Assembly: GCA_001180065.1 (NCBI GenBank)
Contig: CVSM01000045.1
Span: forward strand, 1 to 48,039
Source of the DNA: Candidatus Pelagibacter communis
GTDB taxonomy: Bacteria > Pseudomonadota > Alphaproteobacteria > Pelagibacterales > Pelagibacteraceae
Reading direction: 5' to 3'
DNA length: 48,039 bases
Shown: piece by piece, positions 1 through 48,039 of the stretch
Layout: each line of letters starts with the position of its first letter
How positions within the stretch are numbered: position 1 is the first letter of the stretch
Notes under the pieces: model-generated
Seen by the model: only the letters and a program-made list of their open reading frames with translations
Told to the model about the DNA's origin: nothing
Databases searched by the model: none
Translations under genes and position numbers: made by a program

Positions 1-2
1 AT

Positions 3-827
3 ACACCTTTTGGTCACGCTGGCGAAGATGCTTTAAATGAATGTATGCTAGATCATGGTGGCTTTGATCATAATTTACAAACTTTACGAGTTGTAATGTT
101 TTTAGAGAATAAATATTTAAAATTTGTTGGACTTAATCTCTCAATTGAAACATTAGAGGGTTTATTAAAACATAATGGTCCATTAGAGAATTTAGATTTA
201 GTTGATAACTTAATTGGTATTAAAAGATTTAAAAACATGATTGATTTTAATACATACCCATCGATAGAAGCTCAAATTTCATCCATTTCTGATGATATAG
301 CTTATAATAATCATGATATTCAAGATGGGATAAATGCTAATTTATTTAGATTAGAAGAGTTGGTTGAAATTGATTTTTTTGGAGATATTTACAAAAAATA
401 TAAAAAAAGAATTAATAAACAAAATTATAAGATTATCACATATCAAATAGTTCGAGATTCAATCGATTTTATGATTAAAGATTTAATAAATAATACTAAA
501 AATAATATTAGAAAAAATAAAATCAAAAAACTTAAAGATATAGATAAAACAAGTTTTTTTATCGTAGATTTTTCTGATAAAATCAAAAATTCTGAAAATG
601 AAATAAAATATTTTTTAAGAACAAAAATGTATAATAATAAAGAAGTTTTAATTAAAAATAATAAAGGTAAATTAATTGTGAAAAAATTATTTAATAAAAT
701 TAAGTTAAATCCTAAAAAATTTATTTCTAAAAATCAATTTTATAAAAATGAATATAGATCAATTTCAGATTTTATATCAGGAATGACAGATCGGTATGCA
801 ATTAACTTATATGAAAATTTAAAATGA
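3..827 (+). CDS. dgt: dGTP triphosphohydrolase-like dNTPase, 5'-truncated
   Basis: This is the C-terminal part of an HD-domain deoxynucleotide triphosphohydrolase, which cleaves dNTPs to the nucleoside and triphosphate. The reading frame is open from base 3, so the start lies outside the window. The first visible residues, TPFGHAGEDAL, are the conserved stretch just after the HD metal-binding motif. Further on, the block around IEAQ...DDIAYNNHDI and the C-terminal block GMTDRYA are family signatures. The middle (about residues 150-230) is lysine- and asparagine-rich, as expected in an AT-rich genome. The stop overlaps the argS start as ATGA, so the two are probably co-translated. Family assignment is firm; the preferred nucleotide is not visible. 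Confidence 0.9.
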   Translation, partial: TPFGHAGEDALNECMLDHGGFDHNLQTLRVVMFLENKYLKFVGLNLSIETLEGLLKHNGPLENLDLVDNLIGIKRFKNMIDFNTYPSIEAQISSISDDIAYNNHDIQDGINANLFRLEELVEIDFFGDIYKKYKKRINKQNYKIITYQIVRDSIDFMIKDLINNTKNNIRKNKIKKLKDIDKTSFFIVDFSDKIKNSENEIKYFLRTKMYNNKEVLIKNNKGKLIVKKLFNKIKLNPKKFISKNQFYKNEYRSISDFISGMTDRYAINLYENLK

Positions 828-2557
828 ATATTTTTGATGAATACTTAGAAAAAATCAAAGAAATTTTGTCTGATCTATCAAAAAATGGTAATTTAATTTT
901 GCCTGATAAACTTGATGGTATTACTGCCGAAATCCCACCCGCAAAGTTTAACTGCGATATCTCTACAAATGTTGCAATGGTTCTATCTAAATTAAATAAT
1001 AAATCTCCAACTGACCTTGCTAATATCTTATCTGATGCTTTAAAAAAAAGTGATAAACTTATAGAAGATATATCAATAGTTAAGCCAGGATTTATTAATA
1101 TTAAATTTAAGCCAATTTTTTGGACGAACTTTATTAAAGAAATAATAATAAATTCTAAATCTTATGGAATAAACACCAAAGAAAAAAAAAACAAATATTT
1201 AATTGAATTTGTCTCTGCTAATCCTACTGGTCCTTTACATGTTGGTCATTGTCGAGGAGCAATTTTAGGAGATGTTATTGCAAATGTTTTAGTATTCAAC
1301 CAACATAAAGTTACAAAAGAATATTATGTGAATGATTATGGTAATCAAATTATAAACTTTACGAAATCAGTTTATTTTAGAATTAGAGAAATTTTATTTG
1401 ATGAACCTTTTCCACAAAACAATGAAGATTTATATCCAGGTGAATATATAATTGATTTTGCAAAAAATATTTTAAAATCTAATAAAAATATTGATTTAAA
1501 AAACTTTGACAAAATATCCGAATTGTTAACAGCTCTATCTATTGATGAGGCATTAAAATTAATTAAACAAAATCTTAAAAGTCTTGGCATTACTCATGAT
1601 AATTTCATGAGTGAGAAAAAATTAGTTATTAATCAAGAAGTTGAAAAAGTAGTTGATTTTCTTCAAAAAAATAAATTCGTTTATAAAGGTAAAATAAAAG
1701 CACCTGCTGGAGAAGATAATGAAAAGTGGGTTGAAAGAGAGCAGTTACTTTTTAAGTCCACAAATTTTGGTGATGATAAAGATCGTGCTTTACAAAAATC
1801 TGACGGAGCTTGGACTTACTTTGCTAGCGATGTTGCCTATCACAAAAATAAATTGGATAGAAAATTTGATTATTTAATAAATATTTTAGGCGCAGATCAT
1901 GCTGGATATATTAAAAGAATTTCATCATCGGTAGAAGCCTTATCTAATTCTAAAGGTAAATTGATTTGCAAGGTAAGCCAACTTGTTAAACTTATCAAAG
2001 ATAATAAACCTTTTAAAATGTCAAAAAGAAAAGGAGACTACATAACCGTAGATGATTTAATCAAAGAAGTAGGAAAAGATGCAACAAGATTTATAATGTT
2101 AAATAGAAGCAGTGATGCTGAACTTGATTTCGATTTTGATAATGTTATTGAAAAATCTAAAGACAATCCTCTGTATTATGTACAATATAGTTATGCCAGA
2201 ATAGCTTCTGTTTTTAGACATTTGAATAAAGATTTAAAATCTGATCTTAAAATTAACAAATATGATTTTAAGTATTCAAATGATGAGATAAATATTTTGA
2301 AGAAAATTTCTGAGTGGCCTAAATGTATAGATACGGCAAGTAATAAACTTGAACCACACAGAATACCAACATATTTATATGAGCTTGCATCTTTATTTCA
2401 TTCTTACTGGAATTTAGGTAAAGATAATCCTGAAAAGAGATTTATTAATGATCAAAAAAAAATTTCAGATGACAAATTAGTTTTTTTAAAAGTTATTTCT
2501 AACGTAATTAAATCTGGCATGAATATTGTAGGTGTTTCAGTTCCTGAAAAAATGTAA
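824..2557 (+). CDS. argS: arginyl-tRNA synthetase
   Basis: Class I arginyl-tRNA synthetase of 577 residues, charging tRNA-Arg in the cytoplasm. The HIGH signature is seen as HVGH near residue 139 after the typical SANPTGPL lead-in. The KMSKS loop is seen as KMSKRKGD near residue 397. The N-terminal add-1 type domain and the C-terminal DALR anticodon-binding region, ending in GVSVPEKM, are both present, so the gene is full length. The start overlaps the dgt stop by four bases. The stop shares one base with the next start (TAATG), consistent with a translationally coupled operon. Confidence 0.97.
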   Translation: MNIFDEYLEKIKEILSDLSKNGNLILPDKLDGITAEIPPAKFNCDISTNVAMVLSKLNNKSPTDLANILSDALKKSDKLIEDISIVKPGFINIKFKPIFWTNFIKEIIINSKSYGINTKEKKNKYLIEFVSANPTGPLHVGHCRGAILGDVIANVLVFNQHKVTKEYYVNDYGNQIINFTKSVYFRIREILFDEPFPQNNEDLYPGEYIIDFAKNILKSNKNIDLKNFDKISELLTALSIDEALKLIKQNLKSLGITHDNFMSEKKLVINQEVEKVVDFLQKNKFVYKGKIKAPAGEDNEKWVEREQLLFKSTNFGDDKDRALQKSDGAWTYFASDVAYHKNKLDRKFDYLINILGADHAGYIKRISSSVEALSNSKGKLICKVSQLVKLIKDNKPFKMSKRKGDYITVDDLIKEVGKDATRFIMLNRSSDAELDFDFDNVIEKSKDNPLYYVQYSYARIASVFRHLNKDLKSDLKINKYDFKYSNDEINILKKISEWPKCIDTASNKLEPHRIPTYLYELASLFHSYWNLGKDNPEKRFINDQKKISDDKLVFLKVISNVIKSGMNIVGVSVPEKM

Positions 2558-2820
2558 TGCTTAAAGAGATAAAATATTTATTGTTTTTATTAATTATTGG
2601 AATCTTTTTATTTATTACCATAAAATATTATTTTTCAGACACACATAAAAAAAGATCTTTTAGATCCATGAACTCGATTGAAGAAAAAATAAATATTTAT
2701 GCAGATAAATTACCTGTTCTAGAAAATGATACAAAAAATATTATAGAGTATGTTGAAAAATCAAATAAAAAAAAAAAGAAAAAATTTAATTTCTGGAAAT
2801 TATTAGAATCTAATGAATAA
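2557..2820 (+). CDS. small single-pass membrane protein between argS and nagZ
   Basis: An 87-residue protein with one hydrophobic helix (about residues 6-26) followed by a charged, lysine-rich tail that ends near a run of seven lysines. In many alphaproteobacteria the slot between argS and nagZ holds a SPOR-domain envelope protein. Here only the anchor and a short stalk remain and no SPOR-like domain can be seen. The start shares a base with the argS stop, and the end overlaps nagZ by eight bases, so it is clearly part of the operon. Function unknown; possibly a shrunken relic of the SPOR protein. Confidence 0.75.
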   Translation: MLKEIKYLLFLLIIGIFLFITIKYYFSDTHKKRSFRSMNSIEEKINIYADKLPVLENDTKNIIEYVEKSNKKKKKKFNFWKLLESNE

Positions 2821-3760
2821 TCGTCGATCATTCATTATCGGTTTAAAATCATTAAAACTTTCCGCAAAAGAAAGAATATTTCTTAAAGAATTTAAGCCCT
2901 GGGGTGTCATCCTTTTTGCGAGAAACATTAAAAATATTAAACAAGCATCTAATCTTACATCTTCTATAAGAAAAATTTTTAATGATAGAAAATATCCTAT
3001 TTTGATTGATCAAGAAGGAGGTCGTGTAAATAGATTAAAAAATTTAATATCTTTTGATAATTTAACATCTGAATTTTTTGGAAATAAATATATTAATGAT
3101 TTAAAAGAATTTAAGATTTATTATAAATTATTTATAGATAAAACTTCTTATCTTTTAAGATCTATAGGGGCTAATATAAATACCGTCCCTGTTTTGGATT
3201 TAAGAATTAAGGGTGCATCAAATGTCATTGGAGATAGATCTTTTTCTGCTGACCCAAAAATAGTATCAAGAATAGGCGACTATTGTATTAAATATTACCA
3301 CGAAAACGGTATTGGAACAGTAATTAAACATATCCCAGGCCATGGTTTAGCAAAAGTTGATAGTCATAATTTTACACCTATTATTAATAAGAAAATAAAT
3401 TATTTAATTAAAAAAGATTTTATTCCATTTAAGAATAAAAAAACTTTTTTTGCTATGACAGCTCATATTATTTTAAATAAAATTGATAGTAAGAATACAG
3501 TAACTCACTCAAAAAAACTTATAAAACTAATTAGAAATAAGATTAAGTTTAAAGATTTATTAATTTCTGATGATTTATCTATGAAAAGTTTAAAAGGAAC
3601 ACTTAAGAAAAATACAATTAAAACGTTTAAAGCAGGTTGTAATCTAGCATTACATTGTAATGGAAATTTTAAAGAAATGAAAATTGTAGGTGAAAATTCT
3701 CCTTTAATAGACAAATTTATTATTAAAAAAACATCACAATTTTATAAAATTTTAAGATAA
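2813..3760 (+). CDS. nagZ: beta-N-acetylhexosaminidase (GH3)
   Basis: Glycoside hydrolase family 3 enzyme of 315 residues that removes N-acetylglucosamine from anhydro-muropeptides during cytoplasmic peptidoglycan recycling. The family hallmark KHIPGHG with the following DSH is at about residues 172-186, and the nucleophile segment ISDDLSM is near residue 250. The N-terminal LIDQEGG and the NTVPVLDL strand also match. Length is slightly below the usual 330-340. It overlaps the preceding small membrane protein by eight bases and sits in the usual alphaproteobacterial order before scpA. Confidence 0.93.
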   Translation: MNNRRSFIIGLKSLKLSAKERIFLKEFKPWGVILFARNIKNIKQASNLTSSIRKIFNDRKYPILIDQEGGRVNRLKNLISFDNLTSEFFGNKYINDLKEFKIYYKLFIDKTSYLLRSIGANINTVPVLDLRIKGASNVIGDRSFSADPKIVSRIGDYCIKYYHENGIGTVIKHIPGHGLAKVDSHNFTPIINKKINYLIKKDFIPFKNKKTFFAMTAHIILNKIDSKNTVTHSKKLIKLIRNKIKFKDLLISDDLSMKSLKGTLKKNTIKTFKAGCNLALHCNGNFKEMKIVGENSPLIDKFIIKKTSQFYKILR

Positions 3761-3766
3761 TATTTA

Positions 3767-4507
3767 ATGATGAAAGAAAATGATTCTGAATTATTTAAAG
3801 TAGATATTGACAATTATAACGGCCCCTTAAATACTTTACTTGACCTAGCTAAAGCACAAAAAGTTAATTTAGAAGACATTTCGATTACTAAATTAGCAGA
3901 TCAATTTCATGATTTTATTACAAAAAAAGAAAATTTGAATTTAGAAATAGCGTCAGAGTATTTACTGATGGCTACCTGGTTAGCATATTTGAAATCTAAG
4001 TTATTACTACCAGGAACTCCAGAGGAAGAATTTAAGGTCCAGGAAGTTGCTGATCAATTAAAACTTCAATTAAAGAAATTAGAATTAATACGTTTATTAT
4101 CTGATCAAATGTTAAAAAGAAAAAGATTAGGTAGAGAGATAAGAACTAGGGGAATGAGATCAGGTTTAAGACCAATATATAATAGCGAATATAAAATAAA
4201 TCTTTTTGAATTAATTAAAACATATTCATCAATAATAATGACAAAAGATTTTCAAAAAATAAATATCCCTAAACTGCCTGTATTTACAACTGAAGAAGGA
4301 ATAAAAACAATCAAAAATTTATTTGGTAAACTTGTAGAATGGAAAAAATTGGATGATTTGATTCCCATAAATTTTAAAAAAAATTTAAAATATAAAAGTA
4401 CTGGTAAAGCTGGTATTTTTGCTGGTTCGTTAGAATTAGTTAAGGAAGGTAATTTAAAAATAAAACAGGAGTCTCTCTTTAAAGATATATATATTAAAGA
4501 AAAATAA
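3767..4507 (+). CDS. scpA: segregation and condensation protein A (kleisin)
   Basis: ScpA, the 246-residue kleisin that links SMC and ScpB in the chromosome-condensing complex. The N-terminal signature FKVDIDNYNGPLNTLLDLA and the helical block ending YLLMATWLAYLKSKLLLP are typical. A C-terminal winged-helix region is present but divergent. The stop overlaps the scpB start as TAATG, so the partners are probably made in coupled fashion. An alternative start one codon later (MKEN) is possible. Confidence 0.93.
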   Translation: MMKENDSELFKVDIDNYNGPLNTLLDLAKAQKVNLEDISITKLADQFHDFITKKENLNLEIASEYLLMATWLAYLKSKLLLPGTPEEEFKVQEVADQLKLQLKKLELIRLLSDQMLKRKRLGREIRTRGMRSGLRPIYNSEYKINLFELIKTYSSIIMTKDFQKINIPKLPVFTTEEGIKTIKNLFGKLVEWKKLDDLIPINFKKNLKYKSTGKAGIFAGSLELVKEGNLKIKQESLFKDIYIKEK

Positions 4508-5208
4508 TGATTAAAAAAAAATCAAATAAAAAAGATAATATAATAAAATTTCCTCCTAAATTATCTTTTCTCGAAAAAGAAATTGAAGCGATAGTTTTTG
4601 CTGCAGCAGAGCCTTTAGATGTGGAGACTATTGAAGGAAAAATATCAAAAAAGGCCGATGTTGAAAAGATATTACAAAAGCTACAATCAGAATATGCTAA
4701 TCGTGGTATAAACTTAGTTTGTATATCAAAAAAATGGTCTTTTAGAACTTCACCGAATTTATCTAATTTGATGAAACAAGAAAAGACAGTTGAAAAAAAA
4801 TTATCAAGAGCTGCAATAGAGACATTGGCAATTATAGTATATCACCAACCGGTTACGAGAGCTGAAATTGAAGAAATTAGAGGTGTTGCTTTTGGAACAA
4901 ACACTATTGAAATATTGATGGAACTAGATTGGGTTAAACCAGGAGGTAGAAAAGATCTTCCAGGCAAACCTATCCAATACATAACAACAGATTCTTTTTT
5001 AAGTCATTTTAATCTTCAGAAATTATCTGATTTACCAACAGTAGATGAATTAGGTGCGGCAGGTTTAATTGACAGTTCAAACATAGATAATGCAATTTTT
5101 GGAACTGGAAAATTTTATAAAGAAAAACAGGATTTCAAAAAAGAGGACATTTATTCCAATATTGATGAGATGCTGAACAGTACTTTAGATACAAAAGACA
5201 AAAATTAG
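4507..5208 (+). CDS. scpB: segregation and condensation protein B
   Basis: ScpB, 233 residues, forms the dimer that binds the ScpA middle region. Two winged-helix domains are seen. The first begins near EKEIEAIVFAAAEPL and the second contains the characteristic AAIETLAIIVYHQPVTRAEI and the GVAFGT turn. A low-complexity acidic tail follows, as in other alphaproteobacterial ScpB proteins. It is directly coupled to scpA and lies 50 bases ahead of tatA. Confidence 0.93.
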   Translation: MIKKKSNKKDNIIKFPPKLSFLEKEIEAIVFAAAEPLDVETIEGKISKKADVEKILQKLQSEYANRGINLVCISKKWSFRTSPNLSNLMKQEKTVEKKLSRAAIETLAIIVYHQPVTRAEIEEIRGVAFGTNTIEILMELDWVKPGGRKDLPGKPIQYITTDSFLSHFNLQKLSDLPTVDELGAAGLIDSSNIDNAIFGTGKFYKEKQDFKKEDIYSNIDEMLNSTLDTKDKN

Positions 5209-5240
5209 TTTATAAAAATTGCACTTTTAAATTCTAAATA

Positions 5241-5258
5241 AAAAGGATATAAGTTCGT
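5241..5258 (+). promoter_or_regulatory. tatA ribosome binding site region
   Basis: An AAAAGGA tract lies about 11 bases ahead of the tatA ATG in the only real gap (50 bases) of the early operon. It is a weak but recognisable Shine-Dalgarno element and supports ATG 5259 as the start. Confidence 0.4.
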
Positions 5259-5474
5259 ATGAGTATAGGTATCTGGCAAATAGCAATCGTTGTAATATTA
5301 GTAGTCTTACTATTCGGTAGAGGCAAAATATCAAGTTTAATGGGTGATGTTGCTAAAGGAATTAAAAGTTTTAAAAAGGGGATGGCCTCGGATGTTACTG
5401 AAGATACTGAACCTAAAAATATTTCTGACGAAAATAAAGATTCAAACAATCAAGATCCAAACAATAAAGAGTAA
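5259..5474 (+). CDS. tatA: Tat translocase subunit TatA
   Basis: A 71-residue TatA protein, which oligomerises to form the transport element of the twin-arginine pathway. A short N-terminal transmembrane helix (residues 5-20) is followed by the FGRGK hinge and an amphipathic helix ([17 protein letters not shown]). The C-terminus is acidic and low in complexity. It is followed within six bases by tatB and then tatC, the classic order. Confidence 0.95.
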
Positions 5475-5479
5475 ATCAC

Positions 5480-5692
5480 ATGCCTACTATTGGTTGGTTT
5501 GAGATTTTAATAATTGTAGCAATTGCGATTGTGGTCCTTGGACCTAAAGACTTTCCTATTATGTTAAAAAAAGTAGGTTCATGGATTGGTACTGCAAAAA
5601 AGTACATAAATAATATTCAAAATGAAGTTTCAAATATTGATACTGAAGAAAATCATTTAGAAAAAAAAGAAGAAAAAAAAGATGAGTCATGA
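5480..5692 (+). CDS. tatB: Tat translocase subunit TatB
   Basis: A 70-residue TatB protein, part of the TatBC substrate receptor. The N-terminal helix ends in the VLGPKDFP motif, where the GP hinge and acidic position distinguish TatB from TatA. An amphipathic helix and a lysine/glutamate tail follow. It is shorter than the usual 100-170 residues, in line with genome streamlining. It overlaps tatC by 11 bases. Confidence 0.92.
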   Translation: MPTIGWFEILIIVAIAIVVLGPKDFPIMLKKVGSWIGTAKKYINNIQNEVSNIDTEENHLEKKEEKKDES

Positions 5693-6452
5693 TTCAAATG
5701 ATGGAGGCTTTACAAGTCATCTAGCTGAACTTAGAAAAAGATTAATTAATAGTTTCATATTTCTAATAATTTTTTTCATTGGTTGTTATTTTTTTGCCGA
5801 ATATCTGTATGGTTTTTTAGTTGAGCCATATGCCTTAGCAGTAAAAGATGACGAACAGAATAGAAGATTGATTTTTACAGCTCTACAAGAAACATTTTTA
5901 ACATATTTAAAAATATCTTTTTTTACTGCTTTTTTTGTCACTTGTCCTTTTATATTAATTCAAATATGGAAATTTATTGCGCCAGGACTTTACAAACACG
6001 AAAAAATTGCAATTTTACCTTATTTGATTTTGACACCAATTCTATTCTTTTTGGGGGGTATATTGGTTTATTATCTTATTATGCCATTAGCTATAAAGTT
6101 TTTTTTATCTTTTGAGAGTAGTGGATTAACGACAAATTTACCAATTCAATTAGAAGCAAAGGTAAATGAATATTTATCTCTAGTAATGAAACTAATTTTT
6201 GCTTTTGGAATTAGCTTTCAATTACCTGTGGTTTTAAGCTTGTTAGCAAGAATAGGTGTTGTTGATTCTGAATTTTTAAAAAAAAGAAGAAAATATGTTG
6301 TCGTTATAATATTTGCGGCAGCAGCCTTACTTACTCCACCTGACCCAATAACGCAAATTGGTTTAGCTATACCTTTGCTAATTTTATATGAATTATCTAT
6401 ATTTTCTGTAAAGTTTATTGAAAACAAAAAATTAAAAGATAACGATGCATAA
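5682..6452 (+). CDS. tatC: Tat translocase subunit TatC
   Basis: TatC, 256 residues, with six predicted membrane helices; it recognises twin-arginine signal peptides in the inner membrane. The N-terminal HLAELRKRLI is the family signature. The periplasmic loop FTALQETFLTYLKIS and the later AALLTPPDP segment are also conserved. The overlap with tatB (11 bases) and with serS (8 bases) implies one transcript. A plausible client, the M48 peptidase at 19460-20293, lies in this window. Confidence 0.96.
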   Translation: MSHDSNDGGFTSHLAELRKRLINSFIFLIIFFIGCYFFAEYLYGFLVEPYALAVKDDEQNRRLIFTALQETFLTYLKISFFTAFFVTCPFILIQIWKFIAPGLYKHEKIAILPYLILTPILFFLGGILVYYLIMPLAIKFFLSFESSGLTTNLPIQLEAKVNEYLSLVMKLIFAFGISFQLPVVLSLLARIGVVDSEFLKKRRKYVVVIIFAAAALLTPPDPITQIGLAIPLLILYELSIFSVKFIENKKLKDNDA

Positions 6453-7704
6453 TTTAAAAGAAATTAGAAAAGATTTTGACTCATTTAAAAAAGCTTTAGA
6501 AAAAAGAACTATTGATATTGATATTGATAAATTAAAAAACCTAGATTTAAAAAATAGAGAATTTATTCAAAAAAAAGAGCTTTTAGAGAAAGAGAAAAAA
6601 GAAATTTCTAAATCTAAAGACAAGTCTTTATTTGCCAAATCAAAAGAAATTTCTTTATCAATTGAAAAGATTGATTCGCAACAAAAGTTAGTGAAAGATG
6701 ATTTAGATAAGATTTTATCAAACATACCAAATATTCCTCATGATGATGCCCCAATAGGGAAAGATGAAAACGACAATATTGAATTAAAAAAAAATGGAAA
6801 AATTCCTAAATTTGATTTTAAACCTAAGTCACACTATGAACTTGGAGAAAAACTAAATATGTTAGATTTTGATCTTGCATCAAAAACAACTGGTTCAAGA
6901 TTTGTTTTTGTTAAAAATAAATTGGCATTATTGGAAAGAGCTATTTCAAATTTTATGTTAGACACGCATATTAATAAAAATGGTTACGAGGAAATTTCAC
7001 CACCTTTATTGGCTTCAGAAAATACAATGTTTGGTACCGGTCAACTCCCTAAATTTGAAAATGATCAATTTGAGGTAAAGCTTGATAAAGAGAATGATAG
7101 AAAATTTTTGATACCTACTGCAGAGGTAATACTTACTAATATCGTTAAAGATACAATAATCGATTTGAAGTCACTACCTTTAAGATTTGTGGCCTCTACA
7201 CCTTGTTTTAGAAAGGAAGCCGGAAGTTATGGTAAAGATACGAAAGGCATGATTAGACAACATCAATTTTATAAAGTTGAATTAGTTAGTATCGTTGAAC
7301 AGAATAAATGTTTAGAGGAATTAGAGAGGATGACTAATTGTGCAACAAATATTTTAGATTTGTTGGAATTACCTTATAGAAAAATGATTTTATGCACTGG
7401 TGATATGGGTTTTAGTGCTGAAAAAACTTATGATATCGAAGTTTGGCTTCCTTCTGAAAATAGATATAGAGAAATATCATCATGCTCATCGTGTTCAACT
7501 TTCCAAGCAAATAGGATGAAAACTAGGTATAAAAATCAGGCTAAAGAAACTCTTTATGCAGGAACCCTGAATGGAAGTGGATTAGCAGTTGGAAGAACTT
7601 TAATTGCAATTCTAGAAAATTATCAACAAAAAGACGGATCTATAATAGTGCCAAAAATTCTAAGACCTTATATGAACAATTTAGAAAAAATATCACTCAA
7701 TTAA
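6445..7704 (+). CDS. serS: seryl-tRNA synthetase
   Basis: Class II seryl-tRNA synthetase, 419 residues. An N-terminal long helical hairpin (about residues 25-110, lysine/glutamate-rich) is the tRNA-Ser binding coiled coil. Class II motif 2 is seen as CFRKEAGSYGKDTKG near residue 252, and motif 3 as GSGLAVGRTL near residue 374. Length is normal. The start overlaps tatC by eight bases. Its substrate tRNA-Ser(UGA) is encoded at 23357-23446. Confidence 0.97.
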   Translation: MHNLKEIRKDFDSFKKALEKRTIDIDIDKLKNLDLKNREFIQKKELLEKEKKEISKSKDKSLFAKSKEISLSIEKIDSQQKLVKDDLDKILSNIPNIPHDDAPIGKDENDNIELKKNGKIPKFDFKPKSHYELGEKLNMLDFDLASKTTGSRFVFVKNKLALLERAISNFMLDTHINKNGYEEISPPLLASENTMFGTGQLPKFENDQFEVKLDKENDRKFLIPTAEVILTNIVKDTIIDLKSLPLRFVASTPCFRKEAGSYGKDTKGMIRQHQFYKVELVSIVEQNKCLEELERMTNCATNILDLLELPYRKMILCTGDMGFSAEKTYDIEVWLPSENRYREISSCSSCSTFQANRMKTRYKNQAKETLYAGTLNGSGLAVGRTLIAILENYQQKDGSIIVPKILRPYMNNLEKISLN

Positions 7705-7748
7705 AGTTGTGTTAATTGCCCAGATAGTATAAAAATTCATTTTTATTT

Positions 7749-7754
7749 AAGGAG
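7749..7754 (+). promoter_or_regulatory. strong Shine-Dalgarno of yajC
   Basis: AAGGAG lies four bases ahead of the yajC ATG. It is one of the few near-consensus ribosome sites in the window and fixes the start at 7759. Upstream, a TTGTGT at 7707 and TATAAA at 7728 (15-base spacing) could be a weak promoter in the 54-base gap after serS, which would separate yajC-secDF from the operon before. Confidence 0.6.
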
Positions 7755-7758
7755 TTTT

Positions 7759-8040
7759 ATGGAAGGAATAGGACAATTTATACCATTAATACTAATTTTT
7801 GTTATTTTTTACTTTTTCTTAATTCGACCTCAACAAAAAAAAGTTAAAGAACATAAAGCGATGGTCGAGGGTTTAAAAAAAGGAGATAAGATAGTTACTT
7901 CTGGTGGTATCACTGGCACAATTTCTAGAGTTATAGACAATGATAAAATTGAAGTTGAAATTGCTGAGAACGTTACAGTTGAAGTAATTAGAGGCACAGG
8001 CGTTCAAAGTTTAATGAATTCTCAAGAAGTAAAAAAATAA
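7759..8040 (+). CDS. yajC: Sec translocase accessory subunit YajC
   Basis: A 93-residue YajC protein. One membrane helix (residues 5-22) is followed by the signature FFLIRPQQKKVKEH and a small cytoplasmic domain containing GDKIVTSGGITGTI. It associates with SecDF and SecYEG. The gene directly precedes secD, the conserved order. Confidence 0.95.
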   Translation: MEGIGQFIPLILIFVIFYFFLIRPQQKKVKEHKAMVEGLKKGDKIVTSGGITGTISRVIDNDKIEVEIAENVTVEVIRGTGVQSLMNSQEVKK

Positions 8041-8055
8041 TTTTTATTAAATAAA

Positions 8056-9609
8056 GTGTTACACTTTTCAAAATTAAGAATATTTTTTGTTACACTTATT
8101 TCTTTATTATTTATATTAATATCTTCATCAAATTTTTTTAAATTTAGTAATGAGTTATTTAATAAAAAGATAAATCTTGGATTAGATTTACAAGGTGGTT
8201 CTTATCTTTTGTTAGAAATTGATAATAATCCTGTAATTGAGCAAAAACTTCAAAATTTAACAATTACTATCAAAAATTATTTTAAAGAAAAAAATATAAG
8301 AATTAATAATATTAAACTCTTAGATCAAAAACTTTCATTTGATGTTGAAGATCAATTTAAACAAGTAGTAATAGATGTATTTACTGATGAAGAAAGTGAT
8401 CTTAATCCTTATTATCCAAGGTTTAAATCTCATCAATTAGAAATTAGAGAAGAAAATGACATTTTTAATATAGAATATTCAAAACAGGGATTAGTTGAAC
8501 TAAAAACTTCATCTCAGGATCAAGCTTTAGAAATTGTAAGAAGAAGAATAGATGAAATTGGTACTAATGAGCCTAATATTTTAAAAAGAGGAAATGATAG
8601 AATTTTAGTTGAACTCCCAGGATTAGATGACCCAATGAGGATTAAATCATTACTTGGAAAAACAGCAAATTTAACTTTTAGATTTGTAACTACAAATACT
8701 GAAGATTCTTTTGGTTCTGAAAAGTTAAAATATGAAGATGGTTCTGAAGAAGCAATTGTAAGTAAAAGAATTATCTTAAGCGGAGATAATCTTTTAGATG
8801 CTCAGCCTAGAATGAATAGTGAAACTAATGAAACTGTTGTTTCATTTACTTTAGACAGAGTAGGGGCTAAAAGATTTGGTAAAGCTACATCAACAGGAAT
8901 AGGAAAACAATTAGCAATAGTTCTTGATGGCAAGATTATAAGTGCACCAGTCATAAGAGATACTATCGCAAGTGGGTCAGGACAAATTAGTGGAGGTTTT
9001 ACATTTCAATCAGCTACTGATCTTGCATTGCTACTAAGATCAGGAGCTTTACCTGCTCCATTGAATATTATCGAGGAGAGAACAGTAGGTCCAGATCTAG
9101 GTCAAGATTCTATTAATGCCGGAATGATTGCACTCGCAATAGGTTTTCTTCTTGTTATTTTATTTATTTTTTTCAAGTACAGAGTATTCGGACTTATTAC
9201 GAATATAGCATTAATTATTAATTTATTTCTTTTAGTTGGAATTTTAACAATATTTGAAGCAACTTTAACTTTACCTGGTATTGCAGGTATTATTTTAACT
9301 GTAGGTATGGCAGTTGATGCTAATGTTTTAATATTTGAGAGGATTAAAGAGGAGCTAAAAGATGAAAAAAATAATCTAATCGCTTTCGATAGTGGATATA
9401 CTAAATCTAGAACAGCTATCCTTGATGCAAACATAACAACTTTAATCGCTGCAATCATCTTATTTTTTATGGGATCTGGTCCGATCAAAGGTTTTTCTTT
9501 AACATTAGGAATTGGAATTTTTACAACACTTTTTTCAGTTTATTTTATAGCTAGATTAATGACTGTAATGTACGTATTTAAGAAAAAAGAGAAAGAAGGA
9601 TTAATTTAG
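8056..9609 (+). CDS. secD: protein translocase subunit SecD
   Basis: SecD, 517 residues, an RND-family membrane protein that uses the proton gradient to help pull exported proteins across the inner membrane. An N-terminal helix is followed by the D1 signature LGLDLQGGSYLLLE, a large periplasmic domain (about residues 60-330), then five membrane helices starting near DSINAGMIAL and the VGMAVDANVLIFERIKEE motif. The chosen start is GTG at 8056, 15 bases after yajC. The stop directly abuts the secF ATG. Confidence 0.96.
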   Translation: MLHFSKLRIFFVTLISLLFILISSSNFFKFSNELFNKKINLGLDLQGGSYLLLEIDNNPVIEQKLQNLTITIKNYFKEKNIRINNIKLLDQKLSFDVEDQFKQVVIDVFTDEESDLNPYYPRFKSHQLEIREENDIFNIEYSKQGLVELKTSSQDQALEIVRRRIDEIGTNEPNILKRGNDRILVELPGLDDPMRIKSLLGKTANLTFRFVTTNTEDSFGSEKLKYEDGSEEAIVSKRIILSGDNLLDAQPRMNSETNETVVSFTLDRVGAKRFGKATSTGIGKQLAIVLDGKIISAPVIRDTIASGSGQISGGFTFQSATDLALLLRSGALPAPLNIIEERTVGPDLGQDSINAGMIALAIGFLLVILFIFFKYRVFGLITNIALIINLFLLVGILTIFEATLTLPGIAGIILTVGMAVDANVLIFERIKEELKDEKNNLIAFDSGYTKSRTAILDANITTLIAAIILFFMGSGPIKGFSLTLGIGIFTTLFSVYFIARLMTVMYVFKKKEKEGLI

Positions 9610-10497
9610 ATGATAGCTTTTAATAATCATTATAATAAATTTAAAATACTTTCAGTTTCACTTGTCGTAATATCACTTTTATTATTAATTTTTAAAGGTT
9701 TAAATTTTGGTATAGACTTTAAAGGAGGAACATTGATTGAACTAAGGTCGACTGACTCAAAAATTAATGTATCATCATTAAGAGATAATCTTAGTCAAAT
9801 GAACCTAGGTGATGTTTCAGTCAAAAAGTTTGGTAATGAAACTGATTTTTTAATTAAATTTGAAAATAATGAAAATAAAAATATTATTGAAGAAATTAAA
9901 TTAAATATTGATAAATCATTTGGAAATAATTTCAATTTTAGAAGAGTAGAAAATGTAGGACCAAAAGTAAGTGCAGAGTTACTAAGATCTGGAATTATAG
10001 CAATATCAGTCGCCTTAGTTTTAATGCTTATTTATATTTGGATAAGATTTGAATGGCAATTTAGTCTTGGAGCTATATTGGCTTTATTTCACGATGTAAT
10101 TGTGACTTTAGGTTTGTTCTCACTTTTTGGATTAGAAATTAATTTATCAATAATTGCTGCTGTCTTAACAATTGTTGGTTATTCTATGAATGATACAGTA
10201 GTCATTTTTGATAGAGTAAGAGAAAATTTAAGAAAATATTCTGATATAAAGATTTTTGATTTAACAAATATTTCAATTAATGAAACTTTATCAAGAACTT
10301 TAATTACTTCGATAACAACTTTATTAGCTTTATTATCTATTTTCTTTTTTGGCGGTGAAATTTTAAGAGGCTTTTCTCTTGCTATGATATTTGGTGTAAT
10401 TTTTGGAACTTATTCATCAATTTACATTGCAAATACAGTTTTAGTAAGTCTTAGGGTATCACAAAAAACTATTTTGAAAGAAGACGAAAAAAGTTAA
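9610..10497 (+). CDS. secF: protein translocase subunit SecF
   Basis: SecF, 295 residues, partner of SecD. The signature GIDFKGGTLIELR lies after the first helix (near residue 35). Five further helices follow, with VGYSMNDTVVIFDRVREN near residue 190. It is complete. There is no spacer to secD, and its end overlaps the convergent minus-strand PuuD-like gene by four bases, so no terminator fits between them. Confidence 0.96.
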   Translation: MIAFNNHYNKFKILSVSLVVISLLLLIFKGLNFGIDFKGGTLIELRSTDSKINVSSLRDNLSQMNLGDVSVKKFGNETDFLIKFENNENKNIIEEIKLNIDKSFGNNFNFRRVENVGPKVSAELLRSGIIAISVALVLMLIYIWIRFEWQFSLGAILALFHDVIVTLGLFSLFGLEINLSIIAAVLTIVGYSMNDTVVIFDRVRENLRKYSDIKIFDLTNISINETLSRTLITSITTLLALLSIFFFGGEILRGFSLAMIFGVIFGTYSSIYIANTVLVSLRVSQKTILKEDEKS

Positions 10498-11096
10498 TAT
10501 AAATTTTGAGCTGCAACCATTGAAAGTAGCATTGGTAAAGATAACAAAGTATTTGTTCTAGAAAATAACATTGCGGTTCTCGCTGATTTAGCTTTAAGCT
10601 CTGGTTCGCATTCAACAATACCTAATGCTCTTTTTTGATTAGGCCAAATTACAAACCATACATTATACGCCATTATAACACCTAACCACATTCCAATTCC
10701 AATCGCAGTATGTTTTGGTACCCCTGATCCTAAACTTAAAGTCATAGCATCGTGAAGATATCCATTTAACCACGCTAGTATGAATCCTGAAAGAATTGTT
10801 AGAGCTGCAGCCCACCTAAAATAAAATAAAGCAGCAGGAGCTATAACTTTTCCTATAGCTGGTTTTTGTTCGTCAGGTATTTTTCCCATATTAGGTATTT
10901 GAACAAAATTAAAATACCACAATAATCCTATCCACATTATAGCCACTACAACATGAAAAAATCTTGTCAACCAAGACCAAAAAAGTCTATCAAAACTAAA
11001 TCCATCATTTTGAAAGAATAACACAACAAAAACAATTACCGCTAATGCTAACGATGCATGTATTGTCCTTGGTAGAGATGAAAGTAAATTACCCAT
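10494..11096 (-). CDS. PuuD-like (urate hydroxylase N-terminal type) membrane protein
   Basis: A 200-residue integral membrane protein with about five helices. The segment FHVVVAIMWIGLLWYFNFVQIP, with a histidine at the start of the helix, resembles the N-terminal membrane domain of the PuuD family (urate oxidase N-terminal/DUF989 type). PuuD proteins normally carry a C-terminal cytochrome c domain, and no CxxCH is present here. The histidines and tryptophans would suit haem or quinone contacts, but that is inference. It lies 47 bases downstream of uvrA on the same strand and overlaps secF tail-to-tail. Real substrate unknown. Confidence 0.65.
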   Translation of the reverse strand: MGNLLSSLPRTIHASLALAVIVFVVLFFQNDGFSFDRLFWSWLTRFFHVVVAIMWIGLLWYFNFVQIPNMGKIPDEQKPAIGKVIAPAALFYFRWAAALTILSGFILAWLNGYLHDAMTLSLGSGVPKHTAIGIGMWLGVIMAYNVWFVIWPNQKRALGIVECEPELKAKSARTAMLFSRTNTLLSLPMLLSMVAAQNLY

Positions 11097-11143
11097 AAAA
11101 TATTAATATACTAATTTCATCTAATTTTAACAATGATTATTAT

Positions 11144-13999
11144 TCAATTTAAAAGTGGTTTTAAAAACTTTCCCGTATAACTATTATTGATCTTACAAAT
11201 TTCCTCAGGTTTACCCTCTGCGATAATTTTTCCACCTTTAACGCCCCCCTCAGGTCCCATATCAACTATATAATCAGCAGTTTTTATAACATCTAAATTA
11301 TGTTCTATGACTACCACAGTATTACCAAGTGAGACAAAAGTATGCAGAATTTCCAATAATTTTTTAATATCGTGCTGATGTAATCCAGTAGTTGGTTCGT
11401 CCAAAATATACATTGTTTTACCTGTTGATCGTTTAGACAATTCTTTTGCAAGTTTTATTCTTTGGGCTTCACCCCCTGATAAGGTTGTAGCCTGTTGTCC
11501 AATTTTTATGTATCCCAGACCAACTTTTTTCAATGTAAGTAACTTAGTTTTTATATTAGATATATTTTCAAAATATTCACAACCTTCATCTACAGTCATA
11601 TTTAAAACATCAGCAATACTTTTATCTTTGAATTTTATCTCTAAGGTTTCTCTATTATATCTTGTACCTTTACATTCATCACATTGTATATAAACATCAG
11701 GTAAAAAATGCATCTCATAAGTAATTACTCCATCTCCTTCACAAGCTTCACATCTACCTCCTTTTACATTAAAAGAAAATCTACCAGGTTTATAGCCTCT
11801 GGTCTTAGACTCTGGTAATCCCGTAAACCAATCTCTAATTGGACCAAACGCACCTGTATAAGTTGCAGGATTAGATCTAGGCGTTCGACCAATAGGTGAC
11901 TGATCAATATCAATAATTTTATCTATTAATTCTGTTCCTTTAAATCCTTTAAAAGGTTTTGGAATTTTTCTAGATTTATTATTATTTAAAGTTAAATTCA
12001 GTGCATTATACAAAGTCTGTAAAACTAAAGTTGATTTACCACTACCAGAAACACCTGTTACACAAGTCAAACTACCAAGTGGTATCTTTAAATTTACATT
12101 ATCTAAGTTATTACCTGTTGCTCCAGTAATTTCTAAAAATCTTCCGTTTTTTGCCAGTCTTCTTTTTTGAGGAACATGGATCTTTAATTTATTTGAAAGA
12201 TATTTACCAGTTATACTATTTTTATTTTGACTTATTTCTTTAAATGAACCCTGAGCAACTATCTGACCTCCATTGTTGCCAGCCTCAGGACCAAGATCCA
12301 CTATATGATCTGCATTTTCCATTGTCTCCGTATCATGCTCTACTACAATAACTGTATTACCTAAATCTCTTAATCGTTTAAGTGCATTAATTAATTTTAC
12401 ATTATCTTTCTGATGAAGACCAATGGATGGTTCATCTAACACATACAAAACTCCAGTCAGTCCAGAACCTATCTGTGAAGCTAAACGTATTCTTTGTGCT
12501 TCTCCACCTGACAAAGTTCCAGATTCTCTTGATAATGTAAGGTAATCTAGACCAACGTTTAATAAAAAATTCAATCTTTCATTGATTTCTTTTAAAATAT
12601 GTTCAGCAATTTTTACCTGCCTTTTATCAAGAGTGTTTTTTAAATTTTCAAACCAACTAGCAGCATCAGAAATGGATTTTTCGGTTACCTCGCTTATATG
12701 AAGACCATCAATCTTTACACATAAAGCTTCATCTTTAAGTCTATGACCATTGCATCTTTCACATTTTGTATCAGATTGATATTGTGAGATTTCTTCTCTT
12801 TTCCAATCGCTATCTGTTTCTAAATATCTTCTTTCTAGATTATTTATTACACCTTCAAATGTTTTTTTATGTGAATATTTTTCATATCCATCGTCGTATG
12901 AAAATCTTATTTCTTCATCATCTGAACCATAAAGGATTATATCTTTTATCTTTTTAGGTAGTTTTGACCATCTATCTTCTAATGAGAATCCGTAATGCTT
13001 AGCTAGGGAAGAAAGTGTTTGAGCGTAATATAATGTTGTTGTTTTTGCCCAGGGCTCAATAGCTCCATCTGCTATACTTTTTTTTTCATTTGGAATGACC
13101 AAATTTGGATCTACATTTAATTTAATTCCTATTCCCTCACATTCCTCACATGCTCCAAACGGACTATTAAATGAAAAAAGTCTTGGTTCAATTTCTTCAA
13201 TCGTGAAACCACTTTCGGGACATGCAAATTTAGTAGAAAAAATCAATTTTTCTAATTTTCGAAATTTTTTTGGTAAAGTTTCATCCTCATATTCGACAAA
13301 AACTAAACCATTGGCTAAGTTTATAGAAGACTCGATACTTTCGGCTAGTCGATTACCAAGAGATGAATTTAAAACTATTCTATCTACAAGAATATAAATA
13401 TCGTGTTTAACTTTTTTATTTAATTCAGGTATTTTTTCAATATCATATAAAACGTCGTCGATTTTGATTTTTCTAAATCCTCTTTTTTTATAATTCAAAA
13501 TTTCTTTTCTATATTCACCTTTACGTCCTCTAACTACAGGAGCATAAATATATATGGTTGATTTTTTAGGAAGTGATTTTATTTTATCTACAATTTGGGT
13601 TACAGTTTGAGAAGTAATCGGTTTACCTGTAAAAGGCGAATATGGAATTCCTGCTCTAGCATAAAGTACTCTCATATAATCATAAATTTCAGTCACTGTT
13701 GCTACAGTAGATCTTGGATTCTTTGAGGTATTTTTTTGCTCAATTGATATAGCAGGACTTAATCCCTCAATTAAATCTACATTAGGTTTTTTCATTTTGT
13801 CTAAAAATTGTCTCGCATACGCAGACAAACTTTCTACATATCTCCTTTGCCCTTCTGCATAGACAGTATCAAAAGCTAATGAGGATTTTCCAGATCCAGA
13901 CAGACCTGTTATGACAACAAATTTATCTTTTGGTATTTCTAAAGAAATATTCTTTAAATTGTGTTCTTTAGCTCCCTTAATAACTATCTTTTTAATCAT
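11144..13999 (-). CDS. uvrA: excinuclease ABC subunit A
   Basis: UvrA, 951 residues, the damage-recognition ATPase of nucleotide excision repair. Two ABC modules are visible: Walker [10 protein letters not shown] near residue 32 with its signature [12 protein letters not shown], and a second Walker [10 protein letters not shown] near residue 650 with [12 protein letters not shown]. Zinc-binding CxxC pairs occur in CEECEG, CERCNG, CEACEG and CDECKG. Length is normal. It is divergent from ssb, with 90 bases between the start codons. Confidence 0.98.
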
Positions 14000-14089
14000 A
14001 TTTTTTCTTGCTTTGAACTAATAAAATTAATATTCAGAGTAAAGTGTGATATAAATCTATTTAATTAATTTAACAAATAATAAAATATT

Positions 14090-14545
14090 ATGGCTGGAAG
14101 TTTAAATAAAGTACTTTTAATTGGTCGTTTGGGCGCAGATCCAGAAATCAAACAAATGGTAAATGGTAAAAGTGTTGCTAGATTAAGCTTAGCAACAAGT
14201 CAATCATGGAAAGATAAAAATAGTGGTGAAAAAAAAGAAAAAACAGAATGGCACCGTATAGTTGTATTTAATGAAGGTTTAGTTAATGTTGTACAACAAT
14301 ATCTGAAAAAAGGTGCTCAAATATATGTCGAAGGTCAATTGACAACTCGTAAATGGAAAGACGAACAATCTGGTCAAGATAAGTACTCTACTGAAATAGT
14401 GATTCAAGGATACAATTCATCGTTAACTATGCTTGGCGGTGGAAACTCTGGTGGTGGAATCGCAAATGATAGTAGTCAATCTTCAAATAATAATGAGGAT
14501 ATATCTCAAATATCAAATGATATGGATGATGAAATTCCTTTTTAA
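14090..14545 (+). CDS. ssb: single-stranded DNA-binding protein
   Basis: SSB, 151 residues. The OB fold begins [19 protein letters not shown] and contains TEWHRIVVF and GQLTTRKW. A flexible glycine/serine/asparagine linker follows, and the C-terminal tip DDEIPF is the canonical partner-binding peptide. Its divergence from uvrA groups DNA repair and replication functions. It is followed six bases later by gyrA. Confidence 0.97.
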
Positions 14546-14550
14546 TATTT

Positions 14551-17130
14551 ATGCAAAAAACTGAAGTTCCTGAAGAAAAAAATATAAAATTAATTTCTAT
14601 GCATGATGAGATGAGTTCATCTTATCTTTCTTATGCAATGAGTGTTATTGTTAGTAGAGCTCTTCCAGATATCAGAGATGGATTGAAACCAGTACATAGA
14701 AGAATTTTGTATGCTATGTATAAAGGTGGTTACGACTGGTCAAAACAATTTAGAAAATCAGCAAGAATTGTTGGAGATGTCATTGGTAAATATCATCCTC
14801 ACGGAGACCAATCTGTTTATGACGCACTTGTTAGAATGGTACAAGATTTTTCAATGAGTTTACCATTAGTTGAAGGCCAAGGTAATTTTGGCTCGATTGA
14901 TGGAGATCCAGCAGCTGCCATGAGGTATACAGAAACAAGACTATCAAAAGTATCACAATTCCTAATCGATGATATTGAAAAAGATACAATTATTTTTAAG
15001 AGCAATTACGATGAAACTGAAAAAGAACCAACAGTTCTACCAGCACAATTTCCAAATCTTTTAGTCAATGGTGCTGGAGGAATTGCTGTTGGTATGGCAA
15101 CAAGTATTCCACCACATAATTTAGGTGAGATAATTGATGGAACATTAGCACTTATTGAAAACAAGGACATAAAAATTAAAGATTTAATGAAACATATTCC
15201 AGGCCCTGACTTTCCAACTGGTGGAGTAATAATTGGTAAAGACATTATTAAACAAGGATATAATAAAGGTAGAGGATCATTTAAAATAAGAGGTGAGATT
15301 TCTATAGAAAGTCTTAAAAACGGTAGAGAGCGCCTGGTGATAACTTCAATACCTTATCAGGTAAATAAATCTGTTCTAAATGAAAGAATAGCCCAATTAG
15401 TGAGAGAAAAAAAAATTGAAGGTATAAAAGATATAAGAGACGAGTCAAATAGAGAGGGAATTAGGGTATCAATTGATTTAAGAAATGGAGTTGAACCAGA
15501 AACAGTCAAAAGACAGCTTTATAAAAATACTCAAATTGAAAGTTCATTTGGTTTTAATACTTTAGCAATAGTTGATGGAAAACCTGAAACATGTAATTTA
15601 AAAGATTTTTTAATCAACTTTTTAACATTTAGAGAAGATGTAGTTATAAAAAAAACAAAATTTGATTTACAAAAAGCTGAGGAAAGAGCTCATATCTTAA
15701 TTGGTTTGTCTGTATCAATTGAAAATTTAGACAAGATAATAAAGATCATAAGAGGATCAAAAACACCTGATGAGGCAAAAAAATTGATTCTGAATACAAA
15801 ATGGAAAATTAATAAAACACAAAAAGTTGCTACTCTTGTTGAGTCCAAAAAAATTAAAGGCACTTATTCTATTTCTAAATTGCAAGTTGATGCAATTTTA
15901 GAATTAAGATTACAAAAATTAACTGCTCTTGGAATTAATGAAATCGAAATTGAGATTAAAAAATTAGCAGAATTAATTACAAAATATAAAAAGATAATAT
16001 CATCAAAAAAGGAGTTACAAAAAGTTATAAGCAATGAACTTAAAAATATTAAAGAAAAATACTCAACTCCAAGAAGAACGAAGATTATAGATGCTGTCCT
16101 TAATTATGATATCGAGGAAACAATCCAAAAACAATCAGTTTTAATTACTGTTACTTTACAGGGATATATAAAGAGAGGCTCATTGAATAGTGTTAAAATA
16201 CAAAAAAGAGGCGGTAAAGGTAAAACAGGTATTACAACAAGAAATGAGGATTCTGTTGTTCAGACTTTATCAGTAAATACTCATACATCTGTTTTATTTT
16301 TTTCAACAGAAGGATTAGTTTATAGACTAAAAGCTTGGAAAATTCCTGAAGGATCATCAGCATCTAAAGGAAAATCTTTGTTTAATATCTTACCTCTTAA
16401 AAATCATCAATCTATCAGTTCAATTATGCCTTTTCCTGATGATGAGTCTGAGATGAAAAGTTACCAAATCGTTTTTGCCACAGCTCAAGGTAAAATTAGA
16501 AAAAATAGCCTTGAAGATTTCTCATCAATAAATTCAGCTGGTAAGATAGCAATGAAACTTGATGCTAATGACAAAATAGTAGGTGTTAAAATATGCAAGG
16601 ATGATCAAGATATAATTTTAAGCACCAAACTTGGTAAATGTATTAGATTTGAGTCAAAAAAATTAAGAGTTTTTAAAGGAAGATCTTCTAAAGGGATTAA
16701 AGGAATAGTTTTAGCACCTAATGATCAAATAGTCTCTTTGTCTATAATTGATAACGATAAAAACTTAAAAAACATGAAAAAATCTAAAGATGAAAAATCT
16801 GAAATTAAGGCAAAAGAGAAATTTATTTTATCAATTACAGAAAATGGATATGGAAAAAAGACCCTTCACACCGATTATCGTGTTACTAATCGTGGCGGAA
16901 AAGGAATTATAGGTATAATTAATTCTCCAAGAAACGGAAATATCTCATCATCATTTCCTGTTTTTGAAGGTGATGAAATCTTGATTTCAACAAACAGAGG
17001 AAGAGTAATTAGGGTAGCTGTTAAAGAAATTAGAACTGCAGGTAGAAATACACAAGGCGTAAGAATAATTAAATTATCTGGTGAAGAAAAAGTTGTTTCA
17101 GCTGATAAAATTGATGATAATTTAGTTTAA
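14551..17130 (+). CDS. gyrA: DNA gyrase subunit A
   Basis: GyrA, 859 residues, the DNA-breaking subunit of gyrase. The catalytic tyrosine is residue 126 in the [12 protein letters not shown] motif. The N-terminal [13 protein letters not shown] and [13 protein letters not shown] (quinolone-region) blocks are intact. A GyrA box QKRGGKG near residue 552 at the start of the C-terminal beta-pinwheel separates it from ParC. The stop shares one base with the coaD start (TAATG). Confidence 0.97.
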
Positions 17131-17624
17131 TGAATAAAGTAGCAATATACCCCGGTACATTTGACCCGATAACCTTTGGCCACATAGATGTTATTAAGAA
17201 AGGTTTAAAATTATTTGATAAGATAGTTGTTGCTGTTTCTGATGTTGATAATAAAGACTACCTTTTTAATTCAGATGAAAGAATAGAAATAGTTAAAAAA
17301 GCTTTATTTTTTGATCTGAAATTGAATAAAAAAAAGATTTCAATAATCTCATTTACATCATTAACTACTGATTTATGTAAAAAACATAAATCGAATATTA
17401 TTTTAAGAGGATTAAGGGCAGTTTCTGACTTTGAGTATGAGTTTCAATTAGCTGGGATGAATCGAAAATTAAATAATAATATCGAAACTATTTTTTTGAT
17501 GTCAGATGTTGAAAATCAAATTATATCCTCAAAGCTTGTTAAAGAAATCATAAAATTAAAAGGTGATATAAAGAAATTTACAAATAAAAGTACAATCAAA
17601 TTATTAAAAAAAAAGTATGAATAG
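17130..17624 (+). CDS. coaD: phosphopantetheine adenylyltransferase
   Basis: CoaD, 164 residues, which makes dephospho-CoA from 4'-phosphopantetheine and ATP. The nucleotidyltransferase signature YPGTFDPITFGH is at residues 7-18. The segments ILRGLRAVSDFEYEFQLAGMNR and ISSKLVKEI are the conserved substrate-binding and phosphate loops. It is coupled to gyrA at the front and overlaps the cyclophilin gene by eight bases at the end. Confidence 0.95.
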   Translation: MNKVAIYPGTFDPITFGHIDVIKKGLKLFDKIVVAVSDVDNKDYLFNSDERIEIVKKALFFDLKLNKKKISIISFTSLTTDLCKKHKSNIILRGLRAVSDFEYEFQLAGMNRKLNNNIETIFLMSDVENQIISSKLVKEIIKLKGDIKKFTNKSTIKLLKKKYE

Positions 17625-18174
17625 AATAATAATTAGTTTATTTTTTTTCTTTTTAATAATTAATCAATCAATGTCAGAGGAGAATATTATGATTTTAAAA
17701 TTAAAAGATGGTGATGTAAAAATTGAATTATTTGAAGATGTGGCACCAAATCATGTTAAGAGGATTAAAGAATTGGCTAACTCAGGAAAATATGATGGAG
17801 TAGTCTTTCACAGAGTTATTGATGGTTTCATGGCTCAAACAGGTGATGTTAAATTTGGTAATTCCTCTTCTGATGATTTCAATTTGAATAGAGCAGGTAT
17901 GGGAGGTTCTGAATTACCTAATTTAAAAGAGGAATTTAGCAGCCTTCCTCATGATAGAGGAACCTTATCAATGGCTAGATCATCTGATCCTAATAGTGCC
18001 AATAGTCAATTTTTCATATGCTTCAAACCTGCACCGTTCTTAGATAGACAGTATACAGTATTTGGAAAAGTTATTGAGGGAATGGAATTTGTAGATAAAA
18101 TTAAAAGAGGTGATGAAAATAATAATGGAGCAGTTTCAGATCCTGATAAAATAATTAGTTTTAAATCATTATAA
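17617..18174 (+). CDS. cyclophilin-type peptidyl-prolyl isomerase
   Basis: A 185-residue cyclophilin. The isomerase signature FHRVIDGFMAQTGD and the later SMARSSDPNSANSQFFIC are complete. The first 19 residues form a hydrophobic signal peptide ending near SMS, so the long form should be exported. Inside the frame, an AGGAG lies six bases ahead of an ATG at 17689 (residue 25, MILKLKDG), which would give a cytoplasmic form. Either one or both starts may be used. It lies between coaD (8-base overlap) and tgt. Confidence 0.92.
   Translation: MNRIIISLFFFFLIINQSMSEENIMILKLKDGDVKIELFEDVAPNHVKRIKELANSGKYDGVVFHRVIDGFMAQTGDVKFGNSSSDDFNLNRAGMGGSELPNLKEEFSSLPHDRGTLSMARSSDPNSANSQFFICFKPAPFLDRQYTVFGKVIEGMEFVDKIKRGDENNNGAVSDPDKIISFKSL
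17689..17691 (+). promoter_or_regulatory. possible second start of the cyclophilin, with Shine-Dalgarno
   Basis: AGGAG at 17678-17682 precedes this in-frame ATG by six bases, a textbook spacing in a window where most genes lack such a site. Initiation here would skip the signal peptide and yield a cytoplasmic isomerase. The same bases also encode SEEN in the long form, so the match could be chance. Confidence 0.35.
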
Positions 18175-18181
18175 ATTTTAA

Positions 18182-19294
18182 ATGGCATTAAAAAATTTTG
18201 CCTTTAAAGTTTTATCAACAGACAATTATGCTCGATGTGGCTTAATTGAGACTCACCGAGGAAATATTAACACACCCGCATTTATGCCTGTTGGTACTCA
18301 AGCAACAGTAAAAGCTTGCACAATTGATGATATAAAAAAAACAGGCTCTGAGATAATTTTAGGAAATACTTATCATTTAATGATAAGGCCTGGTGTAGAA
18401 AGAATAAAAAGAGCAGGTGGTTTACATACTTTTATGAATTGTAAACTACCAATTTTAACAGACTCTGGTGGATTTCAAGTAATGTCTTTATCGAAATTGA
18501 ATAAGATTGATCGTGAAAAAGGTGCAATCTTTAATTCTCATATTGATGGAAAAAAATTTTATTTAAGCCCTGAAGAAAGTATAAGAATTCAATTAGGATT
18601 AAACTCTGATATTGTAATGATAATGGATGAGTGTCCAAAGAAATCAAACGATTATTTATTAATTGAAAAATCGATGAATTTATCATTACATTGGGCTGAA
18701 AGATCAAAAAAAGCTTTTGGAAAAAATCCCCATAAAGCACTATTTGGAATTATTCAGGGCGGTCTATTTAAAGATTTAAGATTAAAATCATTAGAAAAAT
18801 TATTGGAAATGGATTTTGATGGATATGCTTTAGGAGGTTTGGCTGTTGGAGAATCTCAAAAAGAAATGTTCTTAGTTTTAGATTGCATAAAAGATTACCT
18901 TCCATCAAAAAAACCTCACTATTTAATGGGCGTTGGGACACCATCGGACATATTAGGAGCCGTTAAAAGAGGAATTGACATGTTTGATTGTGTATTACCT
19001 ACTAGGTCTGGTAGAACAGGATTAGCATTTACTTGGCAAGGAAAAATCAATATTAAAAATAAGAAATATCAAAACGATAACACCCCTTTAGATATAAATT
19101 GTACAAATTTGAATTTAAATAAATATTCAAAAAACTATCTAAATCATCTCTTTAACACTAATGAAATTTTAGGATCTATGCTTTTAACTCTTCATAATAT
19201 TAATTTTTATCAAGAATTGATGACTGCCATCAGGGAAAATATTAAGAATGGCACATTTAATAATTTTCATGATAAATACATTGATAAGTTGTAA
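18182..19294 (+). CDS. tgt: queuine tRNA-ribosyltransferase with altered zinc site
   Basis: Tgt, 370 residues, exchanges guanine-34 of GUN-anticodon tRNAs for a queuosine precursor. The segments LTDSGGFQVMSL and MFDCVLPTRSGRTG carry the active-site aspartates. The C-terminal zinc motif normally reads C-x-C-x-x-C with a histidine 31 residues after the first cysteine. Here it reads Cys307, Asn309, Leu312, His338, so two of the four ligands are gone while the surrounding fold (YSKNYLNHLF, LTLHN) is kept. The rest of the protein is complete, so activity is likely, but metal binding in the usual form is not. Confidence 0.94.
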   Translation: MALKNFAFKVLSTDNYARCGLIETHRGNINTPAFMPVGTQATVKACTIDDIKKTGSEIILGNTYHLMIRPGVERIKRAGGLHTFMNCKLPILTDSGGFQVMSLSKLNKIDREKGAIFNSHIDGKKFYLSPEESIRIQLGLNSDIVMIMDECPKKSNDYLLIEKSMNLSLHWAERSKKAFGKNPHKALFGIIQGGLFKDLRLKSLEKLLEMDFDGYALGGLAVGESQKEMFLVLDCIKDYLPSKKPHYLMGVGTPSDILGAVKRGIDMFDCVLPTRSGRTGLAFTWQGKINIKNKKYQNDNTPLDINCTNLNLNKYSKNYLNHLFNTNEILGSMLLTLHNINFYQELMTAIRENIKNGTFNNFHDKYIDKL

Positions 19295-19325
19295 ATAAGA
19301 AACTATTTGTCTCATAAATTCCCAT

Positions 19326-19353
19326 TTGAATTATACAAATAAATCTATATATA
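19326..19353 (+). promoter_or_regulatory. candidate promoter of tRNA-Lys
   Basis: TTGAAT at 19326-19331 and TATATA at 19348-19353 are 16 bases apart and end 23 bases before the tRNA. The pair fits a housekeeping promoter, though in DNA this AT-rich such matches are common. Confidence 0.35.
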
Positions 19354-19376
19354 GACCTTTATCATCTAATGAATAT

Positions 19377-19452
<76 letters not shown>

Positions 19453-19459
19453 TTTGCAT

Positions 19460-20293
19460 TTAAGAAATGTTAATTGGTGGATAATCTAGAATTATTTGAT
19501 TTGTCCATTCGTTGATTTTTTTGATTCTATTATCTGCAGAAGGGTGTGTGCTCATAAATTCGGGCGGGGTTTTTCCTTTATTAAATTTTTTCATTCTTTC
19601 CCAAATTTTAACTGTTTCTCTAATATCGTATCCTGAAAGTGATGAAAATATCATACCTAAATAATCAGCTTCACTCTCTTGTTTACGATTAAAAGGATTC
19701 ATTAATCCTAATTGAGATAGCATTCCAATAGTATTCATTCCGGTTGCTCTATTCACTTGTGATAATTTTCCTCCAGTGAGAATATCAATTAATTGAGTGC
19801 CTGTATTAACTAAGGCACCTCTACTAGCGCGTTCAACAGAATGTTTGGCGACAGCATGAGCTATTTCATGACCCATTACGGCAGCTAATCCATTTGTATT
19901 TTTTGTAACATCTAGAATTCCAGTATAAACTGCAATCTTACCTCCAGGCATACACCACGCATTTCTTACTTTTTTATTTTCGATCAATATATATTCCCAA
20001 TCAAAATTTAATGTTGGGTCTTCTAAATTTTCTTTATAGAAATATTCACTAATAGAAGCCTCCATTCTTTTGCCGATATCTTTGATATTATCTAAAGTTT
20101 TTGTGTCTTTGCTTAATTTCTCTTTTTCTTTAATTTTTTCATATATTGCTGCGGCTTGAGCATTAAGCTTTGCTTCAGGTATTATTTTAAGCTGTTTTCT
20201 CTCAGTAATTGGTGCAGTTGAACATGAATTAAGAAATATTCCACAACAACTACATCCAACGTAAGATAAAAATTTTCTTCTATTCATTTTCAT
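19460..20293 (-). CDS. M48-family zinc metallopeptidase with Tat/lipoprotein-like signal
   Basis: A 277-residue periplasmic peptidase of the M48 (Ste24/LoiP/BepA-like) family, which degrades or processes envelope proteins. The zinc motif HEIAH near residue 140 (MGHEIAHAVAKH) and the third-ligand motif ESEADYLG are present. The N-terminus reads MNRRKFLSYVGCSCCG...NSC. This is a twin-arginine pattern followed by a hydrophobic stretch and a cysteine that could be lipidated, so it may be a Tat-exported lipoprotein served by the tatABC genes of this window. An ATG two codons into the frame (20287) is an alternative start. No TPR domain is present. Confidence 0.9.
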   Translation of the reverse strand: MKMNRRKFLSYVGCSCCGIFLNSCSTAPITERKQLKIIPEAKLNAQAAAIYEKIKEKEKLSKDTKTLDNIKDIGKRMEASISEYFYKENLEDPTLNFDWEYILIENKKVRNAWCMPGGKIAVYTGILDVTKNTNGLAAVMGHEIAHAVAKHSVERASRGALVNTGTQLIDILTGGKLSQVNRATGMNTIGMLSQLGLMNPFNRKQESEADYLGMIFSSLSGYDIRETVKIWERMKKFNKGKTPPEFMSTHPSADNRIKKINEWTNQIILDYPPINIS

Positions 20294-20317
20294 ATAACAT
20301 TGATATTATATTAATTA

Positions 20318-20395
20318 ATGAATCTAAATAATAAAATATTATTATTCCTTTTCATAGTAGCAATTTTTTTTGTAATATACTCAAGTTTTAAGTGA
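20318..20395 (+). CDS. possible 25-residue single-helix microprotein
   Basis: An ATG-initiated frame of 25 codons plus TGA. It codes for a polar head MNLNNK, a hydrophobic helix of about 16 residues, and a short SSFK tail. It ends four bases before the ATG of the DUF502 membrane protein, an arrangement that would suit translational coupling, and it fills most of the divergent gap to the M48 gene. No Shine-Dalgarno is seen. In AT-rich DNA a hydrophobic frame of this size can arise by chance, so this is a candidate only. Confidence 0.35.
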   Translation: MNLNNKILLFLFIVAIFFVIYSSFK

Positions 20396-20399
20396 TATA

Positions 20400-21020
20400 A
20401 TGGCAAAAATTAAAAAAAAAAAATCCCTTACACTAATTTTAAGAAACTATTTCATTACAGGTGTAGTTGTACTAATCCCAATAGGATTTACACTATATTT
20501 GACTAAGTTTATAATTGGTATTTCATCCACAATTATTCCAGAAAATATTAATCCTAATAGTTATTTACCTTATGCTATTCCTGGAATTGAGATTTTGATT
20601 TCTGTGATTTTTATCACTATCGTTGGAGGTTTATCATTATCATTTTTAGGCAAACGCATTCTGAAATTAATTGATGATTTATTCAAAAGAATTCCAGTTT
20701 TAAGAACTATTTATTCAGCAATAGTTCAAATGACAGAAACATTTTCGAATAAGGATGATAGCGATAAAAAAAGTGTTGTTTTAGTTGAATATCCAAGAAA
20801 AGGAGTCTGGGCTGTTGGATTTGCAACTAAAGAAAATAAAGGAGAGATGGCTCAAAAAACTAATAAAAAACTTATAAATGTGTTTGTTCCAACTACACCT
20901 AATCCTACAAGTGGTTTTTTATTAATGTTCCCAATCGATGATGTTATACATTTAAATATGACATTTGAAGAAGCATCTAAATTTATTGTATCTGCAGGCA
21001 CTTCAACAGGTAAAAATTAA
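20400..21020 (+). CDS. DUF502 family membrane protein
   Basis: A 206-residue protein of the DUF502 family. Two membrane helices (about residues 15-40 and 60-85) contain the typical VVLIPIGFTLYL and the glycine-rich second helix. The conserved RIPVLRTIYSAIVQMTETF segment follows, and the soluble C-terminal part includes FVPTTPNPTSGFLL. Function in bacteria is unclear. It overlaps recG tail-to-tail by four bases. Confidence 0.88.
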   Translation: MAKIKKKKSLTLILRNYFITGVVVLIPIGFTLYLTKFIIGISSTIIPENINPNSYLPYAIPGIEILISVIFITIVGGLSLSFLGKRILKLIDDLFKRIPVLRTIYSAIVQMTETFSNKDDSDKKSVVLVEYPRKGVWAVGFATKENKGEMAQKTNKKLINVFVPTTPNPTSGFLLMFPIDDVIHLNMTFEEASKFIVSAGTSTGKN

Positions 21021-23068
21021 GCAATATCGTTTATAATATCTGCTCGATCATATAATTTAATTAATGGTTTAAACTTGCTTATATTTTCTTTTTCATTTTC
21101 AATTCTTTTAATTTCTTTTTCAGCTAAAATAAATAAATTGTGATTGTGAATTGGGTCAGCTAATTTAAAGTTTTTAATACCACTTTGTTTAAAACCTAAA
21201 ATATCTCCAAAACCTCTTAATTTCATATCTTCTTCGGATATTTTAAAACCATCATTTGAGTTTTTTAGAATATTAATTCTTCTCTTTGCATTGTCACTTA
21301 AATTTGATTTAAACATTAGTATACATGATGAATCTTTATTACCTCTTCCGACTCTACCTCTTAATTGATGTAATTGAGATAAACCAAATTTATTAGCATT
21401 TTCAATAACAATTACATTAGCATTAGGGAAATCTATACCTACTTCAATTATTGTAGTTGAAACTAAAATCTTAAAATCATTTTTTAAAAATTTGTTTAAA
21501 ATTATTTCTTTTTGATCAATGGTAGTTTTTCCATGAAGTAAAGAAACTTGATTAGGAAATAATTTTTTAAGGTATTCATATTTTTTTACTGCTGAAGAGT
21601 GATCAACTTTTTTAGATTCCTCAATTAAAGGGCATACCCAAAATATTTGATTACCTAGATTTATTTCTTTTTTAATAAATCTAATCACATCATCAATCTT
21701 ATTCTCAAGTTTACTATATGTTTTAATAGGTTTGCGAATATTAGGTTTCTCTCGAATTATTGAAAGATCCATGTCACCATATATTGTCATTGTTAAAGTA
21801 CGTGGTATTGGTGTTGCGGTCATTAAAAGCACGTCACAATCCTTTCCAGCTTTATCTGATAGTTTTTTTCTTTGACTAACACCAAATTTATGTTGTTCAT
21901 CTATAATAATCAATCCTAGTTTCTTAAATTCAACTTTTTTTTGAAATAATGCATGTGTTCCAAAAACTATATCAATTTTTTTTCCAATTAATTTGTCTGA
22001 TATGTTTTTCTTATCTTTATAAGTTGATTTGCCCGAAAGTATTTCTATCTTTATATATTCAGGAAATATTTTTTTTGCTAATAAAAAATGTTGCCTTGCT
22101 AATATTTCGGTAGGTGCCATCACTGCAACTTGAAAACCTGAGTTAATAGTATTAAATGCAGACAATAAAGATACTATTGTTTTTCCACTTCCAACATCAC
22201 CTTGAAGTAGTCTAAACATTTTTCTTTCAGAGCATAAATCTTTATTAATTTCATTTAGTGTTTTACTTTGATCTTTAGTTAATGAAAAATCTAATTTAGA
22301 TATTATTTCATTTTGTTTTTTGGTATTAAAATTTTTTTTTATTTTTTTTATTTTTTTTATTTTTTTTCTAATTTCTGAATTTACTAAAAAAGTTGAGAAA
22401 ATTTCATCAAAAGCAAGTCTTTGATAAAAATTTTCTTTAAATTTACCAATATTTTCTGGTTTATGTAATTTTTTTATAGATTCATTCCAACTAATATTAT
22501 TAAATTTTTTTAGAATATCTTTTGAATGCCATTCGTCAATTTTTGGCAAGTTTTCTATTATTTGAAATATAATCTTATTATAAACTTTTTCACTAATACC
22601 TTCAGTTAACGAGTAGTTATTATGTTTTTGTTTTATAATAGAGGAATTTTCAGAGATATATTTAGGATTTGTAAGTTGGTATTTATTTCTAAAATATTTT
22701 ACTTTACCACTTATAGTAACTTCTTTTCCAATCGGTAATATTTTTTTTATATATCCCTCATAACTATTAAAAAAGATACAATCTATCTCACCGGTTTCAT
22801 CTTTACACAAAACTCTATTAGGTAAATTTCTAACTCTGGGAAATGAATATTTTTGAGGAATTATAGTTATTGTTTGTATTTCATCGATTTTTAAATCTTT
22901 AATTTTAGAAGATAAACTTCTATCAGTGTAAGATTTTGGTAATTTCCATAAAATATCGAAAATACTATTTATTTTTTTTCTTTGTAGTAATTGTGAAGTT
23001 TTAATCCCAACACCTTTAAGAGAACTAAGATCAGACAATAAGTATTTATAATTACTTTTAATATCCAT
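21017..23068 (-). CDS. recG: ATP-dependent DNA helicase RecG
   Basis: RecG, 683 residues, the branch-migrating helicase acting on stalled forks and Holliday junctions. The N-terminal OB wedge domain is followed by Walker A GDVGSGKT near residue 290, the DEQH box IIDEQHKFG, motif III MTATPIPRTL, and motif VI LRGRVGRG. A lysine-rich insert (repeated KIKK) lies near residue 240. It is divergent from sdhE with only 22 bases between starts. Confidence 0.97.
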   Translation of the reverse strand: MDIKSNYKYLLSDLSSLKGVGIKTSQLLQRKKINSIFDILWKLPKSYTDRSLSSKIKDLKIDEIQTITIIPQKYSFPRVRNLPNRVLCKDETGEIDCIFFNSYEGYIKKILPIGKEVTISGKVKYFRNKYQLTNPKYISENSSIIKQKHNNYSLTEGISEKVYNKIIFQIIENLPKIDEWHSKDILKKFNNISWNESIKKLHKPENIGKFKENFYQRLAFDEIFSTFLVNSEIRKKIKKIKKIKKNFNTKKQNEIISKLDFSLTKDQSKTLNEINKDLCSERKMFRLLQGDVGSGKTIVSLLSAFNTINSGFQVAVMAPTEILARQHFLLAKKIFPEYIKIEILSGKSTYKDKKNISDKLIGKKIDIVFGTHALFQKKVEFKKLGLIIIDEQHKFGVSQRKKLSDKAGKDCDVLLMTATPIPRTLTMTIYGDMDLSIIREKPNIRKPIKTYSKLENKIDDVIRFIKKEINLGNQIFWVCPLIEESKKVDHSSAVKKYEYLKKLFPNQVSLLHGKTTIDQKEIILNKFLKNDFKILVSTTIIEVGIDFPNANVIVIENANKFGLSQLHQLRGRVGRGNKDSSCILMFKSNLSDNAKRRINILKNSNDGFKISEEDMKLRGFGDILGFKQSGIKNFKLADPIHNHNLFILAEKEIKRIENEKENISKFKPLIKLYDRADIINDIA

Positions 23069-23090
23069 TAACTAATATTATATTCTTATT

Positions 23091-23348
23091 ATGAGTACTG
23101 ATATAGAACAAATAAAAAAAAAAATTATATATCGATCAAATTATCGCGGTACAAAAGAAATGGATAAACTTTTAGGAGCTTTTACAAAAAAATATTTAGA
23201 CCAATTAAATTATGAAGATTTAAACGAATTAATTAAACTTTTAGAAATTGATGATAATAATCTTTATAATTTTTATAATGGTTTAAATACTAATATAGAA
23301 TTTGCTGATAATAAGATAAATAATTTATTTAAAAACTTTAAATATTAA
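23091..23348 (+). CDS. sdhE: succinate dehydrogenase assembly factor SdhE
   Basis: An 85-residue helical protein of the SdhE/CptB (DUF339) family, which promotes covalent FAD attachment to SdhA. The hallmark RGxxE motif is present as YRGTKEMDKLLGAF (about residues 18-31). The pairing with recG is common in alphaproteobacteria. The tail is slightly longer and asparagine-rich. It ends nine bases before the tRNA-Ser gene on the other strand. Confidence 0.9.
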   Translation: MSTDIEQIKKKIIYRSNYRGTKEMDKLLGAFTKKYLDQLNYEDLNELIKLLEIDDNNLYNFYNGLNTNIEFADNKINNLFKNFKY

Positions 23349-23356
23349 AATATTAA

Positions 23357-23446
23357 TGGCGGAGAGACTGGGATTCGAACCCAGGAAAGAGTTGCCCCTT
23401 TGCCGGTTTTCAAGACCGGTGCTTTCAACCACTCAGCCATCTCTCC
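23357..23446 (-). tRNA. tRNA-Ser (anticodon UGA)
   Basis: A class II tRNA with a long variable arm. The acceptor stem is GGAGAGA/TCTCTCC. The anticodon stem CCGGT/ACCGG encloses CTTGAAA with anticodon TGA, and the T loop is TTCGAAT. CCA is encoded. It is transcribed toward the 3' end of sdhE. Confidence 0.97.
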
Positions 23447-23530
23447 GTGTAAAAGCTTTTATAATTAAAAATATTTAATTCAACTATAAAATAGTCTAAT
23501 TAGTCTTGATATTTTGTTCTTTTACTAAGT

Positions 23531-24409
23531 ATGAAAAATGATTTTAACAAAGGATTAGTTTTAACTTCATTAGGATCCTTTTGGTGGGGATTTATTGGAG
23601 TGATATATTTTGAATCAGTATCTTTTATTGGTCACACCGAATTAGTTGTACATAGATGTATATGGACAGCAATAATGTTAATTCTAACAACTACATTTCT
23701 TTCTAAGTGGAAATTTTTTTTAAATGAAATAAAAAATAAAAAAAAATTAATTGCATTATTCATATCCGGTTTTTTAATTTTTGTTAATTGGTCTATATGG
23801 ATTTACGCTGTTGCCTCTGAAAGAATTATTGATGCTAGTTTTGGATATTTTATAATGCCAATTATTAGTGTTCTTTTAGGATATATTTTTTTCAAAGAAA
23901 AATTAAATAAAAAAAGAATTTTTTCAATAATTTTAGTTTTTATATCAATAATGATTTTAATTTTTTTTAATCTTAAATCATTACCGTGGGTTGGTCTTAT
24001 TGTAGCTTTTAGCTGGGCCTTTTATAATCTAGTAAGAAAAAAAATTGAAATAGATACTGATATAGGTCTTTTAATTGAAAGTTTATATATTTTACCTTTT
24101 GCTTTAATCGCATTTTATATTATTGCAAATAATGATTTAAATGATTTTAGATTTGATAGTCCAGGCTTAAGTCTATATTTAATATTAGCAGGACCTATGA
24201 CAGTGATTCCTTTATTTTTATATGTCAGAGGTGTAGAGCTTATTGGACTAGGTCCAACAGGCATGATTTTTTATATAACACCAACTTTACAGTTTATTTT
24301 AGGATATTTTTATTACAATGAAGACTTTTCAATTATAAAATTTGTAAGTTTCATTATTATTTGGATTGCAGTAATCATATACTTAAAAGATCTTTATGAA
24401 ATTAATTAA
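23531..24409 (+). CDS. rarD: RarD-like EamA-family transporter
   Basis: A 292-residue, ten-helix membrane protein of the drug/metabolite transporter superfamily. The first segment, GSFWWGFIGVIYFESV...HTELVVHRCIW, matches the RarD branch (chloramphenicol-sensitivity protein family). The conserved FGYFIMPIISVLLGYIFFKEKL closes the first EamA repeat. The substrate is unknown. It overlaps mltB by 14 bases. Confidence 0.8.
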   Translation: MKNDFNKGLVLTSLGSFWWGFIGVIYFESVSFIGHTELVVHRCIWTAIMLILTTTFLSKWKFFLNEIKNKKKLIALFISGFLIFVNWSIWIYAVASERIIDASFGYFIMPIISVLLGYIFFKEKLNKKRIFSIILVFISIMILIFFNLKSLPWVGLIVAFSWAFYNLVRKKIEIDTDIGLLIESLYILPFALIAFYIIANNDLNDFRFDSPGLSLYLILAGPMTVIPLFLYVRGVELIGLGPTGMIFYITPTLQFILGYFYYNEDFSIIKFVSFIIIWIAVIIYLKDLYEIN

Positions 24410-25397
24410 ATACATCCTAATTGTTTTTATAATTTCCTCATCAAATTTATTAGCTTTAGATGAGTCTGAATTTTTGAATTGGAAAAAAAACTTCAAAAAA
24501 ATTGCTTTAGAAAATAGAATCTCTGAAACTACTTTTGATATTGTAATGCGAGACGTAAAGTTTTTACCTAAAGTTATAGAATACGATAGATATCAACCTG
24601 AATTTTATGAAGACACAAAAACATATATTTCAAAAAGAACATCTAAAAATAAAGTAAATAAGGGAATAAATTTTTATAAAGAAAATACAAACCTCATTAA
24701 TAAAGTAGAAAATAAATATGCAATAGAAAAAGAACTATTATTATCTTTAATGGGTATAGAGACAAATTATGGAACTTATGTAGGTAAAATGGATATATTA
24801 TCTTCATTATCTACATTAAGTTTTGATAAAAGAAGATCGGAATTTTTCACAAAAGAATTATTAATTCTACTCAAATTAATAGACACAAATGTAATTGATT
24901 ATAAAACATTATATGGATCATGGGCTGGAGCATTTGGTTTTTTTCAATTTATGCCATCAACTATTAAAAATCATGCTGTAGATTTTAATGATGACGATTA
25001 TATAGACCTTAAAAACGAACAAGATGCATATGCATCAGCTAGTAATTATTTAAATAAGATGGGATGGAAAAAAAATTCTCATTGTTTTTATAAGGTTAAA
25101 TTGAATGAAACAATTAAAAAAAAATACCTTAATGTTTCAGCAAAAAAAATAATTAATAAAAAAAAATTAAAATATTTTAAAAGATATATTTTAAATAGTG
25201 AAAAATTGGATTTTATTGATGAAAATCTTAGGGTAGGTATAATTACACCTGATAAAGATATTATACCTGATGCCGAAACTCTTAATCCTGCTTATATTGT
25301 CTTTGATAACTATGAAATAATTTTAAAATGGAATCGATCGTTGAGATTTGCATTAGCTGTATGTACATTAAAAGATAAGATTAAAAATGAATTATAA
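24396..25397 (+). CDS. mltB: lytic murein transglycosylase, MltB type
   Basis: A 333-residue exported enzyme that cleaves the MurNAc-GlcNAc bond of peptidoglycan, forming 1,6-anhydro ends. A signal peptide (about residues 1-21, ending LLA) is followed by the MltB domain with catalytic glutamate in LMGIETNYGTYVG, then WAGAFGFFQFMPST and FNDDDYIDL. No peptidoglycan-binding domain follows. It forms an overlapping cell-wall operon with the RlpA-like lipoprotein and the carboxypeptidase. Its products would feed NagZ. Confidence 0.93.
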   Translation: MKLIKYILIVFIISSSNLLALDESEFLNWKKNFKKIALENRISETTFDIVMRDVKFLPKVIEYDRYQPEFYEDTKTYISKRTSKNKVNKGINFYKENTNLINKVENKYAIEKELLLSLMGIETNYGTYVGKMDILSSLSTLSFDKRRSEFFTKELLILLKLIDTNVIDYKTLYGSWAGAFGFFQFMPSTIKNHAVDFNDDDYIDLKNEQDAYASASNYLNKMGWKKNSHCFYKVKLNETIKKKYLNVSAKKIINKKKLKYFKRYILNSEKLDFIDENLRVGIITPDKDIIPDAETLNPAYIVFDNYEIILKWNRSLRFALAVCTLKDKIKNEL

Positions 25398-26139
25398 ATA
25401 TATTATTTTAGTTATTTTAAGTTTTTTATTATTTAGTTGTGAAAAGTCGTATAATTATAAATCAAAAAAAATTGAATTAAATTTTGAAAAAAAATATATC
25501 AATTCAGGATTTGCTTTAATCTATAATGAAAATCTTAAAGGAATTAAAAAGTTAGAAAATAGATCTCTTAATATTTATCATAAATCTCTAAAAAGAAAAT
25601 CAACAGTAAAAATAACAAATCTAAAAAATAACAAATATTTAATTGCGACTGTAAAATCAAATAAAATTAAATTTTCTAATTTTTATAATAGTATTTTAAG
25701 TTTAAGAATAGCAGAAGAATTAGAATTAGATGTGGATGAACCTTATATTGAAATAGTTTCAGTTACTAAAAATTCTACATTTGTTGCAAAAAAAGCAAAG
25801 ATGTATGAGGAGGAAAGAGAGGTAGCTGAAAAAGCACCAGTTGATGGAATTCAAATAAATGATTTAAATATTAAAAAAGAGAAAAAAATATCTGTCACTG
25901 AGAAACCATTTTCTTACTCAATTAAAGTTGCTGATTTTTATTACAAAGATTCGGCAAAATTAATGGTTGATAAAATTGAAAACGAAGCTCAAATTAAAAA
26001 CTTAACAATAAATAGATTATCAAAAACAAAATATAGGGTATTAATAGGACCTTTTAATGATATAAAAAGTTTAAAAAATTCTTTTGAAAAAATGAATTAT
26101 TTAAATTTTGAAAATTTAGAAATACTTAGCAATGTTTAA
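25387..26139 (+). CDS. RlpA-like lipoprotein with degenerate barrel and SPOR domain
   Basis: A 250-residue lipoprotein. The signal peptide ends in LLFSC, a lipobox. The middle part (about residues 35-120) follows the order of the RlpA double-psi barrel but lacks the residues expected for glycan cleavage: there is no TANGE-type segment and the usual RVNDRGPF is replaced by ATVKSNKIKF. The C-terminal 70 residues (SYSIKVADFYY...YRVLIGPF) are a SPOR domain that binds denuded septal glycan. It sits where rlpA lies in alphaproteobacteria, between mltB and dacA, overlapping both. It is probably a septal binding protein without transglycosylase activity. Confidence 0.75.
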   Translation: MNYKYIILVILSFLLFSCEKSYNYKSKKIELNFEKKYINSGFALIYNENLKGIKKLENRSLNIYHKSLKRKSTVKITNLKNNKYLIATVKSNKIKFSNFYNSILSLRIAEELELDVDEPYIEIVSVTKNSTFVAKKAKMYEEEREVAEKAPVDGIQINDLNIKKEKKISVTEKPFSYSIKVADFYYKDSAKLMVDKIENEAQIKNLTINRLSKTKYRVLIGPFNDIKSLKNSFEKMNYLNFENLEILSNV

Positions 26140-27283
26140 AAAATTTTTTCTTATATTTTTGATAAATATTTTTTTTGCTTTTAAAGTTTATGCAAACATA
26201 GAAATAAAAGCAAGAACTGCTATTTTACAGGACTTTTTATCTGGTGAAATTTTGTATGAAAAAGAACCAGATAGATCCATATATCCTGCATCAATGACGA
26301 AAATTATGACAAGTATTATTGCTTTTGATTTAATTAAATCAGGTGACTTAAAACTTGAAGAAAAATTTATTATCTCCGAAAAAGCTTGGAGATTATCTAC
26401 ATCAGGATATTCATCAATGTTTGTAATGGTAGGTGATGAGGTATCAGTCGAAAATTTACTTAAAGGAATAATAGTCGCTTCTGGTAATGATGCTTGTATA
26501 GCATTAGCTGAAGGTATAGCTGGTACAGAAGAAGAATTTGCTATAATGATGACCTCCAAAGCAAAAGAAATAGGTATGCAAAATACTAATTTTGCAAATT
26601 CATCAGGTATTAACGACCCCGATAATTATTCAACCGTTAGAGACATAATGATAATGTCTAATTACTTAATTAAAAATCATCCAGAATATTATAAATGGTT
26701 TAGTGAATTAGAATTTACTTGGGACAGAACTGGGGGAGATCCTATTACTCAAGGTAACAGAAATCCTCTTTTATATAAAAATATGGGAGCGGACGGTATT
26801 AAGACTGGTTATTTAGCTGTAGAAAGATATTCATTAGCTTCATCTATGGAGAGAAATGGAAGAAGATTAGTTGCCGTAGGGAGCGGATTTGAAACTAAAA
26901 AGTCAAGGTCACGACAAAGTTCAAAACTTTTAATTTATGGTCTTACAAATTTTGATTTAGTACAAATTTCAAAAAAAGATGAACCATTTAATAGTGTTGA
27001 TGTGTGGTTAGGAAAAAATGATACTGTTAAGGTCTACACTAAAGACGATATTTATAAAACAATTAAAAAGGGACAAAAAAAAAAGATAAAAGTTAAAATT
27101 GTTTATGATGGACCTATAGAAGCTCCTATTAAAAAAGATCAATCGTTAGCTAAGCTTAAAATTATTTACGATGATGAAGAGATTGGTGAATATGAATTGC
27201 TCGCATTTAATGATGTAAAAAAAGTAAATATCTTTTCTAGATTAATGAAATCTTTGAATTATTTAATCTGGGGTGATGTCTAA
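26132..27283 (+). CDS. D-alanyl-D-alanine carboxypeptidase (PBP5/6 type)
   Basis: A 383-residue low-molecular-weight penicillin-binding protein of the DacA/DacC group that trims pentapeptides in the periplasm. The signal peptide ends at about VYA. The active-site triad motifs are all present: SMTK (Ser54, Lys57), SGN in VASGNDACIA, and KTG in GADGIKTGYL. A C-terminal beta domain (PBP5_C) and an amphipathic membrane-anchoring tail (SRLMKSLNYLIWG) follow. It overlaps both neighbours. Confidence 0.95.
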   Translation: MFKKFFLIFLINIFFAFKVYANIEIKARTAILQDFLSGEILYEKEPDRSIYPASMTKIMTSIIAFDLIKSGDLKLEEKFIISEKAWRLSTSGYSSMFVMVGDEVSVENLLKGIIVASGNDACIALAEGIAGTEEEFAIMMTSKAKEIGMQNTNFANSSGINDPDNYSTVRDIMIMSNYLIKNHPEYYKWFSELEFTWDRTGGDPITQGNRNPLLYKNMGADGIKTGYLAVERYSLASSMERNGRRLVAVGSGFETKKSRSRQSSKLLIYGLTNFDLVQISKKDEPFNSVDVWLGKNDTVKVYTKDDIYKTIKKGQKKKIKVKIVYDGPIEAPIKKDQSLAKLKIIYDDEEIGEYELLAFNDVKKVNIFSRLMKSLNYLIWGDV

Positions 27284-27887
27284 AAAACCTATTATTGTAT
27301 TTGAAGGTATTGAAGGTAGCGGTAAAAGCTATCATATTCACAATATTTCTAGATATTTAAAAAAAAGAAAAATTAAACACGTTAAAATTAGAGAACCTGG
27401 CGGATCTATTAATGGTGAAAAAATTAGAAGATTAATTTTAGATAAGAAATCGAATTTTAATCAGAATACAGATTTATTACTTTATCTGGCAGCGAGAAGT
27501 GAGAATATCGAAATATTAAAAAAAAACTTTAGAAAAAAAATAATATTAATTGATCGATTTGTAGATTCTACAGTAGCTTATCAACATTATGGACTAGGTG
27601 CAAATTTAGATTTAATTAATTTAATTAACAAATATCTTTTAAAAAATTTAAGGATAGATTTCACTTTTTTAAATATCGTGAATAGGAGAAATATGGCTAA
27701 AAGACTTAATGATAGAAAATCTTTAAATAGATATGATAAATTTAATTATCAATTTTATAAAAAAGTACAAGATGGCTTTATTAAACTATCTAAAAAAAAT
27801 AAAAGAAAATATCTTATTATTAATTCAAACCTAGATAAAAATGAAAATAAAAGATTAATAATTAATCAAATTAATAAATTAATATGA
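27273..27887 (+). CDS. tmk: thymidylate kinase
   Basis: Tmk, 204 residues, phosphorylates dTMP to dTDP. The P-loop FEGIEGSGKS is at residues 8-17, the substrate motif REPGGS follows, and the DRF motif (LIDRFVDSTVAYQ) is near residue 92. The lid carries the arginine-rich RKSLNRYDKF. The start overlaps the carboxypeptidase by 11 bases, and the end overlaps holB by four. Confidence 0.95.
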   Translation: MMSKKPIIVFEGIEGSGKSYHIHNISRYLKKRKIKHVKIREPGGSINGEKIRRLILDKKSNFNQNTDLLLYLAARSENIEILKKNFRKKIILIDRFVDSTVAYQHYGLGANLDLINLINKYLLKNLRIDFTFLNIVNRRNMAKRLNDRKSLNRYDKFNYQFYKKVQDGFIKLSKKNKRKYLIINSNLDKNENKRLIINQINKLI

Positions 27888-28816
27888 ATGAACTTAAGCC
27901 TATAAATCAAACTAAATTATATGAGTTAAATAAATTTTTAGAAAAATTTGTCAAATTATATGAAGATAAAAGATTTCCTAATAAAATATTGTTATCTGGT
28001 CAAAGAGGAATAGGTAAATCCACTTTAGCTTATCATTTCATAAATTACGCATTATCTAAAGGGCAAAAATATGAATACAATTTAGATAATTTTGAGATTA
28101 ATCTGGAAAATCAATCTTTTAGAACAATTTTAAATGGTTCAAATCCAAATTTTTATCAAATAGATATAAATTCAGAAAAGAAATTTATCGATATAAATCA
28201 AATAAGAGATCTTATATCTAAGTTGAATAAATCATCATTTAATAATAAACCAAGATTTGTATTAATTGATAATATTGAATTTTTAAACAAAAATTCAATT
28301 AATGCATTATTAAAAACTCTTGAAGAACCATCTCTAGACATTTACTTTATACTTATTCATAATAATAAAAAAATCCTGTCAACTTTATTATCAAGATGTA
28401 TTAATTATAAAATTTACCTTACGAATATAGAAAATTTTAATGTTGCAAATAGATTATTAAATAGAAATATAGACGATATAATAAATAAAGATATATTAAA
28501 TTATTATACTACGGCAGGAGATATTTATAGAATTGCTAAATTTGCTGAAGAAAACAATTTTGATCTCTCAAATAAAACTTTAAAAGATTTTTTGAAGATT
28601 ATTATTAAAGAAAATTTCTATAAAAAGAATAGTTCTATAAGATATTTAATTTATAGTTTCATCGAACTCTACATAAGTAAAATTAATTATACGATCTATT
28701 CTTCTATTAATGATAAATATAACTATTTTTTGAAAAGAATATCTGACACAAAAAAATTTAATTTAGATGAAGATTCTTTATTTATCGAATTTGAAGAAGA
28801 AATATTAAATGAGTAA
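27884..28816 (+). CDS. holB: DNA polymerase III delta-prime subunit
   Basis: A 310-residue clamp-loader AAA+ protein. It has Walker A SGQRGIGKST near residue 40 and a long N-terminal extension typical of alphaproteobacterial HolB. RFVLIDNIEFLNKNSINALLKTLEEP is the Walker B/sensor region. The C-terminal part is highly divergent. The tmk-holB-metG-tatD order is standard in this class. Confidence 0.9.
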   Translation: MNELKPINQTKLYELNKFLEKFVKLYEDKRFPNKILLSGQRGIGKSTLAYHFINYALSKGQKYEYNLDNFEINLENQSFRTILNGSNPNFYQIDINSEKKFIDINQIRDLISKLNKSSFNNKPRFVLIDNIEFLNKNSINALLKTLEEPSLDIYFILIHNNKKILSTLLSRCINYKIYLTNIENFNVANRLLNRNIDDIINKDILNYYTTAGDIYRIAKFAEENNFDLSNKTLKDFLKIIIKENFYKKNSSIRYLIYSFIELYISKINYTIYSSINDKYNYFLKRISDTKKFNLDEDSLFIEFEEEILNE

Positions 28817-30347
28817 AAATTTTTATATTACAACACCAATTTATTATCCATCAGCAAAACCCCATATGGGTCATGCTTATTCTAGTATTATTGCAGATTT
28901 TCTTGCAAGATTTAAGAGAATAGATGGTTTTAATGTCAACTTTTTAACTGGAACAGATGAACACGGTCTCAAAATACAAAGAGCAGCTGAAAAGAAAAAA
29001 ATAGAACCACTTAAATTTTGTGATGAAATAAGTCAAACATTTAGAAACCTTTCAAAAACTTTAAATTTAACTAATACTGATTTTATTAGAACTACTGAGG
29101 AACGACATAAGTTGTCAGTTCAGAATTTATGGAATGAACTAAAAAAAAATGATGAAATTTACCTTTCAAAATATTCAGGTTGGTATTCAGTTTCTGATGA
29201 GGCATTTTACTCCGATGATGAAATAGAGGATTTTGAAGGTAATAAACAAGCGATTGTCTCTAAATCAAAAGTGGAATGGGTGGATGAAGAGTCTTATTTT
29301 TTTAGACTATCAAAGTGGGAAAAACCACTACTTGATTATTATGACAATAATCCTGATTTTATATCACCATTATCTAGAAAAAAGGAAGTTATAAGCTTTG
29401 TTAAAGGTGGCCTAAAAGATTTATCAGTAAGTAGAAAGAGTTTTTCTTGGGGTATAAAAGTTCCAGATGATAAAGATCATGTTATATACGTATGGCTAGA
29501 TGCACTTACAAACTATTTAAGCGCAATTAATTACCCTGATAGAGAAAATACCAATTATAAAAAGTTTTGGCCTGCAGATATACATCTTATTGGAAAAGAT
29601 ATTTTAAGATTTCACGCAATTTATTGGCCTGCTTTTTTATTAGCAGCAAATATACCATTACCAAAAAAAGTTTATGGTCATGGATGGATACTTTCTGGTG
29701 ATGAAAAAATGTCAAAATCAAAAGGTAATATTTTAGATCCAATAGAAATAGTTAAAGAGTATGGTATTGATCCACTTAGGTATTATCTTGTTAAGGAAGT
29801 TTCTTTTGGTAATGACGGTAATATATCACAAGAAAGATTAGAAGATTGCATTAATAGTGATTTAGCTAATAATTTTGGAAATCTTTGTCAAAGAGTCACT
29901 ACTTTCGCAATTAAAAACTGTAATGGAAAAATACCTGATCAAATTAAATTTGAAAAAGAGGATTTAAAAATATTAGATATTTTTAAGTCGAACTTAGATT
30001 TGATAAGAAAAAAAATTGATAATCAAGATATTAATTTTTATATAGATTTTATTGTTAATTCTTTATTTGATGCGAATAAATATTTTAATGATCAGGAACC
30101 ATGGAATAAAAAAAAAGATTTGATTAGACTAAATACAATAGTTTATACAACATTAGAAATTGTAAGAAAAATAAGTTACATGCTTTATCCAATAATTCCC
30201 GAGTCTTCTTTAAAAGCTCTTAAGATATTCTCTATAGATGAGAAACAAATAGAATTTTCCTCATTAGAGAATCACAATTATCTTAAAAAGAATATGAATA
30301 TAAATAAAATTGAGATACTTTTTAAAAAAATAGAAAAAAAAAAATGA
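28809..30347 (+). CDS. metG: methionyl-tRNA synthetase
   Basis: Class I methionyl-tRNA synthetase, 512 residues. HIGH is seen as HMGH (residues 19-22) after YYPSAKP, and KMSKS as EKMSKSKGNILDP near residue 298. The connective region (YSVSDEAFYSDDEI) lacks the CxxC zinc knuckles, as in the metal-free MetRS type common in alphaproteobacteria. There is no C-terminal tRNA-binding EMAPII domain. It overlaps holB by eight and tatD by four bases. Confidence 0.96.
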   Translation: MSKNFYITTPIYYPSAKPHMGHAYSSIIADFLARFKRIDGFNVNFLTGTDEHGLKIQRAAEKKKIEPLKFCDEISQTFRNLSKTLNLTNTDFIRTTEERHKLSVQNLWNELKKNDEIYLSKYSGWYSVSDEAFYSDDEIEDFEGNKQAIVSKSKVEWVDEESYFFRLSKWEKPLLDYYDNNPDFISPLSRKKEVISFVKGGLKDLSVSRKSFSWGIKVPDDKDHVIYVWLDALTNYLSAINYPDRENTNYKKFWPADIHLIGKDILRFHAIYWPAFLLAANIPLPKKVYGHGWILSGDEKMSKSKGNILDPIEIVKEYGIDPLRYYLVKEVSFGNDGNISQERLEDCINSDLANNFGNLCQRVTTFAIKNCNGKIPDQIKFEKEDLKILDIFKSNLDLIRKKIDNQDINFYIDFIVNSLFDANKYFNDQEPWNKKKDLIRLNTIVYTTLEIVRKISYMLYPIIPESSLKALKIFSIDEKQIEFSSLENHNYLKKNMNINKIEILFKKIEKKK

Positions 30348-31102
30348 TTGATTCACATTGTCATTTAGATCATGAACCACTTATAAGTAATTTGGATGCT
30401 ATTATTGCTAGATCAAAAGATGCTGGCATAACTAAGATTCTAACAATTTGTACTACTTTAGGTAGTTTTGATAAGATTAAAGAAATCATATATAAAGATA
30501 AGATAATATTTGGTACTTTTGGTATTCACCCTCATGAGGCTAAAAATTATGAAGTCACATCAAATTTTATTATTAATCAAATAAATAATAACAATAAGAT
30601 TATTGGGGTAGGTGAGACAGGATTAGATTTTTATTACAATAACTCTGAAAAAAACCAGCAATTAAAAAGTTTTGAAGAACATATTATTGCAGCAAAAAAA
30701 CTTAATATTCCTTTAATAATACACTCTAGAAATGCAGAAAAAGAAACATTTGAAATTCTAAATAGTTTTAAAAATGATAATCTTAAAATATTAATGCATT
30801 GTTTTACAGGTTCTACAGAATTTGCTCAAAAATTATTAGATTTAAATGCGTTTTTTTCTGCTAGCGGAATTATTACTTTTAAGAAATCGATTTCATTACA
30901 AGAAACTTTTAGCTATATACCTTTAGAAAAATTACTTATTGAAACAGATAGCCCATTTTTATCTCCAGAACCAAATAGAGGTAAAAAAAATGAACCCTCC
31001 TTTATAAAATATACAGCAGAAAAGCTAGCAAATATTAAGAAAATCGATAAACAAGAATTAATAAGTGCAACTACATTAAATTTTAATAAATTGTTTAATT
31101 AA
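30344..31102 (+). CDS. tatD: TatD-family metal-dependent hydrolase/DNase
   Basis: A 252-residue TIM-barrel hydrolase. Metal ligands are seen in IDSHCHLD at the start, the GETGLDFYY glutamate, IIHSRNAE, MHCFTGS and the final ETDSPFLSPEPNRG. The family has 3'-5' exonuclease activity and quality-control roles. Despite its name it is unrelated in role to the TatABC translocase at 5.3-6.5 kb. Confidence 0.94.
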   Translation: MIDSHCHLDHEPLISNLDAIIARSKDAGITKILTICTTLGSFDKIKEIIYKDKIIFGTFGIHPHEAKNYEVTSNFIINQINNNNKIIGVGETGLDFYYNNSEKNQQLKSFEEHIIAAKKLNIPLIIHSRNAEKETFEILNSFKNDNLKILMHCFTGSTEFAQKLLDLNAFFSASGIITFKKSISLQETFSYIPLEKLLIETDSPFLSPEPNRGKKNEPSFIKYTAEKLANIKKIDKQELISATTLNFNKLFN

Positions 31103-31107
31103 ATACA

Positions 31108-32004
31108 GTGGAAATTTATATCAAAATTTTTGAAGTTATTTTCCCTGTTTTTTTTGTAATTGGTGTTGGTTATTATCTTGGTAAAAAAAACCCTAAATTT
31201 GATACAAATTTTATAACTAATTTTGCTGGAAATATTGGTACACCAGCAATGATTTTTTATACAGTTACAACAACAGGAATTACACTTAATATTTTTATTA
31301 ATTATTTCATTTATGCCTTAATTATGATTGGCGGGTTTGCAATAATAGGGCTCTTACTTCTTTTTTTTCTTAGAAAAGATCTAAGTATGGAGCTACCACC
31401 CCTTATACTACCAAATACAGGTAATATGGGAATTCCAATTTGTCTTTTTGCTTATGGAACTCAAGGACTGGGTGTAGCATCTGCCATCGCTTCTGTCATC
31501 ATTTTATTTCATTTCACATTAGGTGTTTTTTTAGCAAAAAAAAGTTTCTCTTTTGATATTTTAATTAAGAGTCCGCCTGTGTATGCAATTATTGTATCTG
31601 TAATTTTTTTATTTTTCAAACTTGAGACGCCTTTATTTCTTGAGAACACGACATTTCTTTTAACCTACGCAACAATTTTCTTAGTATTGATGTCATTAGG
31701 TATCGCTTTGACAAAATTTAAGTTTTCTCTTAAAGATTCAATAATACTTTCTTTTTGTAGAGTTATAATAGGGCCCTTAATTGCTTTTGCTGTGATTTAT
31801 AATTTCAATCTATCCGGATTAGCTGCTGGAGTATTACTTATACAGAGTGCAATGCCTAGTGCAATATTGAATTATCTTGTTGGCAGTATGTATTCACCTA
31901 AAAAAATAGTAGATAGCGTTGCAAGCACCATTGTTGTTTCAACTCTTATGTCCTTTATAACTATTCCAATTGTTGTATTCTTTGCTTTAAAATACTTTAA
32001 TTAA
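31108..32004 (+). CDS. AEC (auxin efflux carrier) family transporter
   Basis: A 298-residue membrane protein with about ten helices in two halves. GVGYYLGKK, the NIGTPAMIF kink, and LPNTGNMGIPICLFAYG are characteristic of the AEC (Mem_trans) family, which exports or takes up small organic acids. The start codon is GTG, five bases after tatD. The ligand is unknown. Confidence 0.85.
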   Translation: MEIYIKIFEVIFPVFFVIGVGYYLGKKNPKFDTNFITNFAGNIGTPAMIFYTVTTTGITLNIFINYFIYALIMIGGFAIIGLLLLFFLRKDLSMELPPLILPNTGNMGIPICLFAYGTQGLGVASAIASVIILFHFTLGVFLAKKSFSFDILIKSPPVYAIIVSVIFLFFKLETPLFLENTTFLLTYATIFLVLMSLGIALTKFKFSLKDSIILSFCRVIIGPLIAFAVIYNFNLSGLAAGVLLIQSAMPSAILNYLVGSMYSPKKIVDSVASTIVVSTLMSFITIPIVVFFALKYFN

Positions 32005-32024
32005 TCTATATCCTTCTTATAAAA

Positions 32025-32876
32025 ATGAAGGCTATAACTTTTAATCTATTGGCATGGGTAATGCTTCCAATAATGGATGGATTTGCAAAATATTTAAGTG
32101 CAGATCTTCCTGTATTACAAATTACATGGGCAAGATATTTTTTTACAGTTGCTTTCACTTTACCAATTATGTTTTTCTTTTTTCGAAAAAATCTCTTATG
32201 GACGGATAAACCCAAATTGCAATTCATTAGAGGTTTAATTCTTTTAACTGCTAATATTTGTTTCTTTTATGCAATTTCAATTATTTCTTTAGCAAAAGCA
32301 TTAACTCTAGCCTTTGTTGCTCCGTTAATTGTTACAGCTTTTTCACCAGTTTTTTTAGGCGAGAAGGTAGGATTTAGAAGATGGTCTGCAGTAATTATTG
32401 GTTTTATAGGTTCTTTAGTTGTTATAAGACCAGGATTTGTTGAAATTAATTTAGCAAGTATAGCTGCTCTTGGAACAGGTGTAATGTATGGGTTTTATTT
32501 GATCATTACTCGTAAACTAAGTACTTCAGACAATCCTTTATTAACTTTATTATTAACTGGTGTAGTAGGGGCCATAATTATATCCACTGTAATGCCATTT
32601 GTTTGGGTCAAACCTAGCTTAAATCAGTGGTCTATGATGGCTGCGATAGGTATATTTGCCTGTATTGGGCATTTATTTTTAATATTGTCTCTCAAATATG
32701 CTGATGCGTCTAAATTAGCTCCATTTAGCTACTTTGAGATTATCACAAACATTATTATAGGTTATTATTTCTTTAGTGATTTTCCTGATAATTGGACTTT
32801 TTTAGGCTTATTTATTATAGTATTAAGCGGCATTTACATTTCAAGAAGAGAGAACTTAGTAAAAAAAGTTAAATAA
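32025..32876 (+). CDS. EamA-family (DMT) transporter
   Basis: A 283-residue, ten-helix drug/metabolite transporter with two EamA repeats. The first is ALTLAFVAPLIVTAFSPVFLGEKV and the second contains LKYADASKLAPFSYFEIITN. It is separate in sequence from the RarD-like transporter upstream. It is the last gene before the gene-poor accessory region and has no visible terminator. Confidence 0.85.
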   Translation: MKAITFNLLAWVMLPIMDGFAKYLSADLPVLQITWARYFFTVAFTLPIMFFFFRKNLLWTDKPKLQFIRGLILLTANICFFYAISIISLAKALTLAFVAPLIVTAFSPVFLGEKVGFRRWSAVIIGFIGSLVVIRPGFVEINLASIAALGTGVMYGFYLIITRKLSTSDNPLLTLLLTGVVGAIIISTVMPFVWVKPSLNQWSMMAAIGIFACIGHLFLILSLKYADASKLAPFSYFEIITNIIIGYYFFSDFPDNWTFLGLFIIVLSGIYISRRENLVKKVK

Positions 32877-33109
32877 TAGGTATTATTTATTTACTATTTT
32901 CTAAAGTATTACATTAAGTAATATATATAAACTATTGTATTTATTGCATTTTTTAAATTTATTTAATTTTATGATTTTTTATATTATTTGATATTAAATC
33001 AACACATATATATTTAAAAAAAGTTAAAATTTTGGAATATAACGAAAAAAATCAAATAATCTTTAAAATAAAGGTTTTTTTAGCAATTCTGGATAATAAT
33101 TTCCTTTAA
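32877..33109. other. AT-rich intergenic stretch without a gene
   Basis: Together with the island that follows, this makes a 451-base gap between the EamA transporter and ogt. This part is almost entirely A and T, with no open frame of note and no clear hairpin-plus-U-run. It probably holds only the end of the transporter transcript. Confidence 0.6.
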
Positions 33110-33240
33110 AATGGGGGAGGCCAAAAGCATTGATACAGTTGAATAGTAGAGCGATGCGCTAATCGAATATACCATTTAAACGCCCATAGAGGGGTCTATT
33201 TTAGGTATAGTCTCATTTAAGGTACAACTGAAGCGTGAAT
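33110..33240. other. GC-enriched, foldable intergenic island
   Basis: A direct count gives 53 G/C in the 130 bases 33111-33240, well above the flanks. The stretch can fold as a three-way junction. CAGTTG (33136-33141) pairs with CAACTG (33225-33230). Inside lie a CGAT/ATCG hairpin (33152-33165) and a TATACC/GGTATA stem (33168-33173 with 33204-33209) capped by CCC/GGG. No pairing reveals the strand. A part of it (33122-33153, plus) resembles minus-strand 33694-33720 in the ogt leader. Possible structured RNA, recombination site or relic; no gene fits. Confidence 0.35.
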
Positions 33241-33305
33241 TAAATTATTTAGGAAAAAAATACAATAAAAGGGTGAAAAGTATTGATTTTACTAACTTTT
33301 TTAAC

Positions 33306-33329
33306 TTAAAAAAGCCTCAAAATGGGGCT
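33306..33329 (-). terminator. intrinsic terminator of ogt
   Basis: On the minus strand AGCCCC and GAGGCT form a six-pair stem (one G.U) around ATTTT, followed directly by six T. The TAG stop of ogt lies in the 5' arm of the stem. This is a compact, convincing rho-independent terminator. Confidence 0.75.
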
Positions 33330-33603
33330 AAATGGCTACATTTTCAGATCTAAGTAATTTGAGCTTTTTCTTAATTCCACCTCTTCCAGAGTAGCCTCCA
33401 AGGCTCCCATCAGACTTAATTACTCTGTGACAGGGTATTTTTGGGGCATAAGGGTTTTTAGCACAAGCATTAGCCACAGCACGTGCTGATTTCGGGCTTT
33501 TTATGCTTATTGCAACTTGTTTATAGGTCTTAACTTGGCCTTTTGGTATACTTTTTAAGTATCTCCAAACTTTTAATTGAAATTTTGTACCTTTGAGTGT
33601 CAT
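33328..33603 (-). CDS. minimal O6-alkylguanine/MGMT-type DNA methyltransferase
   Basis: A 91-residue protein consisting only of the C-terminal domain of the Ogt/Ada/MGMT family, which removes alkyl groups from guanine O6 by suicide transfer. The active cysteine is Cys58 in IPCHRV, with the helix-turn-helix RAVANACAKNPYAPK before it and GGYSGRGGIKKKLKLL after it. The frame stays open to an ATG at 33687, but those 28 codons run through a strong RNA hairpin and look non-native, so the ATG at 33603 is chosen. GC is visibly higher than in the neighbours, suggesting transfer. A structured leader precedes it and an intrinsic terminator follows. Confidence 0.85.
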   Translation of the reverse strand: MTLKGTKFQLKVWRYLKSIPKGQVKTYKQVAISIKSPKSARAVANACAKNPYAPKIPCHRVIKSDGSLGGYSGRGGIKKKLKLLRSENVAI

Positions 33604-33608
33604 TTGAG

Positions 33609-33786
33609 AAAAAAACCCCTGTTTCCTTGCACTTTTAAAGGTGCAAAGAACAGTTGTTTTGGCACGTCGTTGATGCGCTACCGCCATGCCACCCGCTCTA
33701 CATGTTCAGCGATGCTTTGCAGAGCTTTCTGCCCCCTGGAATTGTACCTCTCGGCTTTTGTCCAATTGGCCAGTTAAGAGTTGCCC
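33609..33786 (-). ncRNA. GC-rich structured leader or small RNA upstream of ogt
   Basis: In 33661-33780, 66 of 120 bases are G/C. On the minus strand the region folds into consecutive helices. The first is CUGG..CCAG with AAUUG/CAAUU and a GCC-GAGA-GGU tip (33736-33773). The second is GCUCUGCA/UGUAGAGC (33695-33725), the third GGCAUG/CGUGCC (33661-33690), and the last a 13-pair hairpin (33619-33653). That last hairpin is followed by GGG and seven U. Each helix contains a G.U pair on the minus strand that would be an A.C mismatch on the plus strand, so the minus strand is the likely RNA. The U-run ends five bases before the ogt ATG, the layout of a terminator-type regulatory leader. It could also be an independent small RNA. 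It matches no RNA class I know. Confidence 0.6.
33619..33653 (-). terminator. terminator-like hairpin just before the ogt start
   Basis: A 13-pair stem (CUGUUCUUUGCAC with its complement, one bulged A and one U.G) closes an eight-base loop. GGG and U7 (33609-33615) follow. If it forms, transcription would end about six bases before the ogt start codon. It would serve either as the end of a small RNA or as an attenuator. Confidence 0.6.
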
Positions 33787-33888
33787 CTTAATTCATAATC
33801 AATATAACAAGTTAAGATAAAAAGGGGTATCACTAAATAGTTGTTTTTTTTTTATATTAGTGCTTTTTGTGAATTACGGTGATAACTT

Positions 33889-34062
33889 TTATTTGGTTAA
33901 TAAAATCAAATAACTAACAAAAAATATAATTGCCATTATAGACAAGAAAATTGTGTTGAAGCTTTTTCCTGTGTTTCGATATTGAATAATGGTTAAAATA
34001 ACAAAACCAATTGAACTAATTAAAAACCATGCAGCAGGAATTTCTCCATCTATTGAACCCAT
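33889..34062 (-). CDS. 57-residue two-helix membrane protein
   Basis: An ATG-to-TAA frame whose product has a short acidic start (MGSIDGEIPAA), a first hydrophobic helix (about residues 12-26), a polar loop with QYRNTGKSFN, and a second helix (about 38-55). The composition is that of a real inner-membrane protein. The frame has a sharp start 81 bases from the divergent recombinase gene. No Shine-Dalgarno is visible. I do not recognise the family. It lies between the recombinase and the ogt leader, on the same strand as ogt, and may be cargo of the same accessory segment. Confidence 0.6.
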   Translation of the reverse strand: MGSIDGEIPAAWFLISSIGFVILTIIQYRNTGKSFNTIFLSIMAIIFFVSYLILLTK

Positions 34063-34081
34063 AATTTTTTAATTTAAACTA

Positions 34082-34132
34082 TTGACATTAAAAATCACTT
34101 GATATATTACTAATGATAATTAATTGTTATCA
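34082..34132 (+). promoter_or_regulatory. candidate promoter and operator-like dyad of the recombinase
   Basis: TTGACA at 34082 and TATATT at 34103 (15-base spacing, shorter than ideal) could drive the recombinase. A perfect dyad TGATAA-N7-TTATCA spans 34114-34132, where the transcript would start, so a bound protein would block transcription. A single TGATAA half-site recurs at 33880. Confidence 0.35.
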
Positions 34133-34143
34133 ATAGTAATTAT

Positions 34144-35097
34144 ATGAATGAGTTAACTACAGATCTAAAATCACTTCATGAGGCGACTTTAAATAACCTT
34201 AAAAGTTCTAAGGCAAATAACACTCTTAGAGCCTATAAATCAGATTTTAGAGATTTCGCGGCTTTCTGTGCTAAACACAGCTTAAATTCTTTGCCAACAG
34301 AGGCGAAAATAGTTTCATTATACTTAACTCACCTCTCTAAAAATTCAAAAATTAGCACATTACGAAGAAGACTTGTATCAATTAGTATGGTTCATAAATT
34401 AAAAGGCCATTATTTAGATACAAAACATCCAATTATTGTTGAAAATTTAATGGGTATAAAAAGAGTTAAAGGTAGCATTCAAAAAGGAAAAAAACCTATA
34501 TTAATCAGTCATTTAAAAACAATAATTAATGTAATAGATCAACAAAAAACTGAGGAAGTTAAGAAGTTAAGAGATAAATCAATTATCTTAGTAGGTTTTG
34601 GAGGTGGTTTTAGAAGAACTGAACTCATTTCAATTGATTATGAGGATTTAGATTTTGTATCTGAAGGGGTAAAAATTAATATTAAAAGATCAAAAACTGA
34701 TCAATTTGGTGAAGGAATGATTAAAGGACTGCCCTACTTCAATAATAAAATTTACTGCCCAGTTATAAATCTTAAAAAATGGTTAGAAATTTCAAAAATT
34801 AAATCTGGACCTATTTTTAGAAGATTTGCTAAAGGTTCAGCCTTAACAGAAAAAAGATTAACTGACCAATCTGTAGTTTTGTTAATTAAAGAATATCTAA
34901 ATCTTGCAGGAATTGAGAATAAAAACTTTGCTGGGCATAGCTTAAGATCAGGTTTTGCAACTGTGGCAGCGGAGTCAGGGGCTGATGAACGTAGTATTAT
35001 GGCAATGACTGGTCATAAAACAACACAGATGGTAAGAAGATACATAAGAGAAGCCAATATATTCAAAAATAACGCACTTAATAAAATAGAAATTTAA
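34144..35097 (+). CDS. tyrosine recombinase / phage-type integrase
   Basis: A 317-residue XerC/D-like site-specific recombinase. The N-terminal SAM-like core-binding domain covers about residues 1-100. The catalytic set is complete: Arg157 in GGFRRTEL, Lys in KRSKTDQ, His265 and Arg268 in HSLR, His291 in TGHKT, and the nucleophile Tyr300 in RRYIRE. It is not a chromosome-dimer Xer by context, since it stands alone beside accessory genes. It probably moved or rearranges this region. It meets the fucosyltransferase-like gene tail-to-tail with four bases of overlap. Confidence 0.92.
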   Translation: MNELTTDLKSLHEATLNNLKSSKANNTLRAYKSDFRDFAAFCAKHSLNSLPTEAKIVSLYLTHLSKNSKISTLRRRLVSISMVHKLKGHYLDTKHPIIVENLMGIKRVKGSIQKGKKPILISHLKTIINVIDQQKTEEVKKLRDKSIILVGFGGGFRRTELISIDYEDLDFVSEGVKINIKRSKTDQFGEGMIKGLPYFNNKIYCPVINLKKWLEISKIKSGPIFRRFAKGSALTEKRLTDQSVVLLIKEYLNLAGIENKNFAGHSLRSGFATVAAESGADERSIMAMTGHKTTQMVRRYIREANIFKNNALNKIEI

Positions 35098-35987
35098 ATT
35101 GAAATCCAACTTTTAGGCCAAAAATCAAAATTGTTAGATGGATTGATATCATTTGGCCTTAAACAGATTTTGTTTTTATTATGATTTAACCATGCTCCCC
35201 ACCAGTGAAAAGGCGTTGGTCCTACTATGAAATGTTTAGCGTGTATGAAAAGATTAAAATCATTTAATGATTTGTTTTTTTTATTTTCAATAAAAATAAA
35301 ATCTTTTTCATTAAAATAATATCTTAAATTTTGAAAATCATTTGACCAAATAAAAAAAACAGGTTTATCAATTTTTTTTTTAAAAAGTGAAACAGATCTT
35401 TTAATATAATTGATTGTATTTTGTGTAAATTGATTTGACTTTTTATTATCTTTGATTTTACCCTCAGAATATCTATTTTGTCTAATACATATTGAAACTG
35501 AATTTTCTTTTTTTAATAAATTAATATATTTGTTTGTATTATCAAGATAATCATCCTTTATTAAAAGTTGTTTTTTAAGATCATTTGAATAATCAATAAA
35601 ATATTTCTCACTTTGAAAATATCCTTCTGTAAATAATTTATTTGAAAATTTATAATTAGAAAAATCATTATATACTGTTGACTTGTCACTATTTATTTTT
35701 TCTAAATAAAAATATTTATATGTTTTAAACGTATCCATAAACTTTAATATTTTTCTTTTAAAATCTTTTGGGTAAGTATCAAATTTATCGTTATTATCAC
35801 AAATTTGTGTTGGTATTTTAAATTTATCTAATTCATAATTTCTTAATCTGTTTTTTGTTTTAAAATAACCTGATGTATTGTCTATTTGTAGATCATAACC
35901 TAATTTTTTTGACAAACTATAAGCATGTGAATACATAAATAATTGATTACCAAGACCTTCAGCTATTCGAACTATTATTTTTTTCAT
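35094..35987 (-). CDS. GT11-family (alpha-1,2-fucosyltransferase-like) glycosyltransferase
   Basis: A 297-residue protein starting with RIAEGLGNQLFMYSHAYSL, the classic GT11 opening. Later family blocks are FFIWSNDFQNL and FIVGPTPFHWWGAWLN. The donor-binding motif that usually reads HxRRGDY is altered to CIRQNRYSE, so donor or activity may differ. It is the last gene of an operon of glycosyltransferases, overlapping the GT2 gene by four bases. It is likely to decorate a surface polysaccharide. Confidence 0.82.
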   Translation of the reverse strand: MKKIIVRIAEGLGNQLFMYSHAYSLSKKLGYDLQIDNTSGYFKTKNRLRNYELDKFKIPTQICDNNDKFDTYPKDFKRKILKFMDTFKTYKYFYLEKINSDKSTVYNDFSNYKFSNKLFTEGYFQSEKYFIDYSNDLKKQLLIKDDYLDNTNKYINLLKKENSVSICIRQNRYSEGKIKDNKKSNQFTQNTINYIKRSVSLFKKKIDKPVFFIWSNDFQNLRYYFNEKDFIFIENKKNKSLNDFNLFIHAKHFIVGPTPFHWWGAWLNHNKNKICLRPNDINPSNNFDFWPKSWISI

Positions 35988-36838
35988 TTAAATAAACTGA
36001 AATAATAATACTTAATTTTATTTATAATTAGATCAATAATCATGAATAATGAATAAGATGGGTCATCTAGTTTACCATCAAAAACTTTTTTGTTATCTCC
36101 TCTTAGATAATATTTTCTAAAAAACCTTGGATTAAAACCATATTTAAGTAAAAATGTTTTGGTTCCATTATTTAATCTTATATTACTTTTTCTAGTTGTG
36201 ATCGAACTAAAGTGATATACTTTAAATTTACTAATTGTTTTAAAAATACGAACATTATTTTCCCATAATTTCATACAAAAATCAGGATCAGAACCGTCTC
36301 CAGGGTTGAATTCCTCACTAAATCCACCGACTCGTAACCATAAATCTTTATGTATTAAATGAGGCGCCCAATGCGATCCTTGTAAATCTTGTGAATTATC
36401 TTTATCACAAAATTCATTAAATTTACTTTCATCAAAATCTTCAGGTGATGATCCACAATCATAATTTAATAAACCTTCACTTATTGATATATTTGTACCT
36501 GTTAAGTAAAACATATTATCTTTATATTTAATCACTTCTTTTTTGAGATATTCGTCCCAATGATAACAAAAAAACATGTCATCATGTGAATAAAGAATAA
36601 AATCTGTAGTTATTTTTTTTGTTGCTAAATTAACTGACTTACAAAGTCCAATATTTTTATCGCTATAACTGAATTTCATATTTTTTTGTTTTGCATAATT
36701 TAAAGTGCCATCAGTTCCTTCATTTATATGTAAGATAATTTCATGTTCATATTTAGAATTCTTGATTATCGACTCAATTGTAGATTTTAAATATTCTAAA
36801 TTATTATAAGTAGGTATTACGATTGATAGTTTCATCAA
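35984..36838 (-). CDS. GT2-family glycosyltransferase
   Basis: A 284-residue GT-A fold enzyme. The N-terminal LSIVIPTYNNLEYLKSTIES and the metal-binding LYSHDDMFF (DD motif, near residue 95) are clear. GDGSDPDFCMKLWENN is the acceptor-side acidic motif. The C-terminal 50 residues may form a membrane-associated tail. It overlaps its upstream neighbour by four bases (ATGA). Sugar specificity is unknown. Confidence 0.88.
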   Translation of the reverse strand: MMKLSIVIPTYNNLEYLKSTIESIIKNSKYEHEIILHINEGTDGTLNYAKQKNMKFSYSDKNIGLCKSVNLATKKITTDFILYSHDDMFFCYHWDEYLKKEVIKYKDNMFYLTGTNISISEGLLNYDCGSSPEDFDESKFNEFCDKDNSQDLQGSHWAPHLIHKDLWLRVGGFSEEFNPGDGSDPDFCMKLWENNVRIFKTISKFKVYHFSSITTRKSNIRLNNGTKTFLLKYGFNPRFFRKYYLRGDNKKVFDGKLDDPSYSLFMIIDLIINKIKYYYFSLFK

Positions 36839-38952
36839 TATAATTCAACGGATTTACCTAAGGATTTATCTACGATATATTTTGTTGTTCTCTGCTCATT
36901 AAAAAGTTTAAAATATTTTTTTTTACCCTTGTATGCAATTTTTTTTCTTAAATCTGAATTTTTTTTATAAAATTTAATCTTATTTGATAGATCATTAATA
37001 TTATCATAAAAGATAATTTCATTCTTATCAAAAAAATCACTTATTTGTGTTTTTTTATCAATAAACGTTAATAATCCATTACCCATTAATGATGCAATTC
37101 TATTACTTGAATAATATTTTGCAGGTAATCCCCTACTTAAGTTCAACCCCATTTTAGAATTTACCAAGGATTGATAAAATTGATTTCCCCAAATAGGTTC
37201 TTTGTTTCTAAATCCATAAAAATCGCAATTAATATTATCAAGTTTTCTTATTAATCGATCTAAAAAATTAATTCTCTCATCTGTTTTACCTTTTTTTAAA
37301 GTAGCTCTATTTACTCCATGACTCATTGCATAAAATAAATCCATTTTTGGGTTTAATTTAAATACATCATAGCATTCAATGTTTTTATCAACAGGAACAA
37401 AGAAAAAATGTAAATTCTTAATTTTAATTTTTTGATTTGAAATAACGCTTGGATGTGTAGTGATAAAGTTATGATCTACGATCTCACTATATAATGATAT
37501 GTTTTGAATATTATTTTTTGAGTAATCTAAACTTGGCATTACAGGATCTTCATTCCATTGTGATATCACTAAATTTCTATTTGTTAATTTTATATCCCTT
37601 AAAGTATTTGAATCTATGTTTTTTGTATGTCCAAAAATAAATAAGTCTGGATTATAATTCTTTATTGTTTCAATAAGATATTCTTGAAATTTTGAATTAA
37701 TATTTTGAAAAGAAAGAGTTCTATTTTGTTTTATAAAATCTCTATCACTGATTTCTAAAACATCATGACCATTTCTGATAAAACCATTTGTAAATTTTTT
37801 GCCTATCGATATGTTATAAAGTCTATGATTTAATTTCTGACCTGCATTATAGATACTTACAATTCTTAATTTATTTCTTATAAAATTTAGATTAAAATTA
37901 TGTATTAATTTGTCCCTTATTTCATCAATTACTTTGGAGTTATTTTTAGTAATGTGTTTAACATTATTGTATCCTCCCTTTTGAATTTTTTGTCTTAGTC
38001 TATCATTAATAATTAATCTTTTAATTTCATTATAAAGGTCATTTGAAGAAAGTTTTTTTAATATAACACAGTGATCTGTTGTTTCAGGTAATCCTCCTTT
38101 GTTTGAGATTATAGTTGCACATGCTCTAGATGAAGACTCCAATGCTGTTCTACCAAACGGCTCCTCCCATCTTGAAGGAACAACAGCTATTTCTGATTTA
38201 TTCAAAAAATTTAATACTTTTTTATGTTTTAAAAAACCTACTTCTGTGTGACGATTATGATTTATATGAGGTCTTTTTCGGCTTTCATCTCCGATAGAGA
38301 AAGCTTTCCAATTTTTAAATTCATCTAAAATCTTTAAAATTGCGTCTCTATAAATATCATATCCTTTTGATTCATTTAGTTTACCTACAAAGATTATATT
38401 CTTATTTTTTTTTAATAATTTTTTTTCTTTGTGAATGCTAGGATAGACAACTTCAGTTTTATCAATTAATTTTTTATCTATTCCATTAAAAAATCTGTTT
38501 TGCACCCATTTACTAACAAAAATGATTTTATCAACATTATTAATTAATAATATTCTTTCAGCTATAGATTTAGATCCTTTCATGCTCATAGGATCATTAT
38601 GGAAATATAATATAAATTTTCTATTTATCTTATTTTTGAGATAATTAAAAACTAAGGGCCTATTATGTATTTCAATTATATCAAAATCATATTTTTTATT
38701 TATTTTAATAAAATTATCACAATACTCATTAGTAGTACTTGAAAATTTTGATTTTTTTTTATTTAGTTCAACATTAATATAGTTTTTCGTAAGGTAATCT
38801 TTAGTGTCAGTATTACCAAATATAAAATTATTTTTTCTAAATTTTGAGTATTTAAAAAAATCATTTACCCAAATTGCTGCCGCTTGTGCTTTACTTATAG
38901 TATAATTTTCTTTATACGGTAAAATAGTTGCTATTTTAGTTTCTTTTATCAT
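36835..38952 (-). CDS. two-domain glycosyltransferase: GT4 fused to CgeB/DUF3880-like
   Basis: A 705-residue protein with two GT-B type halves. The first (about 1-345) is a GT4 enzyme with IIFVGKLNESKGYD and the nucleotide-sugar motif EEPFGRTALE. The second (about 358-705) starts LRIVSIYNAG and resembles CgeB/DUF3880 with a Glycos_transf_1_2 tail (KMGLNLSRG...NRIASLMGNGLLTF). Such tandem enzymes can add two sugars to one acceptor. Its start overlaps the GIY-YIG gene by 17 bases, so the four genes form one operon. Confidence 0.83.
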   Translation of the reverse strand: MIKETKIATILPYKENYTISKAQAAAIWVNDFFKYSKFRKNNFIFGNTDTKDYLTKNYINVELNKKKSKFSSTTNEYCDNFIKINKKYDFDIIEIHNRPLVFNYLKNKINRKFILYFHNDPMSMKGSKSIAERILLINNVDKIIFVSKWVQNRFFNGIDKKLIDKTEVVYPSIHKEKKLLKKNKNIIFVGKLNESKGYDIYRDAILKILDEFKNWKAFSIGDESRKRPHINHNRHTEVGFLKHKKVLNFLNKSEIAVVPSRWEEPFGRTALESSSRACATIISNKGGLPETTDHCVILKKLSSNDLYNEIKRLIINDRLRQKIQKGGYNNVKHITKNNSKVIDEIRDKLIHNFNLNFIRNKLRIVSIYNAGQKLNHRLYNISIGKKFTNGFIRNGHDVLEISDRDFIKQNRTLSFQNINSKFQEYLIETIKNYNPDLFIFGHTKNIDSNTLRDIKLTNRNLVISQWNEDPVMPSLDYSKNNIQNISLYSEIVDHNFITTHPSVISNQKIKIKNLHFFFVPVDKNIECYDVFKLNPKMDLFYAMSHGVNRATLKKGKTDERINFLDRLIRKLDNINCDFYGFRNKEPIWGNQFYQSLVNSKMGLNLSRGLPAKYYSSNRIASLMGNGLLTFIDKKTQISDFFDKNEIIFYDNINDLSNKIKFYKKNSDLRKKIAYKGKKKYFKLFNEQRTTKYIVDKSLGKSVELY

Positions 38953-39199
38953 TATGTTTTTTTAATATAGTTGATCTTTTATTTCTATCTTTTTTAAGTT
39001 TATATTCAAAAGACATTGCATCCTTTTTTTTTAAAAATTTTTTTTTAAAAATAAGCTCCCATATATAACCTTTTGTAGATTTAGCACCTTTGTTATTATT
39101 GTGTTTATCAAGTCTGAATTTGATATCTTTAGTATATCCAACATATGTTTTTTTTCTAAAACCATTAAGCGTTTTTATCATGTAAACAAAATAAGGCAT
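38936..39199 (-). CDS. GIY-YIG nuclease domain protein (UPF0213-like)
   Basis: An 87-residue single-domain protein. It has YFVYMIK and TYVGYTKD (the GIY-YIG pair), an arginine in KFRLDKHN, and a glutamate in SFEYKLKK that completes the catalytic set. Such small proteins are related to nuclease domains of UvrC and Slx1, but their roles are mostly unknown. The ATG lies 12 bases after the CCA of tRNA-Glu. It overlaps the two-domain glycosyltransferase by 17 bases. Confidence 0.85.
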   Translation of the reverse strand: MPYFVYMIKTLNGFRKKTYVGYTKDIKFRLDKHNNNKGAKSTKGYIWELIFKKKFLKKKDAMSFEYKLKKDRNKRSTILKKHNDKRN

Positions 39200-39211
39200 A
39201 CTTATGTAGGG

Positions 39212-39286
39212 TGGCGGTCCCTAGGGGAATCGAACCCCTCTTTCGAGGATGAAAACCACGTGTCCTAACCGATAGACGAAGGGACC
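39212..39286 (-). tRNA. tRNA-Glu (anticodon UUC)
   Basis: A full cloverleaf. The acceptor stem is GGTCCCT/AGGGACC. The anticodon loop is TTTTCAT with anticodon TTC, the T loop is TTCGATT, and CCA is encoded. The anticodon stem CGTGG/CCTCG has a U.U mismatch at positions 29-41. It is followed 12 bases later by the GIY-YIG gene and preceded by glpX on the same strand. Confidence 0.96.
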
Positions 39287-39321
39287 AAATTTGGATCTTT
39301 TATTGTAAAATATAAAATTTA

Positions 39322-40272
39322 TCAAGTTTTTATAGTATCTTCACGTATTACAATTTTACACATATTTGAGTTTTTGTGTGTAACTAAGGTCTCAGTGATA
39401 AAATTATTATCTTTAACTTTAACACCTTTAACCAATTCACCTGAAGTAATTCCAGTAGCACAGAAAATTGAATCACCTTTTATAATTTCTTTTAAATCAT
39501 ATTTTCTTTTTAAATCTTTAATTCCCATTTTTTTTGCTCTTAAAATATCTTCATCTTTATCAAAGATAAATCTTCCTTGAAATTTACATCCATACGCATC
39601 AATTGCCGATGCTGCCAAAACACCCTCAGGCCCTCCTCCAATACCTAAAAAGATATCAACACCATATTTTTTGTCTGTAACCATTAAAGCACCAGCTACA
39701 TCACCATCTGATATTAACTTTATTTTTACATTTAATCTTTTTAATTCATTGATAATTTTCTTATGTCTTGGTCGATCTAAGATGCATGCTGTTACATTTT
39801 TAGCATCTTTGTTTAGACAGTCAGCTATATTTTTTATATTTTTCTCTACAGAAAAATCTAAATCTGTGGCATCAATAGGTACTTCATTTGTAACTGCAAG
39901 TTTATCCATATATGTTTCTGGCGCATTAAATAAATTTCCTTTTTCTGCAATAGATATTACTGAAATTGCTCCAGGTAAATTTTTTGCTACAAAATTTGTT
40001 CCCTCAACAGGGTCAACTGCTATATCAATATTCAAATTACTACCAGCACCCAATTTTTCACCAATAAATAACATTGGAGCCTCATCAATTTCTCCTTCTC
40101 CTATAACAACCTCACCATTTATTTTGAGTTTATTAATTTCATTTCTCATTGAGTCTGTAGCTGCTTTATCAGCATTTTTTTTATCATTTTTTCCTATAAA
40201 CTTATGACAGGATATTGCTGCCTTTGATGTCACGTTTATAATTTCACCAATTAAATCTTTATTTAAAGTCAC
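39322..40272 (-). CDS. glpX: class II fructose-1,6-bisphosphatase
   Basis: GlpX, 316 residues, dephosphorylates fructose-1,6-bisphosphate in gluconeogenesis. Motifs seen are GEGEIDEAPML, the metal/substrate site DPVEGTNFV, and GIGGGPEGVLAA. The start codon is GTG; it shares its first G with the TAG stop of the transporter gene upstream. Complete. Confidence 0.94.
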   Translation of the reverse strand: MTLNKDLIGEIINVTSKAAISCHKFIGKNDKKNADKAATDSMRNEINKLKINGEVVIGEGEIDEAPMLFIGEKLGAGSNLNIDIAVDPVEGTNFVAKNLPGAISVISIAEKGNLFNAPETYMDKLAVTNEVPIDATDLDFSVEKNIKNIADCLNKDAKNVTACILDRPRHKKIINELKRLNVKIKLISDGDVAGALMVTDKKYGVDIFLGIGGGPEGVLAASAIDAYGCKFQGRFIFDKDEDILRAKKMGIKDLKRKYDLKEIIKGDSIFCATGITSGELVKGVKVKDNNFITETLVTHKNSNMCKIVIREDTIKT

Positions 40273-41270
40273 TAAATTTTTTCTCGAGATAATTTATCTG
40301 TATTAATTTTAAGTTTATTTTCAAATTCGTTTAATCTTTTCCACACAGAGATCAACTCAACTATAATAGGCCAGCTTCTAACAAGATATTGTAATGATGT
40401 TTCAACTCTTCCAAACGCTCTTATAATTTGTTGAACAAAACCTAAAGTTATTGCTCCAGTAACTATAGTTGGAGCTAAAGCTAGATATGGAACAATAACC
40501 ATTCCTTGTAAATAACTCCATTTAACGGCATTAAAATATAAATAATGAAAATACATTTTATAATGTATTTTTCTAACTCCACCATAGAGATCCTCAATTT
40601 TTGCAGGTTGTGCACTTTCTTTGAAATCTTCTCCAAGAACTAATTCCTTTCTGTATGCAGCCTCTTCTTTTTGAATATCATATTCTATTCCAGGTAATTT
40701 AATTCCCACAGAAGCAAGAATAAATGTACCACCTAAAGCAGACACGATCGCAACCCAAACTAATGCATGATCTACCTCACCTATCCAGGGTAATACCGTT
40801 ATACTTTTAGATAAACCCCATAAAATTGGTGTAAATGCAATTAATGTCATAATACTTCTTAAAAGTTCAGCCCCTAAACCTTCCATTATTCTCGCAAACT
40901 TAAGTGTATCTTCTTGTACTCTTTGAGAAGCCCCTTCGATAGATGAAGCAAAATTCCATTTATCATGATAAAAATCAGCCATTGCTGTCCTCCATCTAAA
41001 AGTCCAATGGCTTGTAAAATAATCACTAAATATTACAACTAAAATATAAACAGCAGCAATTTTAGCGAAAGTAAAAAGATAAGTAATAAATTCTTTTTCT
41101 GTTACTGCTCCAGGTTCAGCCAATGCTTTTTGTAATGTATCGTAAAATTCACCAAACCATTCATTAATTCTTACATCTAATTGAACTTGATACCATGTAG
41201 CAGTAAGGATAAGTATTGTTCCACCAATACTCCATAAATGCCATCTTTTATCAGTAAAAAATTTAAACAT
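40272..41270 (-). CDS. SbmA/BacA-like peptide transporter
   Basis: A 332-residue membrane protein of the SbmA/BacA family, dimeric proton-coupled importers of peptides with an ABC-exporter-like fold but no ATPase. Features include WYQVQLDVRINEWFGEFYDTLQ, HWTFRWRTAM, and the EGASQRVQEDTLKFA segment. It is shorter than enteric SbmA (about 400). It is directly coupled to glpX downstream and follows the NDUFS4-like gene. Confidence 0.85.
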   Translation of the reverse strand: MFKFFTDKRWHLWSIGGTILILTATWYQVQLDVRINEWFGEFYDTLQKALAEPGAVTEKEFITYLFTFAKIAAVYILVVIFSDYFTSHWTFRWRTAMADFYHDKWNFASSIEGASQRVQEDTLKFARIMEGLGAELLRSIMTLIAFTPILWGLSKSITVLPWIGEVDHALVWVAIVSALGGTFILASVGIKLPGIEYDIQKEEAAYRKELVLGEDFKESAQPAKIEDLYGGVRKIHYKMYFHYLYFNAVKWSYLQGMVIVPYLALAPTIVTGAITLGFVQQIIRAFGRVETSLQYLVRSWPIIVELISVWKRLNEFENKLKINTDKLSREKI

Positions 41271-41274
41271 AATT

Positions 41275-41556
41275 TTAGTTTAAAAAATTGTCAGCATAGG
41301 ATTTAGCAACAATTTTTCTTTTTTTCGGCTCTATTATTTCATAATTAATTTTTTTCTTCTTTGCGTAATTGATAGCTAATTCTTTAGTTGAAAATTCTAA
41401 TTTTAGCTCAGAATAAGTATCAGAAGAACTTTCCCAGCCCATCAAAGGGTTTTTAGTGGGATCAGCAGTTTCAAATTCTAATATCCACTTATCAGTCTTG
41501 CCCATTCCTGACTGCATAGCAGTTTTATTTGGTTTATATATTTTTGCTTTTTTCAT
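41275..41556 (-). CDS. NDUFS4-like NADH dehydrogenase (complex I) accessory subunit
   Basis: A protein of about 93 residues matching the 'ETC complex I subunit' family, the bacterial counterpart of the mitochondrial 18-kDa subunit NDUFS4. The signature is PLMGWESSSDTYSELKLEFSTKELAINYAKK. I place the start at ATG 41556; a TTG two codons upstream would reach the tRNA. Only six bases separate this ATG from the CCA of tRNA-Pro, leaving no room for a leader or its own promoter. The family is a marker of alphaproteobacteria. Confidence 0.9.
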   Translation of the reverse strand: MKKAKIYKPNKTAMQSGMGKTDKWILEFETADPTKNPLMGWESSSDTYSELKLEFSTKELAINYAKKKKINYEIIEPKKRKIVAKSYADNFLN

Positions 41557-41562
41557 ATTCAA

Positions 41563-41639
<77 letters not shown>

Positions 41640-41643
41640 AGAA

Positions 41644-41662
41644 AAGTACTAATACAGTACTT
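41644..41662. promoter_or_regulatory. perfect dyad in the tRNA-Pro / zinc-ribbon divergent promoter region
   Basis: AAGTACT-N5-AGTACTT is a perfect seven-base inverted repeat, five bases upstream of the tRNA-Pro 5' end. On the minus strand TTGAAA and TATTAG (16-base spacing) flank it as a possible tRNA promoter, so the dyad overlaps the -10 region. It could be an operator or a hairpin in the tRNA leader. Confidence 0.4.
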
Positions 41663-41732
41663 ATATATTTTTTCAATGTATAAAGATGTGTAAAACAAAG
41701 GATTTTTAACTAGAATCTGTTATATAGAGCGT

Positions 41733-42203
41733 ATGATAATTATTTGTCCATCATGTGGAAAAAAATTTGAATTAGATGAAAATTTAATACCTGACAAAGG
41801 TAGGTTATTGAAATGTGGATCATGCGATCAAACATGGTTTTATAATAAAAATGTTGAATTATCGGTCAAGCCTTCAACTGAAAAAAATGATTTAAAAACT
41901 GAAACTAAAAAGAAAGAGTTAGAAATTGAAAATATTAAGAATAATGAAATTGATCAATCATATAGAAAATTACCAGACAATAAAAAAACTCAATTAATTA
42001 AGTACAAACCAAATTCAAATTTTACAATCGGAAAATTCTTAAGTTATATTATAGTTTCTTTAATTACTTTTGTTGCATTAATAATTATATTAGACACTTT
42101 TAAGAGTCCTTTAAGTGTGTTTTTTCCAAATTTGGAATTAATTTTGTTTAACTTATTTGAGACCTTGAGAGATTTAACTCTTTTTGCTAAAGATCTAAGA
42201 TAA
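41733..42203 (+). CDS. MJ0042-type zinc-ribbon membrane protein
   Basis: A 156-residue protein. The N-terminal zinc ribbon has CPSCGKKFELDE and LKCGSCDQTWFY, two CxxC pairs, as in the MJ0042 family. A charged linker and one membrane helix (about residues 108-128) follow. Such proteins are common in alphaproteobacteria; their role is uncertain. It ends one base before nhaA. Confidence 0.85.
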   Translation: MIIICPSCGKKFELDENLIPDKGRLLKCGSCDQTWFYNKNVELSVKPSTEKNDLKTETKKKELEIENIKNNEIDQSYRKLPDNKKTQLIKYKPNSNFTIGKFLSYIIVSLITFVALIIILDTFKSPLSVFFPNLELILFNLFETLRDLTLFAKDLR

Positions 42204-42204
42204 A

Positions 42205-43377
42205 ATGATTAATTATTTATCAAAACCTTTTATATGGTTTTTTAAACTTGAGGCAGCAAGTGGATTGGTTTTGTTATTTGCTGCTATCATTGCCTTGATA
42301 ATAAGTAATTCTGGTTTATCTGAATTATATTTTTCTACCTTAAATGAATATTTATTTATTGGCATAAATAATTTTGGTTTAAAATTATCAGTTTTACATT
42401 GGATAAATGATGCCTTGATGGCAATATTCTTTTTCTTTGTTACTTTAGAAATTAAACGTGAATTTTTACAAGGTGAATTGTCTAATATAAAACAAGCATT
42501 ACTGCCGATAATAGCGGCTGTAGGAGGAATGCTTGTTCCTGCCCTATTTTATGTTTTTATTAATTTTGGAGATAGTGAAACAATGACTGGATGGGCTATA
42601 CCCTCAGCAACTGATATAGCTTTTTCTTTAGGTGTATTATCTTTATTAGGTAAACGAGTGCCATTGTCCTTAAAAGTTTTTTTAACGGCACTTGCAATAA
42701 TTGACGATTTAGGTGCAATAGTAATTATAGCAATTTTTTATTCTGGAGATTTAAGTATAAAATATTTAAGTTTAATGTTATTGGCTTTTTTAATCTTATT
42801 AGTCATTAATAAATTTGATGTTAAGAAATTTTTACCTTACTTGGTAATTGGTATTTTTCTTTGGGATTTTACACATAATTCAGGAATACATGCAACAATT
42901 GCTGGAGTTCTACTAGCAATGACTATTCCACATAGAAAAAAAGAAAAAGACTTCTCTCTTTTAATTAAGATTGAACATGCAATAAGCCCATATGTTGCTT
43001 TTGGAATAATGCCATTATTTGCATTTGCAAATGCTGGAGTTTCACTTGAAGGATTATCTTTTGGATCATTGCTAAATAAGGTGCCGTTAGGAATTGTATT
43101 GGGATTATTCTTAGGTAAACAACTAGGAGTTTTTGTTTTTTCATATATTTCAATAAAAACAAAAATTGCACAAATGCCAAGTAATTCAAATTGGTTTAAC
43201 TTTTATGGTGTCGGTGTTTTAACTGGTATTGGATTCACAATGAGTCTATTTGTAGGAAATTTAGCATTTGTGGATAGCATGCAATATATGGATGGAGTAA
43301 AAATAGGCGTATTAACCGGGTCATTATTATCCACCCTGTTTGGATACTTTTTGATATTACTTACTCCTAATAAATAA
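42205..43377 (+). CDS. nhaA: Na+/H+ antiporter NhaA
   Basis: NhaA, 390 residues and about twelve helices, exports sodium in exchange for protons, an obvious need in seawater. The ion-binding pair Asp167-Asp168 lies in AIIDDLGAI. Asp137 in the unwound helix (ATDIAFSLG) and the late GIGFTMSLF motif are conserved. Complete. Confidence 0.95.
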   Translation: MINYLSKPFIWFFKLEAASGLVLLFAAIIALIISNSGLSELYFSTLNEYLFIGINNFGLKLSVLHWINDALMAIFFFFVTLEIKREFLQGELSNIKQALLPIIAAVGGMLVPALFYVFINFGDSETMTGWAIPSATDIAFSLGVLSLLGKRVPLSLKVFLTALAIIDDLGAIVIIAIFYSGDLSIKYLSLMLLAFLILLVINKFDVKKFLPYLVIGIFLWDFTHNSGIHATIAGVLLAMTIPHRKKEKDFSLLIKIEHAISPYVAFGIMPLFAFANAGVSLEGLSFGSLLNKVPLGIVLGLFLGKQLGVFVFSYISIKTKIAQMPSNSNWFNFYGVGVLTGIGFTMSLFVGNLAFVDSMQYMDGVKIGVLTGSLLSTLFGYFLILLTPNK

Positions 43378-43387
43378 TTTTTTATAA

Positions 43388-43933
43388 ATGAAAAAATTAG
43401 TATTTATAAGTTTTGTAATTATTATGTTTTTTTTTAAGAATTTCGCCTCAGCAAAATATGATAAAGTTTTTTATGATTTTCAAATAAAAAGTATTTCTGG
43501 TGAACTTATTGATTTAAAAAAGTATAAAGATAAAGCCATTTTACTAGTAAACACTGCTAGCTATTGTGGTTTTACAAAACAATATGACGGACTACAAAAA
43601 TTATGGAAAAAGTATGAGTCTCAAGGATTGGTTGTTTTAGGTGTACCATCAGACTCATTTAATCAAGAAAAAAAATCTAATAATGAAGTCAAAGAATTTT
43701 GTGAAGTAAATTTTAATGTTAATTTTCCCCTTACTGAAATTACTGAGGTAAAAGGTAAAAAGGCTCATCCTATCTATATATGGGCTAAAGAAAATTTTGG
43801 CAATTCAGCTATCCCAAAATGGAATTTTCATAAGATTTTAATTAATAAAGAGGGAAAAGTAGAAAATACATACGGATCGTTAACAAAACCGATGTCAAAT
43901 AAGTTGATTTTAGAAATTGAAAAAATTTTATAA
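43388..43933 (+). CDS. glutathione-peroxidase family thiol peroxidase, exported
   Basis: A 181-residue GPx-family enzyme. An N-terminal signal peptide (ending FASA) suggests the periplasm. The peroxidatic cysteine is Cys60 in TASYCGFT. The distal KWNFHKILI carries the conserved Trp and Asn. The usual glutamine block is changed to VPSDSFNQE, as in a known alphaproteobacterial branch. It is non-selenium and probably uses thioredoxin-like reductants. It overlaps the MBL gene tail-to-tail by six bases. Confidence 0.9.
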   Translation: MKKLVFISFVIIMFFFKNFASAKYDKVFYDFQIKSISGELIDLKKYKDKAILLVNTASYCGFTKQYDGLQKLWKKYESQGLVVLGVPSDSFNQEKKSNNEVKEFCEVNFNVNFPLTEITEVKGKKAHPIYIWAKENFGNSAIPKWNFHKILINKEGKVENTYGSLTKPMSNKLILEIEKIL

Positions 43934-44698
43934 ATTTACGCTTAAACCATCATAGGCAGGCACTACATTTTTCGGAAGTCTTCTTTTGAGTTTTTGATAA
44001 TCTAAGTCTAAATGTAAATTAGTTAAAATAGATTTTTTTGGTTTAAACTTTTTAATTAATTCAAGACTACTTTCTAAATTTAAATGTGATGGATGATATC
44101 TATACCACAAACAGTCAATTATTAGATAATTTAAGTTTTGAAAATACTTATAGTCTTTTTTATTAATTTTACTTACATCACTTATATAAGCTAATTTTTT
44201 ATCAATAATGTAACAAATACTGTTTACCTTTCCGTGTTTAACTTTTATAGGAATTATCTTTCTATTTTTTTTACCATCCTTAATAGATAATTTTTGATTA
44301 ATAGAGTTTAGTTTTAGTATAGCAGGATACTCTATGCTATTATTTTTAAAACAATATCCAAAAGTTTTCATTAAATATCTTTTAGTATCCATATCTGCAT
44401 AAACATTAATCGGGACTTTCTTTTTAATATAAAAAACTCTTAAATCATTTATACCATGTGTTTGATCAGCATGCATATGAGAATAAAAAACTTTATCTAT
44501 TTGATTAATCTTATTATCGATAAGTTGTTGTCTTAAATCAGGGGAAGTATCAATAAGAATAGTTTCATCTTTAGTTTTGATTAAAGCACAACATCTTGTC
44601 CTATGATTTTTTTTATCATTTGGATTACAATTTCCAAAGTAACCATCTGGCCTTGGTACACCCATTGAACTTCCACAGCCTAAAATAATAAATTTCAT
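43928..44698 (-). CDS. MBL-fold metallo-hydrolase, PhnP-like
   Basis: A 256-residue metallo-beta-lactamase-fold protein. LGCGSSMGVPRPDG opens the family, the metal motif is HMHADQTHG, and further ligands include the aspartate in YISDVS and the histidine in NLHLDLDY. The relatives are PhnP-type phosphodiesterases. In many alphaproteobacteria it follows tatD; here it lies 13 kb away and is coupled by TAATG to hom. Bases 43974-44036 of this gene reappear inverted at the right end of the window. Confidence 0.88.
   Translation of the reverse strand: MKFIILGCGSSMGVPRPDGYFGNCNPNDKKNHRTRCCALIKTKDETILIDTSPDLRQQLIDNKINQIDKVFYSHMHADQTHGINDLRVFYIKKKVPINVYADMDTKRYLMKTFGYCFKNNSIEYPAILKLNSINQKLSIKDGKKNRKIIPIKVKHGKVNSICYIIDKKLAYISDVSKINKKDYKYFQNLNYLIIDCLWYRYHPSHLNLESSLELIKKFKPKKSILTNLHLDLDYQKLKRRLPKNVVPAYDGLSVNL
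43974..44036 (+). repeat. 63-base inverted repeat, copy 1 (inside the MBL gene)
   Basis: This stretch matches the reverse complement of 47977-48039 at all 63 positions. This copy fits its gene; the other does not. Confidence 0.97.
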
Positions 44699-45990
44699 TA
44701 ATTATAAAGCCTTATTAATACAGGAAATTTTAAGATATTCTTATTTTTTTTAAAAATAGATAAACTTTTTTTTGCATTTAATTCAGTTGTATTGTGAGTA
44801 ATAATTACAATTGTTGCCCTTTTATTTTTTTTATCTGGAGTTTGGATAATTCTCTTTATTGAAATTTTAAATTTCGCTAACCTATTTGTAATTAATGAGA
44901 GAACACCAGGTTCATCCTTAACTTCAAATCTAAGATATAATGAATTTGAATAATTTTTTATATCAAAAGGTTTTAAGTTTTTTCTTTTATTAGTAGGTAT
45001 AGCAAATGGCTTATTCACATTACCTTTCATAATAGTTAATAAATCTGAAAATAATGATGATGATGTTGGTCCTGGGCCAGCACCTTCTCCTTGCAAAATA
45101 CTCTCACCAACTGGTTTTCCTTGCATTATTATTGCATTCATAACACCGTTAACATTACCAATATAAGATTTTTTACTTACTAAGCATGGATGAACAGTTT
45201 CAAATAATTGATTATTTACTATTTCTGAAATTCCTAATAATTTTATTCTTAAATTTAGTTGGCTTGCTATCTTAATATCTTTTAAATCAATATTTTGAAT
45301 GCCTTCCATTAAAGATTTGTGCTTAGAAACTTTATTATTAAATGCTAAAGCGGATAGAATTCTAACTTTGGCAAATGCGTCAAATCCATTTAAGTCTAAT
45401 TTTGGATTACCTGGTTCTGCATATCCTAGTTTCTGAGCTTTTTTTAAAACCTTATCAAAAGTTTCGTTCGTATTTTCCATTTCAGATAAAATATAATTAG
45501 TAGTTCCGTTAAGAATACCGTATATTTTCTTAAATTGATTAGTAGCTAAACTTTCTTTAATTGCCTTCAATATTGGAATGCCCCCTGCTACTGATGCCTC
45601 AAATTCTAAATTAACATTATTTTTTTCTGCAATTTTAGACAAATAATCTCCATGTTTTGCAATCAAAGCTTTGTTTGGTGTAATTACGTTAATCTTTTTT
45701 TTTAAAGCTAATTCAACAACTTTTTTTGAAATACCGTCAGATAAACCCACAGATTCAATTAGTATATTTACTTTTTTTTCTTTAAAGATGTCTATTGGAT
45801 TTTTATAGAATATACTCTTATTGATCTTAAATTTTCTTTTTTTATTCTTATTTTTTGCTGAAATAGCAACAATTCGTATTGATTTACCAGTTTTGATTTC
45901 AATTTCTTTTTTTTTTGTATTTATTTCGTTATAAAAATAATTTCCAATTTGACCTAATCCAACCAATGCAACATTGACAAATTCTTTCAT
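44698..45990 (-). CDS. hom: homoserine dehydrogenase
   Basis: Hom, 430 residues, reduces aspartate semialdehyde to homoserine on the way to threonine and methionine. The Rossmann motif VALVGLGQIGNYFY starts the protein. The catalytic domain has GTTNYIL and the KLDLNGFDAFAKVRILSALAF block. A C-terminal ACT domain (YLRFEVKDEPGVLSLI) allows feedback by threonine. It is coupled to the MBL gene and starts one base after the small lipoprotein. Confidence 0.95.
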   Translation of the reverse strand: MKEFVNVALVGLGQIGNYFYNEINTKKKEIEIKTGKSIRIVAISAKNKNKKRKFKINKSIFYKNPIDIFKEKKVNILIESVGLSDGISKKVVELALKKKINVITPNKALIAKHGDYLSKIAEKNNVNLEFEASVAGGIPILKAIKESLATNQFKKIYGILNGTTNYILSEMENTNETFDKVLKKAQKLGYAEPGNPKLDLNGFDAFAKVRILSALAFNNKVSKHKSLMEGIQNIDLKDIKIASQLNLRIKLLGISEIVNNQLFETVHPCLVSKKSYIGNVNGVMNAIIMQGKPVGESILQGEGAGPGPTSSSLFSDLLTIMKGNVNKPFAIPTNKRKNLKPFDIKNYSNSLYLRFEVKDEPGVLSLITNRLAKFKISIKRIIQTPDKKNKRATIVIITHNTTELNAKKSLSIFKKNKNILKFPVLIRLYN

Positions 45991-45991
45991 A

Positions 45992-46183
45992 TTAATTCTC
46001 TAAATTAGGATATTCTGAGACCTCAGTATATTTATTTATTTTTGATAAAAAATCATCAATCGAAGAACTTTTAAAATAGTATGAATTATCTTTATCTTTA
46101 AGTTGAGATGACTTGTTGTCAATTTTCGAATTAAAGCTACACGACAAATTAAAAAACATTAAAACGATTAATAATATCTTCAT
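45992..46183 (-). CDS. small putative lipoprotein
   Basis: A 63-residue protein. The short signal peptide MKILLIVLMFFNLSC ends in a lipobox-like NLSC. A serine/lysine/aspartate-rich tail follows with no recognisable domain. The start overlaps the argC stop (ATGA), and one base separates it from hom, so expression is tied to amino-acid biosynthesis genes. Function unknown. Confidence 0.7.
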   Translation of the reverse strand: MKILLIVLMFFNLSCSFNSKIDNKSSQLKDKDNSYYFKSSSIDDFLSKINKYTEVSEYPNLEN

Positions 46184-47202
46184 TTTAAACCTTCTAATTC
46201 ATTAAAATCAAATTTCAAATTCATATTTTGAATTGCTTGTCCAGCACCTCCTTTAATAAGATTATCAATAGCTGATAAAATTACTATCTTATTCTTATAT
46301 TCTGTTTTACAGACTGATATAAAACAATTATTTGTATTGATTACATCATTTGTACTAATAAAAGAATTATTTTTTAAGATTTTAACAAATCTATTTTTTT
46401 TGTGAAATTTTTCTAAAGTATTCCGAATATCTTTTAAGGTATATTGTGAATTTAAATTCACATATATAGTACTTAAAATTCCTCTAAACATTGGTGATAA
46501 ATGAGGAGTAAAAATAAATTTTATTTTCTTTTTTGTATGTATTGAGAGTTCTTGCTCGATTTCTGAGTTATGTCTATGAAAACCAACACCATATGCTTTT
46601 AAAGACTCATATAAATTCTTATTTTTGTATTTTTTATGTACACCTTTGCCAGCACCAGAATAACCAGATTTAGAGTCTATTATTATATTATTAGTATCAA
46701 TTTGTTTTTTCTTGATCAAAGGAATAAGAGGCAAGAGTATAGATGTCGGATAACACCCTGGGCAACCAATAATATCGAACGATTTTATCTTTTTGCCTAT
46801 TATTTCTGGTAATGAATAAATACTATTTTTTATATTTTGAGTCGCTTTATGCTTCTGCTTGTACCATTTACTATATTGATTACTTTTTTTTAGTCTAAAA
46901 TCAGCAGCTAAATCAATTAAAGTATTTTTTTTTAATAATAATTTTGAAATATCTTGCGCTTCACCATTTGGTAACGCTGTAAACACAATATCAACATCTT
47001 TTAAAAATTTTTTTTGAAATTTATTAATTTTAGGAAGATTTTTAGATTTTAAACTTTTGTCAAATAAAGAAATTTTTTTTCCTACCGATGAGTTTCCACA
47101 TAAATACTTTATTTTAATATAATTATGATTTACTAATAGTTTTATTAGTTGAATGCCTATATATCCAGTTGATCCAGCAATTAAAACATTAAGCTTACGC
47201 AT
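46180..47202 (-). CDS. argC: N-acetyl-gamma-glutamyl-phosphate reductase
   Basis: ArgC, 340 residues, the NADPH-dependent third step of arginine synthesis. The N-terminal AGSTGYIGIQLI is the Rossmann loop. The active cysteine is Cys150 in GCPGCYPTS, and HRHNSEIEQEL carries the conserved histidine. Length matches the long ArgC type. It follows rpsI by 33 bases. Confidence 0.95.
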   Translation of the reverse strand: MRKLNVLIAGSTGYIGIQLIKLLVNHNYIKIKYLCGNSSVGKKISLFDKSLKSKNLPKINKFQKKFLKDVDIVFTALPNGEAQDISKLLLKKNTLIDLAADFRLKKSNQYSKWYKQKHKATQNIKNSIYSLPEIIGKKIKSFDIIGCPGCYPTSILLPLIPLIKKKQIDTNNIIIDSKSGYSGAGKGVHKKYKNKNLYESLKAYGVGFHRHNSEIEQELSIHTKKKIKFIFTPHLSPMFRGILSTIYVNLNSQYTLKDIRNTLEKFHKKNRFVKILKNNSFISTNDVINTNNCFISVCKTEYKNKIVILSAIDNLIKGGAGQAIQNMNLKFDFNELEGLK

Positions 47203-47235
47203 TTTATATTATAACAGGTTATAGTTAAAAAAAAA

Positions 47236-47673
47236 TTATCTTTTAGAGAATTGGAAGCTTCTTCTAGCTTTTTTTCTTCCAGGTTTTTTTCTCTCAACCG
47301 CCCTAGAGTCTCTGGTTGTTAATTTTTCAGTTTTAAGTGTTGATTTAAAATTATCATCAAACATCACAAGTGCTTTTGAAATACCATGCACCATTGCACC
47401 AGCTTGACCAGTTGGTCCTCCACCTTTTACATTACATCTTACATCGTATTCTGTAGGCTGATTAATAATTTCAAATGGTCTTGTAATTTGCATCTTATGA
47501 TTTTCACTCGAGAAATATTCATTAAATAATTTGCCATTAACATAAATTTTTCCAGAACCTTTCTTAACCCAAACCTTAGCAATAGAAGTCTTTCTTCTAC
47601 CTGTAGCATATTTACTATTTTTAAAATCTAACTTTAATTTATGTGTTTTTGTATTTGATTGAGTATTTTCCAT
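47236..47673 (-). CDS. rpsI: 30S ribosomal protein S9
   Basis: S9, 145 residues including an N-terminal extension of about 20. The body begins YATGRRKTSIAKVW and ends with the conserved basic tail RRSFQFSKR that reaches the P-site tRNA. VKGGGPTGQAGAM is the family signature. The ATG directly abuts the rplM stop. Confidence 0.97.
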   Translation of the reverse strand: MENTQSNTKTHKLKLDFKNSKYATGRRKTSIAKVWVKKGSGKIYVNGKLFNEYFSSENHKMQITRPFEIINQPTEYDVRCNVKGGGPTGQAGAMVHGISKALVMFDDNFKSTLKTEKLTTRDSRAVERKKPGRKKARRSFQFSKR

Positions 47674-47982
47674 TTAATTTCTTACTATATTTTTATTATT
47701 GAGTTTATTAATTTCAATAATTTTTGGATTTTGAGCAGTATGTGGATGATTACTACCAGTATAAATCTTTAATTTTGTCAGCTGTTTTCTTCCAAGTACC
47801 CCAGCCGGTAACATTCTTTTTACAGCTAACTTTAATATCTCTTCAGGTTTTTTTACATGTAGTTTTTCTGGAGTGATTTCTTTAATACCACCAGGGTGTC
47901 CTGTATGTCTGTAATATTTCTTATTTTGAAATTTTTTTCCGGTAAACTTTATTTTATCAATATTTTTAACTACAACAAAATC
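47674..47982 (-). CDS. rplM: 50S ribosomal protein L13, C-terminal part
   Basis: About 102 residues of L13 are readable, from DFVVVKNIDKIKFTGKK through YYRHTGHPGGIKE and MLPAGVLGRKQL to the stop that abuts rpsI. The family needs a glycine-aspartate before FVVV, but upstream of base 47982 the frame becomes unrelated and meets stops at 48013-48018. That upstream DNA is the inverted copy of MBL-gene sequence. The true 5' part of rplM is therefore missing, not mutated. The rplM-rpsI pair is universal. Confidence 0.93.
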   Translation of the reverse strand, partial: DFVVVKNIDKIKFTGKKFQNKKYYRHTGHPGGIKEITPEKLHVKKPEEILKLAVKRMLPAGVLGRKQLTKLKIYTGSNHPHTAQNPKIIEINKLNNKNIVRN

Positions 47983-48039
47983 TATTTTAACTAATTTACA
48001 TTTAGACTTAGATTATCAAAAACTCAAAAGAAGACTTCC
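47977..48039 (-). repeat. 63-base inverted repeat, copy 2: chimeric right end
   Basis: Read on the minus strand this is identical to plus-strand 43974-44036, which lies about 4 kb away. The identity stops at GATTTT (47982-47977), bases that also fit the L13 codons for Asp-Phe, so the junction has about six bases of microhomology. This looks like a chimera of the kind produced by multiple displacement amplification. Confidence 0.9.

Follow-up and report, generated by a model that had tools for sequence, protein, structure and literature searches.

We identified a structured RNA on the minus strand of a SAR11 contig as a member of the IMES-2 family, and the best reading is that of a separate RNA gene, about 190 nt in length, with a putative promoter and terminator. 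The stretch of DNA analysed, here called the window, comprises 48,039 nucleotides of Candidatus Pelagibacter communis (contig CVSM01000045.1). SAR11 is a very abundant group in the sea. IMES-2, reportedly known only from environmental DNA, is now placed in titled genomes of SAR11 (Pelagibacteraceae). The IMES-2 of this bacterium is probably a folded RNA that acts in trans, most likely by binding a protein or a complex and not as an antisense RNA of the Hfq type. The stand-alone gene is the well-supported part of this account; the function offered for IMES-2 is a proposal. Its probable gene structure, together with relatives that do or do not carry IMES-2 and so form a natural comparison, makes that function testable.

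Identity and fold of the RNA

A cmscan of the window against Rfam returned RF02035 (IMES-2) with 139.4 bits (E 3.8e-36; gathering cut-off 54.7), and the match covers model positions 1-141 of 141. Since this match is full length, the RNA belongs to a catalogued family. An earlier note on this DNA, made from the letters alone, had put it forward as a new RNA; judged by its sequence, it is the already known IMES-2. In a permissive Rfam scan of 33500-33900 (E up to 1), IMES-2 alone was reported and no second family appeared. The same note had set aside tmRNA, RNase P and SRP RNA, rightly, as none of them matched in that interval. Identity with 6S RNA was also rejected, given the lack of a model match in 33500-33900 and a different shape. 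The RF02035 entry is typed in Rfam as a gene. The family is said to go back to Weinberg and others, in Nature in 2009, and to marine environmental DNA. In the limited literature searched, IMES-2 is not known to have an assigned function.

The region is rich in G and C (66 of 120 bases at 33661-33780, against 26.9% across the whole window) and folds strongly on the minus strand, as the earlier note had said. Minus-strand folding of 33600-33790 gave -64.7 kcal/mol (z -3.45), a value that none of 200 shuffles equalled, whereas the plus strand folds in an ordinary way (z -0.73; 44 of 200 shuffles equally good). The putative transcript, 33800-33609, has a fold z-score of -4.13. The individual hairpins, the GAGA tetraloop, the last hairpin with its seven U residues and the five bases that separate these from the ATG of ogt (33603-33601) were all found where they had been described (Table 1). 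The extent of the domain was only partly right: the hairpins stand, and the box drawn around them was too short, as the domain begins near 33798 with one more GNRA-capped hairpin.

Table 1. Features of the IMES-2 locus and the adjoining gene, in window coordinates
Feature	Position	Strand	Basis
Conserved upstream element CAACTATTTAGTGATA, GTGATA at the -35 position	33828..33843	-	box conserved among loci
Extended -10-like element TGTTATATT (TGnTAnnnT)	33801..33809	-	read from sequence
IMES-2 core (RF02035), four serial hairpins	33659..33798	-	cmscan, full-length match
Hairpin 1, GCAA (GNRA) tetraloop	33774..33791	-	model match and fold
Hairpin 2, symmetric internal loop and GAGA (GNRA) tetraloop	33729..33773	-	model match and fold
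Hairpin 3, loop predicted to pair with the hairpin 4 loop	33695..33725	-	covariation, loop-loop pairing
Hairpin 4, loop GGUAGCGC, predicted partner of the hairpin 3 loop	33661..33690	-	model match, covariation
Hairpin 5, terminator-type	33619..33653	-	sequence and fold; paired changes in the stem among relatives, by eye
U7 run 3' of hairpin 5	33609..33615	-	read from sequence
ogt, 91-aa O6-alkylguanine-DNA alkyltransferase domain protein, downstream neighbour outside the RNA	33328..33603	-	PF01035, TIGR00589

In nearly all of the 164 distinct cores collected, GNRA loops cap the first two hairpins. The GNRA pattern of hairpin 1 was found in 157 of them, and the loop of hairpin 2 was GAGA in 159, GCAA in one and GCGA in one, with three not parsed. 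Conservation without pairing is seen in some linkers, for example GGCAGAAA between hairpins 2 and 3. The cores are 140-143 nt long, and all 164 carry stops in all three frames; IMES-2 is therefore not coding, and the protein-coding reading was ruled out.

Covariation and loop-loop pairing

The helices were assessed in an alignment (A2) that kept 80 of the 164 distinct cores after thinning by identity; L168 and L169, which MAFFT had misaligned in A1, were left out. The loop-loop helix was assessed in an alignment (A3) of 62 of these cores and the cut-off sequence L076, 63 sequences in all. In A2, standard pairs filled 95.1% of the pair cells, against 32-42% for slid structures. Changes on both sides were seen in 26 of the 45 pairs, six of which belong to the loop-loop helix, and none of 500 shuffles reached as many. 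The covariation among relatives that the earlier note had asked for is thus present, and together with the fold z-scores it bears out the claim that the minus strand encodes a real structured RNA. All pairs of hairpin 1 were kept (100%), three of its seven with changes on both sides, and the stem of hairpin 3 had such changes at eight of eight pairs. In the stem of hairpin 4, one pair listed by the Rfam line is a mismatch in all 80 rows.

The loops of hairpins 3 and 4 are complementary to each other, usually as GCGCUA/UAGCGC. Elsewhere the two loops read GUACUA/UAGUAC, GCACUA/UAGUGC, GCACUU/UAGUGC (five of six pairs) or UCGCUG/UAGCGA. This helix was 97.6% paired in the 63 sequences, against 2-53% in slid controls. 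Three of its six pairs changed on both sides, a number that 2 of 500 shuffles reached; counted by cells, both-side changes occurred in eight, against a shuffled mean of 0.7 and with none of 500 shuffles as high. The count of further pair types in the helix was no higher than in shuffles (255 of 500). The outermost pair is broken in the window's own subtype, where U stands opposite C (7 of 80), and one further sequence breaks the same pair the other way. In L196 and L168 the loop of hairpin 3 is not self-complementary, so pairing from loop to loop fits better than self-dimerisation. These compensatory changes support the predicted IMES-2 helices and the pairing between the loops of hairpins 3 and 4.

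Predicted limits of the gene

Genomic context was taken from 131 loci of the 140 matched genomes, nine being left out. All 131 loci have a box reading GTGAT, GCGAT or GTGTT at 33-36 nt upstream of the core; after base shuffling, such a box fell within the wider range of 28-42 nt in 36 of 2620 upstream stretches. A C stands ten bases before the box in all 83 distinct upstream strings. The -10-like element follows the extended form TGnTAnnnT in 95 loci and TAnnnT only in 33, with neither in 3 (a count made without a shuffled control). Downstream, a single hairpin of at least 9 pairs follows within 50 nt of the core in 129 of 131 loci, and its sequence differs between genera. A T-run after this hairpin, by the rule that we applied, was present in 106 of 131 loci, namely 93 of 100 with ogt next to the RNA, 11 of 29 after mnmA and 2 of 2 in genus g2. 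The 25 loci without a T-run are 18 of the 29 mnmA-type and 7 of the 100 ogt-type loci; mnmA-type loci often carry GGTTCTTCTCC or something similar in its place.

A generic scan with sigma-70 and terminator consensus patterns called neither a promoter nor a terminator on the minus strand of the locus. The upstream element was also searched for as the mark of a regulon: its exact pattern had two matches in 10 genomes, both of them IMES-2 itself. As the pattern missed four of the six RNA carriers among these genomes, this test was weak. We place the putative transcript start near 33796 and its end near 33609.

Neighbouring genes

The gene 3' of the RNA in the window encodes an alkyltransferase domain (PF01035, 109.9 bits on the enclosing 119-aa ORF; TIGR00589, ogt, 98.2 bits). 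The longest ORF of ogt, 33328-33687 on the minus strand, begins inside the IMES-2 RNA. The start at 33603 is likely the true one, and automatic gene callers may annotate a falsely long ogt protein at 33328-33687. On the other side of the RNA, 33889-34062 (minus strand) is predicted to encode a 57-aa protein, hydrophobic by eye and without a Pfam match. Small genes like this one stand before the RNA in many relatives and before ogt in some genomes that lack the RNA.

The neighbours of IMES-2 change between genera. The set of neighbour labels overlooks ogt at part of the genus-g1 loci, so ogt was counted separately. It is found downstream, in the same orientation, at 100 of 131 loci; these are the 100 loci of genus g1, and in 96 of them ogt starts at most 64 nt from the core. 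The RNA follows mnmA in 29 loci, 26 of which have their next labelled gene in the opposite orientation, and lies between SNase and SRAP genes in the other two. None of these 31 loci outside genus g1 has ogt within 2.5 kb; a distance of 165-178 kb separates ogt and the RNA in genus g2 (G001 and G007). Conversely, 19 of 21 IMES-2-negative genomes that were asked keep ogt with a good match. IMES-2 is absent from the 420 nt upstream of ogt in these 19, and the G+C content of the last 250 nt before the gene is 0.20-0.33, against 0.43 in the IMES-2-positive genome G015.

Distribution

RF02035 matched 140 of 297 genomes of the order, at one place each and in 4 of 11 genera. It was present in 75 of the 150 genomes that are at least 90% complete. 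Genome G011 had no match; it is probably 'Ca. Pelagibacter ubique' HTCC1062, as its SOUL gene and its SAR11_0636 element lie where PMC2704228 tabulates them. In the class-wide set, 3 of 385 genomes matched, all of the window's own family. The order and class searches both used strict filters, which lose some weak matches. The conserved 19-base pattern occurs in at least 119 stretches of titled genomes, of which 118 are titled Pelagibacteraceae or Pelagibacterales; among the matches listed, all 118 of these also have a profile match. A Leeuwenhoekiella match (L096) to the pattern was judged to be chance, having neither a covariance nor a profile match. With a wider model (R2) there was a single additional match, a weak one in G225 (16.7 bits, E 0.015), which we took as chance because the translation of that stretch matches uracil-DNA glycosylase.

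On an ogt tree (short, 91 columns and weakly resolved), the presence of IMES-2 required 6 changes, against 17.9 when shuffled. Presence is therefore clustered, a pattern that points to clustered inheritance with some gains or losses.

A possible replication terminus near the locus

Several observations concern the surroundings of ogt. The cumulative GC skew of the window peaks near 32-36 kb, where the GC skew changes sign. In the complete genome G003, sampled in 20 stretches, a noisy skew profile passes from mostly positive to mostly negative near 675-680 kb; ogt lies at 674.9 kb and a conserved 98-nt island at 675.3 kb, at the switch. Judged from these sequence profiles, the 32-36 kb region is probably a replication terminus.

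In the window this unannotated island occupies 33134-33231 (plus strand), within 33060-33300, between ogt and the EamA gene and 3' of ogt. All 20 same-genus ogt loci that were scanned conserve it, including 19 that lack IMES-2, and it occurs in 200 of 251 sequences of a set that partly consists of duplicate genomes. The ogt loci of G001 and G007 did not show it. No Rfam family matches the island above a cut-off (best E 1), by eye it is not obviously coding, and the local consensus fold of 33060-33300 has zero energy on both strands, a result that may be partly technical. The island is a candidate Xer/dif-type site or other terminus element. At 34144-35097 (plus strand) lies a gene for an XerD/XerC-like tyrosine recombinase that scores below the NCBIfam cut-offs. 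Of ten genomes tested, seven had a single tyrosine-recombinase match (PF00589), and each of the eight genus-g1 genomes among them has a tyrosine recombinase no more than about 2 kb away from ogt or the RNA; a single-recombinase Xer system is possible. The ogt region looks like a terminus with an Xer-type site, but neither the window nor the stretches of G003 gave a good match to the dif consensus (at best 7 mismatches of 28).

Mode of action

Our proposal rests on sequence analysis, namely family membership, fold, covariation, loop-loop pairing, the upstream box, the change of neighbours and absence from close relatives; the transcript start and end, action in trans and protein binding are the parts that we infer. 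The RNA would fold into four hairpins and a terminator hairpin, two of them capped by GNRA tetraloops, and hairpins 3 and 4 would be joined loop to loop into a compact tertiary fold. The action of IMES-2 would then be in trans, most likely through binding of the folded RNA to a protein or complex. In the window's genus, ogt would be a downstream neighbour able to receive read-through and not a conserved target.

The earlier note had preferred a cis-acting leader, a riboswitch or attenuator in which the terminator hairpin would govern ogt, and had named a stand-alone small RNA with its own terminator as the alternative. The alternative has turned out to be the better-supported reading, with changing neighbours, the box upstream of every locus and the hairpin after nearly every core. 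The constant same-strand arrangement in genus g1, with ogt mostly within 64 nt and so with little room for its own promoter, speaks for a leader, and for this reason a local cis effect on ogt is possible in that genus. Against control of ogt as the role of IMES-2 stand the loci after mnmA, mostly facing an opposite-strand gene, and those between SNase and SRAP genes, the distance of ogt from the RNA in G001 and G007, and the 19 genomes that have ogt and lack the RNA. In addition, the minimum-energy and centroid folds, the two that were inspected, show no antiterminator, and Rfam types IMES-2 as a gene. As the neighbours change and ogt persists without the RNA, we reject the riboswitch or attenuator reading as quite improbable, and it is corrected here before others build on it.

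A classical base-pairing small RNA that contacts mRNAs by antisense would agree with the size, the terminator, the stand-alone gene and the conserved unpaired linkers. We consider it unlikely. Neither Hfq (PF17209) nor ProQ (PF04352) was matched in any of 30 relatives of the window's genome (16 with the RNA, 14 without), against 5 and 1 of 14 control genomes, and conserved helices, GNRA loops and the loop-loop pairing take up most of the RNA, which makes binding to a protein or complex in trans more likely than antisense pairing. A role in place of 6S RNA, by binding RNA polymerase, would suit a length of about 190 nt, one copy per genome and the lack of an RF00013 match in all 297 genomes of the order, searched with strict filters at the cost of some weak matches (4 of 14 controls matched). 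However, 6S RNA is one long rod with a central bubble, the hairpins of IMES-2 stand in series, and half of the near-complete genomes do without it, so that this role appears very improbable. The patchy presence, the three kinds of neighbourhood and the nearby recombinase in genus g1 could also suggest cargo of a phage or mobile element. Yet genomes that lack the RNA, G003 and G011 among them, also have the recombinase close to ogt, and presence of IMES-2 is clustered on the ogt tree. Viral carriage was rejected, as the sole match in viral contigs, an exact-pattern fragment of 21 nt (15.5 bits), was judged to be chance. We regard mobile cargo as extremely improbable.

Binding of a protein or complex in trans is thus the reading that we retain. 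A bolder version of it, which we hold to be doubtful, is that IMES-2 would represent a functional class that is new. In a compact tertiary fold, with two GNRA loops and a clasp between loops, the RNA would control a protein or complex in trans; its hosts have no recognisable Hfq, ProQ or 6S RNA, and even close relatives may do without it.

Comparison with known systems

Terminator-type riboswitches resemble the genus-g1 locus in the order of folded domain, hairpin, U-run and gene. Unlike in these systems, the gene downstream of IMES-2 differs from genus to genus and, in the mnmA type, mostly has the opposite orientation. Yfr103 of marine picocyanobacteria is likewise described as a structured marine ncRNA with a conserved element upstream of its start; it differs in being cyanobacterial, in its length of 290-328 nt and in having seven paralogs in one strain (PMC5069720). 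The SAR11_0636 sRNA is described as another probable stand-alone SAR11 RNA with unsteady neighbours (PMC2704228). It belongs to a separate Rfam family (RF01827), by which identity of the two was ruled out, and to a separate locus beside a SOUL-protein gene; we found the element in three of six SOUL loci scanned. The RNA of the window matches IMES-2 as catalogued (RF02035) over its full length, with all four core hairpins and the conserved loops present. The Rfam consensus line as printed leaves the loops of hairpins 3 and 4 unpaired, although the seed or founding paper may draw more, and ends before the terminator hairpin, whereas our alignments support pairing of these loops and the window locus carries hairpin 5 after the core.
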